A stretch of 64,000 nt of DNA, from positions 124,001 to 188,000 of the forward strand of contig JACJWN010000006.1 in assembly GCA_020637165.1 (NCBI GenBank), written 5' to 3'. Every line of letters begins with the position of its first letter. Position 1 is the first letter of the stretch. The notes below the pieces were generated by a model. The model saw only the letters and a list, made by a program, of their open reading frames with translations. It searched no databases and had not been told where the DNA came from. The position numbers and the translations under genes were made by a program. This document shows, one piece after another, positions 1 to 64,000 of this stretch. Source of the DNA: Mycolicibacterium sp. (GTDB lineage Bacteria > Actinomycetota > Actinomycetes > Mycobacteriales > Mycobacteriaceae).

Positions 1-2
1 TA

Positions 3-3000
3 CTCGTGGGGTTTTCGCTGGCGAGCCCCCAATCGGTGGGTCTCGCCGCGGCAGATGACGGCGGGGGTGACAGCGCCAGGGCGTCGGCCGGGGCGACCGC
101 CGAGACGGCGCGGGGGGCGCGGGCTGCCCGGGTGACCTCGCGGGCGCCGCGACCCGGCCCAGCCTCCAGTCCCGGACGGGACGGGACGTCCGCACGAGCG
201 GTGAGCGGCCCGCGCCCAGCCGCCGGTGTCCGGGCTGGTGCATCTTCCAAAGTGAAGCTTGAGGGTGCGCCGGCCGACCGGGGCTCCGACGTTCCGATCA
301 GCACACCGACGGCGACCTCACCCAGCCCACCGATCGCCCCGTTCGCAGCCGCGACGGTGACGGATCCGACGATCGATGAGATAGTGGCGCCCACAGCCCG
401 TTATGAGCGACAGGTGTTGTCCGCCAACGTCTTCGGTCCGTTGGCATCACCGATCACGCTCGGTGCTTCGGAGTTCCGGGCGGAGCAGCAGGCAGCCATC
501 CACTCGGCGCCCGTCCTCGAGCAACTGAATACCGCGGTGGTTCGCATCCTCGACGCGGCCTCGGAGTTGCTGTCGGGCCTGCCCGCCGGGCCGCTCACCG
601 ATGTGCTCGCCGGGGCGCTGCTGCTGGTGCGCCGCAACCTGTTCGACCAGGCCCCCACTGTCTCGTCCACCCAGCAGCTCACCTCGGCCCTGAATACCGA
701 GGGGCTGCTCACCGCGACCGATCCGGAAGGGGACCCGGTCGAGTTCGACATCCTCGCCGCACCCGAATTCGGTGTCGTGACACTGGCCGCCGACGGCCGA
801 TACCTCTACACCCCGGGACCGGATTTCGCCGGAGCGGACAGCTTCACCATCCGGGCCACCGATTCCAACGGCGGGTTCAACCTGTTCTTCCCCTTCAGCA
901 CCCCCGCCACCCTGCACACCGTCGAGATCGCCGGCCCGGCACCGGCAACGATGCTGACGGTGAATCTGCGCTCGGCCTTCCTCAAGGACGTCACGGGCAC
1001 CGAAACCGGCCAGCCCGGCGGCGGCACCCTGGGCGGCAGCTACGTCTACCTCTATCAGCCGCAACCCGCCGACGGCGCCCCGAACTGGACGAAGGTCATC
1101 GACAACGGCCGAATCACCCAGTCGGTCAACGCCCCTGACGCCGAGCACCCGGACTACTGGGTCGACGTCGCCCTGAACGCCCAGCACCAGTTGATCAACG
1201 GCGGCGCCATCTATCTCATCGTGCAGAGCGAGAACCCCGAACCGTGCCAGACCGGCGGGCAGAGCGACTGCCATACCGACCTCACCCAGATTGCGGACTG
1301 GCAGGAAGCCTTTATCCAGCAGAAGGTTCAGGACTACAACTACGGCTACACCGCCTTCGAGTACGCCCTGCTCAGCCAGGCCGGCGATCAGGGCGACATC
1401 ACCTACATCCCCGGCTTCGGCCCGCATGTCGCGGTGAAGGTCTGCGCGACGCCGAGCAGTTGCGACACCCGCGGACTGGCCCAGAACGCCACGGACTTCA
1501 TCGCCGGCCTCCTGGATGCCGGGGTCAGCCCGCAGGCCGTCTTCACCTACCCCAGCGCCCCGGAGTCGAGCACCCCGTACAGCCCCCTGGACGGCAAACC
1601 CTCGATCGTCATCTCGCCGTCCAACGGCACATTCGGCGCCGGTTACTACCCCGAGTCCAACTGGGACGACTACCTCACCGAGACGATCGACGCGCTGGCG
1701 CCGGGCGCGATGTCGTTCTCGGGAACAACGGCCGGGGCCAGGGACGCCGCCGGAATCTGGCACAACGGGCAGTACTACTCCTACAGCGTGCAGGCCGTCA
1801 GGGACACCGGCGGCACCAGCTATTACCTGTTCAGCCCGAATGCCAACAGCCAGACCCGGGGCTACATGCTGATCGAGCAGACCGACGTCGGGAAGAACCT
1901 GTACGCCCCGGGCCAGGGCAGTGCGCTGGCCGCCCTGTACGAGAGCGTGACGGTCAGCGACGGCGTCATCACCGCACTCGGCACGCCCTATGACATCCCC
2001 GGCCGTACACCGCCCGGCACCAACGCACCCGGCCCGGGCCAGTTCAACGTCTCTGCCAACAACCAATGGGGCAACGCGCTGACGCAGTACTTCACCGGAT
2101 TCACCGCCGGCAACTGGGGCACCGTGGCCAACCAGGCGAACCCGGTCAATCAGGGTGGGCCCACGGCGGCCAATCTCGATGGGACGGTTGATCTCAACAC
2201 CAACCTGAACTGGGACCCGGCATACGCCTTCGACCGCAACCGCGTGCCCGGAACCGCCCCGGACTACCAGCACAACGACCAGTACAGCTTCTACTTCTAC
2301 GAGAACGCGAACACCTACGCCTCGGCGTTCTCCGACAATCTCGCCCAGAAACTCAACCCCGGCCCGCAGATCTCCCTGGCCGCCGGACCCGGCATCAACC
2401 GCAACGTCAGCCAGATCGACCTCTACGTCTTCGGCGCCGACGAACCCGTCGGCCCCGACGGTGACGGCTTCTACAAGAAACCGGTCAGCACCAACTATCT
2501 CGCCCAGCCCGCCGGGGGCGACTATGTCATCCCGACCGCACCCAACAGCGCACTGACCCTGCAGGTCCAGGGATTCAACGTCGGGTCCAAGATCGTCGAC
2601 GACGCCACCGTCCAACTGGGCATCTACCGAGGCATAGATGCCGAGCAGCACGCCCAGTTCGACTACGTCAGCCTGCCGACCCAGGACGGGGTCTACCAGT
2701 ACTTCACCGTCGGCGGCGGCCCCGGTGCCTGGACCGCCGGAACCGCCGGGGCCAATCCGCTCGGCTTCATCCAAGTCAACGGCCTGCCCATGCCGACCAC
2801 CGTCGCCGCCGACGACGTCTACTGGTACCAACTGGTGATCGCCGACAGCACCGGCGCTGAGCAGCGCGTGTTCAACGTCTACGCCACGGCCGGCGGAACC
2901 ACACCGGGCGAACTGACGCCGTTCAACCCCGGGGCCGGCGTCGGGTCGGCCAACGACCCGTCCGCGGCGATCGACAACAACGCCGGCCTGAACGTCGCCA

Positions 3001-3731
3001 CCACCTATTCCGGCGGGGCCTTCGTCAACAGCCAGATCACCGTCAACCTGCAGCCCGACGCCTCGCTGCCCGCGGCGCTGCTGACCAACGGCTGGGACCC
3101 GAACACCGTCAACAAGCCCCAGGGCCCGCAGCCGCCCGGCGTGAACCCGCTGATATCGGCACTGGCGGCTCCCGTTGTCGGGCATCTCGACGGCAGTGCC
3201 TTCACCGCTGTCAGCGGCCAGCACGGGACGGGGGTGCCGATCACCGAGGGATACACCCCGATCGTCAACCAGGCAGCGACCACCGCCGCGGGATCCCCGG
3301 TCTATTTCGACAACCCGCTACCCACCGCCGAGGTCGCCGCCGGCGCGGCGATCGCGTTCGGCTGGACCGGGTCCAATTCCTATGCTGGAGAGCCCGATTC
3401 GCAGGGCGTGAGCTACGCGCCGACCATGCCGGTCTTCGAGTCGGCGGCACCGTTCACCATGACCCAGGCCGGCCAAGTCGGCCAGTACACCAACAAGATC
3501 CTGCCGGGCAACACCGCGCGGGTCACCGTCAAACAAGGTTCCGCCGTGATCGGCACCGTGGAGGGCGTCGCCGATCTCGACGGGCAATGGCACACGGGCG
3601 CAATGACACTCGCACCCGGTACCTACACGGCAACGATGGCGGAACTGACCCCGGAGGGCAAGCAGGTCGTGGACTACCTCGGCCGGCCCAAGCCGGACAG
3701 CGTCGCCGTCACGATCGTCGTCACGTCATAG
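3..3731 (+). CDS. Large secreted protein with Ig-like and GH64/thaumatin-like regions (5' end outside window)
   Basis: The frame is open to the left edge, and the first visible residues (GFSLASPQSVGLAAADD) look like the end of a signal peptide, so the true start is probably outside the window. An Ala/Pro/Arg-rich linker follows to about residue 120. A cadherin/Ig-like repeat lies near residues 230-290 (a DPEGD start and a DSFTIRATD end). A long central region has the paired-strand pattern of thaumatin/GH64-type beta-1,3-glucanases (YVYLYQP, GDITYIPGFGP, paired Cys near 475-485). The C-terminal 150 residues are Gly/Thr-rich beta structure. It is likely an exported cell-surface or secreted protein. 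The GH64-like assignment is an inference from local motifs and catalytic residues were not identified. The gene at 8226-10091 shares this style. Confidence 0.75.
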   Translation, partial: LVGFSLASPQSVGLAAADDGGGDSARASAGATAETARGARAARVTSRAPRPGPASSPGRDGTSARAVSGPRPAAGVRAGASSKVKLEGAPADRGSDVPISTPTATSPSPPIAPFAAATVTDPTIDEIVAPTARYERQVLSANVFGPLASPITLGASEFRAEQQAAIHSAPVLEQLNTAVVRILDAASELLSGLPAGPLTDVLAGALLLVRRNLFDQAPTVSSTQQLTSALNTEGLLTATDPEGDPVEFDILAAPEFGVVTLAADGRYLYTPGPDFAGADSFTIRATDSNGGFNLFFPFSTPATLHTVEIAGPAPATMLTVNLRSAFLKDVTGTETGQPGGGTLGGSYVYLYQPQPADGAPNWTKVIDNGRITQSVNAPDAEHPDYWVDVALNAQHQLINGGAIYLIVQSENPEPCQTGGQSDCHTDLTQIADWQEAFIQQKVQDYNYGYTAFEYALLSQAGDQGDITYIPGFGPHVAVKVCATPSSCDTRGLAQNATDFIAGLLDAGVSPQAVFTYPSAPESSTPYSPLDGKPSIVISPSNGTFGAGYYPESNWDDYLTETIDALAPGAMSFSGTTAGARDAAGIWHNGQYYSYSVQAVRDTGGTSYYLFSPNANSQTRGYMLIEQTDVGKNLYAPGQGSALAALYESVTVSDGVITALGTPYDIPGRTPPGTNAPGPGQFNVSANNQWGNALTQYFTGFTAGNWGTVANQANPVNQGGPTAANLDGTVDLNTNLNWDPAYAFDRNRVPGTAPDYQHNDQYSFYFYENANTYASAFSDNLAQKLNPGPQISLAAGPGINRNVSQIDLYVFGADEPVGPDGDGFYKKPVSTNYLAQPAGGDYVIPTAPNSALTLQVQGFNVGSKIVDDATVQLGIYRGIDAEQHAQFDYVSLPTQDGVYQYFTVGGGPGAWTAGTAGANPLGFIQVNGLPMPTTVAADDVYWYQLVIADSTGAEQRVFNVYATAGGTTPGELTPFNPGAGVGSANDPSAAIDNNAGLNVATTYSGGAFVNSQITVNLQPDASLPAALLTNGWDPNTVNKPQGPQPPGVNPLISALAAPVVGHLDGSAFTAVSGQHGTGVPITEGYTPIVNQAATTAAGSPVYFDNPLPTAEVAAGAAIAFGWTGSNSYAGEPDSQGVSYAPTMPVFESAAPFTMTQAGQVGQYTNKILPGNTARVTVKQGSAVIGTVEGVADLDGQWHTGAMTLAPGTYTATMAELTPEGKQVVDYLGRPKPDSVAVTIVVTS

Positions 3732-3765
3732 GAACGGCGGCGGATGCGCCGTCGTTCGGGTCTAG

Positions 3766-4086
3766 TTCGCCACCTGTCCCATTACCCAAGGCAGCCTTCT
3801 CCGCATTCTCATCAGACGGGGGCAGAGCACCCAGGACGCGCAAGCGGTCCTCATCGCCCTGACCCACAGCGAACGGCATGAGTTCTGGCCAGACGCCGTC
3901 ACCTTCGCCACATTTGAGTTGCAGGGAGTCATCGGCCACCGCCAGGTGACCGACGGCTACCTCGCCGAATTGGCGAGGTTCAACCGCGGCAGACTTGCGA
4001 CCTTCGATCGCGGGCTCGCGGCACTGCATCCCGACATTGCGTACCTCGTCCCCACCATGGCCGGATCGCACGAGCCGGCAACGTGA
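3766..4086 (+). pseudogene. vapC: vapC remnant (PIN-domain toxin, N-terminus lost)
   Basis: An open stretch of 106 codons follows an in-frame TAG at 3763-3765 and has no plausible start codon. It reads as the C-terminal three quarters of a VapC toxin: it begins with the family's CPITQGSLLR segment, continues with HEFWPD and GHRQVTDGYLAELA, and ends with RLATFDRGLAALH. The first catalytic Asp segment, about 25-30 residues, is absent, and no antitoxin gene lies upstream, only the end of the large secreted gene 34 bases earlier. VapC toxins are RNases that cut tRNA or rRNA; this copy should be inactive. It probably remains from a deletion that removed vapB and the start of vapC. Confidence 0.75.
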
Positions 4087-4101
4087 GACGGCCGCCCAGG
4101 G

Positions 4102-5232
4102 CTACTGCGACCCCGGCCCGGCCCACCTCACGGCGTCGGCCCCAACATCGTCGAACCGTGGCACGCCGAGTTGGCGCAGTGTGTCGGCCACTTCGTCGCG
4201 CAGCAGGGTGAGCATGCGCTCGACACCGGCCTGCCCAGCGGCGGCCAGCGCCCACAGAACGGGACGGCCGACCAAGACTGCGGCGGCGCCGATGGCCCGA
4301 GCCTTGACCACATCGGTGCCGCTACGGATACCGCCGTCCACCAGCACCACTCCCCCGCCGCCGACCGCGTCAACCACCCCGGCGAGCACATCGGCGGTTC
4401 CGGGATCGCCGTCGAGTTGGCGTCCGCCATGGTTGGAGACGATGACCCCGGCAGCCCCCACATCCAGCGCGGCACGGGCATCGTCGGGATGGGTGACCCC
4501 CTTCGGCACCACGGGCAACTCACTCAGACCGGCCAGCCACTCGATGTCCCGCCACGTCAGCGACTGGTCGAACTTCGCGCTGAAAGCCCTTAGTGCCGAG
4601 CCGGATTCGGTCAGATCCGGGTCCAGCGAGTGCATGACGTTGGCCATCTCGAGCCCGGGCGGCAGGACGAACCGATTGCGCTGATCGGCATACCGGATAC
4701 CCACCGTCGGGGTGTCGACCGTTGGCACCAGCGCGGTGTAGCCGGCCGCTGCCGCCCGGGCCACCAGTTCCCGGGTCAGCCCCCGGTCAGCGAACACGTA
4801 GAGCTGAAACCAACGCGACGCGCCCGTCGGGGCGAGGTCCTCCAGCGGCACCGTGGCCAAGGTGGAGGCGACCATCGTGGTATCGACCGCCGCAGCGGCG
4901 CGTGCGGTGGCGATCTCACCGTCCGGATCGGCGAGCCGATGGAACGCGGTCGGGGCCAGCAGTACCGGAAAGCTGAGCCGCCGGCCCAGCACCGTGGTGC
5001 TCACGTCGACATCGGAAACGTCGACCATGCTGCGGCGGCGGAACACCCAGCGGCTCCAGGCCCGCTCATTCTCGGCCAGCGTCCACTCGCGAAGCGCCCC
5101 GGATCGGTAGTAGTCGTAGACCATCGGGTCGAGTCGGGCCTTCGCGGCCCGGTGGAAATCGTCGTAGCACACCAGCTGCTCGAGGCCGGTTGAGCCGTCA
5201 TCGGGGTGCGCCGGAGTCGATGCGGTGCTCAC
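4102..5232 (-). CDS. FMN-dependent alpha-hydroxy acid oxidase/dehydrogenase
   Basis: This 376-residue cytosolic flavoenzyme belongs to the lactate oxidase/glycolate oxidase/LldD family, which oxidises 2-hydroxy acids to 2-oxo acids. The family signature SNHGGRQLDG is at residues 266-275, with catalytic His268 and the following Arg. The phosphate-binding DGGIRSG is near 299-305 and GRPVLWAL near 322. LAPTAFHRL near the first third is the flavin-contact segment. The gene starts with GTG at 5232 and full family length is preserved. It stands alone, so the substrate (lactate, mandelate or another hydroxy acid) cannot be decided from context. It could equally be a lactate 2-monooxygenase-like enzyme. 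Confidence 0.9.
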   Translation of the reverse strand: MSTASTPAHPDDGSTGLEQLVCYDDFHRAAKARLDPMVYDYYRSGALREWTLAENERAWSRWVFRRRSMVDVSDVDVSTTVLGRRLSFPVLLAPTAFHRLADPDGEIATARAAAAVDTTMVASTLATVPLEDLAPTGASRWFQLYVFADRGLTRELVARAAAAGYTALVPTVDTPTVGIRYADQRNRFVLPPGLEMANVMHSLDPDLTESGSALRAFSAKFDQSLTWRDIEWLAGLSELPVVPKGVTHPDDARAALDVGAAGVIVSNHGGRQLDGDPGTADVLAGVVDAVGGGGVVLVDGGIRSGTDVVKARAIGAAAVLVGRPVLWALAAAGQAGVERMLTLLRDEVADTLRQLGVPRFDDVGADAVRWAGPGSQ

Positions 5233-5296
5233 CGGGCCGAAACTAACACTCGGGCTAGGTTGCGAGTCATCGGATGGCTCTCATGGGAGAAACACT

Positions 5297-5446
5297 TTGA
5301 CGACACTGTCGGACGATCCGCGAACACTGAGCTACGAGGCCGTCATCTTCTTCTATCCGCTGGTGATGATGGATGTGACCCGCTTGCAGTCGGTCAACCG
5401 GACCGGGTTGGGCAGTGGGCCGGCGGCGGTGCGCAAAACCCGGTAG
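5297..5446 (+). pseudogene. N-terminal remnant of a DUF1254-type gene
   Basis: This 49-codon frame starts at TTG 5297, with GGGAGAA about 8 bases upstream. It has the opening of DUF1254/DUF1214 proteins (SYEAVIFFYPLVMMDVTRLQSVN) and then stops at TAG 5444-5446, where intact family members continue for roughly 400 residues. No continuation was found in the next 100 bases in any frame. It is best read as a decayed fragment left after a deletion. The family's function is poorly known; mycobacterial members are often cell-envelope proteins. Confidence 0.6.
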
Positions 5447-5557
5447 GCGATCTCCGCCGGCGTCGCGCTTGGTGCCCGGCGCCGGCGCGTCAGCGCCTTA
5501 CCAGGTTGGGATTCCCGGACCGCGCCTCGACGTCAGTGGCTCACCACAGCGGCGAGG

Positions 5558-5851
5558 TCAGTGCTCGTCGTAATGATCGCCGTGCGGGGCGTGGCGGTGC
5601 GCCCCGTGCAGATAATCGACGTGATCGCCGTGCTCGACGGCCTCGTGTCCGCACCCCTCTCCGTGGGTGTGGTCGTGGACCTCGGCGACCACATGCTCGC
5701 TCAGCGAATGCTCGTCGTAATGGTCGCCGTGCAGATGGTGCGCGTGACCGTCGTGGAGGTAATCGACATGGCCCTCGTGCTCCACCGCTACGTGGCCGCA
5801 GGCCGGCCCGTGCTCGTGGTCGTGATCGGAGTGGGTCGCGTGGGTGGTCAT
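5558..5851 (-). CDS. Histidine-rich metal-binding protein with internal duplication
   Basis: A 97-residue acidic, His-rich protein (about a quarter His), with an ATG start and AAAGGA about 12 bases upstream. It is an internal duplication: both halves contain CGH-AVEH-GHVDYLH followed by a HGDHYDEH ending, giving a regular spread of His, Asp, Glu and Cys ligands. No signal peptide or membrane segment is visible, so it is probably cytosolic. Such proteins store or pass on zinc, nickel or cobalt; the metal here is unknown. The AT-rich block at 5885-5931 just upstream may hold its promoter and a metal-sensor operator. Related mycobacterial proteins lie near metal transport genes, but no transporter is present here. 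Confidence 0.8.
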   Translation of the reverse strand: MTTHATHSDHDHEHGPACGHVAVEHEGHVDYLHDGHAHHLHGDHYDEHSLSEHVVAEVHDHTHGEGCGHEAVEHGDHVDYLHGAHRHAPHGDHYDEH

Positions 5852-5884
5852 GCGCTCGGTGTCCTTTCGCCTCTCTCGTACCGC

Positions 5885-5931
5885 CCATGATATACGAATG
5901 CGTTTTTATGAATTCGATATGTATTTATGAT
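5885..5931 (-). promoter_or_regulatory. AT-rich promoter/possible metal-sensor operator upstream of the His-rich gene
   Basis: A block of about 45 bases rich in A and T interrupts DNA that is otherwise about two-thirds GC. It contains ATACGAAT and, on the other side, ATTCGATAT, an imperfect inverted pair, plus several TAT/ATA hexamers usable as -10 boxes. Position and composition resemble ArsR/SmtB- or Zur-type operators, but no exact consensus is present. The regulator is not encoded in the window. Confidence 0.35.
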
Positions 5932-6082
5932 CAGAGCCCACTCGCCGCCCCGAGCAGCAAGGCTGGGCTACCGCACTGCTGAGAGGGCTCCTCGTGGTAT
6001 CACTCGGGAACTGCAACCAGCTCGCGCCGGAAGGGCAAAACCTCAAGATGGACCCTCGCCATCGCCTCAGCCGGTCACATAA

Positions 6083-7423
6083 ATGACCATCTCGCGCCGC
6101 CGCGTCCTCGGCGCGGCGTCGATTCTGGGGGCCGCCGCCGTCATCGGATCGTGCGGTAGCCCCAACCCCGGTGACCGCCTCGACGTCATCGTCGTGGGTG
6201 CCGGCATGGCCGGCCTGTCGGCCGCCCGTTCCCTGACCCGGGCCGGGGCGAAGGTCGTCATCGTGGAGGCCCGCGACCGTGTGGGGGGCCGGATCATGAC
6301 CTCCGATCTCTGGCCCGCCGCCCCGGTGGACCTGGGCGCCTCGTGGATCCACGGCACGGAGGGGAACCCGATTTACGACGAGGCCGAGGCGCTGGGCATC
6401 GACACCGCCGTGTTCGACGTGGGATCCACCGACGGCAAGGGGTCCGCTGTTCTTTACTCACCCAACGGAACCCGGCTCGACGCCGACTCCGCCGAGCAAC
6501 GCCTCGACGCGGTCCTCGAACGCCTCGAACGCATGCCGGCACCGCCCGAAGTGTCGTTGGCAGCCGGAGCCGAGAAGTTGCCGGCGCGCCTGCAAACCGC
6601 GGCAAGCGAGTCGAGCCTGACCGAGTTCGCCGCCGACTACGGCGCGACCCCTGATCAGCTGGCGCTGAGCGCACTGGCCGAGGACGACTCCTTCTCCGGT
6701 CCGCAGCGGGTTTTTCCCGGCGGCTTCGGCCAGCTGACCACGCGACTCGCCGAAGGTCTTGACGTGCGGTACGGCACCGCTGTGCAGGCGATCTCCCTGC
6801 GCGACGACGGTGTCGCCCTCGAGGCCGGAGGTCAGCGATGGATTGCCGATGCGGTCATCGTCACCGTGCCGCTCGGTGTACTCAAGGCGGGAACGATCCG
6901 ATTCGACCCTCCCCTGCCCGAGGACCACCAAAGGGCCATCGAGGCAATCGGATTCGGCCGCTATGAGAAACTGATCCTGCAGTTCGACGAACCATTCTGG
7001 GATGACGTCGACCAGATCAGCGTTGCCCGGTCCGGGGCGTTCACCAACTGGTACAACCTCAAACGGGTCACCGGCCAACCGGTTCTGATGGCCCTCAACG
7101 GGGGCGCTGCGGCCGCCGAGCTCGAGGGCCTTGCGGTTCCGGGCCAAACCACGCTCGCCGCCGAGACGCTCTCGGGCATCTATGGCGGCCGGTTTCGGGG
7201 ACCGCTGGCCGCGCAGGCCTCCGACTGGTGGTCCGACCCCTTCAGCCGGGGCTCCTACTCCTTCACCGCGGTCGGATCGTCCGCCGATGACCGTGTCGTT
7301 CTGGGCGAATCGGTGGGCGGGCGGCTGTGGCTGGCCGGGGAGGCCACCCACCCGACCCTACATTCGACGGTGCACGGGGCATGGCTGAGCGGTCGGAATG
7401 CCGCGGAACAGGTCTCGCGCTGA
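6083..7423 (+). CDS. Flavin monoamine/polyamine oxidase-type lipoprotein
   Basis: A 446-residue FAD-dependent amine oxidase. The N-terminus has a twin-arginine-type signal (SRRRVLG, residues 4-10) and a lipobox-like VIGSC with Cys24, so it is probably exported folded and lipid-anchored outside the membrane. The dinucleotide-binding GAGMAGLSAARS is at 39-50, followed by VVIVEARDRVGGR, the classic amine oxidase second motif. The C-terminal FAD segment is WLAGEATHPTLHSTVHGAW. Members oxidise amines or polyamines with release of hydrogen peroxide; the substrate here is unknown. Length is normal. The gene stands alone, 12 bases upstream of no partner, and faces the vapBC pair tail to tail. Confidence 0.88.
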   Translation: MTISRRRVLGAASILGAAAVIGSCGSPNPGDRLDVIVVGAGMAGLSAARSLTRAGAKVVIVEARDRVGGRIMTSDLWPAAPVDLGASWIHGTEGNPIYDEAEALGIDTAVFDVGSTDGKGSAVLYSPNGTRLDADSAEQRLDAVLERLERMPAPPEVSLAAGAEKLPARLQTAASESSLTEFAADYGATPDQLALSALAEDDSFSGPQRVFPGGFGQLTTRLAEGLDVRYGTAVQAISLRDDGVALEAGGQRWIADAVIVTVPLGVLKAGTIRFDPPLPEDHQRAIEAIGFGRYEKLILQFDEPFWDDVDQISVARSGAFTNWYNLKRVTGQPVLMALNGGAAAAELEGLAVPGQTTLAAETLSGIYGGRFRGPLAAQASDWWSDPFSRGSYSFTAVGSSADDRVVLGESVGGRLWLAGEATHPTLHSTVHGAWLSGRNAAEQVSR

Positions 7424-7474
7424 CAACCTCACTCGCCCCTGCGAGCACCGCTACCTGAGCCGTCGCAGGACGTC

Positions 7475-7870
7475 TCAGACCGGTGCGGCGATCGGGATCC
7501 CGAGCAGCGTCGCCGCCTCTGACATCCGCGCGTCGTAGGTGACGACGGCCCGCAGGTCGGCTCCAGCGCGTTGGGCGGCGGCAAGATGGATCGCATCCAG
7601 GCTCCGCAGCAGTGGCGGGTCCAGGGTGGCGGCTTCATCGAGAATCGCCGGGGTGAGATTGACGGTGGCCAGGCCGGCGAGCACCCTACGTGCCGCGGCG
7701 AGAGCGTGGACATCGACGCGGCGCACGGCGCGGATCAGTTCCGTCCGCGTCAGTGCCGCCGTGAACAGCGTGTCACCGCCGATTTCCCTGAGGTAAAGCC
7801 GCAATGAGCTCGTTTCAGGTTCGGCGACAACGAGTTTGATCAGAGCGGAGGTGTCGAAATAGGTCCTCAA
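7475..7870 (-). CDS. vapC: VapC family PIN-domain toxin
   Basis: A 131-residue PIN-domain ribonuclease. All four acidic metal ligands are visible: Asp6 (YFDTSAL), Glu44 (TRTELIR), Asp93 (SLDAIHL) and Asp114 (TYDARM), so it should be active. The ATG start overlaps the end of the antitoxin gene by four bases (ATGA), which fits translational coupling. VapC toxins cleave specific tRNAs or rRNA when free of antitoxin. This operon is probably repressed through the palindrome immediately upstream of vapB. Confidence 0.92.
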   Translation of the reverse strand: MRTYFDTSALIKLVVAEPETSSLRLYLREIGGDTLFTAALTRTELIRAVRRVDVHALAAARRVLAGLATVNLTPAILDEAATLDPPLLRSLDAIHLAAAQRAGADLRAVVTYDARMSEAATLLGIPIAAPV

Positions 7871-8136
7871 CGCTCATGCTCTCGGAGCTCCTGAAGGATC
7901 TCGCTGGCGGAAAGACCCGCTTCGACCGGGTCGATGCCCCCGATCGTCACGCCGGAGTCGGCAGGGATGATCTCGCCTGCGGCGACCATGTTCTCCCAGT
8001 CGTCGGCAGCGATCGGGACTAGACGGGCGACAGGTCGGCCCCGATCGGTGATTTCGATCGGCTGGTGGTCGGCCGCCACTTGGGCCAGGTACCGGCTGGC
8101 GTTCTGGCGGAGTTCCCGCACCCCGATCCGCTCCAT
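7867..8136 (-). CDS. vapB: Phd/YefM-type antitoxin paired with VapC
   Basis: An 89-residue antitoxin. The N-terminal MERIGVRELRQNASRYL followed by PIEITDRGRPVARLVPI is the Phd/YefM fold that dimerises and binds DNA. The C-terminal third is acidic and helical and probably wraps the toxin. It is the first gene of a two-gene operon with vapC, with a four-base overlap. A perfect 17-base palindrome ends one base before its ATG, so the RNA leader must be very short or the transcript leaderless. Confidence 0.9.
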   Translation of the reverse strand: MERIGVRELRQNASRYLAQVAADHQPIEITDRGRPVARLVPIAADDWENMVAAGEIIPADSGVTIGGIDPVEAGLSASEILQELREHER

Positions 8137-8153
8137 GTGCTACATGGTAGCAC
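8137..8153. promoter_or_regulatory. Perfect palindrome, likely VapB operator
   Basis: GTGCTAC-ATG-GTAGCAC is a perfect inverted repeat with 7-base arms and a 3-base centre. It directly abuts the ATG of the antitoxin gene on the minus strand. Its position matches autoregulation by a Phd-type antitoxin. Confidence 0.65.
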
Positions 8154-8225
8154 TACTGGGATGACAATCCGCAACCTCACCCACACGGTCCACAGCTGAC
8201 GTCATGAGTTGTCGGGCCGCACGGT

Positions 8226-10091
8226 TCAGAGGACGAACAGCGTGCCTTCCGGGTCGGTCACGCCGCGGAAGATTCCCAGCAGGGATGTGTAGCCCGGCCG
8301 CTCCGGGTTCTTGTCGTAATACAGTGCGCCGGTGGATGTTTCGTAGACGAACTGGCTGCTGGTGTTGGACAACCCGCAGCCCAGGAACCAGGCCCGGTCG
8401 ACGAAGTCGATTGTCGTGCTCGTCGCGGCGAGGGGGAACCTGTCGATCACGGCGATGTCGCCACCCAACCCGGTGAAGTCCAATTCCGGTGCGATGCGAG
8501 CGTTGTAGAACTGGGCGTTGAGGATGAAGGTATCGGTCGAGTCGGTTCCAGACAGCTTCGGCTGGTTCTTCCTGACCTTCCGCCACGGCCCGGTCTGCAC
8601 GGCAGAGCTGCTGTACACCCACGTTCCCCCCGGGACCGCGCTGTCGGTGACGCCATCGGAGGAACCGAAAACGGAGATCTCCAATGCGACGGTGGTGGGG
8701 ATGTTGGTGAACTGGCCCGCCGCTTCGTCGGTGGGGTAGGTGAAGAAGCCGAACACACCGTTGGCGTCGGAGGTCGTGAAGCCGTCGAGGATCGCCGCCG
8801 TATGCAGGGCGAGAGGATAAGGCGTCGAACCAGGTGCGGTCTTCTGGTAGCGCCAGAAGTCGAAGTTGTCCTGGGCGTTGGGATCCTGCGGATTGGGACT
8901 GACCGGCGGCGCGGTCAACTCGGTGCCGTTGTACGCGTACGGGTACACCATCTGCTGGTTGGAGGCCATATAGGCCCCGTACTTGACGAAGTCGGAGTAC
9001 GACGCCGGGATCCAGCCGCTCTGGTCAAGGAGGAAGTTGGCCGCGGGCTCCGTCGACTGGGCCGTCCACACCTTGTCGGGACCGATGATTCTGCTGACCG
9101 TATCCGGAGGTTGCGGAGCCCACGGGGTCGCGCCGCTCCAGACCAGGTCGCCGTATGGGCCGCCGGCGGCCTTGAGTTGACTCACGACGGTGTCGAAGTC
9201 GTTGAAGCCGTAGGTCTTACCGCTCTTGGCCCCGGTCCAGGCGGCACCGTTGATGGTGAACTTGGTCTGGATCGGCAGCGACCACTCGTCGATGTAGGAG
9301 ACGTCGATCGTGTACTCGTAGCCGCCGTCCGCCGGATAGAGGCTGTACTCCAGGAAGCTGTAGTTCTGGAACGTGTCGCCGGCCGGCGCCGCGGTTGGGT
9401 CGAACGGGTCGATACCGCCGGTCGAGGTGATCGGCAGGGTGAACTCCGAGCCTTCGACGATGTAGATCCGGTTTCCCGGGGATTTGGGCGGGGCGTTGTA
9501 GACGGCCAGTGTCACCGGGGCCGAGAGTCCCGGCTTGATCTCCACCGGCCCCACCCAGTCGGGCGGCAGCGGGGGCGGTTCGGTCTCCCACGGGGTGGCC
9601 GGAATGCTGTAGTTCGCGGTTTTGGTCAGGTTGTAGACCCAGATGGAATCGGTCTTCGAGCTGTTGTGAATGGTGATCGCCGGGGCATTCGCAGCAGAGA
9701 CGGCGGCCAGATCCGAGGTGCCGGTCGGTTGTTCGGTGGGCACCGGGTCGGCCGGCAGCGGCACCGCTGGGGCCGTGGCGGCCACCTTGCCGATCGGCAC
9801 CGCCGGCCGGTCCGACTTGTCACTGGAGGTCGACGGCAATCCAATTGCTCCCGCGGGCCGCCTGGTTGCGGCGGCGCTCGGCCTGGCCGGGATGGTGCCG
9901 CCACGGGCCGTCATCCGCTTGGTGGCCTTGGAGGCCTGCCTCGTCGGACCCGCCGCCGCCGCTGTCGAATCGGCCCTGGCCGCATCGGTTTTCGGTGAGT
10001 CCGCGGAGGCGGCGCCCGCCGCGCCCAGACCCGCCAGGGACAGGCCGAGGGCAAACCCAGCCGCCCCAACGCACACGTTGATGTTGACCAT
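8226..10091 (-). CDS. Secreted protein with a GH64/thaumatin-like domain
   Basis: A 621-residue exported protein. The signal peptide covers about residues 1-32 (hydrophobic core, then AASADS). An Ala/Thr/Pro-rich linker runs to about 150. The next domain (ITIHNSS...SIWVYNL, NRIYIVEGSEFTLPI, then EYSLYP, YTIDVSYIDEWSLPI) has the strand order of thaumatin/GH64-type beta-1,3-glucanase folds. GKTYGFNDFDTVVSQLKAAG follows, as in GH64-like proteins. The last 45 residues (SQFVYETSTGALYYDKN) resemble the end of RTX-type repeats. It is probably cell-surface or extracellular and acts on, or binds, glucans. This function is inferred and catalytic acids were not confirmed. It shares its design with the gene at the left edge. 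Confidence 0.78.
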   Translation of the reverse strand: MVNINVCVGAAGFALGLSLAGLGAAGAASADSPKTDAARADSTAAAAGPTRQASKATKRMTARGGTIPARPSAAATRRPAGAIGLPSTSSDKSDRPAVPIGKVAATAPAVPLPADPVPTEQPTGTSDLAAVSAANAPAITIHNSSKTDSIWVYNLTKTANYSIPATPWETEPPPLPPDWVGPVEIKPGLSAPVTLAVYNAPPKSPGNRIYIVEGSEFTLPITSTGGIDPFDPTAAPAGDTFQNYSFLEYSLYPADGGYEYTIDVSYIDEWSLPIQTKFTINGAAWTGAKSGKTYGFNDFDTVVSQLKAAGGPYGDLVWSGATPWAPQPPDTVSRIIGPDKVWTAQSTEPAANFLLDQSGWIPASYSDFVKYGAYMASNQQMVYPYAYNGTELTAPPVSPNPQDPNAQDNFDFWRYQKTAPGSTPYPLALHTAAILDGFTTSDANGVFGFFTYPTDEAAGQFTNIPTTVALEISVFGSSDGVTDSAVPGGTWVYSSSAVQTGPWRKVRKNQPKLSGTDSTDTFILNAQFYNARIAPELDFTGLGGDIAVIDRFPLAATSTTIDFVDRAWFLGCGLSNTSSQFVYETSTGALYYDKNPERPGYTSLLGIFRGVTDPEGTLFVL

Positions 10092-10172
10092 GACGCCCCC
10101 TGCCTGCAGTGCCCCCAGACCATGAGCGTAGAGCAGATACCCGGCGACGAGGCGCGATCTACCGGCGTCGAA

Positions 10173-10925
10173 TCAGAGGTAGGGATCCGCCCAGGCGCTG
10201 ATGATGCGAGCGGCCCGTGCGGCCTGGTTCTTTCCGGTGAGGAGGTGGTCGGCTCCTTCGAGGGAAACGAAGCTGCGCGGATGACGGGCGGTCCGGAAGA
10301 TGTCGCTTGCATTCTCGATGCCGACGGTGTTGTCGGTCGGTGAATGCATGACGAGCAGCGCCCGGTGCAGGGTCCGGATCCGTTCGCGCAGATCGGCGGC
10401 CCGAACATCCTCGATGAAGTGCCGCTTGAGGGTCAACGCCTTGCCGCCGGCGAGGAACGTCGCCTCGCCGTCCTCCTCGATGCGGTGAACGAGGGCGTCA
10501 TAGTTGTGCTCGACGTGCGCGGGTTCGAAGGGAGCCCCGATGCTGGCCACCGCCTCCACGCTCGGACAATGATGTGCCGCCGCGATCACGGCCGAGCCGC
10601 CGAACGAATGCCCGACCAGCAGGCGCACCTCCCGGCCGGAGTCATTCATGAACTCCACCGCCCGCACGGTGTCGGCGACCTTGTGGGAGAACGAACCGTC
10701 GCCCCAGTCGCCCTCGGAATCACCGAGTCCGAGATTGTCGAAACGCAGCATGCCGATGCCCTCGCTGGCGAGCTGCTTGCAGATCCGGCTCGCGGCCGGG
10801 CAGTCCTTGCCGAGGGTGAATCCGTGGGCGAACACCCCCCACCCGCGAACCCCCTCCGGGGGGACGTCGACGAGGCCGGCCAGCGTGGGCCCGACCGTGC
10901 TCGCGAAACTGACGCGTTCAGCCAT
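10173..10925 (-). CDS. Alpha/beta hydrolase
   Basis: A 250-residue cytosolic serine hydrolase of the alpha/beta fold. The oxyanion segment is FAHGFTLGKDC near residues 32-42, the nucleophile elbow is GHSFGG with Ser107, and HSPTDNTVGI with a later GADHLL supply the Asp and His. This resembles the OsmC-associated/peroxide-stress hydrolase group and serine aminopeptidase-like esterases. The substrate is unknown. The neighbouring SDR gene lies 21 bases upstream on the same strand, so the two probably form an operon. Confidence 0.85.
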   Translation of the reverse strand: MAERVSFASTVGPTLAGLVDVPPEGVRGWGVFAHGFTLGKDCPAASRICKQLASEGIGMLRFDNLGLGDSEGDWGDGSFSHKVADTVRAVEFMNDSGREVRLLVGHSFGGSAVIAAAHHCPSVEAVASIGAPFEPAHVEHNYDALVHRIEEDGEATFLAGGKALTLKRHFIEDVRAADLRERIRTLHRALLVMHSPTDNTVGIENASDIFRTARHPRSFVSLEGADHLLTGKNQAARAARIISAWADPYL

Positions 10926-10946
10926 GGCTGTTCAGCTCCGGTGGGA

Positions 10947-11786
10947 CTAACCGGACTTGGGGACGGGGAACTGGGTGCGCATCATCAGATCCCACAACCG
11001 GTCGGGGGTGAGTTGGCGTTGCAGGATGCCCAGCGTCGCCGACGGGGTGACCGTGTAGCGGGCCTTCGGGTGCTTGCTCTTGATCGCCTTGCGAATCACC
11101 TCTGCCACCGCGTCCGGGCCACCACCCACCAGACCGGCCAGGCGACTCTCGTAGATGCCGGCCGTGACCGCGCCCACTTTCGCGTTGAAGTCCGCGTACG
11201 GGCCGTCGTTGAGGCTGTCGGTGGAGGCGACCGCGGCGTGGGCGAATTCCGTGGTGATCAGACCGGGCTCGATGAGGACGACCTGGACCCCGAAGCCCTG
11301 CACTTCGAAGCGCATCGCATCCGAAATCGCCTCCACCGCATGTTTCGTGGCGTGGTAGATGCCCCCGCCGGGGAAGGTCAGCTTGCCGCCCATCGAGCCG
11401 ATGTTGACGATGCGTCCCTTACCGGCCCTGCGCATGCCGGGAAGGACGAGCTGGCTCATCCGAATCAGGCCGAAGACGTTCGTTTCGAACTGGCGGCGAA
11501 TGTCATCCAGCGGGATCGACTCGACGGCGCCGGACTGGGAGTAGCCGGCGTTGTTGACCAGGACGCCGACCGACCCTTCGGCGTCCTCCACCGCGGCCAC
11601 GGCCGCGGCCATGGACCCCTCGTCGGTGACGTCCAGGGCGAGGGTGCGACACCCTTTGTCGGCGAGCTCCTTCAGCGTTTCGGGGCGCCGTGCGGTGGCG
11701 TAGACGGTGTAGCCGTTCGCGGCGAGGTCGGCGGCGGTGGCCGCACCGATTCCGCTCGAGCATCCGGTGATGAGCACTGAAGTCAT
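10947..11786 (-). CDS. Short-chain dehydrogenase/reductase
   Basis: A 279-residue classical SDR that uses NAD(P)H to oxidise or reduce a carbonyl/alcohol pair. The cofactor motif TGCSSGIG is at residues 8-15, NNAG near 78, and the catalytic YHATK has Tyr144 and Lys148. The C-terminal extension after the catalytic motif is typical of mycobacterial SDRs annotated as oxidoreductases of lipid or retinol type. The ATG at 11786 is preferred over two GTG codons just before it. It precedes the alpha/beta hydrolase in the same direction with a short gap. The substrate is unknown. Confidence 0.87.
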   Translation of the reverse strand: MTSVLITGCSSGIGAATAADLAANGYTVYATARRPETLKELADKGCRTLALDVTDEGSMAAAVAAVEDAEGSVGVLVNNAGYSQSGAVESIPLDDIRRQFETNVFGLIRMSQLVLPGMRRAGKGRIVNIGSMGGKLTFPGGGIYHATKHAVEAISDAMRFEVQGFGVQVVLIEPGLITTEFAHAAVASTDSLNDGPYADFNAKVGAVTAGIYESRLAGLVGGGPDAVAEVIRKAIKSKHPKARYTVTPSATLGILQRQLTPDRLWDLMMRTQFPVPKSG

Positions 11787-11975
11787 CACCACACCCTATG
11801 CGCAGCGGGCGGGCGGAGTTCAGTTGCCAGCCCACGAGAAGGAGCGGCGATCGCTGATAGCGCCGCCAGTGGCGGTGAGCGTCCGGCGCGAGGCCGGCAA
11901 TGTGATCAAACCGCTACATCTAGCGGCCGCAGACCTGATGTTAGGTTTTATCGACATTCAAGGGGGCCACAGCTA

Positions 11976-11995
11976 ATGTTGTGATACGCCAACAT
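11976..11995. promoter_or_regulatory. Inverted repeat ATGTTG-N8-CAACAT, candidate HipB operator
   Basis: Perfect 6-base arms separated by 8 bases lie 9 bases before the hipB ATG. The classical HipB operator of E. coli has 5-base arms and the same N8 spacing (TATCC-N8-GGATA), so spacing and position fit autoregulation by the XRE-type antitoxin although the arms differ. Confidence 0.55.
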
Positions 11996-12003
11996 CCGGG
12001 GAG

Positions 12004-12228
12004 ATGATCGCCCGGTCCCCCGCGGCACTGGGCAGAGCGATCCGCGCTGCGCGTCAGGGGCAAGGACTGACACAAAGCGAGTTGGCCGAGCGCGCGCGAA
12101 CCAACCGATTCTCCATCGCACAGGCCGAAAGCGGTGCCAGCACCAAGGCCATCGAGAATCTGTTCGAGACGCTGGCGGCCCTTGAGCTCGAACTGGTCGT
12201 CCGTCCGCGGCAAAGCTGGAAAGCCTGA
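12004..12228 (+). CDS. hipB: XRE-family antitoxin (HipB-like)
   Basis: A 74-residue helix-turn-helix protein. LGRAIRAARQGQGLTQSELA followed by SIAQAESGAS is the XRE fold, and TKAIENLFETLAALELEL is the dimer-forming end typical of HipB. It should bind HipA and repress the operon through the inverted repeat at 11976-11995. Its stop overlaps the A of the hipA ATG. GGGGAG touches the start codon directly, an unusually close spacing, so a leaderless transcript is possible. Confidence 0.85.
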   Translation: MIARSPAALGRAIRAARQGQGLTQSELAERARTNRFSIAQAESGASTKAIENLFETLAALELELVVRPRQSWKA

Positions 12229-13490
12229 TGCCCGTTGACATCTGGCTGCAGGGCACGCTGACCGCTCGGGTCACCCCTGAAATCAGCCGGATGCAAGGTC
12301 GTTCTGGAGTACACCGACGAGGCGCGCAGCCGGTACCGCGGCGGCGCGCCGATCCTGTGATGCTCGCTGCCCGCGGCACGCGGAACGACCGCACCGTCGG
12401 CGACCCGCGCCTACCTGGAGGGACTCCTTCCCGAAGGCCGCGCACTGGAAACAGCGGCTTCCCGGCTACGCGGGGTCGAACTCGACTCGGCCGGCGCCCC
12501 CGCGGCTCCGTCGGACGCCGTGGCACTTCTCGCCGAATACGGCCGTGAGTGTGCTGGCGCCGTGGTCGTCGCGCCCGCCGGATCCGGCCCGCCAGGTGGA
12601 GGCCACCCTTCGTCACCGCTGGGAGAGGTCGAGCTGGCCGACCTCGTCCGGAATCTCCCGACCAACCCGCTGGGGGCCGACCCCGGCCGGGAGATCCGGA
12701 TGTCTCTTCGCGGCGCCCAGGACAAACTCCTGCTCACCCGGGTCGCCGGAAACTGGTGCAGACCAATCGACGGCTATCCCTCGACACACATTCTCAAGCC
12801 GACGAGCGTCTGGCCGCACAGCGCGAAGAACGAGGCGCTGGTGCTTAGCCTTTCCCGCGCGTGCGGCCTGTCGAGCAACGACGTGTGGATTGAGCAAATC
12901 GCCGACACCTCCGTTCTCGTGACCGAGCGATATGACCGGATCACGGGCGATGACGGGAGCGTCCATCGCCTCCATCAGGAGGACATGTGCCAGGCCGCCG
13001 GGGTCCGGCCGAAGGACAAGTATCTGATCGGCCGCCCCTCCGACCGGATGACACGGGTATTGCGCGAGTTCGCCGCCTCGCCGATCCGCGAAGCCCTCGC
13101 CGTCTACCGGCAGGTGGCGTTTCGCGCCTTGGTCGGCGACGAGGACGGCCATGGCAGGAATTACTCCTCGGTCCATACCGACGGCGGCGTGACCGCAGCG
13201 CCGCTGTATGACTCGCTGTGCACGTTGGCGTACCCCGACCTGTCCGGAACCATGGGGGCACAGATCGGCACGCAGCGATCACTGGCGAAGGTCGACCGGC
13301 AAGCCCTCGCCGAAGAGGCACGCGCGATGGGCATACCCGCCGTTGCAGCCGCAGAGGCCATCGACGAGCTCATCGACAACGTTCGCTCCGGTGCGGCCGA
13401 CCTGAGCCCGACACTGACCGAGGGGTGGCCGGCCGAGCGCATCATCGAGACGATCCTCGGGCGGGCACAGCGGCTTGAGTCTGATCAACC
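12228..13490 (+). pseudogene. hipA: hipA, broken by a frameshift and an in-frame TGA
   Basis: This would encode a HipA-type Ser/Thr kinase toxin of about 420 residues. The first 22 codons (MPVDIWLQGTLTARV) are in one frame; from about 12295 the protein continues in another frame with KVVLEYTDEARSRYRGG. A TGA at 12358-12360 then interrupts ...APIL-stop-CSLPAARG in the same frame, after which the sequence is open. The kinase body is well preserved: GAQDKLLLTR, STHILKPT and GDEDGHGRNYSS with the catalytic Asp and metal ligands. The frame also runs past the expected C-terminus to 13887 without a stop, so the native end is lost. The toxin is probably dead while the antitoxin is intact. Sequencing error at one or both lesions cannot be excluded. 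Confidence 0.8.
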
Positions 13491-13593
13491 GCTCGGCGGG
13501 GCCAAGCCTTCAAGTCCGAGGGGACTCTGGATGCGGCCACTCAGCGACGGCGTCGCTAGCGAGGGTTCTCGCCCCTTGGGGCACGTCCCGGCT

Positions 13594-13839
13594 CTATCGC
13601 GTCTGCAAGTCGATACCGAGCTGCCGCGCACAGCTGGCTCGCGACATCTCCACCAGGGCCAACTGGGCGTTGTCGAACTCGGCCAGCACCGGGGTCTGCT
13701 CCTTCATCTGAGCCATGGACGCGTCGATGCAGCGTTGCAGTCGCTGGGCGTCGGAGTCACGCCACTCGGAGTAGCCGATCAGGCCGGCAGCCACCACGCC
13801 GACCACCAGGTAGATCCAGACGCGAGGATTTCTGGGCAC
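13594..13839 (-). CDS. Small single-pass membrane protein
   Basis: An 81-residue protein of unknown function. The GTG at 13839 is chosen because it precedes a basic PRNPRVW and a clean hydrophobic helix (WIYLVVGVVAAGLIGY, about residues 7-22). The remainder is a soluble, helical segment with two Cys. The open frame extends further upstream, but those residues look non-coding. It would sit in the membrane with its C-terminal domain outside. It is antisense to the read-through tail of hipA. Confidence 0.55.
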   Translation of the reverse strand: MPRNPRVWIYLVVGVVAAGLIGYSEWRDSDAQRLQRCIDASMAQMKEQTPVLAEFDNAQLALVEMSRASCARQLGIDLQTR

Positions 13840-14001
13840 ACCCCAGTATGGCCCGATGACGCCAACACAGGTGCGGGCCGGTTTTGACAGGCCCAGCGCT
13901 TTCGCCCTGGCCGCGGCGTCATCGGCTCTGGTGATCACCGGTCCCGCCCGAATGCGCTGCCTGAGGGACACGCCGCGGTTCGAGCGGGCCGCGAACTCCG
14001 A

Positions 14002-14454
14002 TCAGCGAGTTCGCCAACGTTTCCACACCGCGTGACCGGTGGCGCGCACCTTGTCGTCGTATCGCAGCTCCGCGTCGCAGACGATTTCGGCTTCGCTTGA
14101 CTCGATCACGAAGGCCCGCAGTTCGACCGCGCTGTCCAGCGGGCTCGGGCGGTGATAGCGGACGTCGATGCCGGCCGTCACGAAGGGGACCACGGCGCCC
14201 GGATAAGCCTCCCATCCCTGCAGCGAGGCCTCGTTGAGGACGGCGGCTGCGGTGTGGCAGTCGAGGACGGTGGCGATGATGCCGCCGTTGAGGAAACCCA
14301 TTCCGTTGTCGTGCTCCGGCCACGGAACAAAGGTCGCGGTGACGTAATCGTCTCCGAGATAGCTCTTGAGGCGCAGCCCGCGAGGGTTGGCCGGTCCGCA
14401 ACCGAAGCAGGTCATGGTCGGGAAGAGCCGGTCCTGAATCGATAGCACGTCCAC
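14002..14454 (-). CDS. Hotdog-fold thioesterase (PaaI-like)
   Basis: A 150-residue single-domain hotdog protein. The motif HDNGMGFLNGGIIATVLDCHTAAA is the active-site helix region of PaaI/4HBT-type acyl-CoA thioesterases, and the N-terminal CFGCGPANPRGL is a common start in this group. It would hydrolyse acyl-CoA or acyl-ACP thioesters. It is divergent from the type III PKS operon with only 125 bases between them, so it may supply or recycle acyl groups for that pathway. This link is an inference from position. Confidence 0.85.
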   Translation of the reverse strand: MDVLSIQDRLFPTMTCFGCGPANPRGLRLKSYLGDDYVTATFVPWPEHDNGMGFLNGGIIATVLDCHTAAAVLNEASLQGWEAYPGAVVPFVTAGIDVRYHRPSPLDSAVELRAFVIESSEAEIVCDAELRYDDKVRATGHAVWKRWRTR

Positions 14455-14579
14455 AAAAATCAGTATCGCCGCCCGGGTGCGCGCGAGAGCACCCGATTGT
14501 CGGTTGGCTCACACCGGCAATCCGGATGGCGGGTGGCTCCGAATGGCTTCCACGCAGGGATCGAGAGGAGCAATCCGTG

Positions 14580-15668
14580 GTGTCAACAGGTGCGAACGGT
14601 GGCCCGACCAGTGTCATCGCCGCTGTTCGGGGGGCGTTGCCCCCAAATCGTTACAGCCAGTCCGAAATCACCGAGGCGCTGGTCCAGCTTCCCCAGTTCG
14701 CTCCGCACGCGGATCTGCTGCGGCGCTTTCACCAGACCGCCAAGGTCGACCACCGCCACCTCGTGCTGCCGCTGGAGCAGTACCCGGGGCTGAACGACTT
14801 CGGGCACACGAACTCGGTGTTCATCGACCGGGCCGTCGACCTCGGGGCGGCCGCCGTGACGGCCGCATTGGAGGACGCCGGTCTGCGCCCCGAGGACGTC
14901 GACGCGGTCATTTCGACGACGGTCACCGGCATCGCGGTGCCGACGCTGGAGGCGCGGATCGCCGGTCGACTCGGCATGCGCCCCGACGTGCGACGCGTCC
15001 CCTTGTTCGGCTTGGGGTGCGTGGCCGGCGCTGCCGGAACAGCCCGCATCCACGACTATCTGCGCGGCAACCCCGACGGGGTGGCGGTGCTGGTATCGGC
15101 CGAACTGTGCTCGCTCAACTTCGGTGCCCTCGGGGCGGATGTCGCCGGGCTTGTCGGCACGGCGATCTTCGCCGACGGCGCGGCGGCGGTGGTGGCCGTC
15201 GGAGAGCGCCGGGCGGAGAAACTGGGCATCACCGGGCCGCGGATCATCGACTCCGCCAGCCGGCTCTACCCGGACTCGTTGCGCACCATGGGATGGGACG
15301 TCGGCGCCGCCGGGTTCCAGCTCGTGCTGTCCCCGGAAGTGCCCGACATGATCACCCGCTACCTGCGTGACGACATGATCGGCTTCCTCGGCGGACACGG
15401 CCTCCAGATCGACGACATCGGCGTGTGGGTCAGCCACCCCGGCGGCCCGAAGGTAATCGAAGCGATCACCGAAAGCCTCACGCTGCCCGCCGACGCCCTG
15501 GAGCTCACCTGGCGCTCGCTGGCCGAGATCGGCAATGTCTCCTCCTCGTCGGTGCTGCACATCCTGCGCGACACGATGGACAAGCGCCCCGCGGACGGAT
15601 CGCCCGCGGTGATGATGGCCATGGGTCCCGGCTTCTGCTCAGAACTCGTTCTCATGCAGTGGCAGTGA
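14580..15668 (+). CDS. Type III polyketide synthase (Pks10-like)
   Basis: A 362-residue chalcone/stilbene synthase-family enzyme. The thiolase-fold catalytic triad is complete: Cys147 in GLGCVAGAAG, His286 in WVSHPGGP and Asn319 in EIGNVSSSS. The protein closely follows mycobacterial Pks10 (Rv1660), including SVIAAVRGALPPNRYSQSEI near the start and MGPGFCSELVLMQW at the end. The start is GTG 14580 (or the adjacent GTG 14577), with GAGGAG 7-10 bases upstream. It condenses a long acyl starter with malonyl units to make alkyl-resorcinols or alkyl-pyrones. The next two genes (methyltransferase, FAD oxidoreductase) are the partners expected for methylated phenolic lipids or polyketide quinones. 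Confidence 0.93.
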   Translation: MSTGANGGPTSVIAAVRGALPPNRYSQSEITEALVQLPQFAPHADLLRRFHQTAKVDHRHLVLPLEQYPGLNDFGHTNSVFIDRAVDLGAAAVTAALEDAGLRPEDVDAVISTTVTGIAVPTLEARIAGRLGMRPDVRRVPLFGLGCVAGAAGTARIHDYLRGNPDGVAVLVSAELCSLNFGALGADVAGLVGTAIFADGAAAVVAVGERRAEKLGITGPRIIDSASRLYPDSLRTMGWDVGAAGFQLVLSPEVPDMITRYLRDDMIGFLGGHGLQIDDIGVWVSHPGGPKVIEAITESLTLPADALELTWRSLAEIGNVSSSSVLHILRDTMDKRPADGSPAVMMAMGPGFCSELVLMQWQ

Positions 15669-15678
15669 GCGACCTCTC

Positions 15679-16188
15679 ATGACGTGGTATCTGGTTCTCC
15701 TTTTTGCGGTCGGCGTCGAGCGCCTGGCCGAACTGGTTCTGGCACAACGCAATCTGGCGTGGAGCCGGGCGCGCGGCGGCATCGAGATCGGCGCCGGTCA
15801 CTATCCGGTGATGGTCGCTCTGCATCTGGCCCTGCTGGTCGGCTGCGTGGTGGAAGTCGCCGCCATGCACCGCCCGTTCATCCCTGTGCTGGGGTGGTCG
15901 ATGCTGGCCCTGGTCGTCGCCGCCCAAGTGCTGCGCTGGTGGTGCATCACCACCCTGGGGCGGCAGTGGAACACCCGCGTCGTCGTCATCCCCGGCGCCG
16001 CCCGCATCGAGGGCGGACCCTACCGCTGGTTTTCGCACCCGAACTACGTCGCCGTCGCGATCGAAGGGTTCGCGCTGCCCCTGGTCCACTCCGCATGGGT
16101 GACCGCACTGGCGTTCACCACCCTCAACGCGGCTCTGCTGAGCACCCGCGTATCCGTCGAGAACTCAGCACTAGCGAGGCTTTCATGA
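15679..16188 (+). CDS. ICMT-family methyltransferase (phenolic-lipid type)
   Basis: A 169-residue integral membrane protein with four or so hydrophobic helices. It belongs to the isoprenylcysteine carboxyl methyltransferase family: the C-terminal GGPYRWFSHPNYVAVAIEG is the SAM-binding signature. In Streptomyces griseus the matching gene srsB lies between the type III PKS and a flavin hydroxylase and methylates alkylresorcinols. Here the ATG is 10 bases after the PKS stop and the gene ends with an ATGA overlap with the FAD gene, so the three are one operon. It probably methylates the polyketide ring at the membrane. Confidence 0.88.
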   Translation: MTWYLVLLFAVGVERLAELVLAQRNLAWSRARGGIEIGAGHYPVMVALHLALLVGCVVEVAAMHRPFIPVLGWSMLALVVAAQVLRWWCITTLGRQWNTRVVVIPGAARIEGGPYRWFSHPNYVAVAIEGFALPLVHSAWVTALAFTTLNAALLSTRVSVENSALARLS

Positions 16189-17198
16189 ACGATCTGCTGG
16201 TCGCCGGCGCCGGACCGGCGGGGTTGGCCACGGCCATCCACGCCGCCCGCGCCGGACTTTCGGTCACCGTGGTGGACCGCCGCCCGGGACCCATCGACAA
16301 GGCCTGCGGGGAAGGGCTGATGCCGCACACACTGCGACACCTCGACGCCCTCGGAATCACCCCGCACGGCAAACCTTTTCGTGGCATCACCTACCTCGAC
16401 CGCAACCGGCGCGTGGAGGCCCGCTTCCCAGGCGCCGCCGGACGCGGGGTGCGGCGCACCGTGCTGTCAGAGGCCCTGCACGACACTGCCGCCACCGCGG
16501 GAGTCCGGATCGTCAAGGGCAACATCGGCGACATCGAGCAGGACGCGAACGGCGTGCGCTGCGGCGGCTTCGCAGCGCGGTACCTGGCCGCTGCCGACGG
16601 CCTGCACTCGCCGATCCGTCGCCAACTCGGGCTGGACCGGCCCACCAACGGCCCTCGCCGCTGGGGCATCCGCCGGCACTTCCAGATAGCCCCGTGGACC
16701 GACACCGTCGAGGTCTACTGGGCCGAGCACACCGAGGCCTACGTCACCCCGGTGGCCGATGACTGCGTCGGAGTGGCCATCCTGACGTCCCGGCAGGGCA
16801 AGTTCGACGATCACCTAAGTGAATTCCCCGCTCTGGCAGCGCGACTCGCCGGGGCGCAGGGCGGTCCGGCCCGGGCGGCGGGGCCGTTGCGGCAGCGCGC
16901 CTCCAGCCAGCACCACGGCAGGGTCATGCTCGTGGGCGACGCGGCCGGATACGTCGACGCCCTTACCGGCGAGGGGCTGGGCATCGCGCTGGGGTGCGCC
17001 GAGCTGGTGGTCGGCGCCGTGCTCGACGACGACCCGGCGGGCTACACCCGGCAGTGGCGCCGTATGTCACGCCGGTATCGACTCCTCACGTCGGCGCTGC
17101 TGACAGCCAGCAACTCGCCGGCGCGGTCCATGATCGTGCCGGCCGCAACCACTTTGCCGAGAGTCTTCAACCAGGCGGTCAAACTGCTGGCGCAGTGA
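16185..17198 (+). CDS. FAD-dependent oxidoreductase (geranylgeranyl reductase/aromatic hydroxylase type)
   Basis: A 337-residue flavoprotein. GAGPAGLATAIHAARAG near the N-terminus binds FAD, DKACGEGLMP is the geranylgeranyl-reductase-family signature, and GRVMLVGDAAGYVDALTGEG is the second FAD motif. The ATG overlaps the methyltransferase stop by four bases. In srsABC-type operons the third enzyme hydroxylates the alkylresorcinol to give a hydroquinone that becomes a quinone. In M. smegmatis and M. marinum related clusters make polyketide quinones used in respiration at low oxygen. I infer the same pathway here. Confidence 0.88.
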   Translation: MNDLLVAGAGPAGLATAIHAARAGLSVTVVDRRPGPIDKACGEGLMPHTLRHLDALGITPHGKPFRGITYLDRNRRVEARFPGAAGRGVRRTVLSEALHDTAATAGVRIVKGNIGDIEQDANGVRCGGFAARYLAAADGLHSPIRRQLGLDRPTNGPRRWGIRRHFQIAPWTDTVEVYWAEHTEAYVTPVADDCVGVAILTSRQGKFDDHLSEFPALAARLAGAQGGPARAAGPLRQRASSQHHGRVMLVGDAAGYVDALTGEGLGIALGCAELVVGAVLDDDPAGYTRQWRRMSRRYRLLTSALLTASNSPARSMIVPAATTLPRVFNQAVKLLAQ

Positions 17199-17382
17199 AC
17201 CAACCGCCTAATCGCGTGCAAGGGCGCCGACGAAGATTGTGCTTCCGTGCCCGGTGAGGCGCACTGCAGCATCTGAACGACGTGCGCTTCTGGGGAGCCA
17301 TCACGTGGCACCGACAGCCCTTGGATGTCAGATATCGCGAATAGCCTCAGCCCTGAGGTGCATATCTGGGAGGGGAGTTGCG

Positions 17383-18306
17383 ATGTCAGGCGGCATTTCG
17401 CGTCAACGACTGACCGGTGGGTCCCGAGTCAGCCTGATCGCCGGGATCGTGCTGTTGCTGTTCGGTGTGGTCGGCGGTTCCTGGCTTTTGGCGACGGTCG
17501 GGCTGGCATTGCTGATCGGTGCCGGGGTCACCTGGTACTCCGCACACCGATCCGCCGACGCCCTGGAGCAGCCGTGGCCTTTCCCACCCGACTACCGCAC
17601 CCGGGCCGAAGCCCTGGCACGACCGATCGACCCCACACCGCAGCGCCTGCTTCCCCCCGATGAGAAGTCGAAGTTGATCGCCCGGGTCGAGACCACCCCG
17701 GAGGGATTGTCGCGACTGATCGCCGAGAAGCCCCCCGCCTGGCCGTGGGCGGTGTTCACCTCGGTGCTGGTGCAGCGCCGCAACGCCCTGCAGGCGCGGT
17801 TGCGGCACGTCGTCTCCGGCTACCAACCCCATTCCGGTATTCCGGCGCTGTCCGGTGCGGCCTACTCCCAACTAGGCCACCATGTTCTGAGGACGATCCT
17901 GGACACCGTCACGCAGCTGGAAGGATTCATGCTCAGCCCCGCCTTCACGGGGACCTTGGGAACCGACGAGGACAGTGCCGACGCCGACGCGATAGCGGGT
18001 CTGGCCAACCGACTGATGGACTACCACCAAACCTTTCTCACCGAGGCCGAGACCTGCCTGCAGACCCCGGTGGAACCGGAGGCCCGTGTCTTCGTCCAGG
18101 ATCTGGGCGCGTTGGCCCTGGCGCCGCTGGTCGGGTTCGACCAATTCATTCTCACCATGTGTTCGCGGATCGGCGAGGCCCAAGACCTGCTCCCCTACGC
18201 CAGCTCCGGTGATGTCGTCGGGCTCGACGAGGTAGGCCTGACCATAGACGCGCCGGACGGCCTCTTCGATCGTTTCGGGGCCCACGTCAAGCGATTCACC
18301 GAATAG
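17383..18306 (+). CDS. Membrane protein of unknown function
   Basis: A 307-residue protein. The ATG at 17383 is preferred because GGGAGGGGAG lies 6-15 bases upstream. Two adjacent hydrophobic helices (about residues 13-30 and 33-50) form a hairpin anchor. The remaining 250 residues are helical, soluble and probably cytosolic, with an EKPPAWPWAVF segment and a DLGALALAPLVGFDQFI segment. No family was recognised. It lies 184 bases after the PKS operon and may be transcribed separately. Confidence 0.7.
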   Translation: MSGGISRQRLTGGSRVSLIAGIVLLLFGVVGGSWLLATVGLALLIGAGVTWYSAHRSADALEQPWPFPPDYRTRAEALARPIDPTPQRLLPPDEKSKLIARVETTPEGLSRLIAEKPPAWPWAVFTSVLVQRRNALQARLRHVVSGYQPHSGIPALSGAAYSQLGHHVLRTILDTVTQLEGFMLSPAFTGTLGTDEDSADADAIAGLANRLMDYHQTFLTEAETCLQTPVEPEARVFVQDLGALALAPLVGFDQFILTMCSRIGEAQDLLPYASSGDVVGLDEVGLTIDAPDGLFDRFGAHVKRFTE

Positions 18307-18447
18307 CCGGACGCGGGCGATCGACGGCGGAACCGTGACGGCCGGGGAGCTTCTGTTGATCGGCGCAGGTTGTGGTGGTGGCGTTGGGGTTGAACCTCAC
18401 CCTGACGATGCTGGTGGCCCATACACCGGCTAGCTGAGCGCCAGCCC

Positions 18448-18897
18448 TCACTCACATCCGCCGGGGCATGCACTTTCGCCGAAACCCAACCCACACCCCA
18501 CGTTGCCAGGTCCGCACTGTTCCGGCCTTAGGGGAGCCGGGCCGAAACCATTGCCGAAACCATCTACGTTTCCTTCTGTCGAGTTGTTTGGGGTTGGCGA
18601 GGTTGGCGCTTCCGTCGGCGCTGCGGAGGTTGAAACGCACGACCCCGCCTGATCGAATTCGTACCCTTCCCCGCACGTGTTCGCCGAAAGATTCGGCGGC
18701 AGAACGGCTGGTCCACCGGCTCCCGAAGCGGGCTGTTCCTGGCCTTGTTGTGGAGCCGAAACGCACTGACCCGTTTGGTCGAGGGTGTATCCCGACGCGC
18801 ACTCGTCCGCTGCAGCAGCTGTCGGCAGCGCAACGGCCGTCAGGGACGCCAGAACCAAACCGGCCGCACCAACGGACAAATGCCTTCCGATTCGCAT
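18448..18897 (-). CDS. Small secreted Cys-containing protein with two repeats
   Basis: A 149-residue exported protein. The ATG at 18897 gives a standard signal peptide (MRIGRHLSVGAAGLVLASL... cleavage after AAA). The mature part has two copies of a Cys motif, C-x-x-GY-x-x-D-x-x-G-x-CVS, separated by a Gln/Pro/Ala-rich linker. It ends in a Gly/Cys-rich tail (CGPGNVGCGLGF...CPGGCE). The paired Cys probably form disulfides outside the cell. Function is unknown; proteins of this style are common in mycobacteria. Confidence 0.72.
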   Translation of the reverse strand: MRIGRHLSVGAAGLVLASLTAVALPTAAAADECASGYTLDQTGQCVSAPQQGQEQPASGAGGPAVLPPNLSANTCGEGYEFDQAGSCVSTSAAPTEAPTSPTPNNSTEGNVDGFGNGFGPAPLRPEQCGPGNVGCGLGFGESACPGGCE

Positions 18898-19028
18898 GGG
18901 CGTCCTTCCTGCCGAGTGGAGGCGACGATACCGCCGGGAGGGCGTCGGATGGCCGTGATGCCCCAAGCCTGAGGGCCCGACTCGCGCGTCAGAAAGACCG
19001 TGTGGCGACGCAGAGCGGAAGTTCGCCG

Positions 19029-19403
19029 TTACGGCTTGTGCGACGCTTCTGGGCCCTGAACCGTCATCGCCGCGAAGACAGTCAGCAAGGCCGCAGCCGG
19101 AAGGGCATTGACGAGCTTGTCACGCGCGCGAACATGGGCTCCGACCGCGAGCACGAAGTACAGCGTCAGCATCGCCGTGGTCAGCCTCGCAAGCCCGGGG
19201 AACCACCGCACCGATAGCAGCCCTAAGGCGGCCGCGCCCTTGATCGGTGGCAATACTCGCCGAACATTGTCCGGGCAGCCGACCGCGTCGAGGCTCTTCT
19301 TGATCGGCGGTACTTGGGCCGCGCAGGCCAGGGCATCCGCCGCTTGGAAGGCAGCGAGCCCGGCGTAGGTCTTCGGTGAGGTTAAAACGCCCATATCTGA
19401 CAT
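19029..19403 (-). CDS. DoxX-like membrane protein
   Basis: A 124-residue integral membrane protein with three to four hydrophobic helices. The order (a first helix with AFQAADALACA, then IKKSLDAVG, then IKGAAALGLLSV and a final TLYFVLAVGAH) matches the small DoxX-like family in actinobacteria. Function is not known; some relatives take part in redox balance at the membrane. It stands alone. Confidence 0.72.
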   Translation of the reverse strand: MSDMGVLTSPKTYAGLAAFQAADALACAAQVPPIKKSLDAVGCPDNVRRVLPPIKGAAALGLLSVRWFPGLARLTTAMLTLYFVLAVGAHVRARDKLVNALPAAALLTVFAAMTVQGPEASHKP

Positions 19404-19552
19404 CCCATCGACTGAGCCCGACCTGAGCTCAGGCTAGCAATCGCCGGTGCTCGCCGGGCCGATACCGCACCATGCCGGCGGGAGGGATGAGGCGGCGTTT
19501 TTGTCGGACCCGGCAGGTAAGAAAGAGGTCGATCACAGCAAAAAAGGGGGGC

Positions 19553-19858
19553 ATGGTGTCAGCAACGCATGATCGACGGGGAATCAGTCGACAGGGAACC
19601 AAGAGCCGTGAGCAGCGGCGGCGCCGGCCGAAACGCAACTGGCCGATCTGCACGCACACCGGCAAGCAACGGCTGGGCGAACGCAAGGACACCAAGATCG
19701 CACTGGAGGCGGCCCGGCACCATCGTGCTCATGCCGAGATGAACGGACTGCCGTCGACGTGGGCGGTTCGCCGCGGCTACCCCTGCGACTACTGCCGTGG
19801 TTGGCATCTGACCACCATCGAGGCTTGGGACGAGAACTTCCACACTCACCAGGAATAG
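19553..19858 (+). CDS. Small basic protein with a Cys/His cluster
   Basis: A 101-residue, Arg/Lys-rich protein. The ATG at 19553 follows an AAAAAGGGGGG ribosome-binding stretch; earlier in-frame codons look less plausible. The C-terminal half carries CTHTGKQ and YPCDYCRGWHLT, a possible zinc knuckle also seen in small unannotated actinobacterial proteins. The basic N-terminus and metal-binding end suggest a nucleic-acid contact. This is an inference and no named family was recognised. Confidence 0.6.
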   Translation: MVSATHDRRGISRQGTKSREQRRRRPKRNWPICTHTGKQRLGERKDTKIALEAARHHRAHAEMNGLPSTWAVRRGYPCDYCRGWHLTTIEAWDENFHTHQE

Positions 19859-19926
19859 GGGCCAGCAATCAAGCGCGACTTCGACTTTCGTGCGCACGAA
19901 GTCGGCGTCGTCCACGGGAGGCCGCC

Positions 19927-20106
19927 GTCATCAAACTTCTCGAACCACGCTCGCCGTACCGCCCGTGGCAGACCGATGGATCACTCGCCCCCGGGCAGGC
20001 GGTGGTCGTCGTACTCGACACCGACCCGCAATTGGTGCTCACCGCCGCAGGGGTGATCGGCCCCGAGGGCGACATCGACCACGCGCTGGCCACGATCCCC
20101 AGGTAG
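19927..20106 (+). other. Short unexplained open frame without a start codon
   Basis: A 59-codon frame reads IKLLEPRSPYRPW... GQAVVVVLDTDPQLVL... and ends at TAG 20104-20106. The residue pattern looks protein-like, but no ATG, GTG or TTG precedes it in a sensible place. It may be the end of a lost gene or chance. Confidence 0.2.
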
Positions 20107-20406
20107 CGGCCCAGGTGTTCGACAGATACATCCCGCCATGTTGGCGGGCCGCACCACCCTCGCCGCCGGACGCATTCTGCCGGCGAGTGAGGGCAGATGC
20201 ACGGGATGCGACCGCCACATCGATCGCTAGCACTATGGATGCGCGATGTCCCCTCCCCCGGGGCTCGAACGGCAACGGAGCCGGAGACCACTACGCAAGT
20301 GCCCGCCTCCGCGCGACAACCTCCCCCCAGGCCTCCGCGGCCGCCGTACAGAGCGGGGTTGTCGATGGGAGCTGGGCAGAAATGTTGGTGGCCGTGGACG
20401 GCCACC
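20107..20406. other. About 300 bases with no supported gene
   Basis: Only overlapping low-quality frames are present. A stretch near 20248-20285 contains GGGGCTCGAAC, which recalls a tRNA T-arm, but no acceptor or anticodon stem can be drawn around it. Confidence 0.4.
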
Positions 20407-20697
20407 TCACGGCATACGAGAGCGCCGTACCCACACCGCATACAGCGGGTCGCCCGGCCACGGCGTCGGCCGCTGCTCGGCGCGGGGCTCGTCCCAACCG
20501 ATTGAGCGGCGGAAGTACTCAGCCACCAGCCGCACGTGGAACCCGTCGTCGGTGGCCAGCCAGCCCCGGATCGCCTTGGTCGGGAAACACCGGTTGGAGA
20601 ACGTGCACACGAACGGCGCGCCGGGCCGCAGCACCCGGGCCACCTCGTCGAAGACCTCCAGGGGCCGGACCAGGTAGTCGACCGACACCGTGCACAT
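20407..20697 (-). pseudogene. C-terminal remnant of a class I methyltransferase
   Basis: The 96-codon frame reads MCTVSVDYLVRPLEVFDEVARVLRPG, the region just after the SAM-binding motifs in Methyltransf_11-type enzymes, and continues to a normal end (DPLYAVW). The N-terminal Rossmann part with the glycine-rich SAM motif is missing: an in-frame stop lies only about 24 bases upstream of the first Met and the cutinase gene begins just beyond. It is therefore a truncated copy, presumably from a deletion at about 20,700. Confidence 0.6.
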
Positions 20698-20733
20698 CGC
20701 CCCGAGACCGGTGCCCGGCTACTGTCCGCGGTG

Positions 20734-21399
20734 ATGCTGAGCCGAATGTTGATCCACGGCGGTGTGTCCGGTGTGGCCGCGGCAGCCATCGCCGCCGGAC
20801 TCCCCGCTCCGCACGTCGCCGCCGATCCCGGAACGTGCCCGGACGTCGAGGTGATCTTCGCCCGCGGCACCGGTGAGCCGGCAGGGCTGGGTGTCGTGGG
20901 GCAGGCCTTCGTCGAGGCGCTCGCGCAGCGACTGAACGGCCGCACCGTGGATGCGTACGCAGTGAACTACCCGGCGGACTTCGATTTCCTTGCCGCCGAC
21001 GAAGGCGCCGAGGATGCCGCCGCGCGGATCGCCACCGTCGCCGCCCGGTGCCAGGACACCAAGCTCGTACTCGGTGGCTACTCGCAGGGCGCGGCCGTCA
21101 TCGACATGCTGGCCGACGTGGGGCCGCTCGGCCCGGAGATCGGCGGTATCGGCTCCGCTCCCCCGCTGTCGGCGCCGTTCGCCGACAAGATCAGCGCCGT
21201 GGCGGTGTTCGGCAATCCCGCGGATCGATTCGGCACACCGCTGTCGGATACCGGTTCCTTCGCCGGCAGGGCGATCGACCTGTGCAACTCCGCCGATCCG
21301 ATCTGCTCCCCGGAAGGCAACACCATGACGGCCCATGAGCAGTACCAGTTCGCGCCGTCTGACCAGGTTGCCGCCGACTTCGTGGCCGCCAGGTTGTAG
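20734..21399 (+). CDS. Secreted cutinase family esterase
   Basis: A 221-residue exported serine esterase. The signal peptide covers about residues 1-30 (cleavage after HVAA). The catalytic triad is visible: Ser117 in GGYSQGA, Asp in CNSADPIC and His in TAHEQY. Cys35/Cys106 and the CNSADPIC pair match the two disulfides of the family, and EVIFARGTGEP is the typical oxyanion segment. Mycobacterial cutinase-like proteins act as extracellular lipases, phospholipases or polyesterases. The ATG at 20734 was chosen; GTG 20731 is an alternative. It stands alone. Confidence 0.9.
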   Translation: MLSRMLIHGGVSGVAAAAIAAGLPAPHVAADPGTCPDVEVIFARGTGEPAGLGVVGQAFVEALAQRLNGRTVDAYAVNYPADFDFLAADEGAEDAAARIATVAARCQDTKLVLGGYSQGAAVIDMLADVGPLGPEIGGIGSAPPLSAPFADKISAVAVFGNPADRFGTPLSDTGSFAGRAIDLCNSADPICSPEGNTMTAHEQYQFAPSDQVAADFVAARL

Positions 21400-21404
21400 C
21401 CGGA

Positions 21405-21818
21405 TCACCCCGTTCGCAGCGAGGATTCGTCCAACTCGATTCCGATCACCTCGGCGACACGGTAGAGATCGGCGTCCCAGGCCAACAGCGCCAGACCGCG
21501 CCGGTGCGCGACGGCCGCGATCAGACAGTCGACCATCCCGCGAGGGGTGACGCCCGCGGCGCGGCACCGACGGTAGATGCGCGCGGCGGCGTCGAAATCG
21601 GACACCACATCCAGGTGCGCCAGCTCGAATCTCAGCAGCAGCCGCCGCAGATCGCGCTCTCGGGCATCACTGCGGGCACCGGCAACCACCTCCATCAGCA
21701 CCGGCTCGGTGAACATCAGCGGCCCGTCGGTGGAGATCAACTCAACGATGCGCTGATCGGCGGCGCTGCCGGTGGCTCTGTCGTACTCCACCCACGCCGA
21801 GGTGTCGGCCAGGATCAC
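21405..21818 (-). CDS. vapC: VapC family PIN-domain toxin
   Basis: A 137-residue PIN-domain ribonuclease of the subgroup with MILADTSAWVEY at the start. Acidic ligands Asp5, Glu43 (VLMEVVAG), Asp97 (MVDCLIAA) and Asp115/Asp117 (AWDADL) are all present, so it should be active. It starts with GTG at 21818, overlapping the antitoxin stop by four bases (GTGA). Its stop lies 3 bases from the end of the convergent cutinase gene. Confidence 0.93.
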   Translation of the reverse strand: MILADTSAWVEYDRATGSAADQRIVELISTDGPLMFTEPVLMEVVAGARSDARERDLRRLLLRFELAHLDVVSDFDAAARIYRRCRAAGVTPRGMVDCLIAAVAHRRGLALLAWDADLYRVAEVIGIELDESSLRTG

Positions 21819-22015
21819 GCGGGACCGATGTCGGGGACCTCGCCTATCGCGTGGGCACCCCGCATCGCCAGCGCCTCCTCGCGACTCATCGGCTGGCCGG
21901 CGAGATGTCGCAGCGCGAGGTCCACCGCCTCGGTCTTCGTGTGGAGCCCGTAGCGTGCCTTTATCGCCTCGACGTAGCGGTCCTCGATCTCGATATTGGT
22001 GCGCGTCCGGCCCAT
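21815..22015 (-). CDS. vapB: VapB-type antitoxin
   Basis: A 66-residue ribbon-helix-helix type antitoxin. It starts with RTRTNIEIEDRYVEAIKARYGLHTKTEAVDLALRHL, the VapB DNA-binding and dimer region, and ends in a short acidic toxin-binding tail. It is the first gene of the pair. The leader (about 22016-22034) carries short GTGTA/GTAAG repeats near the start that may be an operator, but the pattern is weak. Confidence 0.9.
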   Translation of the reverse strand: MGRTRTNIEIEDRYVEAIKARYGLHTKTEAVDLALRHLAGQPMSREEALAMRGAHAIGEVPDIGPA

Positions 22016-22215
22016 ACACGTACCTTACACCTTCGGGGCCGATCCGAGGCCCATCGTGATCCCACACCGGCCTGAGTTGTGGAGTTTGGGGGCCCGGGGA
22101 CCGCGAAGCCCAGATCGGCCGGACGTGGCACCGCACCTCGTGGCCCTGGTCGAATGGGAACTTGCCCCCCACCACGCCCGGATACCGGCCGCACAAGCGG
22201 CCCGAGACGCGATGT

Positions 22216-23466
22216 TCAGCTGTACAGCAGGTATCCGGCCCGGCTTGAGCGGAACTGGGCGGCCGCCCGGTCCCACTCCGCCAGCAGCGGCGCGAGTCGA
22301 TCGGCGTTGATCGCCTGGCGCACCCGATCTGATCCGGTGAGCGCGTCGATCGACGGCCCCCAGGCGAACTCCCCCGGATGCTGGTCGCGGATCGTGTCAA
22401 TGAGCACCAGCGCCGTGCTCACCGGCCGGTAGGCGAACCGGTCGGTGATGGCCAGCCGGACGGCAGGGATGGTCTGTCCGGGATATTTGGCGGCCGTCTG
22501 GTCGACCGGGACGGCGACGGCCTGGAAGGCGATGCCCGGCAGGCCCATCGCGTTCATCGTCGCGGCCACCGCCGCGGCATCCAGCCACGGCGCCCCGATC
22601 TGCTCGAAGGGCCGGTCGGTGCCGCGGCCCTCCGAGAGGTTGGTGCCCTCGAAATACACGGTGCCGGGGTAGCTCGCCACCGCCGCCAGCGACCGCAGGT
22701 TGGGTGACGGGTTCACCCAGGGCAGACCCGTCTGGTCGAACCACTGCGCGCGGCGCCAGCCCTGCGCCGGAATGACGGTGAGGTCCGCGCCGATCCCCTG
22801 TTGCCGGTTGAACAGCACGGCCAGCTCGCCGACGGTCATTCCGTGCCGCGCGGGAATCGGGTACATGCCGATGAACGACGCATAGGCCGGGTCCAGCAGG
22901 GCGCCTTCCACGATCTCGCCGCCGATCGGATTCGGCCGGTCGAGAACGACGAACGGAATACCCTTGCGTGCTGCGGCCTGCATCGCCAGCGCCATGGTCG
23001 ACACGTACGTCCAGGTGCGTCCGCCGACCTCCTGCAGGTCGTAGACCAGGACGTCGACGTCCTTCAGCATCGCCGGGGTCGGGCTGTGCCCTTGCGCCCC
23101 ATACAGCGAGTAGACCGGCACGCCGGTCTTCGCGTCGACACCGTCACCGACCGTGACACCGGCCTCGGCGGTGCCGCGGATACCGTGCTCGGGCGCCAGC
23201 AGGGCCACCAGGGTCAGATCGTCGCTCGCGGCGATCAGGTCGATGTCCGACCTGCCCGCCCGGTCGATTCCGGTGTTGTTGGTGATCAACCCGACCCGCT
23301 TGCCGCGCAGGCCATCCGGCACGTCAGCGAGGAAGACCTCGATGCCCGGAATCACGCCGCCCGCGGACGGAGCCGCCGACACCGTTGACGGTGCGCCACA
23401 CAGCACCATGACGCACGCCAGGACAACGCTCAGCATCAGCCGGTGGCCGGACCGTGAGACGGGCAT
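22216..23466 (-). CDS. namZ: NamZ-type exo-beta-N-acetylmuramidase (DUF1343)
   Basis: A 416-residue exported protein. The ATG at 23466 gives a signal peptide (MPVSRSGHRLMLSVVLACVM..., cleavage after STVSA). The mature part is a full DUF1343 domain: GLITNNTGI, LLAPEHGIRG, VYDLQEVGGRTWTYVST, DRPNPIGG, and NLSEGRGTDRPFEQIGAPW. DUF1343 proteins were identified as NamZ, which removes terminal N-acetylmuramic acid from peptidoglycan fragments. It probably acts outside the membrane in wall turnover. No other recycling genes are adjacent. A longer upstream reading exists, but those codons belong to a duplicated nuclease fragment. Confidence 0.88.
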   Translation of the reverse strand: MPVSRSGHRLMLSVVLACVMVLCGAPSTVSAAPSAGGVIPGIEVFLADVPDGLRGKRVGLITNNTGIDRAGRSDIDLIAASDDLTLVALLAPEHGIRGTAEAGVTVGDGVDAKTGVPVYSLYGAQGHSPTPAMLKDVDVLVYDLQEVGGRTWTYVSTMALAMQAAARKGIPFVVLDRPNPIGGEIVEGALLDPAYASFIGMYPIPARHGMTVGELAVLFNRQQGIGADLTVIPAQGWRRAQWFDQTGLPWVNPSPNLRSLAAVASYPGTVYFEGTNLSEGRGTDRPFEQIGAPWLDAAAVAATMNAMGLPGIAFQAVAVPVDQTAAKYPGQTIPAVRLAITDRFAYRPVSTALVLIDTIRDQHPGEFAWGPSIDALTGSDRVRQAINADRLAPLLAEWDRAAAQFRSSRAGYLLYS

Positions 23467-23540
23467 CCACGCACTGTATCGGTGGCCGGGCAGCGGGGAC
23501 CGGAAGGTAATGGTCGGCGCACGGCGTGCTCTGCCGGGAA

Positions 23541-23612
23541 GGCCGCGCATCTGCCGAATGCCGTCGCGGATCACCGCCTGGGCGGCAACGTCGGAGGCGC
23601 GTGCAGTCCCGG
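23541..23612 (-). pseudogene. Tail fragment duplicated from the TM0106-type nuclease gene
   Basis: On the minus strand this reads SDVAAQAVIRDGIRQM, matching the last 15 residues (SDVAAQAAIRDGIREMF) of the RecB-like nuclease encoded at 30278-31966, with high DNA identity over about 45 bases. The rest of the gene is absent. It is a leftover of a second copy or of a duplication 7 kb away. Confidence 0.6.
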
Positions 23613-23641
23613 CCGCCATTGCCGCACCCCGGCGGCCACCA

Positions 23642-23690
23642 AGTGAAGCTAATCTCCTCGACTGACTTCACTTAACGTCAGTAGTGAAGT
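23642..23690. promoter_or_regulatory. Threefold AGTGAAG motif, likely fic operator/promoter
   Basis: ACTTCACT (23665-23672) and AGTGAAGT (23683-23690) form a perfect 8-base inverted repeat with a 10-base spacer. A further AGTGAAG lies at 23642-23648. The block ends 12 bases before the GTG of the Fic gene, whose C-terminus has a winged-helix-like segment, so autoregulation is possible. Confidence 0.5.
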
Positions 23691-23702
23691 TAAGCTGACG
23701 GG

Positions 23703-24875
23703 GTGGCCTCACTTCGGCCGATCGCCTACGAGACCGTGCGCTGGGAGCCGCAAGCGCTCCTGCAAGGGACGGCTACCCGGCCCAGGTATGGCGCCTACCA
23801 CCCGGCGTTGCCCGCACGCATTGCCGACCTGACCCTGGATCTGCCACCGGCGGTTCACGCCGGCGCCGAAGCGGCCAGCCGCGAGATCGCTCGATTCGAT
23901 GCCGAACTCGGCAGTGAGATCGCACCGTTCTCCGCAGTGCTGCTGAGGTCGGAGTCCGCGGCCAGCTCGCAGATCGAGAACCTGACAGCGTCGGCGCGCG
24001 CGGTCGCCGAAGCGGAACTACCCGGGGGCACCGCCAAGCGCAACGCCGAGATGATCGTCGCCAACACCATGGCCATGCGCGCGGCGCTGGAGCTTTCCGC
24101 GCGAGTCGACGCCGAGGCCATCCTGGCGATGCACCGCGCGCTAATGGCCAACCAGCCCCGCCACACTCCCGGAAAGTTCCGAACGGAGCCGGTGTGGATC
24201 GGCGGTGGCACCACCCCCATCGGGGCGACGTTCGTCGGCCCACGTCACGAGTTGGTGCCCGGCGCGGTCGACGACCTCATCGCCTTCACCCAGCGCGACG
24301 ACATTTCCGCGCTACCCCAGATCGCGGTGGCTCATGCCCAGTTCGAGACCATCCATCCCTTCACGGACGGAAACGGGCGCACTGGCCGTGCCCTCGTGCA
24401 GGCCTTGCTGCGCAACAAAGGCCTCACCCGCCAAGTGACAGTGCCGGTTTCCGCCGGATTGCTCGCAGGCACCGACGCCTATTTCGACGCGCTGACGAGC
24501 TACCGCAGTGGTGACGCCGCCCCGATCATCGAACGCTTCACCGAAGCCAGCACCCTGGCGATCGCCAACGGCCGGCAGTTGATCGCCGAATTGCGAGGCA
24601 TCCGCGCGAACTGGAGCGACAGGATCAAGGCACGGTCGGACTCGGCCGTCTGGAAGGTCGCCGATCTACTGACCCGTCGACCCGTCGTCAATGCCGCACT
24701 GCTGGCTGAGGAATTGGGCATTGATTCCACCAACGCGCACCGCTACCTGACCCCGCTCGCCGAGGCGGGAATCCTCGTCGAAACGACGAGCAGAGCACGC
24801 AACCGCGTGTGGCGCTCGCCCGAGGTCCTCGTCGCGATCGACGCCTTCGCCGAACGCGCGGGAAAACGTGTCTGA
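23703..24875 (+). CDS. Fic family protein with N-terminal inhibitory helix and C-terminal HTH
   Basis: A 390-residue Fic protein, an enzyme family that usually transfers AMP from ATP to a Tyr, Thr or Ser of a target. The active-site loop [12 protein letters not shown] is intact at residues 218-229. The inhibitory motif SSQIENL (88-94) lies N-terminal to the Fic core, as in class II self-inhibited enzymes; its Glu blocks ATP binding. FVGP...L for the beta-hairpin target clamp is near 177. The C-terminal 90 residues ([31 protein letters not shown]) form a winged helix, which may bind the repeated motif just upstream. It starts with GTG at 23703. Confidence 0.92.
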
Positions 24876-25094
24876 TCGCCCGTCTAGCGACGACGAATGG
24901 CTGCTGACGTTCCGGGGGCGCTGAACTCGATGCACCGCTGGGGACGGAAAGAAGCGCATCGGGCCGGCGCTCCCCGATCGCGTCGCTGCCCGTCGGCACC
25001 TTTGTCGATCTCGTGGCAAACCGCCCCGGCCGACCACGCCTTTCAACCGGCGGACTACCCACAGTAGACTCCCCGTATTGCTGACACGACGACC

Positions 25095-25313
25095 GTGAAG
25101 GTCCAAACCAGCACTCGCGACCTGATTCTGGCGATCGGGGCTGCGCGGCGCCAAACCGCTGACCAGGTCATCGTGGCTGCTCTCGCGGCGATGCGGCGGG
25201 ATCAACGTCGGCAAGTCGCTGCCGCAGAGGCGCGGGCGATCAACGATGACCCCACCGATCTGGAAGAAATCCGGGCGATCCGACAGGATCGGGCCGCGCT
25301 GCATGAGGGGTGA
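25095..25313 (+). CDS. Antitoxin paired with the MazF-like toxin
   Basis: A 72-residue protein, GTG start. MKVQTSTRDLILAIGAARRQTADQVIVAALAAMRRDQRR looks like a short RHH/MazE-type DNA-binding start followed by an acidic helix (DDPTDLEEIRAIRQDRAAL), the usual toxin-covering tail. It overlaps the start of the mazF-like gene by 11 bases. Identification as the antitoxin rests mainly on position and size. Confidence 0.75.
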   Translation: MKVQTSTRDLILAIGAARRQTADQVIVAALAAMRRDQRRQVAAAEARAINDDPTDLEEIRAIRQDRAALHEG

Positions 25314-25608
25314 GGTCTATAGGCTGCCGGCACGAGACAAGGGCCACGAGCAACGGGGCCGCCGGTTCGCCGTCGTCCTGCAACCGGATTGGCTCGCCCT
25401 GAGCACGTGGATCATCGCCTTCACCAGCACCCGCGCTCGCCAGACCAGCTTCCGGCCACCGTTGATCATCGAGGATCAGCAGACCCTGGTCATGTGCGAT
25501 CAAATCGACACCGTCGATCTGCGCCGCCTCACCGATCCGGTCGGCTTCTTGACGCGCGAGGAGATGCGCCGGATCGATGAAGCACTGACGCTGGTCTTGG
25601 ATCTATAG
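25303..25608 (+). CDS. mazF: MazF/PemK-type endoribonuclease toxin
   Basis: A 101-residue toxin of the CcdB/MazF fold. MRGEVYRLPA, then GRRFAVVLQPD, WIIAFTSTRA, LVMCDQIDTVDLRRL and a terminal EEMRRIDEALTLVL are all in the MazF order; Arg and Thr/Ser of the active site are present (RRFAVVLQ, FTSTRA). It would cut single-stranded RNA at a short sequence. The ATG at 25303 was chosen over an earlier in-frame ATG because it fits the family start and overlaps the antitoxin end. Confidence 0.9.
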   Translation: MRGEVYRLPARDKGHEQRGRRFAVVLQPDWLALSTWIIAFTSTRARQTSFRPPLIIEDQQTLVMCDQIDTVDLRRLTDPVGFLTREEMRRIDEALTLVLDL

Positions 25609-25613
25609 GCCCT

Positions 25614-25846
25614 TTCGCCTGGACACCCGAGCTCGAGGCGCTGGGCTGCGGCAGCCATTGCCCCCTGCCACGCCGCCGGGGCCACCGTTACCCTCCACGC
25701 CCCGCCCGCGGCGTCGGAAGTCGCTGCGCTGCAAATGGTTCGCAGGCCAAGCAGTGCTGCTGACGCGGTCAGCGTGCACGCCGACGCGGCGGGAATTGCG
25801 GGTCAAACCCGACCACAACGTCGATCGCGGCGGCTAGGAAAGAGAC
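25614..25846 (+). other. Possible decayed coding stretch upstream of the DUF3556 gene
   Basis: Two frames, shifted near 25650, read PFAWTPELEALG and then IAPCHAAGATVTLHAPPAASEVAALQMV...AVSVHADAAGIAGQTR. The Ala-rich pattern resembles PE/ESX-type small proteins. No start codon is visible and the frame changes, so this is at most a remnant. Confidence 0.2.
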
Positions 25847-27580
25847 ATGGGTTTTCTCAAGCAAGAAGTGCCCGTTCTCGACTTCGAGCAGTGGAGTAAG
25901 GGAACCCGGTCGGAGCGGATCCGGCCGATGGCCCGGCACTGGGCCGAGGTGGGGTTCGGCACGCCGGTGGCACTGCACCTGTTCTACGTCGCCAAGATCG
26001 GCCTGTACATCCTCGGTGCCGCACTGTTCGCCCTTGCCACCAAGGGCATCGACGGTTGGAGCGCGATCGGTCAATGGTGGACCGAGCCCATCGTGTTCCA
26101 GAAGGTCGTTCTCTACACCATGCTGTTCGAGGTCCTCGGACTCGGCTGCGGCTTCGGACCGCTCAACAACCGGTTCTATCCGCCGATGGGTTCGGTCCTG
26201 TACTGGCTGCGACCCAACACCATTCGGCTGCCACCCTGGCCCGGCCGGGTTCCGCTGACCCGGGGTGACAACCGCGACCCGGTCGACGTCATCCTCTACG
26301 GTGCGCTGCTGGCCGTGCTCCTGGTCGCACTGCTCTCCGACGGCACCGGCCCCATTCCCGAACTCGGCACCGAGATCGGCCTGCTGCCGACCTGGCAGTC
26401 CTGGGCGGTGCTGATCCTGCTCGCACTGGCCGGCCTACGCGACAAGGTCATCTTCCTGGCGGCGCGCGGCGAGGTGTACGCGCCGTTCGTTGCCGCATTC
26501 CTGTTCGGCGGGCCCAACGTGATCGTCGCCGCGAAGATGGCCTGTCTCGTGATCTGGCTGGGCGCGGCAACCTCCAAGCTCACCAAACACTTCCCGTTCG
26601 TCATCTCGACGATGATGTCCAACAGCCCGGTGGTCCGGCCGCGCGCCCTCAAACGCGCCTTCTTCGAACACTTTCCGGACGATCTGCGCCCCGGCCGGCT
26701 CTCGCGTGCGCTGGCGCATGTCAGCACCGCCATCGAGGGACTGGTCCCGCTGGTGCTGTTCTTCTCGCACGGCGGTTGGCCCACCACCATCGCCGCGGTC
26801 GTCATGATCTGCTTCCACCTCGGCATTCTGTCGGCCATCCCGATGGGAGTGCCGCTGGAGTGGAACGTCTTCATGATCTTCTGCGTGCTGTTCCTGTTCG
26901 TCGGCCATGCCGACATCGGGCTGTCCGCAATGACCAACCCGATGCCGCTGATTCTGCTCGCCGTCATGGCGAGCGTCGTGATCGCCGGAAACCTGTTCCC
27001 GCGCACAATCTCCTTCCTCCCCGGCATGCGGTATTACGCCGGGAATTGGGACACCACGCTGTGGTGCGTCACCCCCACGGCGGAAGCCAAGATCGACAAG
27101 GGTGTCGTCGCGATCGCCAACATGCCGGCGGCGCAACTGGAGAAGTTCTACGGCAGCAAGGAGGCGGCGCAGATCCCGATCTACATGGGGTATGCCTTCC
27201 GCGGCTTCAACACCCACGGCAAGGCGCTGTTCACGCTGGCGCACCGGGCGATGGCCGGTCGGGACGAGGACGACTATTCGGTGACCGACGGCGAGCGAAT
27301 CTGCAGCATGGCCATCGGCTGGAATTTCGGTGACGGCCACCTGCACAACGAGCAGTTGATCGCCGCACTGCAGCGCCGCTGCCACTTCGAGCCGGGGGAC
27401 GTGCGGGTGGTACTGCTCGACGCACAGCCGCTGCACCGGCAGGCCCAGCGTTACCGGCTTGTCGACGCGGTCACCGGGGAGTTCGAGCGGGGCTGGGTCG
27501 ACGTCGCTGACATGGTGGTTCGCCAACCGTGGGATGACGACGTCCCCGTCCACGTCGAGTCCGGTACCCATCCCCTTTGA
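25847..27580 (+). CDS. DUF3556 multi-pass membrane protein
   Basis: A 577-residue protein typical of mycobacteria (DUF3556). It begins MGFLKQEVPVLDFEQWSKGTRSERI, the family start. About eight to ten hydrophobic helices occupy residues 45-385, with conserved FGPLNNRFYPPMGSVLYW and PLEWNVFMIF segments. The last 190 residues are soluble and probably cytosolic. Function has not been assigned. The ATG follows GGAAAGAGAC. It is convergent with the WS/DGAT gene, and both may belong to lipid metabolism, but that is only an inference. Confidence 0.87.
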   Translation: MGFLKQEVPVLDFEQWSKGTRSERIRPMARHWAEVGFGTPVALHLFYVAKIGLYILGAALFALATKGIDGWSAIGQWWTEPIVFQKVVLYTMLFEVLGLGCGFGPLNNRFYPPMGSVLYWLRPNTIRLPPWPGRVPLTRGDNRDPVDVILYGALLAVLLVALLSDGTGPIPELGTEIGLLPTWQSWAVLILLALAGLRDKVIFLAARGEVYAPFVAAFLFGGPNVIVAAKMACLVIWLGAATSKLTKHFPFVISTMMSNSPVVRPRALKRAFFEHFPDDLRPGRLSRALAHVSTAIEGLVPLVLFFSHGGWPTTIAAVVMICFHLGILSAIPMGVPLEWNVFMIFCVLFLFVGHADIGLSAMTNPMPLILLAVMASVVIAGNLFPRTISFLPGMRYYAGNWDTTLWCVTPTAEAKIDKGVVAIANMPAAQLEKFYGSKEAAQIPIYMGYAFRGFNTHGKALFTLAHRAMAGRDEDDYSVTDGERICSMAIGWNFGDGHLHNEQLIAALQRRCHFEPGDVRVVLLDAQPLHRQAQRYRLVDAVTGEFERGWVDVADMVVRQPWDDDVPVHVESGTHPL

Positions 27581-27644
27581 CCCGGTAGTGGCCCCGCGAT
27601 TCATCGACCTGTACCGCCACCCCCGGCCTCTGGCCGGCGACCGG

Positions 27645-29051
27645 TTACGGCTGGGTCTTCCGGCTGCCGGTCCTGCGCGGGGTCTTGGTTGCCGCCTTCA
27701 GATCCCGATAGGCCTGTCGGGTGTGTTCAGCGAGCGCATGGACGTCGTCGAGTGCGGCCGCGTTGGTGACGAAGCCGAAGTCCATGTGGTCGCGGTAGGA
27801 GCTCAGGGTCACATTGAGGCCGATTGCCGCCGCCAGCGCCGACACCGGGAAGATGCCCACCAACGGCGCACCGTTGAGATAGCGGGTCTCCTTGGCGCCG
27901 GGCACATTCGAGATGACAAGGTTGCATGCGGGACGGGTGATGCGATCGAGGTGGGTCGAGGAACCCGCGCCGGCCAGGGCGGCGATCGCGACGGCATAGG
28001 TCATGGCGGTGTCGCCTGACATTGCGCCGAGTTCCTTCTTCGCTACCGCCACTGAATGCTCGACCTGTTGCAGTCGCGTGGTCACGTCGGCCTCCGGCGA
28101 ACCGAGACGCACGAACATCGCCGACACCCGCGTGCCCGTGGCGCTGTCTCCCTCGCCGCGCAGCGACACCGGGACCATCGCGATGAACTCGTGGCTCCAC
28201 TCCTGGCCCTTTTCCCGGAGATAGGCATGCAACCCGTGGTCGATGACGGTCGCTGCAACGTCGTTGAGGGTGGCTCCGAACTGATGCCCGATGCGGTGCA
28301 TCTCCTCCAGTGGAAGTGACGCCGTCGCGAAGCCGCGGGCCTGTTTGAGGGGCACGTTGGTCGGTGAGTGCTTGGCCACGAACGGCAGGCTGCCGTCGAG
28401 GTGCGACCCCAGCGCCGCGCTGAGTCCCTTCCGCAGCGCGCCGAAAGAGATCTGGTTGATGGCGCCGACCTGGTTGATGACCCCGCGGACCGTGTCGGTG
28501 AGGCGACGCAGTGCCGGCGTGGGCGTGACGGGCTTCGACGCAGGACGCGGTTGGGCGAACGCGGGCGGCAGGATGACGGGGTCATCGGTCAGGCTCAGGC
28601 CGTCGTAGAGCTTCTTCAGCCCGGACACCCCGTCGATGATGCTGTGGTGGGTCTTGGTGTAGATCGCGAACCGTCCGCCTGGCACCCCGTCGATCACCCA
28701 GCAGCGGAACAGCGGCCGGTCGCGGTCGAGCATCGGCTCATGCAGATCGGCGACCAGCCGCAACAACTCCTCATAGGAACTTCCACCGGGCAACGACAGG
28801 TGCTGAACGTGGTAGTACGGGTCCCAGTCGTCGACCTCCCGGAAGTGTGGCGCGCTGGTTCCGATCAGTTCCGGCACGAAGTTGAAGGGCGGCTGCGGCA
28901 GTTGCCGGCGGTAAGACTCGACGACCTCACGGACGGTGTTACGGCGCCCCGGCGGTTTCTTGAACAGCAGCATCGCGCCGACATGGGTTGTGCCGCTGGG
29001 CGACTCCATGAGCAGCCAACTCAGATCGAGCGGAGCAATCGGGTTAGCCAA
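27645..29051 (-). CDS. WS/DGAT acyltransferase (triacylglycerol/wax ester synthase)
   Basis: A 468-residue bifunctional wax ester synthase/acyl-CoA:diacylglycerol acyltransferase. The catalytic HHSIIDG is at residues 135-141, the start MANPIAPLDLSWLLMESPSGTTHVGAMLLF is typical, and the C-terminal NVPGAKETRYLNGAPLVGIFPVS motif is conserved. It uses acyl-CoA to make triacylglycerol or wax esters at the inner face of the membrane. It starts with TTG at 29051, with GGAAGG about 10 bases upstream. Mycobacteria carry many paralogues; this one stands next to a DUF1990 gene in the same direction. Confidence 0.93.
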   Translation of the reverse strand: MANPIAPLDLSWLLMESPSGTTHVGAMLLFKKPPGRRNTVREVVESYRRQLPQPPFNFVPELIGTSAPHFREVDDWDPYYHVQHLSLPGGSSYEELLRLVADLHEPMLDRDRPLFRCWVIDGVPGGRFAIYTKTHHSIIDGVSGLKKLYDGLSLTDDPVILPPAFAQPRPASKPVTPTPALRRLTDTVRGVINQVGAINQISFGALRKGLSAALGSHLDGSLPFVAKHSPTNVPLKQARGFATASLPLEEMHRIGHQFGATLNDVAATVIDHGLHAYLREKGQEWSHEFIAMVPVSLRGEGDSATGTRVSAMFVRLGSPEADVTTRLQQVEHSVAVAKKELGAMSGDTAMTYAVAIAALAGAGSSTHLDRITRPACNLVISNVPGAKETRYLNGAPLVGIFPVSALAAAIGLNVTLSSYRDHMDFGFVTNAAALDDVHALAEHTRQAYRDLKAATKTPRRTGSRKTQP

Positions 29052-29154
29052 AGTGGTGCACCTTCCGGTCGCGATCTACACCCGCGGGGAACAGGTAAAA
29101 CAGATTGTCCGCCGGACCTTTGTCGGCGCGCAGGTGAACGTCCGATCGCCTCCT

Positions 29155-29652
29155 CTACACCGCGCGCAGATAGCGCCGGGATACCACATCCTGAACCACC
29201 GACAACACGGGGGCGCCGAGCCTGCTCCACCAGGTCGCCGGTTCGGAAAACGCGATCACCTCGCTATAGACCGCGTCGTCGTCCGGGTCGTAGCGCACAC
29301 CGAACATCTCTTCGCCGCGGACCGCGTGCCCGGGCAGGCTGCCGTAGGCGAAGCCGCGGCGGTTCGGTTCGTCGACGACGTAGACCACCCGGCATGGGGC
29401 GACGAACGGTCCGAGGCGGCCGAGGACGTCGCTGCCCAGCTGCGCGACCTCCGTCGACGCGGTGACGCGCAGACCGGCGCCACGCAGCATGCCGTAGCGC
29501 ATCACCGACTCGGCAGCCCGCTCGAAGCGCTGCCGGCCCGAGCCGATCCGGCGCGACATCCGCACGATGGCGTAGCCGGCCGGCAACGTCGCGGCCGTCG
29601 CTCCGACATCCGGGTAGGTCAGCGGCAGGTCCGCAAGGTCGGCGAGTTTCAT
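29155..29652 (-). CDS. DUF1990 family protein
   Basis: A 165-residue protein matching DUF1990: LTYPDVGATAATLPAGYAIVRMSRRIG at the N-terminus, GAGLRVTASTEVAQLGSDVL centrally, and RGEEMFGVRYDPDDDAVYSEVIAFS near the end. No signal peptide or membrane helix. The family has no proven activity. The ATG at 29652 was chosen; an upstream reading overlaps the divergent PGPGW gene. It probably follows that divergent promoter region and may be co-transcribed with the WS/DGAT gene 104 bases downstream. Confidence 0.85.
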   Translation of the reverse strand: MKLADLADLPLTYPDVGATAATLPAGYAIVRMSRRIGSGRQRFERAAESVMRYGMLRGAGLRVTASTEVAQLGSDVLGRLGPFVAPCRVVYVVDEPNRRGFAYGSLPGHAVRGEEMFGVRYDPDDDAVYSEVIAFSEPATWWSRLGAPVLSVVQDVVSRRYLRAV

Positions 29653-29716
29653 GCCTCCACGATGCCGCGTCGCGCCGCCGGGAGTCGAGGCGCACACGCA
29701 CGTACCCTCGACAACC

Positions 29717-30157
29717 ATGACGGGCAACGCGGGGATGCCGGACCGGTGGCGGGTGGTGCGCCGCTGGTCCGATCGCCGGGAGCGGCTGCGTGAACGCGCG
29801 CTGCTCGACTTCGTCTACCGCGTGCTGGTCGCGGTGGTGGGGCTCACCGTGCTGCTCGTCGGGGTGGCGGCGATCCCGTATCCCGGCCCCGGTTGGGCGA
29901 TCGTCTTCCTGGGCCTGGCCATCCTGGCCACCGAGTTCTATTGGGCCCGCCGCACCCTCGCCTACACCAGGGCCCGCTACGACACCGCCATGGGCTGGCT
30001 CCGGCGCCAACCGGCCTGGGTCCAGGCCATGGGCGCGGTGCTGACCGCTGCCATCATGGTAGGCACCCTGTGGCTTTTCGGCGCCATCGACTGGATGGCC
30101 GAGCTGGTGGGCCTGGAACATCCGCTGCTGCGCAGTCCCCTCGGCCTCGGTGCCTGA
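29717..30157 (+). CDS. PGPGW-motif transmembrane protein (TIGR02611-type)
   Basis: A 146-residue membrane protein. Two hydrophobic helices flank the signature IPYPGPGWAIVFLGLAIL (about residues 51-70), and a third (MGAVLTAAIMVGTLWLF) lies near residue 110. This is the PGPGW family of small actinobacterial membrane proteins of unknown function. It starts with ATG 29717, 64 bases from the divergent DUF1990 gene. Confidence 0.82.
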   Translation: MTGNAGMPDRWRVVRRWSDRRERLRERALLDFVYRVLVAVVGLTVLLVGVAAIPYPGPGWAIVFLGLAILATEFYWARRTLAYTRARYDTAMGWLRRQPAWVQAMGAVLTAAIMVGTLWLFGAIDWMAELVGLEHPLLRSPLGLGA

Positions 30158-30277
30158 CCGGCATCCATCGGCCCTGGCGGTCGCATCAGGACCCTGACCT
30201 CGTCTCAGCGGTGCCATGCCGTGCGGTGGCGGAGTTCTCGCCACCTCAGCCGAGAAAGCCCGGGGGCGGGTTGGCGT

Positions 30278-31966
30278 TCAGAACATTTCCCGAATCCCGT
30301 CGCGGATCGCCGCCTGGGCAGCCACGTCGGATGCGTTGTAGCGCAGACACCACTGCCGGGCCTCCAGCGCATCAGGGCCCTCGCCGCGGGCAGTCTCGAT
30401 CTTGTTCATGGACAACCGGCCGCCCGGGTCGTCCACGGCCCAGACGAATCCGAACAGCTGCGCAACATGCTTGATGGAGGCCTCCCTGCGAACGCGGAAG
30501 GTGGAGTTGAACCAGGTAAGCAGGTCCAGTGTGACGCCGTCGAGTGCGGCGGTCATGCAAGCGAACTTGCGGGTCATGCTGACTTCGACGTGATGCCAGT
30601 GGTACACGGCCACGGTCCGGCCCGTCCGCTCGGCCTGTTCGCGCAGATCCGCGATGACGGCGGCTGCCCGCTCGGCCAGAGCCAGTTCCGCTGCGTCGTC
30701 GAGGGTTTCGAAGGACACCACCGGTTCGTAGCGCGCCGTGCGGTCATCCTGGCCATCGCGGACGCGCATACCCCACTGGTAGATCCTGCCCGCGGTGTCC
30801 CACTCGATGTCGAAGTCGATCTCGATGTCGGCGGCCGGGACCTCGATCGGGGTGTCGTCGATGGGCTCGACGTCCACACCCTCGCAGGCCATCCGGGCTT
30901 GGCGCACCGCGGCGCGCAGCCGCTTGCGCGCTTCCTTGGGGCTGCGGTGGGTGACCTCGGGGTAGTACTCGTCGAAGAACGCGGAGTCGTCGAGATCCAG
31001 CGCGGCCAGGGCGCCGGTGGTGCTGATGCCCATGCTCCGCAGGGTTCGCCATTCCCGGAGATCGAGGCGGTCGCGGGTGACCGTGGCCGACGCGTCGTCC
31101 GGTCCCATCTGTTCGGCGCAGAACAGCTCGTAGGGGCACTCCCCGCATTCCTTCTGGCCGATCGGGACGACGAGCGGGTCGGGATCGGCCGCAGACCCGG
31201 TGATGCGCAGGGCCGTGGTCGCCACCTTGACCCGGAAGCCGTGCTCGTGGTCGTAGCTCTCCAGCACCGACCTCTTCACCTTGCCCCGACTGCGCGAGAA
31301 GGTCGGACGGGTCCGCCTGCTCAGGTCGAACCAGACGAAGACGAGTGCCGGCTCTCCCCCGGGCTCGGCGAGCTGGCTGGTGCCGATGACCGCCCCGAGC
31401 GGTTGATCGTCCCCGGGGTGAAAGCCGCCGGCTTGCAGCATGCGCATGTAGTGCGCCAACTGCAGGCCGTCCTGGAAGTGATGCGTACTCGCCGTCAGCC
31501 CCGGCGCGTCCCACCAAAGGGCAGGCCGGGCCAGCGAGGACACCCGCATGGACGTCTTCTTGGCCGCGTCCACCGTCTTGTGGTGCTTGACGTCGGCGGG
31601 CAGGTAGCCGCCGTCGACCTTCACCAGGACGTCAGGTTTGCCGGTACGCCCGCCCGCCTCGTCGTCGGGCAGCCAGCCGCCCAGAATCAACGGGGCCCCG
31701 GACTGCATTGCCGCCACGGTGTGCCCGATAGCGTCGTCCTTGCGCAGCGCCGGGTCAATCAGCACCGCGGAGCCGGGGTGTAGCCGGAGCAGTTCGGCGA
31801 ACACCTCCTCCTCGAAGTGTCGGCCGGCGTCGAGGTCAGCCTGCATCTCTTCCGACGGTTCCCACACCAGGCGTGGCACCAACGGCGCGAAGTCGTTGTG
31901 GGTGCGCACGGGACACTGCTTGGCCGCGTACCCGCCGAGAAGGACCGGCTTCTGCGCTTCGGTCAC
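30278..31966 (-). CDS. TM0106-type RecB-like nuclease with C-terminal exonuclease-like domain
   Basis: A 562-residue protein with two nuclease-like parts. The N-terminal half has a RecB/Cas4-type PD-(D/E)xK core: GKPDVLVKVDGGYLPADVKHHK at residues 109-130, with Asp112, Asp125 and Lys127. A Cys cluster (KECGECPYELFC, near 280-290) resembles the iron-sulfur or zinc ligands of this family. The C-terminal half (EIDFDIEWDT, near 385) looks like the start of a DEDD 3'-5' exonuclease domain. TM0106-type proteins are thought to act in DNA repair or defence. The GTG at 31966 was chosen. A duplicate of its last 15 codons lies at 23541-23612. Confidence 0.85.
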   Translation of the reverse strand: MTEAQKPVLLGGYAAKQCPVRTHNDFAPLVPRLVWEPSEEMQADLDAGRHFEEEVFAELLRLHPGSAVLIDPALRKDDAIGHTVAAMQSGAPLILGGWLPDDEAGGRTGKPDVLVKVDGGYLPADVKHHKTVDAAKKTSMRVSSLARPALWWDAPGLTASTHHFQDGLQLAHYMRMLQAGGFHPGDDQPLGAVIGTSQLAEPGGEPALVFVWFDLSRRTRPTFSRSRGKVKRSVLESYDHEHGFRVKVATTALRITGSAADPDPLVVPIGQKECGECPYELFCAEQMGPDDASATVTRDRLDLREWRTLRSMGISTTGALAALDLDDSAFFDEYYPEVTHRSPKEARKRLRAAVRQARMACEGVDVEPIDDTPIEVPAADIEIDFDIEWDTAGRIYQWGMRVRDGQDDRTARYEPVVSFETLDDAAELALAERAAAVIADLREQAERTGRTVAVYHWHHVEVSMTRKFACMTAALDGVTLDLLTWFNSTFRVRREASIKHVAQLFGFVWAVDDPGGRLSMNKIETARGEGPDALEARQWCLRYNASDVAAQAAIRDGIREMF

Positions 31967-32068
31967 GGTGCCATGCTCCCCCTGCCCCCTGCCCATTGCC
32001 CGCTGCTGCGGTTCCGTTGATTGTGACCCACTTCGTTGTCAACCTGCGGCGGTCACACACTCGTTGAC

Positions 32069-32200
32069 TCAACGGTCACGCCAGGCCAGTAGTTTCCGCT
32101 TCGCCGACCGCAGCGCCGCACCATCCGGGCCGCCCTCGTCGTCGCCGTCACCGAGTGCCGCCTCGATCAGGGCAAGGCGATCGTCGACTTCATCGCGGCT
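32069..32200 (-). other. In-frame extension beyond a TAA stop
   Basis: After the TAA at 32201-32203 the same frame stays open for 43 codons (SRDEVDDRLALIEAALGDGDDEGGPDGAALRSAKRKLLAW) to a TGA at 32069-32071. The acidic-then-basic, helical pattern looks like a real C-terminus, so the gene before it may have been shortened by a nonsense mutation. Confidence 0.4.
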
Positions 32201-32467
32201 TTAGGCGAATAGCCCGATCTCATCCAGACCGCGGCCCGCAAGCGGCCGATCGGATCCGCCCAGGCGAACATAGGCGGCCTCTGCCTGGTCACGGGAGTCG
32301 TCGCGTTCGATTTCCATCTCCACCAACACATCCGAGATCGGGCGAATCCCGTCGATGCGGTCAAGGATCTGCCGGACCTTCGGGCGGCGTACGTCGAGGG
32401 CCTCGGCAAGGTCGGTGACCTCGGAGTCGCCCTCCTCGATCAGCCGCAACGCGCGAAAAACGTCCAT
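32201..32467 (-). CDS. Small helix-turn-helix-like protein, possibly truncated
   Basis: An 88-residue protein, ATG at 32467. MDVFRALRLIEEGDSEVTDLAEALDVRRPKVRQILDRI looks like a winged-helix or MarR/ROK-like DNA-binding segment, and the rest is acidic and helical. It ends in GRGLDEIGLFA-TAA, but the frame continues open past the stop for 43 codons. It is divergent from the gamma-glutamylcyclotransferase-like pair and could regulate them. No family was firmly recognised. Confidence 0.55.
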   Translation of the reverse strand: MDVFRALRLIEEGDSEVTDLAEALDVRRPKVRQILDRIDGIRPISDVLVEMEIERDDSRDQAEAAYVRLGGSDRPLAGRGLDEIGLFA

Positions 32468-32636
32468 TAGCAACGACTTTGGCTGAGAAGATTGAAGTAG
32501 TAGAGCCGCGAAGGATGCGGCGACGCAGCAGAAGGGCGGGGATATCGTGAACTCGACAGCACATGTGATCATCTGGGGATTCGGCCGGCGGACAAGCGGC
32601 AGAAACCTCTTCAGCCTCCTCGAGGGGGATCGACGG

Positions 32637-33485
32637 ATGTGGACGGGCCGTCCGGCCGCGGACATGTTCGACGACGCCCCGCTGGCCAACCTGTTCGCCA
32701 GATTCAATCTCCAGGACGGCGGCTTCGACGCCGGCGGTGGCGACGCGGGCGCGCCGACGGAACACGTCTACAGCCGTTTCTCCGGCCGTGAGATCACCGT
32801 CGTGCGCTACCGCGGTTGCGCCATCACCGATGCCGAAATCGCTGCCGCACGGGACAAGGGTGTGCGGATCGAGGTGGTCGACGTGGAGGGGAGCCCGACG
32901 ATCGGCGGCGAGGAGAGTCGCTGGGATCGGCGGCCGGCCAGCGACTGGCAAGTGCTGCCGTATCCCGGGGAGCGCCCCGACTGCTCGTGGCGGCTGGTGG
33001 GCAGTCTGGTGCATCGGGTCGTCCCGAGGGGTGACGAGTGGTCGGATGCGGTGACGGGCGAGGCGATCGACCTGGAGGGCCGGGTGTTCGTCCTGGCCTA
33101 CGGATCCAACGCGACTCCGGGCAAGTTGCACGGCATCGATGCCGTTGTCCTGCAGGCGACGATCACCGATGCCCGGGCGGTCTGGTGCAACGCCCGCCGG
33201 CGCCGGGACGACGCGGTGGTCGCCACGATCGTCGAGGTCGATGGCCACGCCGAAGCGTGCCCCGTGCTGGCCGTGCGTCCGGCGGACCTGTCGCGGGTCG
33301 ACGGCTGGGAGCTGCCGGCCTATCGGCGCGACGTCTTCTGGGGCGACTGCGTGCTGCAGAACGGGCAGGAGATCGCCGCGCAGGTCTACGTCGGCGGGCC
33401 GAACCGCAAGCCCCTGCTACTCGACGGCGACTACGTGCCCCTGCACGATGCCGGTCACGGGTTCGTCGATCAGATCGTGCCGTGA
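32637..33485 (+). CDS. Two-part protein with a C-terminal gamma-glutamylcyclotransferase-like domain
   Basis: A 282-residue protein. The ATG at 32637 has GAGGGGGA 6-13 bases upstream; an earlier GTG at 32547 is possible. The N-terminal half (YSRFSGREITVVRYRG...EDVEGSPTI...PYPGERPDCSWRL) was not recognised. The C-terminal half opens with VFVLAYGSNATPGKL, the YGSN nucleotide-like loop of gamma-glutamylcyclotransferase/AIG2 proteins, and contains LPAYRRDVFWG. It overlaps the next gene by one base (TGATG), so both are translated together. Such enzymes release 5-oxoproline from gamma-glutamyl compounds; the substrate here is unknown. Confidence 0.7.
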   Translation: MWTGRPAADMFDDAPLANLFARFNLQDGGFDAGGGDAGAPTEHVYSRFSGREITVVRYRGCAITDAEIAAARDKGVRIEVVDVEGSPTIGGEESRWDRRPASDWQVLPYPGERPDCSWRLVGSLVHRVVPRGDEWSDAVTGEAIDLEGRVFVLAYGSNATPGKLHGIDAVVLQATITDARAVWCNARRRRDDAVVATIVEVDGHAEACPVLAVRPADLSRVDGWELPAYRRDVFWGDCVLQNGQEIAAQVYVGGPNRKPLLLDGDYVPLHDAGHGFVDQIVP

Positions 33486-33844
33486 TGATCCGGCATGTGT
33501 TCGTCTACGGAACCCTGATGCCCGGCCGGTCCCGCTGGCCCGCCCTCGCCCCCTGGGCGGTGGGCGGGCCGGTGGCCGACGCGATCGACGGCGAGCTGTT
33601 CGACACCGGGTACGGCTGGCCCGCCGCGACCGTTGGCGGCGGCGGACTGGTACCGGGCTTCAGCGTGGAACTTCACCCCGAGTCGGTGAGCGAGGCCCTC
33701 GAGGTCCTCGACGAGATCGAGGGCACCGCCCACGGCCTCTTCAGCAGGGTCCCGGTCGTGACAGCCACCGCGATCGACGCCTGGGTGTACGAGTGGGCGG
33801 GCGAGACGACGGGATTCGGGGCGATCCGGGAATGGGACCGCTAG
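33485..33844 (+). CDS. Gamma-glutamylcyclotransferase (AIG2-like)
   Basis: A 119-residue protein of the GGCT/AIG2 fold: HVFVYGTLMPGRSRWPAL at the start is the substrate loop, DGELFDTGYGWPAA follows, and LEVLDEIEGTAHGLFSRV supplies the catalytic Glu region. The TGATG overlap with the upstream gene, which carries a second YGSN-type domain, makes a tandem pair that may work on the same gamma-glutamyl substrate. Confidence 0.82.
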   Translation: MIRHVFVYGTLMPGRSRWPALAPWAVGGPVADAIDGELFDTGYGWPAATVGGGGLVPGFSVELHPESVSEALEVLDEIEGTAHGLFSRVPVVTATAIDAWVYEWAGETTGFGAIREWDR

Positions 33845-33845
33845 G

Positions 33846-34130
33846 TTCTGCGACGTCCGCGGCGGGGCTGAGCCGCTGGGCGGCGCCGTCGAGGTCGGCG
33901 CCCGGCGGACCCCGACGGGCAGTGTGGTTTGCCGCAGCTACGAGTCGACGACGGACGTTGTCGCGGGCCTCGACATCAGCCTGCGGGTGCACGGCGTGTA
34001 GTACACCGACGGACGCCTCGAGACCCGATTGGCTCTGAGCGGTGAGGGTCTGAACGATCTCAGCCCCGGCAGTGCCCGGGAGGTGGCCGGCGTCCCGCTG
34101 GAAGTGTTTGAGAGATGCAACCGGACGCGT
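33846..34130 (+). pseudogene. Possible decayed gene with an in-frame TAG
   Basis: A frame with protein-like composition (AVEVGARRTPTGSVVCRSYESTTDVVAGLDISLRVHGV, stop, YTDGRLETRLALSGEGLNDLSPGSAREVAGV) runs between the two gene blocks without a start codon and with one internal TAG at 34000-34002. No family was recognised. It may be a fragment left when the accessory region inserted. Confidence 0.3.
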
Positions 34131-34134
34131 CCGC

Positions 34135-37100
34135 TCAGGCCACGGCCGCCCGCGACGCCATGAAGATCTCCGTCGGCATGGGCCGGCGCAGCCGCCAGGT
34201 GACCGCCATCGGGCGGCTGCCCTCGTGCTTGACGTAGTCGGCGGGTCCGAGGAAGACGTACGGTGCGGCACCGAGCTGGTTGGTCTTGGTCTCCCGAACA
34301 AACAGCAGGATGTTCGTTCCTTGGCGACGGTGGTTGATGTAGCGCTGGCCGGTCGGAGAAGTGGCGTTCGTTGTCGATTGGGATTCCCAGTGGAAAAGCT
34401 CCGGGCTGATCGCGAAGTCGCGGTACATCGTCGTCGGCGAGTAGTCGGTGTCGGTCTTCTTCAGGGTGATCAACAAGACGTCGGTGTTGATGTCCGGGCA
34501 CCACGCGACACCCTCCCGCATGGTGTTCGGGGTGCGCCGTTGGGATGTCCATCCCACGGCGGCGAGAATCTCTTCACGCGAGTAGCTGGCGTGGACGGCG
34601 AGGGGGACCTCGGAGAGCACCGGCAGCAGATCACCCAGCCGGGTCGTGGGCCGGTGCGCGGCATTGAAACCGATGTCGACGACTTGGCGCAGTTCGTCGA
34701 AGACCGGTTGGTCACGGAGTTCCCAGAGCGCGTCGGCGGCGTTCGCGTATCCCCCGCCGTCCGGGAACAGCGAGAAGAACAACATGTCCGCCAGCCGGGA
34801 CTCGAGGGGGCTGCCGGCTTCGACGGCGGAGCGAAGGATCCGGACGTATTCGTCGCGGCGAAGCCTGTCGTCGACGTGCGCGACGGCGCGGACACGTTTG
34901 ACCAGATCACTCTCTCGATGGCCGGTCGGGGCGTCCAGGCGGCCGGCGTCACGGCATAGCGTTGTCCACGACCGTCCGTTGCGGAGGATGTCGGCCAACT
35001 CGCGTCCGGATTCCTCCAGGAAGGACGCCAGGTCGATGTCGGGGTGGGACCGTACCTCTGAGATCAGGGCATTCCAGCGTGGGGAGACCTGCTGTCGGAT
35101 GTTCTCCAGCACCACATCGCGAGCAACGGGATCGAGGACGATCTGGCTGCCCGAGGGCAGAAACGGAAACCCGTGTTCGACCTGACGGGCGAGTTCTTTG
35201 CGCCCCAGTCCGGTCAGGGCCCGGAAGCGTTGATCGAAGCGGAATTCCTTGCGCTGGTGGCCGACGAAGTCCAGGGCCGTCAGGACCGTCTTGCCGGGGG
35301 CTGAGCGCAGACCACGTCCGAGCTGCTGCAGGAAGACCGTGGCGCTTTCGGTGGGTCGCAGGAACAGCACGGTGTCCACGTTGGGGATGTCGAGGCCTTC
35401 GTTGAACAGGTCGACGGCGAAGATGACGTTCAGTTCGCGGTCGCGCAGGTCGGCCAGCGCTGCCCGCCGGTCGCTGCCCGAGGTTTCGGCCGACACCGCC
35501 CGAGCGGGGATGCCAGCGGCGTTGAACCGTTCCGCCATGTAGCGGGCGTGCTCGACGCTGACGCAGAATCCCAGGGCGCGCATTTGCCGCACGGCCTCGA
35601 CCTTGTCGTTGAGTTCCTTGAGGATGATCCGGGTCCGAGCGTCGTTGCCGGTATAGATCCGGCTCAGTTCTGCGGGGTCGTATCCCCCACGCTTCCAGGC
35701 GATCTTGTCGATCTCGGTCGGGTCGAAGATACCGAAGTAGTGGAACGGGCAGAGCAGCTGTTGATCGAGGGCGTCCCACAATCGCAGTTCCGCCGCGACC
35801 CGGCCGCCGAAGAACTCGCGGACGTCCACCCCGTCGGCACGTTCGGGGGTGGCGGTCAGCCCCAGCAGTTCCATCGGCGCCACATGGTCGAGCAGCCGAC
35901 GGTAGGACTTGGCCTCCGCGTGGTGGAATTCGTCGACGACCACCACATCGAAGCGATCCGGCGTAATGCCGTCCAGCCGGGCCTGGGAGAGGGATTGAAT
36001 GCTGGCGAAGACGTGACGCCACTTCCTCGGCTCCTCCCCGTCGACCAGTAACTCCCCGAATGTCGGTTCGGTGAGCACCTCCTGGTACATCCGACGGGAC
36101 TGCAGCAGGATTTCCTTGCGGTGGGCCACGAAGAGCAAGCTGAGGTTCCGGCCGTGCAGTTCCCGCAGCCGCCGGTAATCCAGCGCGGCAACAACAGTCT
36201 TGCCGGTGCCGGTGGCCGCGACGATGAGGTTGCGGTGCCGATCGTGCAGTTGTCGTTCGGCCTCGAGTTGTTCGAGCATCTCGGCCTGGTAGGGCTTGGG
36301 CTGCACTTCCAGCCCGGACAGTGTGATGACAACCCGTTCGTTGGTTTTCTTCCCCGAGGCGATGTCGAGGGCTTCGCGGAGCCTGTCGCCATCGTCAGCC
36401 GGCCGGTAGGGCTCGAACTCCCGGTTTTCCCAGTAGGACTCGAAGGTAGCGCCGAACTTGTCCAGCAGGTGCGGCGTCGAGACTGCCGACAGGCGGACGT
36501 TCCACTCCAAACCGTCGACGAGCGCAGCGTGGGAGAGGTTGCTCGAGCCGACGTAGGCGGTGTGGAACCCGGTGTTGCGATGCAGCATCCAGGCCTTGGC
36601 GTGCAGCCGGGTCCGGTTGATCTCGTAGTTGATCCGGACCTCTGCGCCGAAATCGTTGACTAGGGCATCGAGCGCCCTGGCATCGGTCGCGCCGAGGTAG
36701 GTGGTGGTGATGACGCGCAGCGGCACATTGCGGTGTTTGAGCTCCGTGAGCTCCTTCTCCAGCAGCCGCAACCCTTGCCACTTGACGAAGGCGAGCAGCA
36801 GGTCGACCTGATCGGCGCTGGCCAACTCGGCCCTGAGTTCGGCCGCCAGGGTGGGCTCGTCGCGGGCGTTGGTCATCAGGGCGGTGTCCGACAGCGGGGT
36901 CGCGGGCCGGACGAAGCGCGATGAGTCGGTGATCCCAGCGGGCATGACGGCGTTGAGGCGTTTGATCCGATCCGGCTCTATCTCGTAGAGAACTTCTTGA
37001 AGTGCCTCCGGGTCCGGCAAAACCGAGAGGATGTCACGGACTAGAGAGGTCCGGGCCTCGGGCGTTCTGGCCGTCCGCAGTGTTCGCTCGATGAGGCCGG

Positions 37101-37311
37101 CCAGATGTCGGGCGACGATCTGCGGCTGCTCCCCCTCGTCGACGTCCTTCAGGTCCGCTACCTGGTCAACATTGGCATCAAGCAGTTGTTTGAGACGTGC
37201 GGTCAATAGCGACTCGTAGACCCCCGGTTTCACGGTTCGGACACTAACCGCTGGGTGGGACAAACGGTCGATGATCAGGCGGAGCTCTTGAAGAACTGCC
37301 GGCTGTGCCAC
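34135..37311 (-). CDS. PLD nuclease-like/superfamily II helicase/DUF3427 protein
   Basis: A 1058-residue multidomain protein. Residues 140-300 form a phospholipase D-type domain with H237-A-K239 and GSSN (255-258), one HKD half-site. Residues 335-740 are a DEAD/DEAH (ResIII-type) helicase: Walker A AATGTGKT at 365-372, DEFHH at 460-464, and QQLGRGLRS near 695. The last 290 residues match DUF3427 (YSPTTMYRDFAISPELFHWESQS and FLGPADYVKHEGSRPM). This layout occurs in bacterial defence islands. The GTG start lies inside the 3' end of the HNH gene (37-base overlap, shifted frame), so the two were probably made together. Confidence 0.9.
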   Translation of the reverse strand: MAQPAVLQELRLIIDRLSHPAVSVRTVKPGVYESLLTARLKQLLDANVDQVADLKDVDEGEQPQIVARHLAGLIERTLRTARTPEARTSLVRDILSVLPDPEALQEVLYEIEPDRIKRLNAVMPAGITDSSRFVRPATPLSDTALMTNARDEPTLAAELRAELASADQVDLLLAFVKWQGLRLLEKELTELKHRNVPLRVITTTYLGATDARALDALVNDFGAEVRINYEINRTRLHAKAWMLHRNTGFHTAYVGSSNLSHAALVDGLEWNVRLSAVSTPHLLDKFGATFESYWENREFEPYRPADDGDRLREALDIASGKKTNERVVITLSGLEVQPKPYQAEMLEQLEAERQLHDRHRNLIVAATGTGKTVVAALDYRRLRELHGRNLSLLFVAHRKEILLQSRRMYQEVLTEPTFGELLVDGEEPRKWRHVFASIQSLSQARLDGITPDRFDVVVVDEFHHAEAKSYRRLLDHVAPMELLGLTATPERADGVDVREFFGGRVAAELRLWDALDQQLLCPFHYFGIFDPTEIDKIAWKRGGYDPAELSRIYTGNDARTRIILKELNDKVEAVRQMRALGFCVSVEHARYMAERFNAAGIPARAVSAETSGSDRRAALADLRDRELNVIFAVDLFNEGLDIPNVDTVLFLRPTESATVFLQQLGRGLRSAPGKTVLTALDFVGHQRKEFRFDQRFRALTGLGRKELARQVEHGFPFLPSGSQIVLDPVARDVVLENIRQQVSPRWNALISEVRSHPDIDLASFLEESGRELADILRNGRSWTTLCRDAGRLDAPTGHRESDLVKRVRAVAHVDDRLRRDEYVRILRSAVEAGSPLESRLADMLFFSLFPDGGGYANAADALWELRDQPVFDELRQVVDIGFNAAHRPTTRLGDLLPVLSEVPLAVHASYSREEILAAVGWTSQRRTPNTMREGVAWCPDINTDVLLITLKKTDTDYSPTTMYRDFAISPELFHWESQSTTNATSPTGQRYINHRRQGTNILLFVRETKTNQLGAAPYVFLGPADYVKHEGSRPMAVTWRLRRPMPTEIFMASRAAVA

Positions 37312-38008
37312 TCGACGTGGTGCGGGCTCGGTGCGGGATGACGCGGGGCTGGGTCCAACAGCGGTCTCGAGTCGAGGCTGTAGACGAGACGATCCCCTTG
37401 CTCACTGCGGGATACATAATGCGGCGAGACACGGACCGTCAGATCGGCGCTCAGGCCGAGCGCACCCAGGTCGAAGAGCACGTGATGGATCGCGCACAAC
37501 GCAAGGCCGTTGTCCGCCTCGTCGGTACCGCCCTGGGAGTGCCAGACCACGTGGGCGGCGTCCAGCCCGGCGGGATCGCGGCCCATGGCGCCGTCATAGC
37601 CGCACATGGCGCAGCGGTTGCGCCAGCCGTGAAGAACCTCGCTACGAAATCCAGGACGCCGACGGGGACGGGAGCGTTTGTGGTGCTGCCACGTCGCCTC
37701 CTCCGCCGCCTCGAGGTCCAAGCCCACATCCGCGCAGATCGGTTCGAGATAGGTCGGGGTGAAGTTGAGGTCGATCAGCAGCCGCGCCGATTCAGCCAGA
37801 AGAGACGGGTCCTTGCGGAGGAGATCCTCGACTTCCGGGCGGAGCCGACCCCTGGCGTGGGCCCGGCACAGAGCAGAGCGGGTGTCTTTGAGCGCCTCGC
37901 CGGCGTCGCCGTCGAGCTCCCACAGCTCAGACTCCAGATGGACGAACGGCATCGCCGCGCGGTACCGGTTCGTCGAGGGCGGTCCGAAATCATCGAGCAG
38001 TCGGCTAA

Positions 38009-38030
38009 TACTGCAGCCGTAGATCGTGGT
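38009..38030 (+). repeat. IS701 left inverted repeat
   Basis: Identical over 22 bases to the reverse complement of 39416-39437. Preceded by CTAA. Confidence 0.93.
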
Positions 38031-39355
38031 CATTGGTTTTCCCGTCGTCGGTAGTGGGATTGGCGGGCGCGGTATTGGTGTTGTCGGCGCCATTTGGACC
38101 AGGCCAGCAGGGTGGCCAGGGTGTGGTTGGTGTGCAGGAGCAGGGCGTCGAAGAGCCGGCGAAACTCGTTGACAGTCAACCTGATCAGGCCGGCGACTGA
38201 GGGCTGGGCGTCGCGTTCGATGGCGGTGGCCACTGCGAGGAACGCGTGGGCGAGCATGGCCAGGGTGGTCCAGCGGTGCCAGGAGCACCAGCGCCGGACC
38301 TGGTGCTGGTCCAGACCGACCAGACCCTTGGCCGCCTGAAAGGACTCCTCGATACGCCAGCGCTGTCCGGCCACGGCAACCAAGGTGCGTAGCGGGACGG
38401 GTCGGGGGCTGTAGCAGCGCAGGTAGGCGTGCTCGCCGGTGCGGTCGTTGCGGCGGATCAGCAAATGATGGATGCCGGGGTCGGTGTCGTCTTCGGCGAG
38501 CAGCCGGAACCAGGCCCAGGAGTACATCCTTGGCCCGTGTGCGCCGGCGCCGGCGGAGTGGCGCTGCCAGGCATGCGGTGGGATCAGCCCCGGCAGGGCA
38601 TCGACGCGCAACGGGCCGGCGCCGGTAGGAACCCGCCGGTTGGCCGCGATGGCCATCACATAGCCCAGGTTGTGGGCGCGGATGGCTGCCCGCAGACGCG
38701 GGTCGGCGCCATAGACCTCATCACCGGTCACCCAGGCAGCGGGAACGCCTGCGGCTACCGCCCGGTCGATCAGTTGCTTCGCCAGTTCCGGTTTGGTCGC
38801 AAAGCCACACTCGCTCTGAGGGATTCCCGCATCAGCGCAGCGGCCGGGGTCCTCGGTCCAGGACTTGGGCAGATACAAAGCGCGGTCGATCAGGGCGTGT
38901 CCGCGCGGGGCTGCGTAGGTCAGATATACCGCCACCTGGGAGTTCTCAATGCGCCCGGCCGTCCCGGAGTATTGCCGTTGAACCCCGACGCTGTGGGTGC
39001 CTTTCTTGACATCTCCGGTCTCGTCGACGACCAGGATCGCCCCTGGGTCGCCGAAGGCGTCGATGACGTAGTCGCGGACATCGTCACGCACCGCCTCGGC
39101 ATCCCAGCGGGCCCGGCCCAGCAGGTGCTGAAACGCGTGCGGCGTGGCGGCGCCACGGTGCTCAGCGATGGTCCAGCAATTTTTTCGATCCAGGCCCGAG
39201 ACCATCCCCGCGAGTAACTCGCCGGCATGGCGCAGTGGCTCGAAACGGGCAAAACGCGGCGCGATGCGATCCAGCACCGCGGTGAACTCAGCCTGCCAAC
39301 GCTGGGGGTCTACGCTATGAACCGCGGCGATCGCGGCATATTCAGATGTCTTCAC
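38030..39355 (-). CDS. IS701-family DDE transposase
   Basis: A 441-residue transposase. The acidic residues are visible in VVDETGDVKKGTHSVGVQRQ (Asp), WVTGDEVYGADPRLR (Asp) and RWRIEESFQAAKG (Glu), in the IS701 order. The stop overlaps the last base of the inverted repeat. The reading frame is intact, so the element may still be mobile. Confidence 0.93.
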   Translation of the reverse strand: MKTSEYAAIAAVHSVDPQRWQAEFTAVLDRIAPRFARFEPLRHAGELLAGMVSGLDRKNCWTIAEHRGAATPHAFQHLLGRARWDAEAVRDDVRDYVIDAFGDPGAILVVDETGDVKKGTHSVGVQRQYSGTAGRIENSQVAVYLTYAAPRGHALIDRALYLPKSWTEDPGRCADAGIPQSECGFATKPELAKQLIDRAVAAGVPAAWVTGDEVYGADPRLRAAIRAHNLGYVMAIAANRRVPTGAGPLRVDALPGLIPPHAWQRHSAGAGAHGPRMYSWAWFRLLAEDDTDPGIHHLLIRRNDRTGEHAYLRCYSPRPVPLRTLVAVAGQRWRIEESFQAAKGLVGLDQHQVRRWCSWHRWTTLAMLAHAFLAVATAIERDAQPSVAGLIRLTVNEFRRLFDALLLHTNHTLATLLAWSKWRRQHQYRARQSHYRRRENQ

Positions 39356-39415
39356 AAACTCCGAACAATGCCGCGGTCACCGCTCTGACCAGTGCAGACA
39401 CGCCGAATCCCACCA

Positions 39416-39437
39416 ACCACGATCTACGGCTGCAGTA
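39416..39437 (-). repeat. IS701 right inverted repeat
   Basis: Mirrors 38009-38030 exactly and is followed by the CTAA duplication at 39438-39441. Confidence 0.93.
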
Positions 39438-39689
39438 CTAACGGGTTTTTCGGCCTCCTCGTAGGTACACGCCGAGGTCCCCTGCTGCTGTAGCCGGCCG
39501 AGCAACCAGAGCAGAAGCAGCGGCTTGTGCGGATATCGCTCGCCGCGGCCGCGGGGGGCCATTCGCAGGGTAGCCAGTTTTTCTAGGAATTCCTCCCGCT
39601 GCACACATCAAGCTTGGCAAAGAAGCATGCCCGACGCCGGCGGATTCACCGCTGTGATGTCGTACCAGCGGCGTATAACCATCCAGAAC

Positions 39690-40334
39690 ATGAATCCAGG
39701 AGCAGCCCAGTTGACTATTCAGGACGATATTTCCCGCTACTTGACCGAGCCGATCCTTACCCGGGCGGAAGTGTTGGCGCGCCCGTCACCGGTTCCGCAA
39801 CAGCCCGGCGTCTATGGATGGTGGTTCCGTGAGCTTCCCGCCAAGATCGACGTGCGGGAGTGCATCTCCCGCGACGGCTTGACACTCTTGTACGCCGGTA
39901 TCAGCCCGAAGAAACCGCCTACCAACGGACGCGGGCCCAGCCGACAGACTCTTCAGTCCCGGATTAAGACTCATTACACCGGCAACGCCGAGGGATCGAC
40001 ACTGCGCCGTACCCTCGGATGCCTGCTGGCCTCGGAATTGGGTATTGAGCTACGCAGGTTTGGATCCGGTACGCGTCTGCATTTTGGATTCGGCGAGCAG
40101 GCCCTCTCCCGGTGGATGGATCGCAACGCCTACGTCTCCTGGCTCTCAATCGCGCAGCCCTGGTTGCTCGAGGACCAGATCCTGGCCACGCTGGACCTTC
40201 CACTGAACCTGGACCAGAACCACCACAATGCATTCCACTCGACCCTGACCGAAGCCCGCGCTGCCGCCGCGTTGCGAGCGCGGTCCTTGCCAGCGCTGCC
40301 GAATCCGGGTGTCGGGGGAAGCGGGATCGATTAG
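39690..40334 (+). CDS. GIY-YIG nuclease-like protein
   Basis: A protein of about 214 residues. PGVYGWWFRE and, later, LLYAGISPKK give the GIY and YIG-like strands of the GIY-YIG fold. QTLQSRIKTHYTGNAEGSTLRRTLGCLLA supplies the conserved Arg region, and SWLSIAQPWLLEDQILATLDLPLNLDQN the Glu/Asn end of these nucleases. The start is uncertain: ATG 39690 is used, with TTG 39711 (AGGAG upstream) and ATG 39627/39657 as options. It is divergent from, and adjacent to, the split HNH gene, so it may belong to the same defence module, but it could also be independent. Confidence 0.75.
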   Translation: MNPGAAQLTIQDDISRYLTEPILTRAEVLARPSPVPQQPGVYGWWFRELPAKIDVRECISRDGLTLLYAGISPKKPPTNGRGPSRQTLQSRIKTHYTGNAEGSTLRRTLGCLLASELGIELRRFGSGTRLHFGFGEQALSRWMDRNAYVSWLSIAQPWLLEDQILATLDLPLNLDQNHHNAFHSTLTEARAAAALRARSLPALPNPGVGGSGID

Positions 40335-40458
40335 CAATTTGCGGTTAGCGCTGCCGTCAACAAGGAAAGACCGATTCGCGGGCGCGCCCCGAGGGAGCCT
40401 GCCAAAAAGCCGCTTGGTATGGACGTTTTCGAGGTCAGCAGGCGGTCCGCAATTGCGA

Positions 40459-40671
40459 TCAGTCAACCGCTGGCTGCGCTTCGATGATGAACCATGGCAG
40501 TTCGCCAGGATTCGCGTGCCAGTCGACTGAATCCCACCAGCAGTCCTTCATCGGTAGGCTGATCACCCCAACTGCGTTACGGCTCGCCACCTCTCGAGTC
40601 CAAGTGGTTTCCCAAGTGGCCCGGATTCCTTGTCGTGGGCATGGGGAACAAAAAGAGGAGCAGTGGTGCAC
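40459..40671 (-). CDS. Hypothetical small protein, low confidence
   Basis: A 70-codon frame (GTG start) with protein-like content in its second half (VASRNAVGVISLPMKDCWWDSVDWHANPGELPWFIIEAQPAVD). No family was recognised and a stop lies just before the start. The neighbouring stretches 40335-40458 and 40672-40952 show no further gene. Confidence 0.3.
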   Translation of the reverse strand: MHHCSSFCSPCPRQGIRATWETTWTREVASRNAVGVISLPMKDCWWDSVDWHANPGELPWFIIEAQPAVD

Positions 40672-40997
40672 GTTGATCTACCCCGCCGGACGCGAAAGGT
40701 CGCTACAGGATGCCAATCCGCACAACGACTTCCGTAGTCACAAACTCAACATGAAAGAGACAACGGCCAATCCATTCGACCGCTGTACAGCAACTACGGC
40801 GGAGGATGATCCGCAATGGTCTAACTGTCGCATCCAACTCCATCGCCATCGCGATCGAGCCCGTAGACATCATTGCCGATGACTCTGACAGGGCCCTGGA
40901 CATAGGCTGGTCCATTGCCGCTGCCGCCAGCGCAGTTGAGCGGTCCCCGATAGTCGGTCCACCTGGTTTTAGAGCCAGGTTTGTTTTGATGCCGATT

Positions 40998-41864
40998 TCA
41001 GTTGATCTCGCAGGCCACGGGGTGATGGGTGTGGCTGCACCCGGCAGCGTACTCCGCGGGGGTGAGGTAGCCCAGGGCTGAATGGCGGTGGGCGGTGTTG
41101 TGCTCGTGCTTGTAGTCGGCGATGGCCACTCGGGCCTCGAGCACGGTGGTCCAGTGGTTGCGGTTGAGACACTCCCGGCGCAGCCGGTTGTTGAACGACT
41201 CGATGAACCCGTTGTTCCACGGGGTACCCGGAGGAATGTAGACAACACCAACCATGCCGACGCAGAACTGTTGCAGCGCTTGAGAAATCATCTCCGGGCC
41301 GTTGTCCATCCGCAGCACCATCGGCGGCCCGCCGGCTGCGGTGAAACAGCGTCGCAGATCCTCAATGAGCCGCTCGGCGGTGATCGAGCGCTCCACGATG
41401 TTCAGCAGCGACTCACGGGTGTGTTCATCGACCATCGAGGCGATCTTGATGGCCTTGCCATCCATGGTGGAGTCGAACTGGAAATCCAGCGCCCACACCA
41501 CCTTGGGGGCATCAGCGCCGACCTGCGGCACCGAAGATTCCCCGACACGCTTGCGCCGGCTGCGCACCCGGCGCTGCAGGCCCTCCTCGACCCACAGCCG
41601 GTGGACCTTCTTGCGGTTGACCACCTGCTGCTCGTCGTAGCGCAACCCCGCCCAGGCCCGCCGGAACCCGTGACACGGATTGCGCTGGGAGTAGCTGCGC
41701 AGCCACTCCCGCAGCTGTGCATCCGGATCGGCCGGAGTCTGGGCCGACGGGAGGCGCCGGTAGGTCGAGCGGGACAGCCCGACCGCCTTACACGCCAACC
41801 GCTCAGACATGCCCTTGACCCTCTTGAGCATGTCCACGGCGCGGCGCTGGGCAGCCGGGCTCAA
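40998..41864 (-). CDS. IS3-family transposase orfB
   Basis: A 288-residue integrase-core transposase: VWALDFQFDSTMDG (Asp), LRMDNGPEMIS (Asp) and IESFNNRLRRECLN (Glu) give the DDE triad. It is read after a -1 shift from orfA; the switch region is an A4T4 run at about 41863-41870 (orfA ends AAG-GGA-AAA-TTT-TGA, while orfB runs AAA-ATT-TTG). It resembles the IS407 subgroup. Confidence 0.9.
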   Translation of the reverse strand: MSPAAQRRAVDMLKRVKGMSERLACKAVGLSRSTYRRLPSAQTPADPDAQLREWLRSYSQRNPCHGFRRAWAGLRYDEQQVVNRKKVHRLWVEEGLQRRVRSRRKRVGESSVPQVGADAPKVVWALDFQFDSTMDGKAIKIASMVDEHTRESLLNIVERSITAERLIEDLRRCFTAAGGPPMVLRMDNGPEMISQALQQFCVGMVGVVYIPPGTPWNNGFIESFNNRLRRECLNRNHWTTVLEARVAIADYKHEHNTAHRHSALGYLTPAEYAAGCSHTHHPVACEIN

Positions 41865-42151
41865 AATTTTCCCTTCGCCACCTCCCGCAGGGCGTCCTTC
41901 TCCAGCTCAGCCTCGGCCAGCAGCCGCTTGAGGCGGGAGTTCTGCTCACGCAGCTCCTTAAGCTCCTTGGCCGCGTTGACGTCCATGCCGCCGTAGGCAC
42001 GTCGCCAGTTGTACAGCGTGGCCGCCGAGACCTCCAGCTCGCCGGCGATCTCCTCGTTGGTCCTGCCCGCCGCGGCCAGTTCATCGGCACGGCGCAACTT
42101 GCGCACCACGTCCTCCGCCGAATGCTTCTTCCGACCAGCCATGTCCTTCAT
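41861..42151 (-). CDS. IS3-family transposase orfA
   Basis: A 96-residue protein with a Tc3/HTH-type DNA-binding region (AEDVVRKLRRADELAAAGRTNEEIAGELEVSAATLYNWRR) and a leucine-zipper-like tail (LKELREQNSRLKRLLAEAELEK). The ATG at 42151 follows GGAAGGGAC. It probably makes a fusion with orfB by -1 frameshifting. Confidence 0.9.
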   Translation of the reverse strand: MKDMAGRKKHSAEDVVRKLRRADELAAAGRTNEEIAGELEVSAATLYNWRRAYGGMDVNAAKELKELREQNSRLKRLLAEAELEKDALREVAKGKF

Positions 42152-42219
42152 CGTCCCTTCCAGCCCCTCCACGGGCCACAGGACTCTAAAACAAGGCGGA
42201 CTCACCTATGGGGAACACG

Positions 42220-42429
42220 TCACAGGGGCCGCACCCCGCCGTGGCGGGCCACCACCTCGTCGACGACGGTATTGAGCCGCCCGATCGCCGCCGCCATCCC
42301 GGGGTGGTTCTCCCACAACCGGGTCGAGCCCTCGACATCGGCCAGCAGGAGCGTCACCGTGCCTGTCGGCAACTCGCTCACGGCCAGATCACCCCAGTTC
42401 AACGGCACAATCTCTGCGTAATTGGTCAT
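42220..42429 (-). pseudogene. N-terminal stub of a class III cyclase/LuxR-type regulator
   Basis: The 69-codon frame begins MTNYAEIV and contains LPTGTVTLLLADVEGSTRLWENHP, the first strand and metal-binding Asp of the class III adenylate/guanylate cyclase domain seen in large mycobacterial LuxR-type regulators. It stops after HGGVRPL, where the domain normally continues for over 100 residues and is followed by ATPase and HTH domains. The IS3 end lies 15 bases further on. The gene is dead. Confidence 0.7.
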
Positions 42430-42475
42430 GCTAGCCAGCATTGCTCCCCTCGGAGGGCACAACATCAGCACAACC

Positions 42476-42543
42476 GCGTAGATCCGCCCCCCTTCGGTAC
42501 GTATCCGCGGCGAAATACGACCCTCCCCGCCGCGGATCTACGC
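42476..42543. promoter_or_regulatory. Nested inverted repeats upstream of the P450 gene
   Basis: GCGTAGATCCGC (42476-42487) and GCGGATCTACGC (42532-42543) form a perfect 12-base inverted repeat with a 44-base loop. Inside it CGTAT (42500-42504) and ATACG (42515-42519) form a second dyad. A further GCGGATCT lies at 42549-42556. It is probably a regulator-binding region for the P450 cassette; the loop could also fold in RNA. Confidence 0.5.
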
Positions 42544-42616
42544 ATTACAGCGGATCTTCTTCCGTCCCGCCCGGCGCAGAGTCACAAGGGCAGCCGACTC
42601 CAAGGGAGAAAATCTC

Positions 42617-43867
42617 ATGACCACCGCCACCACCACCCGCCAGGCGACCGTGTTCGACGCCGACCTGCCGGGGATGGACTACCACGAATGCCCCGACCCG
42701 ATCGCGGCGCACGCCCAGCTGGCCACTGCACGCACCGAATCCCCAATCGGGATGGGCCCCTACGGGCCAGAGGTCCTCCGGTATGCCGACGTGCACACCG
42801 TGCTGCGCGACCCCCGGTTCATCAACCCGCCCGCTTTGGGTCTGGATTCCCAGGGCGTCACCTCCGGGCCCCTGTGGGAACGCGCCACCGCCAGCCTCCT
42901 GGCCATCGACGGCCAGGCCCACACCCGGCTGCGCCGACTGGTCGCCAAAGCCTTCTCCCCCCGCGCTATCGCCCGCCTGCAGAACTTGGTGGAGCAGACC
43001 GCCACCAACCTGGTCGACGCTCTGGCCGCGACCGGATCCGGCGACATCGTCACCGACGTCTCCCGGCCCTACCCCACCCCGATCATCTGCGCCCTGCTGG
43101 GCGCCCCACCCCAGGACTGGCACCTGTTCGCCGGCTGGGCTGACGGGATCATGAAGATCTTCGACTGGAACCTCGCCCACGACGCACCGATCATCGAAGC
43201 GGCCTGGGACCAACTCGACTCCTACCTCGACGCCATGGTGGCCCAACGGCGCACCGCGTTGACCGACGATCTCATCTCCGAACTCATCCGCGCCGAGGAC
43301 GACGGCGACCGCCTCAGCCACAGCGAGCTGCTGATGCTCGCCGGATCACTGTTGGCCGCCGGCACCGACACCACCCGCAACCAACTCACCGCCGCCATCG
43401 AAAGCCTCATCGACCACCCCGACCAATGGGATCTCCTGACAGCCGAACCCGACCTGGCCGGCCAAGCCGTGGAGGAACTGATGCGCTATTCGCCGGTGGT
43501 ATTCGGCGCCATGCGCTGCGCCACCGAAGACGTCGACATCGCCGGGATCACGATCCCCGCCGGCACCCTGGTCATCGCCAACACCGCCTCCGCCAACCGC
43601 GACCCCAGCGTCTTCGACCACCCCGAGCGACTCGATATCACCCGCGAACACCGCAGTCCCATCCTGACTTTCGGCGGCGGCACCCACTACTGCCTCGGCG
43701 CGCACCTGGCCCGCCTGGAACTCACCCAAGCAATCCGAGCCGCCACTACCCGTTGCCCACGGCTCCACCGCACCGGACCATCGCCGTGGAAGAGACTCAC
43801 CGGCATCACCGGACCTACCACCCTGCCCGTCACCACCAAGCCCACTCCCCAGAAGGCAATGCCCTGA
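42617..43867 (+). CDS. Cytochrome P450
   Basis: A 416-residue soluble P450. The heme-binding FGGGTHYCLGAH has Cys359, the I-helix oxygen-activating segment is LLAAGTDTTRNQL, and the EELMRYSP ExxR is intact. ATG with a GGGAGAAAATCTC leader. It would hydroxylate a small hydrophobic substrate with electrons from a ferredoxin and reductase, which are not encoded nearby. The downstream small ORF, SnoaL-like protein and esterase lie in the same direction between two IS elements, suggesting a horizontally acquired metabolic cassette; the substrate is unknown. Confidence 0.92.
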   Translation: MTTATTTRQATVFDADLPGMDYHECPDPIAAHAQLATARTESPIGMGPYGPEVLRYADVHTVLRDPRFINPPALGLDSQGVTSGPLWERATASLLAIDGQAHTRLRRLVAKAFSPRAIARLQNLVEQTATNLVDALAATGSGDIVTDVSRPYPTPIICALLGAPPQDWHLFAGWADGIMKIFDWNLAHDAPIIEAAWDQLDSYLDAMVAQRRTALTDDLISELIRAEDDGDRLSHSELLMLAGSLLAAGTDTTRNQLTAAIESLIDHPDQWDLLTAEPDLAGQAVEELMRYSPVVFGAMRCATEDVDIAGITIPAGTLVIANTASANRDPSVFDHPERLDITREHRSPILTFGGGTHYCLGAHLARLELTQAIRAATTRCPRLHRTGPSPWKRLTGITGPTTLPVTTKPTPQKAMP

Positions 43868-43980
43868 CAGATAGAGACCAGACAATCGGCCCTGTTGCCG
43901 CCTGCCATTTGGGTCTAGCGTCGAAATCGTCGGCTTCTGCGTTTTGGGGGCCGCCGACCCTTTCGCTAGGGAGGACCTCT

Positions 43981-44133
43981 GTGGACGCCGAATCCCTCAC
44001 GAGACGAAGACCACGCCCGCCGGGGTACGGGGCATCGACACACTACAAGTCATTGAGCGCCTACCTGATTGCCGCTGAATTGAATCGCTACCAGCCACCC
44101 GCCACGCGACCGGCCACGAGAGGACAGCCATGA
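43981..44133 (+). CDS. Possible 50-residue leader/small protein coupled to the SnoaL-like gene
   Basis: GTG at 43981 has AGGGAGGA 6-13 bases upstream, a strong ribosome site. The frame reads MDAESLTRRRPRPPGYG...SLSAYLIAAELNRYQPP and ends with TGA overlapping the ATG of the next gene (ATGA at 44130-44133), which is the layout of translational coupling. No family was recognised. It could be a small protein or a coupling leader. Confidence 0.45.
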   Translation: MDAESLTRRRPRPPGYGASTHYKSLSAYLIAAELNRYQPPATRPATRGQP

Positions 44134-44558
44134 CAACCATCGACACCACCACGTCTCTTCGCCAGCGACGCGAAGCAATCGTCTACGAGCACGCCGCGGC
44201 GGAGAACCGGCACGACGTCGAAGCGACGATCGCGACCTTCCACCAACCGCGCTACGAATTCAACGGCCAGCCCAGCGACGGCGCCCAGGCCGTGCGAGAA
44301 CTGCTCGGCGGCTTCATGACCGGCTTCCCCGACCTGCACATCGAACCCACCCGGATCCGCCACCTCGACGACGGAGTGCTTGTGGAGGGCACCATCACCG
44401 GAACCCACGACGGCCAGTGGGCAGGTATCCCACCCACCGGGCGGCATGTGGCGGTTCCTGTCGTGGGAATCTTCGAGTTCGACGACGACCGACTCCTCTG
44501 CGAGAAAGTCCACATGGACACGGCCACGCTGCTCAGCCAAATCGGTGCGCTTCCCTGA
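44130..44558 (+). CDS. SnoaL-like/NTF2-fold protein
   Basis: A 142-residue alpha+beta barrel protein. ENRHDVEATIATFHQPRYEFNG, GFMTGFPDLHIEPTRI, GTITGTHDGQWAGIPPTGRHVAVP and VGIFEFDDDRL are the strands of the SnoaL/ester-cyclase group. Members are polyketide cyclases, hydrolases or isomerases. With the P450 upstream and an esterase downstream it probably processes a shared substrate, but the reaction cannot be named. Confidence 0.85.
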   Translation: MTTIDTTTSLRQRREAIVYEHAAAENRHDVEATIATFHQPRYEFNGQPSDGAQAVRELLGGFMTGFPDLHIEPTRIRHLDDGVLVEGTITGTHDGQWAGIPPTGRHVAVPVVGIFEFDDDRLLCEKVHMDTATLLSQIGALP

Positions 44559-44710
44559 CTCTCACCCCTCGGGTTCTGAGTATCGGGGTCCAAAACCCGG
44601 GGGAATGCGAATATCCGCGAACCGTTCTGGGGTCCAACCCAACGAGCCACTTCGAGGTCGCAGGATCGGTCGTTACTGAGGTTGATCAAGGTGGATAGCG
44701 GAGCGTGATG

Positions 44711-45625
44711 ATGAACGAGTCCGAGTCGTTAAGTCCCACTGCCCGACTACTCGGGCCGATAGTCAGCGTGACCCTCCGCCCGTTGCTGCGCCGCGGTTTC
44801 GCCCCCCGTCGAGGAATCCTTGCCCTGATAGGCGGGGCGATCGGCCAAGCCGCTGCGGGGACATCCCTGCAGCGATCCACACTAGGCGGAGTGCCGGTCG
44901 AGATCGCAACTCCGCCGCGATACTCAGGCGCCGCTACGATTATCTATCTCCACGGCGGGGCCTACGTCGCGATGTCAGCCCGCGGATACCGCCGGTTAGT
45001 GACGCAACTTGCGGCTGCGACGGGGTGCCGGGTCGCCGCCGTCGACTACCGTCTGGCACCGGAGCACCCCTACCCCGCCGCACTCGATGACTCCATCGCC
45101 GCCTATACCGCAGCCCGGGAACAGCGTCCGGAAGAGAGGTTCGTGCTCGCAGGTGATTCCGCTGGCGGTGGACTGACCATCGCGACGGCTATCGCCCTCC
45201 GCGACCGCGGGGCCCCAATGCCGGCCGCACTGATCTGCGTCGCCCCTTGGGTTGACCTCACCTGCTCCGGGGAAAGCATGACCACCCGGGTGCGCCGGGA
45301 ACGCATCTTGTCACCAGCTGGTCTGGCCGCCGACGCCCACCGATACGCCGGCAGGGAGAAGCCCAGCAGCCCGCTTGTCTCACCGCTGTTCGCCGATCTC
45401 AACGGGCTGCCGCCAATGCTGATCCAAGTCGGCGACGATGAAGTCCTACTTGATGATTCCACTCGGTTGGCGAACTCCGCACACACCGCCGGAGTGCCTG
45501 TGGATCTCCAAGTCTGGCCGCACCTGTGGCATGACTGGCACCTCTTCGCGGGTCTCCTACCGGAAGCGGACGCGGCGTTGCGCGCAATGGACACGTTTGT
45601 CCGCGACACCCTTAGTCGCTCCTGA
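44711..45625 (+). CDS. HSL-family alpha/beta hydrolase (esterase/lipase)
   Basis: A 304-residue esterase of the hormone-sensitive-lipase group: YLHGGAYVAMSARGY forms the oxyanion hole, GDSAGGGL holds the nucleophilic Ser, and VGDDEVLLDDS and HLWHDWHLFAG supply Asp and His. The ATG at 44711 has GGAG 7 bases upstream; GTG 44705 and ATG 44708 are alternatives. It closes the P450 cassette and ends 8 bases before the next IS element. Confidence 0.9.
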   Translation: MNESESLSPTARLLGPIVSVTLRPLLRRGFAPRRGILALIGGAIGQAAAGTSLQRSTLGGVPVEIATPPRYSGAATIIYLHGGAYVAMSARGYRRLVTQLAAATGCRVAAVDYRLAPEHPYPAALDDSIAAYTAAREQRPEERFVLAGDSAGGGLTIATAIALRDRGAPMPAALICVAPWVDLTCSGESMTTRVRRERILSPAGLAADAHRYAGREKPSSPLVSPLFADLNGLPPMLIQVGDDEVLLDDSTRLANSAHTAGVPVDLQVWPHLWHDWHLFAGLLPEADAALRAMDTFVRDTLSRS

Positions 45626-45710
45626 CAGCGGCGCCCTGCGTGTCAGGGTGAGTTGAGTCCAGTGGTTCATAGCAACCCGCCTGCAGGGCGAGATACGGAT
45701 CAACGCAACG

Positions 45711-46145
45711 ATGACGATTTCCAGCCTGGCTTCAGCTGGGGAAAATGGGCAGATGGGTTCACCACGTCCCCGTTCGGAAGGGCCGCAGCGGCGGCGTACG
45801 TTCAGTCCGGCTGAGAAGCTGGCGCATCTGGCGGCCTACGAGCAGGCCTGCGAGACCAACAGGGGTGGGGCCTATTTGCGGCGTGAGGGCTTGTATTCCT
45901 CGCTGATCTGCGAGTGGCGCAAGCAACGCGATGCCGGGGTTCTGCAGGGTAAGCCGGCCGGGGCCAAGGTCGGCAAGCTGACCGCCGAGCAGGCTGAGAT
46001 CGCCCGCCTCAAGCGGGAGAACGCCCGGTTGAATAAGCGGTTGACCAGCACCGAGGCCGCTTTGGAGATCATGGGAAAAGCACACGCGCTCTTGGAGAGT
46101 CTCTCCGAGAGCGCGGAGCCGCCGAGCACGCCGAGACGGCGTTGA
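45711..46145 (+). CDS. IS3-type transposase orfA
   Basis: A 144-residue protein with RRRTFSPAEKLAHLAAYEQACETN and a basic HTH (LYSSLICEWRKQRDAG), followed by a zipper-like IARLKRENARLNKRL. The frame runs in parallel with the first codons of orfB (AAEHAETALMDAW in the other frame), which points to frameshift fusion. Confidence 0.88.
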   Translation: MTISSLASAGENGQMGSPRPRSEGPQRRRTFSPAEKLAHLAAYEQACETNRGGAYLRREGLYSSLICEWRKQRDAGVLQGKPAGAKVGKLTAEQAEIARLKRENARLNKRLTSTEAALEIMGKAHALLESLSESAEPPSTPRRR

Positions 46146-47155
46146 TGGACGCCTGGAAGGCGTTGCGGGCACAGGGGATTCCCACCCGGGCGGCGGCGGA
46201 GTTGACCGGCATGAACCGCTCGACGGCGTTGCGTCGTTCAGCACGCAAGCCCAGTGAATGCACCGCGGCGGTGACGGTGCCGGTCAACAAGCTCACCGCC
46301 GCCGAGTGCGCCCGGGTTCTCGATGAGCTCAACAGCGCCCGCTTCGTTGACTGCGCGCCGCTGCAGGTGTGGGCCACGCTGCTCGATGAGGGCACCTACC
46401 TGTGTTCGGTGTCGACGATGTATCGCATCCTGACGGCGAACAAGCAGGTCAAGGAGCGTCGCCGGCTGGCCCGGCACCGCAAGGCGGTCTGCCCGGAGCT
46501 GGTGGCCACCGCCCCGCGGCAGGTGTACTCCTGGGACATCACCAAACTCCCCGGCCCGGCCAAGGGGATCTACTACGACGCCTACGTGATGATCGACATC
46601 TTCTCGCGCTACATCGTCGGGGTGCACGTGCACGCCCGCGAATGCGGGGTGCTGGCCACCGAGATGATGGAGCAGATCTTCGGCACCTACGGCATCCCGC
46701 ATGTCGTGCACGCCGACCGGGGAACCTCGATGACCAGCAACACCGTCGCCGGACTGCTCTCCGATCTTGGCGTCACCCGGTCGCACTCGCGGCCCAAGGT
46801 CTCCAACGACAACCCCTACAGCGAGTCCTGGTTCAAGACCCTCAAGTACGCCCCGGCCTTCCCGGAACGCTTCGCATCCATCCACCACGCACGAGATTTC
46901 ATGGATGAATTCGTCGCCTGGTATAACCACGAGCATCGGCACAGCGGGATCGGTCTACACACCCCCGCCGATGTGTTCTACGGCCTGGCCGAGGAGAAGG
47001 ACACCCAGCGGCGACAGGTGCTTGCCGAGGCCCGAGCATGTCACCGCGACCGCTTCAGCCGTGACAGCGCCCCCAAGATCATCGACCTACCCGCAACAGC
47101 CGCCATCAACCCGCCCAAACCACCAGAATCGGAGGACCAGACGACAGCTGCTTAA
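46142..47155 (+). CDS. IS3-type transposase orfB
   Basis: A 337-residue integrase-core protein: YSWDITKLPGPAKG (Asp), VVHADRGTSMTS (Asp) and NPYSESWFKTLKY (Glu) form the DDE triad, and YNHEHRHSGIGLHTPADVFYG is the usual end. The first codons overlap the orfA stop. The frame is intact, so it may be active and could mobilise the partial copies. Confidence 0.9.
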   Translation: MMDAWKALRAQGIPTRAAAELTGMNRSTALRRSARKPSECTAAVTVPVNKLTAAECARVLDELNSARFVDCAPLQVWATLLDEGTYLCSVSTMYRILTANKQVKERRRLARHRKAVCPELVATAPRQVYSWDITKLPGPAKGIYYDAYVMIDIFSRYIVGVHVHARECGVLATEMMEQIFGTYGIPHVVHADRGTSMTSNTVAGLLSDLGVTRSHSRPKVSNDNPYSESWFKTLKYAPAFPERFASIHHARDFMDEFVAWYNHEHRHSGIGLHTPADVFYGLAEEKDTQRRQVLAEARACHRDRFSRDSAPKIIDLPATAAINPPKPPESEDQTTAA

Positions 47156-47431
47156 CACCCGCTGGACTCAAACACCTTGACAAATTCCGGCGCACAGCGA
47201 TCTACCCAGCCGAGTTGTCCAACGCCGACTGCATAAATGCAGCGGTGGCGCAGTCAAGCGTGAGAATGCCCAGTCAAAGTTCAGAACCTGCAAGGTCTCG
47301 ACAGACGCCGCCAGCCTCCGAAACGGTCTGGCAGCAGCCGCTATCGAGCGGCCCCTGAGGGCGTTCCCGGTAGCATCCGGATTCAGCAGTTCAGCCAGTT
47401 ACAGCGGGAATCCAGACGCAAAGGGGATGCC

Positions 47432-48142
47432 GTGCCGAAGCAGCTAAGCAAGGAAGAACGTCTGGACCGGCTAATCGAGAAGTGCCGGCGCGACGTTGCC
47501 AAACGCGGCGACGCAGGGTCGCTGTCGCAGACACCCGACAGGCTGCTGGGCACGCTGGCCCGGGAAGCCGGTTACCAACGTGTCGGACGGAATTTCCGCC
47601 AGATTCTCGATGAGCGCCTGCGGGCCGAGGGGCTTGCGACCTGGCCGAAGTTGGATGAACCGACCATCACACGGGCGACGCGAATCTATCTCTTCCGCGC
47701 CGGACATCAGATTCCCGGGCTCCAAGAGCAGCGAGTCCTTTTCGATAGCGAAGCGCCCCTTTCACATTTCCTGCAGAAAAACTTCATGGTGCTGCCGTAC
47801 TTCAAGAAGTCGGGGCTGCGTTACCTGGACGCCGAAGTGCTTATCGCACCCGGATGCAAGATCGACCTCCTAGCCGAGGACAAGAAGTCCAAGGAACTGG
47901 TCGGGATCGAGCTGAAGCCGGGTGAACCCGACAAAGGGCTGGTCTCTCAGGCGGGGCGATACATGACCGCGCTGAAACAGAAGGCGGCCAAAGACGGGCG
48001 GCCGGGAGCGCGGCTGCTGATCGTCTCCGGCCAGCCAGATCGGGAATTCCAGTCACAGGTTCAAACCCTGGCCGAGAAGCGCCGCGTGCCAACGAACTGG
48101 CTCACCTACACGGTGAAAATGAGCCTCCAGAAAGCGCCGTAG
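47432..48142 (+). CDS. Endonuclease NucS-like domain protein
   Basis: A 236-residue protein, GTG start with AAAGGGGA upstream. The N-terminal third is helical (RLDRLIEKCRRDVAKRG). The C-terminal half has a PD-(D/E)xK core, CKIDLLAEDKKSKELVGIELKPG, with Asp and the E-x-K pair as in NucS/EndoMS and related nucleases, and GRYMTALKQKAAKDG with an RLLIVSGQ strand. The N-terminal NucS part is missing, so this is a relative and not the mismatch enzyme itself. It stands alone after the IS and could be a defence nuclease. Confidence 0.8.
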   Translation: MPKQLSKEERLDRLIEKCRRDVAKRGDAGSLSQTPDRLLGTLAREAGYQRVGRNFRQILDERLRAEGLATWPKLDEPTITRATRIYLFRAGHQIPGLQEQRVLFDSEAPLSHFLQKNFMVLPYFKKSGLRYLDAEVLIAPGCKIDLLAEDKKSKELVGIELKPGEPDKGLVSQAGRYMTALKQKAAKDGRPGARLLIVSGQPDREFQSQVQTLAEKRRVPTNWLTYTVKMSLQKAP

Positions 48143-48166
48143 ATCACCTGGGAGCGTGATCTCGGG

Positions 48167-48475
48167 TTGGATGGGTATGGGCCCGCGCTGGCGCCGGCCG
48201 CAAGTGAGACTGATTCGACGACCCATCCGGCCAACGCGACGAGTGGGGCTGAGGAAACCACCACAAACGAGGAAGCATCCGACGCTTCGGCCCTTGTGGA
48301 CATCGTTTCCGGCCAGGTGAACGTGACTGCTGGAGACGACACCAAAGAATCGGCACCCACCGTCACGACCGCGCCGTCTGCAGGGCCGACAAGAAGCACC
48401 GGCCGCGCACCGTCGGCGCCGGGTGCGGACAGGCCCGCGACATCTGCTCGCGCCGGTCGCGCCGAACACAATTAG
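48167..48475 (+). other. Low-complexity open frame, possible fragment of a secreted protein linker
   Basis: A 102-codon frame rich in Thr, Ala, Ser and Glu (ETDSTTHPANATSGAEETTTN...). The composition is that of the disordered linker behind signal peptides in large mycobacterial secreted proteins, but no signal peptide or domain is attached. The opposite strand is also open. Stretches on both sides (48143-48166, 48476-48619) show nothing. Confidence 0.25.
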
Positions 48476-48619
48476 ACGACCCGATCCGCACCTGGCAGAG
48501 CACTATCGACGCGACCTCTGCGACAACGTAACCGGGCTTTTCCTTCGCAGAACGTCGGCGTCTTCCCGGCATTGCCCCAACGGATCGCGACTCTTGAACT
48601 CGCCGCGGATCGGCGCCGC

Positions 48620-48949
48620 CTACGCGCCGCCGTCGCAGCCCCCGGGGGGCGCCGGCTGGGGAATCGGCCCGTTTTCGGGATTGAAGACAACGCAGTCGAG
48701 CTGGAAGATCGGTCCGACGAAGGAGCTTCCGGTCATGATCAACTGATGCCAGTAGGTGCCGTCGGGGTATTTCTGGCCATCACAACATTTAGTGGCGAGG
48801 AAACCACCTTGGCCACCTGGACACCAGCCGATGGTGACGTTGGGCATATACGGGTCCTGGCCCGGGGGATCCGCTGCGGCTGCCGGACTGAAACACAGTG
48901 CAGCAACACAACACAGGACCGCCAGTCCATGCATGGCCAACCTCGACAT
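48620..48949 (-). CDS. Small secreted Cys-rich protein
   Basis: A 109-residue exported protein. The signal peptide is MSRLAMHGLAVLCCVAALCFSPAAA with cleavage near residue 26. The mature part contains IGWCPGGQGG, KCCDGQKYPDGTYWHQ and LDCVVFNPENGPIPQ, with five Cys in a pattern shared by small unassigned mycobacterial secreted proteins. Function is unknown. Confidence 0.78.
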   Translation of the reverse strand: MSRLAMHGLAVLCCVAALCFSPAAAADPPGQDPYMPNVTIGWCPGGQGGFLATKCCDGQKYPDGTYWHQLIMTGSSFVGPIFQLDCVVFNPENGPIPQPAPPGGCDGGA

Positions 48950-49267
48950 GGCTACCTCCCCCGAATGCCGCAGGGCCGCTGACTCGTCAGGAGATTAACA
49001 TCGGAGCAGCCCGAGGTTCTGGGCATTTACGCAGGCTGGCCCTGTTATCTACCTCGACAGCGCCGAGCAACGTCACCGCTTCCGGCGAGCTTGGCACGAA
49101 GGGGAACCTGCGTTACCTGATTTTGTCGGCGCTCGGGGTCGGGGCGCCAGTAGCTCAAGGACCAGGGACAACTCAGCGGCTGAACCCGGCGACGAGCAGG
49201 CTCTTAGTCATCACTCCCGCCGACGGCGACCCGCCGCCGTCGAACCCGCCGGATAGCATCCGCCACG

Positions 49268-49690
49268 GTGCAAACGACTGACGACTCCTTTGTCTCCGCG
49301 TGGTCGAAGGCGAGGTTCCCCGAGGAGAACCGCGCCTTCGTGAAGTGGTTCTGCGGTGAGATCGGTATCTCCGGCTTCCGGTTCGTACCCGCCGACTACC
49401 GCTCCATCGCCGCTACCCGCCGCGACGGGACCGGGGAGCTTCGGATTCACTGGGGTTGCACGATCGGCTTCACCGAGACCGAGGCCCGGCACTTCGGGGC
49501 CAACGCGGACGAAGTCCGCATCAGCAACACCGGGAAGAACATCTGGCTGGTATCCCACCCCGAGCACCGCGACGTGAGCCTGCGCGGCCCGGCCGGCACG
49601 TCGAAGGCCCCTGAGGCCAGGCGCTGCCCGCAGTGCGGCGTCTACGAGCTGTCGCTGAGCGGCGTCTGCCCCGGCTGCGACGACAACTGA
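49268..49690 (+). CDS. Protein with a C-terminal zinc ribbon
   Basis: A 140-residue protein, GTG start. FVKWFCGEIGISGFRFVP, LRIHWGCTIGFTETEARHFG and NIWLVSHPEHRDVSLRG suggest a small alpha/beta domain. The end, CPQCGVYELSLSGVCPGC, is a zinc ribbon. No family was recognised. It may bind DNA or RNA or act as a partner protein. The ribosome site is weak, so the start is tentative. Confidence 0.6.
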   Translation: MQTTDDSFVSAWSKARFPEENRAFVKWFCGEIGISGFRFVPADYRSIAATRRDGTGELRIHWGCTIGFTETEARHFGANADEVRISNTGKNIWLVSHPEHRDVSLRGPAGTSKAPEARRCPQCGVYELSLSGVCPGCDDN

Positions 49691-50216
49691 GGCGAGGCCG
49701 CCCGGCCGAGATTTCCCACCTTAGGATCCGCCGCCGGGCGCGTCCCTCCGCGCCGACGCAGTGATCCGCGACCGCCTGTCCACCACCTGGCCTCGGAAGG
49801 ATAAGAACCTTCGGCGCTCGTGTCGTTGGCCGCTGAAATCGCTGCGGCGCATGGATATTCACCGAAAAAAGTGACCTTAGGCCCATAACACGCCTTACGG
49901 CCGGTTCGGCGACGCCGCCGAGGGGTCCGACTCTCGGTGCCGGGGTGGTTCGTCAAGACCGAAACGGTGTGGGCGGCAGCACTTTCGGGTTTCGATGGAT
50001 CGCCAGCCGGGCAGGGCGCCGAGAACGTCGGGGCAGGTGGTCGGGTGCACGAAGACGGCGGCGGCCACCGAAACCGGACCGCTCAGCGTTTGCTGCTGGG
50101 CGCCCTGGTCTCTTCTCGCGAACTGGCTCTACCCGTTTGCGCTGCTCAGGTGCTTGAATAACCGAACATCGGGATGTTTTTCGGGACTTCCCGACAACGG
50201 ACTGGGGGGTGCGGCC
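49691..50216. other. About 525 bases without a supported gene
   Basis: Only unconvincing overlapping frames are seen. The block separates the zinc-ribbon gene from the decayed giant secreted gene and may hold the latter's promoter. Confidence 0.5.
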
Positions 50217-53200
50217 ATGGGTGCTGGACGGCATGTGGGTCGGGTCGGGGCGCTGGCGGTGGCTCTGGGTGTGGGTTTCGGGGTGTCCTCGGCGGTGACG
50301 GTCGCCGTGGCGGATTCCTCCAGCAGCCCGGGGTCGTCGAGCGAGGTCAGTAGGCTGATGCCCGCCGCGCCGGTGCCCGGCAGCAGCCGGCCGGCCTGGT
50401 CGGTCAGCCGGGCCCGCGGCGTCATGGCTGCCGCGGCGCGGGGTCGCGAGGGGCAGCAGTGGCCCAGCTGCAGCCGGTGGCCGCAGCGGCCAGCGTCGAA
50501 GTGGCGGTGCCTGCTGCGGTGCTGCCGCGGCGGCCCGGCTGCTCCGTGGGGCCGCGTCGCGCCGCGGCGGACCCGCTTTCTCGGTCGAGTCCGATCCTGC
50601 GGTGGCGCTGCCCGGCCTGCAGGCCGGCGACACCGATGTGGGGCTGTGGGTGGCTGCCGCGCTGACACCGCGGCCCGCGCCTGCGGCCATCGCCGTCGGT
50701 GGGCGGAGGACTCGCTGGAGCGGTGCAGTGGCGGCCCCGGTCGCCGCGACGGTAACCGGGTCGGTGGCTGCGGCGCCGGGCGCCTCGGCGGTCAGTGCGC
50801 CGCAGTGGTCGGCGAGCCCGTTCGCGCCGCTGGTGCGGGCGGTGATCGGGCTGCTGCTGACCCTGGGCGGGATGAACACGACCAACCCGCAGCCGAACAA
50901 CCCGATCCAGCAGGTGCTGTACTCGCTGGCCAAAGGACTCAGCTCCGCCTTCGACCCGGCACCCCCGCCGGGCTCCCCCACCGTCGAGGCCGCCGACCCA
51001 CTAAGCGGGACGGTGGCCGGATCCCTGGGATTCCCCACCGGCGGCGGGTTGAGCTTCACCGCCACCGACCCCTCCCAGGGCAGCGTCGAGGTCACCGCCG
51101 ACGGCACCTTCACCTACACCCCCACCGCCGAGGCCCGCCAGAGCGCCGGCGCTGCGACCACCGACACCTTCACCGCCACCGCGCACAACGGCCTGTCCAC
51201 CAGCTCCGTCAGCGTCACCGTGCCCGTCGACCCCGGCACCCCCATCGCCGGCAGCCCCACCATCAACACCCCGAATCCCGACACCGGGATCGTCACCGGC
51301 GCAGCGATCTTCACCGACACCGCCGGACGCACCCTCACCTACAGCACCCCCGCCACCAGTAACAGCGGCGGAACAGTCACCCTGAACACCTCGACCGGGG
51401 TGTTCACCTACACCCCGACCGACACCCAACGCCAAAACGCCACCGACACCACCACCGACACCTTCACCGTCACCGCCACCAACGGGTGCGTACGGCCACC
51501 GAAAACCATCAGCGGCGGTGGTATCGGCTGCTGGGCCGCCGTCGGCGGATCCCGGCGCCTCCATTGCCGGCACCGCCACGATCGGCAGCGCTGACCCGGA
51601 CACTGGGCGGTCACCGGCGCCGCGGTGTTCACCAACACCGCCGGGCGCACCCTGACCTAGCAGCGGCCCGGCGGCGGTCAGCATCGGCGGGTGGGGCGGT
51701 CAGCCTCAACTCTCCACCGGCGCGTTCACCTACACACCCACCGTGGATCAGCGCACGGCTGCAGGCACCTCAGCCACGCCGGTGACAGATGCGTTCACCA
51801 TCACCGCTGCCACCGGCGTGTACATACGGTGACTGGAAACCGTGATCGCGCCTGTTTCCCGCTCACGGTGGCCCTGCCTGCTGATCCGACCGCCCCGGTC
51901 GCGGGAAGCCCGATCGTCGCAGTGCTGACCCGGTGACCGCCTGTCACAGGCGCAGCGGTATTCACCAACGTCGCCGGGCACACCCTGACCTATAGCAGCC
52001 CGGCGATCAGCACCGCCAGTACGGGTGACCATCGACGCATCTACCGGAGCCATTCAGTTACACCCCCACCACCGCCCAGCAGTTGGCGGCGGGCACCGCG
52101 GCCACTCCGGTCAGCGACACCTTCATCATCACCGCGTCAACTGGGGTAACACGGTCGGCGAAACGGTCACCGTGCCGATCGCGTTAACCGCGGCCTCACC
52201 AGCCGTACCGCGCCCTCCGGCCCCGCTGCCGGTCCGGTCGACAGTGCCGAACCTCTTGTCATTGATGGGGATTATTTGGCGGGGTTCGATCCGTCGACGG
52301 TTGTGTTGCTGGCCCTTGCCACTGCATACAGCCCCGACGGAACTCGGCGCTAGCACCCTGACACCAAAGCCTCAACCCCGACACCACGCGTGGGAGTCCA
52401 CCACGCTGAAGGTCATCGACACCGCTACCAGTGCCGGCAGCCACGATCGCGATCAGCGGGGTGAACTTCACGCTGCTTCCCCAGCCCCGACGGACGGCGG
52501 TATATGTCGTGAACAATCCGCTATTCGAGCTTCAACAAGAAGACCCTGAAGGACCCTCGATTGGCACACAGGATATTCCATGTTGGGCCGGGTGTCGGTG
52601 ATAGATACCGCCACTCAACTCTCTGGCGGCCACGATCGAGGTCGACACCGCCAAAGCTCCTGGGCTGTCGCGTGCTGATCAGCCCAGACAGCACCTCTAC
52701 GTGTTCGATAGCAACGGTGTCGGTGATCGACACCGCCACCATCACCGTCGGGGGCCAATTTCGGCGGCGAGACCCTGTCGGGAAAGCCCAGCTGCCGGCG
52801 AGCGGTTGTATCTGCTCGACAGCGACTCACCACCGTCCGGATCATCGACACTGCCACCAACACCGCGATCAACCAGGTCGACCTACCGATATCCGCGCGG
52901 CGGGATGCCTGCAGTCAGCACCGACGGCAGCGTTCTGTACAGTCTCCCACTTCGACCCGACAACGGTGTCACCGGTATTGAGAGCCCCTGGTCGGGATCG
53001 TCACCGGCTCCTGAACCCTACGCTCACAGCAGCCTGGTTCTCATTGATACCACCGGCGCCCTGATCACGTCGGTTCCCGTGCCTTCGGGTTCGACTTACC
53101 TGACAGTCAGCCCTGACGGCACCCAAGTATCTTTCACGGGCACACAATCGGTGGTCACCATCGCCCCAAAGACACCGTCGTCGTCGCAGGGGTCGCCAAG

Positions 53201-53484
53201 ATCACCAAGGCTGACCCTGCCACCGGAATCGTCACTGGAACCACGGCATTCACCAATACAGCAGGGACCCTGCTCACTTACAGCGCACCTGCGCTCGGCA
53301 CCAACGGCGGCTCCGTCAGCATCAACGCCGCCACCGGGCGTTCACCTCACATCTCTGGCGCTCGAACAGCGTCAGACGGCGCTAGCGACCACGATCCCTA
53401 ACTTCGATACCTTCACCATCACCGCCACCAGCGGGACCCACACCGCCACCGAAGTGGTCACCGTGCCCGTCGCCCCATTGATCC
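50217..53484 (+). pseudogene. Decayed 5' part of a giant secreted Ig-repeat protein
   Basis: ATG 50217 begins a signal peptide of the type seen in large mycobacterial surface proteins (MGAGRHVGRVGALAVALGVGFGVSSA). The protein then runs through three frames: the linker (to about 50,600), an open run with GGMNTTNPQPNNPIQQVLYSLAKG, and Ig-like repeats (DGTFTYTPT and TDTFTVTATNG units). After about 51,485 repeats continue with repeated frame changes and stops (51658, 51831, 51934). From about 52,400 fragments of YVTN-type beta-propeller strands appear (VIDTATSAG, VSVIDTATITVGG). The sequence joins an intact reading frame at 53485, so the two were once one gene of roughly 1,900 codons. Sequencing error in repeats could account for some shifts. 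Confidence 0.75.
50985..52190 (+). repeat. Tandem Ig-like repeats with progressive decay
   Basis: At least four related units of about 270-300 bases. Each has a G-SP-I/V start, a VTGAAIF/VTGAAVF-T-TAGRTLTYS strand, a TGVFTYTPT strand and a TDTFTVTA end. The first two units are open; the later ones carry stops and frame changes. Confidence 0.7.
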
Positions 53485-56031
53485 GTGAACCGCAAGTCGA
53501 TGGCAAGGGTCGTCATCGATGCAGGACCGACGCTGGCCACCGCCGTCTACGGGCATGTGACCATCACCGACCCCGATGGTGAATACGTCTACTACGAAAT
53601 AGTTCCCGACCAGCCCGGTGGCTGGATCCGCGACCTCGAAACCAGCGACGAATTCGATCCGAGTGTGTCCCTCGATCACAACACCGGCGAGTTCGTCTTC
53701 ACCCCAGGAACATTCCTGCGTGAGAACGCCTACCTGGCGGCGGGTATCACGGCTGCTCAGCACCTCACGTTCACCGCGGCGGGAACCGACCTCGAGGGCA
53801 CCGCGACCACCACGGTCACCGTGCCGATCAGTGCTTTGGCCCCACCGGCACCACCGACGACTGCCCCGACAGCGGTGCCGCCGGCGTGGACCGACGAAGC
53901 GGCGATCACCACCATCCCCGTGGAGTCGGGAGCCATGACGCTGAGCCCCGACGGTAGCCGCATCTACATCCGAAACGACTACAGCGGCAGCTACACGGAC
54001 TATCGCGGGGTGAGCGTGATCAACACCGCGACCAATGCTCGCAATGCCATAGCAACCGATCTCGACTTCGGCGGTGTCAGTGCCGATGCCGCCGTAGCGG
54101 TCAGCCCCAACGGGCGCTATATCTACACCGCGGGCGCCTACTTCGACCCCAACGGTAACGATCCCAACTCCGATTATGTTGTTCCCACGGTGAAGGTCAT
54201 CGACACCACTACCAACCGGGTCTCAGCAGCGATACCCCTCTCGGGCGATGCAACGATCACAAATCTTGCCGTCGACAATGACGGCACGAATCTGTATGTT
54301 CGCGAGATCGACGCGACGGGCAATTCCTCGCTGACCGTGATCGACCTTCCCTCCAAGACCGTGATCGCCACCATCCCGGTCGGCAGCCGTCAGTCCATCT
54401 ACACCGGCGCAGGTCTGGCGGTCGGCCCCGACAACAAACACGTCTACATCCGCGAAACCGGCACCGGTTCCGGCGCCGCGTCCACACTGCGTGTAATCAA
54501 CACAGCCACAAAGACAGTCACGGCCACCATCACTACTGGCGAGCCCACGGGCTACGGCAATACGAACGGCAGTCTGACCGTCAGCCCCAACGGAGACTAC
54601 GTCTACACCCGCGACTGGAGTATTAACGACACAGGCGACCTCGTTGCGGCGGTGACCGTGATCAACACCAGCAACAACACCGTGACCGCGGTGATTCCGA
54701 CCGGCGATCGATTCGGATCAACAGCAGGCGGTATTGCGGTCAGCCCCGAGGGAAGTCATCTGTATGTAGCGGACAATGACGGAATCGTCGGCGCCGGAAT
54801 CCAAAAGATCGACCTCGCAACAAACCAGATCACCGGCATCGCCGACAGCGGACAAGACAGCAGCTCCTACCGCGTCGGCGACGTCAGCGTCAGCGACGGC
54901 AGTACCCGCCTCTACACCCATGACACCTACTTCAATCCGGCCACCGGCACTTGGATTGGAGGAGTGACAGTCATCGACTCGACAAAACTCGCCTTCCCCG
55001 CACGGGACGAGCTTGCACCCGACGATTCGACCAACACCCTCGAGAACAGGGCAGTAACACTCAGCCCCATGCGCTACCTCCTCGGGGGTGATACCGGAGG
55101 GACGATCACCGCAGTGTCCGCGCCGGCCAACGGCACGGCCGTGTTCGGCGACACGATCATCACCTACACACCCAACACCGACTACGCCGGAACCGATACC
55201 TTCACCTACACCGCTACCGACGGCATCCGCACCGACACCGGCACCATCACTGTGGACGTCTACGAGGTGAACCACACGGTTTCCACCGACCCCGGTCCGT
55301 TTGGAACCGATGACCTTTACAGCCGTCTGCGGGATGCGATGGACGGTAAGGACGGCAAGACTCTCCGGCACGGCGTCTACACCGAGCACGTGTTCGCCGG
55401 CGGCCAGCAAGCCCTCATCGTCTACATCGCTGGCACCCACACCCTGACCGGTGACCAGTCGGTCATCAAGAACCTGCCATCGGCAGCCGGGATCGTCGAT
55501 GAGGATCAAATCGCCGTCATCAAAGATGCGATGAAGACAAACGAGCCGATCTTGCTGGTGGGCTACAGCCAGGGCGGCATGGACGCCCAGAACATCGCCG
55601 CCGACGCCGCGAAATACGGCCTGCAGGGCCAGATCAAGGCTGTAGTCACGTTCGGCTCACCCCTCGTCCGGTACGACAAATACCCGACAGTGCACCTCGA
55701 GGACGTTGCGGACGTCATCCCGACGATTGCCGTGCCCGCTTGGGGTATCGGGCTTTTCAATTTCGCGGTCAACAGGAGCGTGTACAAAATCGCGAGCCGG
55801 AACTCCTACAACCCCTTGGTGCTGGGCAACCCGCTCAGCGTGGGGGTTCACGGAGAGCGCTCAACCTACGAGGACATCGGGTTGTTCTTCGACGTGGACA
55901 CCTCGTCGCAATGGGACGGCGTGAAAGACGCCCTGGCCGGGTTCCTGAGGGGCCGGATCGTTCCCGACGGCTACGCAGTCATCGGCGGAGAGCTGGTCAA
56001 GGTCGGGACACCATCCTCGATACAGTTCTAA
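53485..56031 (+). CDS. YVTN beta-propeller/Ig/alpha-beta hydrolase part of the giant secreted protein
   Basis: An 848-codon open frame. Residues 1-120 are Ig-like. About residues 140-530 are YVTN/NHL-type propeller blades, each with a VSPNG-YIYT strand and a VIDT/VINTATN turn (at least six blades). Residues 540-600 form another Ig-like unit (TDTFTYTATDGIRTDTG). Residues 610-848 are an alpha/beta hydrolase: VGYSQGGMDAQ holds the Ser nucleophile, and a later His (GVHGERST) may complete the triad, as in PE-PPE-type lipases. The start codon is not certain because the true start is probably 3.2 kb upstream, in the decayed part; if so, this domain block may be silent. Confidence 0.75.
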   Translation: MNRKSMARVVIDAGPTLATAVYGHVTITDPDGEYVYYEIVPDQPGGWIRDLETSDEFDPSVSLDHNTGEFVFTPGTFLRENAYLAAGITAAQHLTFTAAGTDLEGTATTTVTVPISALAPPAPPTTAPTAVPPAWTDEAAITTIPVESGAMTLSPDGSRIYIRNDYSGSYTDYRGVSVINTATNARNAIATDLDFGGVSADAAVAVSPNGRYIYTAGAYFDPNGNDPNSDYVVPTVKVIDTTTNRVSAAIPLSGDATITNLAVDNDGTNLYVREIDATGNSSLTVIDLPSKTVIATIPVGSRQSIYTGAGLAVGPDNKHVYIRETGTGSGAASTLRVINTATKTVTATITTGEPTGYGNTNGSLTVSPNGDYVYTRDWSINDTGDLVAAVTVINTSNNTVTAVIPTGDRFGSTAGGIAVSPEGSHLYVADNDGIVGAGIQKIDLATNQITGIADSGQDSSSYRVGDVSVSDGSTRLYTHDTYFNPATGTWIGGVTVIDSTKLAFPARDELAPDDSTNTLENRAVTLSPMRYLLGGDTGGTITAVSAPANGTAVFGDTIITYTPNTDYAGTDTFTYTATDGIRTDTGTITVDVYEVNHTVSTDPGPFGTDDLYSRLRDAMDGKDGKTLRHGVYTEHVFAGGQQALIVYIAGTHTLTGDQSVIKNLPSAAGIVDEDQIAVIKDAMKTNEPILLVGYSQGGMDAQNIAADAAKYGLQGQIKAVVTFGSPLVRYDKYPTVHLEDVADVIPTIAVPAWGIGLFNFAVNRSVYKIASRNSYNPLVLGNPLSVGVHGERSTYEDIGLFFDVDTSSQWDGVKDALAGFLRGRIVPDGYAVIGGELVKVGTPSSIQF

Positions 56032-56280
56032 GGACGGAAGGTGGCTTTCCTGGGTTCTGCATTTGCGGCAAGCAACATCGACCGCCAATAGCCACACCCC
56101 GCTTTCAAGCCTAGGGGCTCGCAGGCGGGCCGTTGGTGAACGGGTCGGACACAACCCGCCGGCACGGTGAGCTCAGGCGCCGCGGCGCGATCCGGCGGCG
56201 GGCACCGCACGGACCCGGCTGCTGTCGCCCGCCCGGCTAGAGATAGGTGGGAGCCTGCCGCCGACGTTGTCGTCAGTGAT

Positions 56281-57054
56281 TCATCCCAGGGTGACCGCGA
56301 GGGTGAAGAGAGCGGCAACTACCGCGATGGCGAGGGCATCTCGCCATCCGGGTCGGGCTGGGTGGGCGCAGATGCGGCCGGCGCCGCCGCGGGCCGTGAT
56401 GGCATCACCCATTTCGGTGGCCCGCCGCAGTGCGACAACCATGGCGGCGGTGCACAGTTCGACGGTTTCGGCGCGGCGGGAGGGTTTGTCGGGTTGGGGT
56501 GGCTGCAGGCGCCGGGCTGCGGCGAGCAGCCGGAACTCCTCAGCCAGCATCGGAAAGATCCGAAACGCCAGGGAGGTGATGACCGCCCAGTCGTCGACGG
56601 GCAGGCCCAGGAGGCGCAACGGGCGACACAGCGTCGCCACGGCGGGGGCGATGTCGGCGACGTGGGTGGTCCAGGAGACCACGACACCGAGGCTGATGAG
56701 GGCTAGCCCGAGGCTTGACACTCGCAGGAAGTCCAGGAAACCACCCACGCCGATCGTGACGGGGCCCAGGTGCAGTTCGGGGGCGCCGCCGTTGGCGATG
56801 GTGAACACACTGCCGACCACGATGATGACCCACAGCCATCGCGGTATCGAGGGGATGCAGGTGTGGGAGATACCGGCCAGCGCCGCGGTGATCCCCACCA
56901 GCAGTGCGGTGGCCCCGATCGCCGGCCATGACGGCGTGAGGGTCAGCAGGATCGAGATCACCAGCATGACAACGAGTTTGGTGCCGGCCCACAGGTCGTG
57001 GATCGGTGAGGGGCCCGGGACGGGCCGCATCAGCATCAGCGGGCGGCGGCTCAC
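56281..57054 (-). CDS. ecfT: ECF transporter T component (Rv2325c-like)
   Basis: A 257-residue membrane protein. GTG at 57054 overlaps the stop of the preceding ATPase gene by four bases. Five or so hydrophobic helices are present, and AFRIFPMLAEEFRLLAAARRLQ is the Ala-Arg coupling helix of EcfT/CbiQ proteins, followed by RATEMGDAITARGG, the second coupling motif. It couples ATP hydrolysis to substrate binding by an S component. Pair and order match M. tuberculosis Rv2326c-Rv2325c. The substrate is unknown. Confidence 0.88.
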   Translation of the reverse strand: MSRRPLMLMRPVPGPSPIHDLWAGTKLVVMLVISILLTLTPSWPAIGATALLVGITAALAGISHTCIPSIPRWLWVIIVVGSVFTIANGGAPELHLGPVTIGVGGFLDFLRVSSLGLALISLGVVVSWTTHVADIAPAVATLCRPLRLLGLPVDDWAVITSLAFRIFPMLAEEFRLLAAARRLQPPQPDKPSRRAETVELCTAAMVVALRRATEMGDAITARGGAGRICAHPARPGWRDALAIAVVAALFTLAVTLG

Positions 57055-59105
57055 GGCTGAAGGCTCGTCTCGATGTCCACCAGTGTTCCGTGTTCCAGGC
57101 GCAGGGTCCGCGGGCACAGCGAGGACAAGCTGGTGGTGTCATGGGAGATGACGACCAGGGTTTGGCCACGGCGGCGGATGTCGGTCAGCAAGGCGATGAG
57201 GTCCAGTTGCGCGTCGGTGTCCAGACCCGCGAGGGGCTCATCGAGGATCAGCAACCGCGGTCGGTGGGCCAGCAGCCCGGCCAGGGCGACGCGGCGCAGT
57301 TGGCCGCCGCTGAGCCGGTCGATGAGCACGCCGGCGATCTCGGCCCCCAGACCGACCGAGGCCAAGGCCCCGACAATGCGGTCGGTGTCGGTGGCCGAGA
57401 TCCCCGCCAGCGCGGCGACCGCTGCGCCGGCATTTCCGCGCAGCAACTGCAGTCGGGCGGATTGGAAACACACCGCGACGGCCCCGACCTGTCGATCAAC
57501 GGGGCGCCCGTCGAGCAGACAGTGCCCGGTCGTCGGGGTGAGCAGGCCGGCCATGATCCAGGCCAGCGTGGATTTGCCTGAACCGTTGCCGCCGCACAGC
57601 AACACCCCGTCACCGGACTGAAGGCCGAAGGACACCTCACGCAACACGGGCTGCGACCACGGCGTGCCCGCGGCGTAGTCGAACGACACATTGCGCACCT
57701 CGAGCACCATTTCCCGACTGGCTGATTCGGCAGACGAAGGCTGGGTGGGGGCTGGACGGGGCGGGGCCGAACGGGCCGGGGTGCGTGGGCCGGTGGTCGT
57801 GGCCGCGCCGATCGGTATCGCGCGGTCGGCGGCCGCGGCCTCCTCGGGGTAGTGGGTGATGTGCACCAACCCGACCCGGTGCTGGGCGGTCAGCCCATCG
57901 AGCACCTCAAGGAGAGTCGTGCGTCCGGGTGGGTCGACCATGGTGGTGACTTCGTCGGCGACCAGCAACGCCGGATCGCGGGCCAGTGCAGCGGCGATCG
58001 CCAGACGTTGGGACTCCCCACCGGATAACCCGGCGGTGTCGCGATCGGCCATCCCAGCTAAGCCCACCTCGGCGAGCAGGCCGTCGGTGTCGACCTGCCG
58101 GTCCGGTGGTAGCCCCCACACGAGGTCGTCGCCGACTCGCAACCCGAGCACCTGGCTGTCGGGGTGCTGCAGCACCAGAGCGGTCCCCGCGACCTGACCC
58201 AACCCCACACCAGCCGGGCGTTCGATGGTGCCGGTGGTCGGGGCCACCCCGGCCAGGATCCGCATCAGGGTGGACTTGCCCGCACCATTAGGTCCGGTGA
58301 TCGCCACATGTTCACCCGCAGCGACCCGCATGGACACCCCCGCCAGCGCATCCCGGTCAGCACCCGGATAGCGATACCCGACATCGGTCAGCGTGATCGG
58401 CAGCGGACCCGGCGCGCGACCGTCACCGGTGATCGGCAACAACCCCGGCGAGGACAAATCCGACGCCGCCTCCAGTCGCCGCAAAACGGGGGTCAACACC
58501 CGCCACCCGAACGAGGTGCCGCAGACCACGATCAGCCACACCCCCACCCCAATCAGCCACGGCCAGTGCACGATTCCCGTGTGCACCACCCGCTCGAAGC
58601 CGACGCCGGCATCGGCCAGCCCCGGCACACCCTTCAACAGGGCGGCGAACCCGCCGGCGTTGGCGGCCACCGCACCCAGCACCACTTCCCGCAGCCCGCT
58701 CAGCGCCCCAAACGCGACCACGCACAGCGGCGACACTGTCACTCCCCACGCTGCTGCGACAGCCACCATCGTCGGGGCGCCGCGGCCGTGTCGTTTGACC
58801 TCACCGGCGATGGCCCCCATGTAGGCGCACGTCACCACCGACACCAATCCGCCGAACCCCGCCATCAGGAAGCCGATCAGACCCGCGGCCACGAACGCCC
58901 CGAACCCCACCCGCAGTCGGAACCGGTAACACAGCACCCCCATCGGGACCGCACCCAGCCATGCGAGCACCACCGCACCGGGCACCACAATCGACACCAC
59001 CGCGATCGCCCCCATCAACGCAGCCGTCATCGCCGCCTGAGCCAACTCCGAAGGCGCCAGGCGAGCCGATCGTCCCGCCTGGGCGTCGCGCCGCCCATCA
59101 CTCAT
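57051..59105 (-). CDS. ECF transporter fusion: membrane domain plus two ATPase domains (Rv2326c-like)
   Basis: A 684-residue fusion. Residues 1-205 are five to six hydrophobic helices that look like an S component or a DUF-type permease domain. Two ABC ATPase domains follow: the first with GPNGAGKSTL (about 270) and LSGGESQRLAIAAALA, the second with GGNGSGKSTLAW (about 505) and LSGGQLRRVALAGLLA. Each has the Walker B Asp-Glu, although the first reads LLVADEVTTMVD instead of DEPT. Fused S-A-A' ECF proteins are unusual; M. tuberculosis Rv2326c has the same layout. The next gene, EcfT, completes the transporter. Substrate unknown. Confidence 0.9.
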   Translation of the reverse strand: MSDGRRDAQAGRSARLAPSELAQAAMTAALMGAIAVVSIVVPGAVVLAWLGAVPMGVLCYRFRLRVGFGAFVAAGLIGFLMAGFGGLVSVVTCAYMGAIAGEVKRHGRGAPTMVAVAAAWGVTVSPLCVVAFGALSGLREVVLGAVAANAGGFAALLKGVPGLADAGVGFERVVHTGIVHWPWLIGVGVWLIVVCGTSFGWRVLTPVLRRLEAASDLSSPGLLPITGDGRAPGPLPITLTDVGYRYPGADRDALAGVSMRVAAGEHVAITGPNGAGKSTLMRILAGVAPTTGTIERPAGVGLGQVAGTALVLQHPDSQVLGLRVGDDLVWGLPPDRQVDTDGLLAEVGLAGMADRDTAGLSGGESQRLAIAAALARDPALLVADEVTTMVDPPGRTTLLEVLDGLTAQHRVGLVHITHYPEEAAAADRAIPIGAATTTGPRTPARSAPPRPAPTQPSSAESASREMVLEVRNVSFDYAAGTPWSQPVLREVSFGLQSGDGVLLCGGNGSGKSTLAWIMAGLLTPTTGHCLLDGRPVDRQVGAVAVCFQSARLQLLRGNAGAAVAALAGISATDTDRIVGALASVGLGAEIAGVLIDRLSGGQLRRVALAGLLAHRPRLLILDEPLAGLDTDAQLDLIALLTDIRRRGQTLVVISHDTTSLSSLCPRTLRLEHGTLVDIETSLQP

Positions 59106-59226
59106 CGCGCCGCCAGTTACCCATCTCGCAGCGAATTACAGCACGAGCCCGCCCATGTGACTGACCCATCAGGGCACCAGTGGCCAAAGAAACTGCCGGC
59201 GCGAGCGCTACGAGATTGTGTTCGCA

Positions 59227-59783
59227 CCGGAATTTGTCAAGGTGTTTGAGTCCAGCGGGTGTTAGGCGGCTGTCGTCTTGTTCTCCGGTTCTGCCGGTTT
59301 TGGCGGGTTGATCGCGGCGGTCTCGGGTAGGTCGATGATCTTGGGTGCGGCATCGGCGCTGAAGCGGTGCCGGTGGCGTGCTCGGGCCTCGGCGAGCACG
59401 GCGCGGCGCTGGGTGTCCTTCTCGGTGGCCAGGCCGTAGAAGACGTCGGCGGGGGTGTGCAGGCCGATGCCGCTGTGGCGGTGCTCGTGGTTGTACCAGG
59501 CGACGAATTCGTCCATGAAGTCCCGTGCGTGGTGGATGGATGCGAAGCGTTCCGGGAAGGCCGGGGCGTACTTGAGGGTCTTGAACCAGGACTCGCTGTA
59601 GGGGTTGTCGTTGGAGACCTTGGGCCGTGAATGCGAGCGGGTCACCCCCAGTTCGGCAAGTAGCCCGGCGACGCTGTTGCTGGTCATCGAGGTTCCCCGG
59701 TCGGCGTGCACGACGTGCGGGATGCCGTAGGTGCCGAAGATCTGCTCCATCATCTCGGTGGCCAGCACCCCGCACTCGCGGGC
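59227..59783 (-). mobile_element. 3' fragment of the second IS3-type element
   Basis: The right end CCGGAATTTGTCAAGGTG... is present at 59227 and the sequence matches the end of the copy at 45634-47190 in reverse orientation. Identity stops abruptly at 59783 (…GCGGGC) where the SIR2-type gene sequence begins. About 1 kb of the element is missing. Confidence 0.85.
59262..59783 (-). pseudogene. C-terminal fragment of IS3-type orfB
   Basis: About 173 codons from RECGVLATEMMEQIFG to the end, closely matching the intact orfB at 46142-47155 with a few substitutions. It lacks the first catalytic Asp and cannot act. Confidence 0.85.
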
Positions 59784-62601
59784 CAAACCCCTCGACGAAA
59801 TCCTCGGCAAGATCAATGACGAACACGGGGTCGATGTACACCAGCGGATACACGAACTGACTTCGAAGAAAGGCTCTCAGCCCAGCCCGCTTCACGCCGC
59901 AATAGCCCGACTTGCATTCGCGTCGACCATCCGCATTGTCACGACGAACTACGACCATCACCTCTCGACGCTGCTCGGCGATGGGGCGACCGAGTACCTC
60001 GCTCCCGCGCTCCCAATGGGCGATGACTTCACCGGCATCGTGTACATCCACGGTCGATTGGATCAGGAGAGCCGGCGATTGGTTTGTACCGACGAGGATT
60101 TCGGCAGGGCCTACCTAACGGACGCCTGGGCTGCCCGATTCCTCGACCGTATGTTCGCCACGCACCCCGTCCTTTTCGTGGGTTACAGCCACAACGACAC
60201 GATCATGAAGTACCTCGCACGAGGACTCGGTGGCAGGTCGGAGAAGCGCTACGCACTAACCGCTGACGCGGATTCTCCGTTATGGAGGCAACTCGGCATT
60301 ACACCAATTGAGTGTTCCTACGACGACCAGCCAGTGGTGCTCAACGACTGGGCCGCACTAGCTTCCGAAGGGCTGTTGGGTCATCGTGCTCGCGTCAAAG
60401 CTCTCGTAGCCGAACAAGATCCAACACCCATCCCCGATGCCGTCTCGTACCTCGAATCGGTCTTAGGAGACAAGAACACTGTACGGTTCTTTACAGAGTT
60501 TGCGCGTGGCAAGGCGTGGCTTCAATGGGTTTCCGGGAGAACGGAGTTCGCCACGTTGTTCCGGCCGGCACCTTCAGTGGACCCCGATGTCACGTATGCT
60601 CTTGCGACTTGGTTCGCCGACAACTACGTCAATGACGAAGAAGTTTCCGACGTCGCGTTCCAAATATTGGCTGAGTCCGGCCCGCATCTGGTCGATGACT
60701 TTGCCTTTACGATATGCCGGCAGCTTTCCCGGCTCCAATGTCCGCTGTCACAGCGTGCGCGCCGCTGGCTCCTTCTCGCCGCAGGCAGTTCCGAGAGCCG
60801 ATCTCAGGTCACCCTGCTCGCATCAGTGGTTAACAGTACGTCTCTAGCTCACGATCCAGAGACGGCGCTGTTCCTCTTCGACTACCTGACCGAACCACGA
60901 GTTGCTGCCTCCGGCAGGTATTTTGGGGCCACCTTCGAAGCAACCACCCGAGAGAACGACTCCATGCTTCGCTTGAATTGGGAAAACGCGTATCGGCCCT
61001 TCCTCGACCACTACGCCGGTCAGCTTCTTGCGATCCTCGATCGCCATCTTCGCCGGGCAGATTTGCAACTCACCCTCGCAGGCGAATCAGATCGCGAGCG
61101 CCCAAGTCTATGGCGCCCCTCCATCTCCATTGCGGAGGACCACCAACTGGGCACACCGCTTGGATTCCTAATCGATGCCGCGCGAGACTGCCTCGAGTCA
61201 CTTCTTGCAGAACAGAATCCAGCAGTCGACAGATACCTAGAAGCGTGGGCCGTGAACGACGTAGTGTTGTTGCGCCGCTTAGCAATACATGGCTGGACGA
61301 ACCGGACTGACAAGACCTCGTCGGAGAAGCTGCAATGGTTCCTAGGCACTGAGTGGCTACACTCGCTCGATCTACGCTCCGAGGCATCCCGCCTTATCGT
61401 CGAGACAGCCGGTTCGGCGGATCCCCAATCCGTGACAACGCTCATCGCCGATCTTCTGGCACATTCTGAGGATGACGGGTTCGGGCCGTGGCGTGCTGCT
61501 GCCCTGTTGACCGCCATCAAAGATGCCAACCCAAACCTGCCAGTTGTAGACGAAGCGCTCGCGACCCTCGCGGTATCTCATCCTGAGATTGCCGAACAAG
61601 ATGTTGGCAGCAGGTCGCAGGAACCGTCGGCATGGGATGGGGCACCGCCCATGGATGTCGAACAATTGCACCAAGAGCTCGGCGAGGCACCCGCCGCAAC
61701 GGGGTCCGCATTGATCGCATGCGAGGCAGAGACTGCTGGGTGGGAGAATCAGAGACGTTGGGAACAACTCGCTGGTTCGATTAGCGCGCTCTCACCCAGC
61801 AGTACCCAGCAGATGGTTTCGCGCTGCTTGATTCGATCGGATCAGGACACCCGGAGATTTCGAACGCGATCGTCCGCGGTTGGGCCCGAACAACGGCAAA
61901 TGAGTCCATCGTTGCGCAAATTCTGACGCGGATAGCGCATCTCGAACTCAACCCAATCCTCGGGGAGGTTACCTCTATGCTCGGCGGCTTCGGTTCTCCG
62001 AGTCAACCCCCGGGCTGGTACCGATTCGAAGAGAGTGTCGAACTCGCCCAGATGTGCTGGGAGGCAATTGATCCTGGCACCACCAGTGCATTACCAGATG
62101 GCAGTGATTTCCTAACCAATGCGATCAATCACCCTACAGGCCAGTTGGCAACATACTGGGTGGACAGAATCGGTCATTTATGGCGGGATGCCGCCGAGGG
62201 CTGGAACGGCATCCCACCCGATTTGGCCGGCTATCTCGCGGAGCTGAGTGCGCATGACGACACGCGAAGCGAGGCCGTCAGAACCGTCTTCAGCGCCTAC
62301 TTGGCGTTCTTCCACGCCGCAGATAGACAGTGGTGCAAGCAGTTCTTGATGCCGATGCTGGACTGGAGCGACCCACGCATGGCCCGGATAGCTTGGACGG
62401 GATACCTGTCACAGGGGCGAGGCAGCGATGAACTCCTGGCAGATGGGTTCCTCGACCTGCTGATAGAGGCACTCGGTCATCGTCACGAGCTTTTTCCCGG
62501 GGCCGCAAGCAATCTGACTCTGCTCCTTGCCAAGATTGCGGTCGAAGCTGGTGTCGACCCTGGCACGTGGATCAACACCTTTGTCACGGCCGGCTCAGCC
62601 C
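59784..62601 (+). pseudogene. SIR2-DUF4020 defence-type gene, truncated at both ends by IS fragments
   Basis: A reading frame of about 940 codons with no start. It opens inside the protein (AKPLDEILGKINDEHG) right at the IS end. The SIR2-like NAD-binding domain is partly kept: IVTTNYDHHLSTLL, VYIHGRLDQESRRLV and PVLFVGYSHNDTIMKYLAR. The N-terminal glycine-rich NAD motif is lost. The long helical region ends with DUF4020-type NAINHPTGQLATYWVDRIGHLW. A frameshift at about 61,800 moves the frame: QYPADGFALLDSIGSGHPEIS continues in the second one. The end is cut by the IS at 62602 before a natural stop. Intact relatives are anti-phage SIR2 NADases. This copy should be dead. Confidence 0.8.
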
Positions 62602-63054
62602 CCTGCGTGTCAGGGTGAGTTGAGTCCAGTGGTTCATAGCAACCCGCCTGCAGGGCGAGATACGGATCAACGCAACGATGACGATTTCCAGCCTGGCTTC
62701 AGCCGGGGAAAATGGGCAGATGGGTTCACCACGTCCCCGTTCGGAAGGGCCGCAGCGGCGGCGTACGTTCAGTCCGGCTGAGAAGCTGGCGCATCTGGCG
62801 GCCTACGAGCAGGCCTGCGAGACCAACGGGGGTGGGGCCTATCTGCGCGGTGAGGGCCTGTATTCCTCGCTGATCAGCGAGTGGCGCAAGCAACGCGACG
62901 CCGGGGTGCTCGAGGGCAAGCCGGCCGGGGCCAAGGTCGGCAAGCTGACCGCCGAGCAGGCCGAGATCGCCCGCCTCAAGCGGGAGAACGCCCGGTTGAA
63001 TAAGCGGTTGACCAGCACCGAGGCCGCTTTGGAGATCATGGGAAAAGCACACGC
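62602..63054 (+). mobile_element. 5' fragment of the IS3-type element
   Basis: From CCCTGCGTGTCAGGGTG at 62602 the sequence matches the left end of the copy at 45634, with a few substitutions, and continues into orfA. Identity stops at 63054 (…AAAGCACACGC), where a recombinase-bearing sequence begins. Confidence 0.85.
62678..63054 (+). pseudogene. Truncated IS3-type orfA
   Basis: About 126 codons of orfA, identical in design to that at 45711-46145 up to the last common residues (MGKAHA), then fused to unrelated sequence. Confidence 0.82.
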
Positions 63055-63072
63055 TTATGTCGGTGATCGCTG

Positions 63073-64000
63073 TCAAGTGCGAGGCCGGTCGAGTCTGGTG
63101 AGCAGTTCGAGGTAGACGGTTTTGCGGCGGGGTTCGTCGCGTTCGGTGGCGTTGGCGAGCTGGTTGGCCAGGATCTGGCGGTGGTCCTCGGTGGTGGCGA
63201 AGTGGGTGCAGGTTTCGCAGATGGTTTCGTAGCGGCAGTCCAGAGCGGCGGGGCGGGTGCAGTGTCCGTTGCCGAGCAGCCTGGTGGTTTCGCCGCGTAG
63301 TCGTCGCATGTTTGGGCCCTCGGCTTCGGCGGGCAGGCTGGGGTTGCTTTCCGCGTAGAGGTTTTCGACTTGTGTTGTGACGGAGAAGTATTCGTCGGCG
63401 ACGGTGCGGTCGGAGATTCGGGCATAGGTCATCGTCATTGACATCGAAGTGTGTCCGAGCAGGGCGGCGATGGCTTCCAGGCTCATGCCGTTGTTGATGG
63501 CTTGGGTGGCCAGGGTGTGGCGCAGTTGGTGTGGGGTGACGTGGCCGATTCCGGCGGTGCGTGCGGCGGACTGGACGGCGTTGTCGACGCGGCGGCCGGG
63601 GATCGGCCGTCCGCGGTCGGTGAACATCAAGGTGCTGCCGGGCTGGGCGGGGTGGGCCGTGAGCCAGTGCGTGAGGAGTTCGTCGACCCGGGGGTGGAGT
63701 GGGATGTAGCGGTCGGTGTGGAGTTTGCCGACCGGGGTGCGTAGCCACCGAGCCGAGCCAATATCGGTGATAGCGTCGCGGGTCAGGCCGAGGAATTCTC
63801 CTTTGCGCAGGCCGGTGCGGGCGAGCACCTCCACGGCGAGGCGGTCGAATTCATCGGGCAGGGTGCGGGCGGCGCGTAGCAGGGCGGAGGCGTCGGCGTC
63901 GCAGAGGAACCGTGGGAGCGGTCGGTCGCGGATGGGCATGTCGCCGGCGAAGACGGGGTTGCGGGTGGGGGCGTCGGAATAGTCCCATTCGATGATGCGG
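63073..64000 (-). CDS. Tyrosine recombinase/integrase (5' end outside window)
   Basis: About 308 codons are visible; the frame is open to the right edge, so the N-terminal DNA-binding domain is missing from the window. The catalytic residues are present: Arg in LARTGLRKGEFLGL, HQLRH, LLGHTSMSMTMTYARI with His and Tyr. The C-terminal 75 residues carry a Cys cluster (CRYETICETCTHFA), not found in XerC/D, as in recombinases of transposon-borne type. It ends 18 bases from the IS junction at 63054, and the sequence between (TTATGTCGGTGATCGCTGTCAAG) is probably the end of its element. Confidence 0.88.
   Translation of the reverse strand, partial: RIIEWDYSDAPTRNPVFAGDMPIRDRPLPRFLCDADASALLRAARTLPDEFDRLAVEVLARTGLRKGEFLGLTRDAITDIGSARWLRTPVGKLHTDRYIPLHPRVDELLTHWLTAHPAQPGSTLMFTDRGRPIPGRRVDNAVQSAARTAGIGHVTPHQLRHTLATQAINNGMSLEAIAALLGHTSMSMTMTYARISDRTVADEYFSVTTQVENLYAESNPSLPAEAEGPNMRRLRGETTRLLGNGHCTRPAALDCRYETICETCTHFATTEDHRQILANQLANATERDEPRRKTVYLELLTRLDRPRT

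What the first reader, a model, noticed from the sequence alone, without database searches (positions are those of the whole stretch)
34135..40334. Candidate defence module: SBD-HNH nuclease + PLD-helicase-DUF3427 + GIY-YIG protein
The helicase gene starts inside the end of the HNH gene (37-base overlap), so the two were translated together. A GIY-YIG-like nuclease lies directly upstream in the opposite direction. Three different nuclease folds with one helicase in 6 kb is not a layout I can name. It may be a modification-dependent restriction system.
Basis: partly seen in the sequence, partly recalled or inferred. Interest (0 to 1): 0.8.

Follow-up and report, generated by a model that had tools for sequence, protein, structure and literature searches.

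The report
Three-nuclease modified-DNA restriction locus, broken
Three DNA-cutting enzymes that probably recognise chemically marked foreign DNA sit side by side in a Mycobacterium genome; the same trio recurs in shuffled order in other actinobacteria, but here one of the three is broken by a jumping gene.

Summary
The observation largely holds. The helicase (34135-37311, minus) is a SauUSI-type Type IV restriction enzyme: PLD, SF2 helicase, DUF3427. The HNH gene is a phosphorothioate-DNA restriction endonuclease (NF045808, SBD-HNH) split by a recent-looking IS701-family insertion (38009-39437, 4-base target duplication). The divergent gene is a GIY_YIG_2 nuclease that appears intact.

The claimed 37-base overlap is probably a start-codon artefact: the family-typical start lies 41 bases after the HNH stop. 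Real 4-base overlaps couple these genes in relatives.

In 397 genomes of the order, 26 carry this HNH type; 14 of these also have the helicase, and in 8 of the 14 the two lie within 2 kb (about 0.02 expected). All three genes are clustered in 7 genomes found here, in four arrangements. A metagenome relative has the window's layout with an uninterrupted HNH.

Each gene was more often found without the others, and 0 of 23 further HNH loci from a phylum-wide panel carry the helicase or GIY gene. dndC was not found in this genome. Best reading: a facultative cassette of separately acting modification-dependent nucleases, a new combination of known parts. One integrated machine is not excluded.

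The parts
34135..37233 (-). SauUSI-like helicase-nuclease (PLD + SF2 helicase + DUF3427), from the family-typical GTG start; the open frame reaches to 37311
   Evidence: Pfam; PADLOC mREase_IV 1082 bits; PDB 7clg E=7.8e-80; start choice
37275..38008 (-). C-terminal part of the SBD-HNH gene (rest of the SBD and the HNH_2 nuclease), separated from its start by the IS
   Evidence: HNH_2; NF045808 202.6 bits over model positions 51-284
38009..39437 (-). IS701-family insertion sequence, 1429 bases, 22-base inverted repeats; transposase 38030-39355
   Evidence: NF033540; ends and target duplication; second identical copy
38005..38008 (.). target-site duplication CTAA, left copy
39438..39441 (.). target-site duplication CTAA, right copy
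39438..39604 (-). N-terminal part of the SBD-HNH gene (start of the sulfur-binding domain)
   Evidence: 91% identical over 56 residues to the N-terminus of the uninterrupted HNH in L201
39605..39689 (.). intergenic region between the divergent HNH and GIY genes, presumed promoter region
   Evidence: sequence; no promoter test done
39690..40334 (+). GIY_YIG_2 nuclease, apparently intact
   Evidence: PF20815; conserved residues

Best explanation
This is a restriction-only (Type IV) locus assembled from three nucleases, most likely each with its own way of sensing or attacking foreign modified DNA. The SBD-HNH protein would bind a phosphorothioate (sulfur-modified backbone) site and cut nearby. 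The SauUSI-like protein would use its DUF3427 domain to find modified cytosine, translocate with ATP and cut with its PLD domain. The GIY-YIG protein would be an accessory DNase. The three are carried together as a facultative cassette in some actinobacteria, sometimes with coupled reading frames, giving layered defence against DNA with different marks. In this Mycobacterium the SBD-HNH gene is interrupted by an IS701-family insertion, so at most the helicase-nuclease and the GIY protein still work. Shown here by sequence: domain content, the IS break, and recurrence of the cassette in shuffled order. Inferred from family knowledge: the substrates and the cutting. Inferred without direct evidence: that the three act independently rather than as one complex, and the role of the GIY protein.
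For: Families: PADLOC mREase_IV 1082 bits over 133-1055; PDB 7clg, E=7.8e-80, labelled 'Putative helicase' (that this is SauUSI is recalled); NF045808 202.6 bits for the C piece alone and 260.5 for the intact relative L201; an intact relative (L098) matches 5zmm/5zmo (ScoMcrA) and 7cc9. The window pieces carry H-K and M-P at the sulfur-pocket positions H116/R117 and Y164/P165 of ScoMcrA (placed by eye); Liu et al. 2018 (PMC6224610, passages) report lysine as usual at 117, R117K as neutral and Y164M as strengthening binding. Linkage: 8 of 14 order-panel genomes holding both genes have them within 2 kb, expected 0.022. All three clustered in L201, L208, L213, L240, L260=L100, L104 and the window. 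ATGA overlaps in L100, L105, L092 (helicase to HNH) and L104 (HNH to GIY). Independence of parts: 60 of the 75 helicases put in the tree were labelled as without HNH or GIY beside them, 18 of 26 order-panel genomes with the HNH lack a helicase within 2 kb, 72 of 80 GIY loci show no helicase within about 1.1 kb. No dndC found in this genome or in 11 other genomes carrying one or more of the genes.
Against: No substrate is shown; these proteins were not tested here and no test of them was found. In a phylum-wide panel 0 of 23 SBD-HNH loci other than the window's hold the helicase or the GIY gene in the stretch fetched (3.5-13 kb), so the linkage is confined to some lineages. The cassette is often decayed: of the 8 adjacent pairs, HNH is broken in 3 (window, L086, L088) and the helicase in 1 (L098). 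A partner label changes 10 times on a quick helicase tree of 75 rows of which 12 carry HNH, so it is not stably inherited. Co-residence in a defence island could explain part of the linkage: in 4 further genomes the two genes lie 9-52 kb apart on one contig. The GIY family has no function known to me and matched no PADLOC model.
Confidence: 0.6

Rival explanations
1. One integrated machine: the SBD-HNH protein senses phosphorothioate and nicks, the SauUSI-like protein is its translocase and second nuclease, and the GIY protein finishes or licenses cleavage.
For: Four-base start/stop overlaps couple helicase-HNH and HNH-GIY genes in relatives; membership kept in four arrangements; other PLD proteins lie frame-to-frame with an SBD-HNH too: a PLD-SNF2 helicase in Euzebya, a PLD protein in L313; in the 80 GIY loci the SBD-type HNH was seen in 5, each time with a helicase.
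Against: Each protein is more often seen without the others (60 of 75 helicases in the tree, 18 of 26 HNH genomes, 72 of 80 GIY loci). A single polypeptide suffices for SauUSI activity (PMC3874153, passages), and EcoWI is described as a dimer that restricts phosphorothioated plasmid DNA (PMC7461809, passages).
Confidence: 0.25
2. Defence-island neighbours: three independent restriction genes that accumulated next to each other without functional linkage.
For: Parts occur alone; looser clustering at 9-52 kb in four genomes; GIY neighbours elsewhere include other defence-type genes (GajB/UvrD-like 3, PglW 1, DrmD 1, AspBHI-like 1 of 80 neighbours scanned, which list only the first 25 of 95 and 90 families).
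Against: Given that both lie within 55 kb, 8 of 12 within 2.5 kb is unlikely (p about 8e-9 by a rough binomial, not corrected for kinship); coupled start/stop overlaps; recurrence in at least three lineages with different order.
Confidence: 0.15
3. Remnant of a phosphorothioate modification-restriction (Dnd/Pbe-type) locus that lost its modification genes.
For: Rakesh et al. 2024 (PMC10853773, passages) list HKD-SF2 helicases, SBD-SRA-HNH and URI/GIY-YIG nucleases around Dnd cores; part of the helicase matches TIGR04095 'dnd_restrict_1' weakly (80.9 bits, cut-off 600).
Against: dndC (TIGR03183) not found in the whole genome or in 11 other genomes with one or more of the genes (no control genome scored over the cut-off either, so sensitivity was not shown); best helicase family is mREase_IV, not PbeA (1082 against 116 bits); an active phosphorothioate-dependent nuclease would be expected to cut a self-modified host.
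Confidence: 0.05

Closest known systems
SauUSI (Type IV restriction enzyme, PLD-helicase-DUF3427; PDB 7clg by recall)
   Same: Domain order; a near full-length match to a PADLOC Type IV model; residues 145-690 align with 7clg
   Different: Only moderately alike; substrate untested here; sits beside two further nucleases
SBD-HNH phosphorothioate-dependent endonucleases (NF045808; EcoWI and SprMcrA as members is recalled)
   Same: Whole-length model match in the intact relative L201; sulfur-pocket residues kept
   Different: Broken by an IS in this genome; lies beside a helicase-nuclease; unlike ScoMcrA no SRA domain was found in L201 (Pfam)
Nucleases around Dnd cores (HKD-SF2 helicase, SBD-SRA-HNH, URI/GIY-YIG; Rakesh et al. 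2024, PMC10853773, passages)
   Different: No dndC found in this genome; here the three adjoin one another directly
PbeA of PbeABCD
   Same: HKD (PLD) nuclease fused to an SF2 helicase
   Different: Scores far lower than mREase_IV (116 against 1082 bits); the other Pbe genes were not searched for

Membership tests
SauUSI-type Type IV enzyme | N-terminal PLD, central SF2 helicase, C-terminal DUF3427 in one chain | tested here: met
   PLDc_2 31.1 (cut-off 27), ResIII 123.2 (22.5), DUF3427 81.4 (27.7) bits
SauUSI-type Type IV enzyme | ATP-dependent cleavage of 5mC/5hmC DNA | not testable with these tools
   needs biochemistry
SBD-HNH phosphorothioate endonuclease (NF045808) | score over the curated cut-off | tested here: met
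   202.6 bits from the C piece alone (cut-off 180); relatives L201 260.5 and L208 248.8
SBD-HNH phosphorothioate endonuclease (NF045808) | sulfur-pocket residues H116, R/K117, P165 of ScoMcrA | tested here: met
   H-K in the N piece and M-P in the C piece, read apart; H and P invariant and K in 14 of 15 relatives; roles from PMC6224610 passages
SBD-HNH phosphorothioate endonuclease (NF045808) | intact reading frame in this genome | tested here: not met
   IS701-family element inside the SBD
SBD-HNH phosphorothioate endonuclease (NF045808) | cleavage of phosphorothioated DNA | not testable with these tools
   needs biochemistry
Dnd phosphorothioation system | dndC present in the genome | tested here: not met
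   TIGR03183: 0 of 12 genomes, the window's genome (94% complete) included; no positive control over the cut-off; dndA, B, D, E and ssp genes not searched
GIY_YIG_2 (PF20815) nuclease | domain over cut-off with conserved GIY-YIG-type residues | tested here: met
   107.7 bits (cut-off 22.4); R91, E161, N173 invariant in 32 sequences; their catalytic roles are recalled
Obligate three-gene system | the parts always occur together | tested here: not met
   in the samples examined each gene stands more often without the other two

The most novel reading that the evidence does not exclude
The trio is a single multi-nuclease Type IV system in which a phosphorothioate sensor (SBD-HNH), a SauUSI-type PLD translocase and a GIY-YIG nuclease act on the same target. 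It would be a restriction-only counterpart of Dnd-linked nucleases, one in which SBD-HNH enzymes repeatedly recruit PLD-helicases of different families (DUF3427 type here, SNF2 type in Euzebya).
Probability: 0.25. Interest if true: 0.7.

Novelty: new variant of a known kind. Interest (0 to 1): 0.48.

Why it matters
SBD-HNH and SauUSI-type enzymes have been described as single-protein barriers to foreign DNA. A recurring cassette that joins them, with a GIY-YIG nuclease of unknown role, would mean that some actinobacteria screen incoming DNA for sulfur-backbone and base marks at one locus. It gives an unassigned nuclease family (PF20815) a testable setting. It may also bear on how readily such hosts accept foreign DNA.

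Tried and rejected
Joint translation by the 37-base overlap: rejected as a probable start-codon artefact. Dnd remnant: not supported. Universal HNH-helicase pairing: rejected, 0 of 23 phylum-panel loci. Stable vertical inheritance of the cassette: not supported; FastTree run with long branches flagged, 10 changes for 12 HNH-carrying rows of 75. Structural comparison of the GIY and HNH proteins: six prediction requests (five for A3, one for A4) met a full queue and none ran. One family search used a wrong guessed accession (DpdF) and told nothing about dnd genes. Plasmid searches with the intact HNH of L201 and with the helicase gave only matches under 60% identity; five of those places were opened. 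GIY neighbours scanned as a group showed mixed genes, a minority of defence type.

Rows dropped before counts: 38 of 65 genomes matched only the HNH part and one (G360) only the SBD part; the remaining 26 were counted. G230 is counted as adjacent on the strength of a degenerate HNH copy 1.9 kb from the helicase; its whole HNH lies 27 kb away. Neighbourhoods were fetched for 70 helicase loci; 68 of these are among the 100 panel genomes with a match, and two (G027, G002) came. Closeness of HNH and GIY to the helicase for all 100 was read from the coordinates printed, on the assumption that the three calls drew the same 397 genomes (same number and handles). The helicase tree holds 75 rows chosen from loci in hand, not a random sample; L090 was left out by me and L214 did not pass my filter; rows L130, L139 and L110 are labelled 'none' although L130 and L139 have another kind of HNH beside them and L110 an SBD-HNH 9 kb away. 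Of 244 GIY relatives only the best 80 were kept by the tool, and several of those contigs are short. In the gene maps, 8 of 80 loci had no GIY gene called by my simple caller; the tblastn covered all 80. For one search I took neighbours of 180 residues or more that matched none of my queries, 80 proteins from 72 loci.
Full report
WHERE IT IS. The window is G000:C29:124001-188000 of a 3.85-Mb, 32-contig genome. Its genus code g1 also covers G198, whose contig length (352704) equals that of a Mycobacterium sp. GA-0227b contig returned as L211, so the host is placed in Mycobacterium by inference. The species was not identified.

WHAT IS THERE. The helicase frame 34135-37311(-) carries PLDc_2, ResIII, Helicase_C and DUF3427. 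It matches the PADLOC Type IV enzyme model PDLC03659 with 1082 bits over residues 133-1055. Its best PDB match is 7clg, a 953-residue 'Putative helicase' (E=7.8e-80); that 7clg is SauUSI is recalled. A review describes SauUSI as PLD at the N-terminus, a P-loop NTPase in the middle and DUF3427 at the C-terminus, cutting m5C and hm5C DNA with ATP (PMC3874153, passages).

THE HNH GENE IS BROKEN. The C-terminal piece scores 202.6 bits against NF045808 (cut-off 180) over model positions 51-284; the N-terminal piece is 91% identical over 56 residues to the start of the uninterrupted HNH in L201. Between them lies a 1429-base element, 38009-39437, with an IS701-family transposase (NF033540, 421 bits), 22-base perfect inverted repeats and CTAA on both sides. 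A second copy in the genome is identical over the 1428 bases compared, which suggests recent movement. The pieces were never joined. The sulfur-pocket residues of ScoMcrA (H116, R117, Y164, P165; PMC6224610, passages) correspond to H-K in the N piece and M-P in the C piece; that paper reports K in most homologues at 117, no appreciable loss of affinity with R117K, and stronger binding with Y164M.

THE GIY GENE. PF20815 GIY_YIG_2 matches with 107.7 bits. In 32 homologues R91, E161 and N173 are invariant; their catalytic role is recalled from other GIY-YIG enzymes. No PADLOC or NCBIfam match was found, and the best PDB match had E=0.073. Function unknown.

THE OVERLAP. Taking the first GTG, the helicase overlaps the HNH end by 37 bases. 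In relatives such as L119, L122, L124, L127, L152 and L168 the frame itself opens three residues before G(V/L/I)YE; in others the longest frame reaches further up, as here. In the window an in-frame GTG sits at the same distance, 41 bases after the HNH stop; in L201 the matching GTG is 59 bases after, and the peptide between differs in length and letters. The overlap therefore does not show joint translation here, though it is not excluded; L201 also has GTG or ATG choices at -4 and -37. True 4-base ATGA junctions exist in relatives: helicase to HNH in L100, L105 and L092, HNH to GIY in L104.

DO THE GENES CO-OCCUR? In an order-wide panel of 397 genomes the helicase model is found in 100 (E<=1e-60) and the HNH C piece in 65 (E<=1e-10), of which 26 are the full SBD-HNH type. 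Of the 26, 14 also have the helicase; in 8 of the 14 the two lie within 2 kb (match edges 162 to 1896 bases apart), in 4 they are on one contig 9-52 kb apart, in 2 on different contigs. About 0.022 such pairs are expected by chance (Poisson tail 1.5e-18; this treats related genomes as independent, which they are not). Conditional on lying within 55 kb, 8 of 12 within 2.5 kb has p about 8e-9 by a rough binomial. The 8 fall into at least three lineages: Mycobacterium, family code f15 and family code f16. Within the window's genus the nearest helicases found had no such HNH within about 1.5 kb. In a phylum-wide panel of 396 genomes 23 others had an NF045808 match at E<=1e-30, 10 of them over its cut-off, and none of the 23 loci contained the helicase or the GIY gene in the 3.5-13 kb fetched.

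THE GIY LINK. GIY relatives (E<=1e-20) occur in 19 of 397 order-panel genomes; in 4 (window, G322, G237, and G222 with a truncated GIY) the gene adjoins the helicase or the HNH-helicase pair. A scan of genome contigs kept the 80 best of 244 GIY loci. The helicase or a distant relative lies within about 1.1 kb in 8 (L201, L208, L210, L213, L214, L240, L245, L260; in L201 and L260 the HNH lies between), at 7.4 kb in one more (L228), and the SBD-HNH in 5 (L201, L208, L213, L240, L260). In clustering of all genes called in these 80 loci, the helicase cluster (11 loci, including one HIT protein joined to it) and the SBD-HNH cluster (7 loci) were third and fourth in spread, after GIY itself (72) and one cluster that was not identified (12).

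GENE ORDER. Seven genomes hold all three: window and L201 (GIY divergent from HNH, then helicase); L208, L213 and L104 (HNH-GIY-helicase, one strand); L100/L260 (helicase-HNH-GIY); L240 (HNH, GIY on the other strand, a 166-residue frame, then a distant helicase whose frame looks split). L201, a 3.1-kb metagenome contig labelled Actinomycetota, shares the window's layout with 82-91% identity and an uninterrupted HNH; its helicase runs off the contig. The HNH of L213 is frame-broken. Kept membership with shuffled order in several lineages argues for a functional link; frequent solitary occurrence argues against obligate cooperation. A quick FastTree helicase tree of 75 chosen rows needs 10 changes of HNH-partner state for 12 carriers; its long branches make exact numbers unsure.

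NO dndC. dndC (TIGR03183) was not found in 12 genomes tested, the window's included; no control genome exceeded the cut-off either, so sensitivity was not shown in that run, and other dnd or ssp genes were not searched. A published survey of SBD-HNH neighbourhoods found dnd clusters possibly associated in fewer than 3.6% (PMC7461809, one section and passages). Rakesh et al. 2024 (PMC10853773, passages) describe HKD-SF2 helicases, SBD-SRA-HNH and URI/GIY-YIG nucleases around Dnd cores, the nearest published parallel seen.

IS IT IN PRINT? Six searches of the held library were made: phosphorothioate, SBD, HNH and SauUSI together (1 paper); two of SauUSI, DUF3427, HNH (14 papers); three of GIY-YIG, phosphorothioate, HNH, sulfur binding domain (15 papers); GIY-YIG with DUF3427 (0 papers); four of phosphorothioate-dependent, HNH, helicase, GIY-YIG, restriction (26 papers, 15 listed); four of sulfur-binding domain, helicase, operon, phosphorothioat, type IV restriction (22 papers, 12 listed). 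No listed title or abstract opening describes this trio, nor do the passages read in PMC7461809, PMC10853773, PMC3874153, PMC7159879 and PMC12839542. Subscription papers and supplements were not searched, so absence from print is not established.

MECHANISM. Most likely the three nucleases act as separate layers against DNA carrying different marks, kept together as a cassette; probability about 0.6 in this form. A single phosphorothioate-triggered machine is the bolder alternative (about 0.25), encouraged by the coupled junctions and by other PLD proteins lying frame-to-frame with an SBD-HNH gene: a PLD-SNF2 helicase in Euzebya pacifica and a PLD protein in L313. Neither was tested biochemically. 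In this particular genome the phosphorothioate arm is disrupted.

Noticed in passing
L283:1558-5795 (Euzebya pacifica plasmid NZ_CP031166.1): The SBD-HNH gene overlaps by 4 bases (as annotated) the end of a PLD + SNF2-type helicase gene (PADLOC HKD+Snf2 167 bits); a DUF262 gene follows one gene further on. A different PLD-helicase is paired with the same HNH family.
   Followed up: partly
L313:906-2977: A PLD protein, found by motif, whose second half resembles by eye the VTDxxW sensor-like domain seen elsewhere, runs frame-to-frame into an SBD-HNH gene (longest-frame overlap of a few bases; starts not verified).
   Followed up: partly
L139:9118-10143, L240:10701-11603, L223:9360-10730: An HNH_2 protein with an N-terminal part that Pfam did not name in L139 and L240 (motif VTDxxW..NFW by eye) lies beside the same helicase (L139; frames overlap only by longest-frame reading), the GIY gene (L223), or near both (L240).
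   Followed up: partly
L210:4785-9618 and L214: In two Mycobacterium genomes a distant helicase lies directly upstream of the GIY gene (match edges about 100 bases apart); the one in L210 has HIT, PLD, ResIII, S24-like and DUF3427 domains (L214 not scanned). In L253 an HNH-HIT protein lies directly upstream of GIY.
   Followed up: partly
L281:644-5855 (Azospirillum plasmid p7): SBD-HNH gene 28 bases after a strawberry-notch-type gene, as annotated.
   Followed up: no
window 59731-61926 (+): 731-residue protein with a SIR2-like domain (PF13289), weakly like the Dsr1 defence proteins of PADLOC (89 bits over a small part of the model).
   Followed up: partly
window 30278-31996 (-): 572-residue protein with a below-cut-off RNase_H_2 match and a very weak Cas4-like stretch, about 2.1 kb from the helicase gene.
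   Followed up: no
window 40998-42205 (-): IS3-like transposase (rve, HTH_21) with a small frame before it that looks like its partner frame, just beyond the GIY gene, so mobile elements lie inside and beside the locus.
   Followed up: no
G230:C21:4962-5564 (L088), G288 (L086), G184 (L098): Adjacent HNH or helicase genes are broken in these relatives too, so the cassette seems to decay often.
   Followed up: partly
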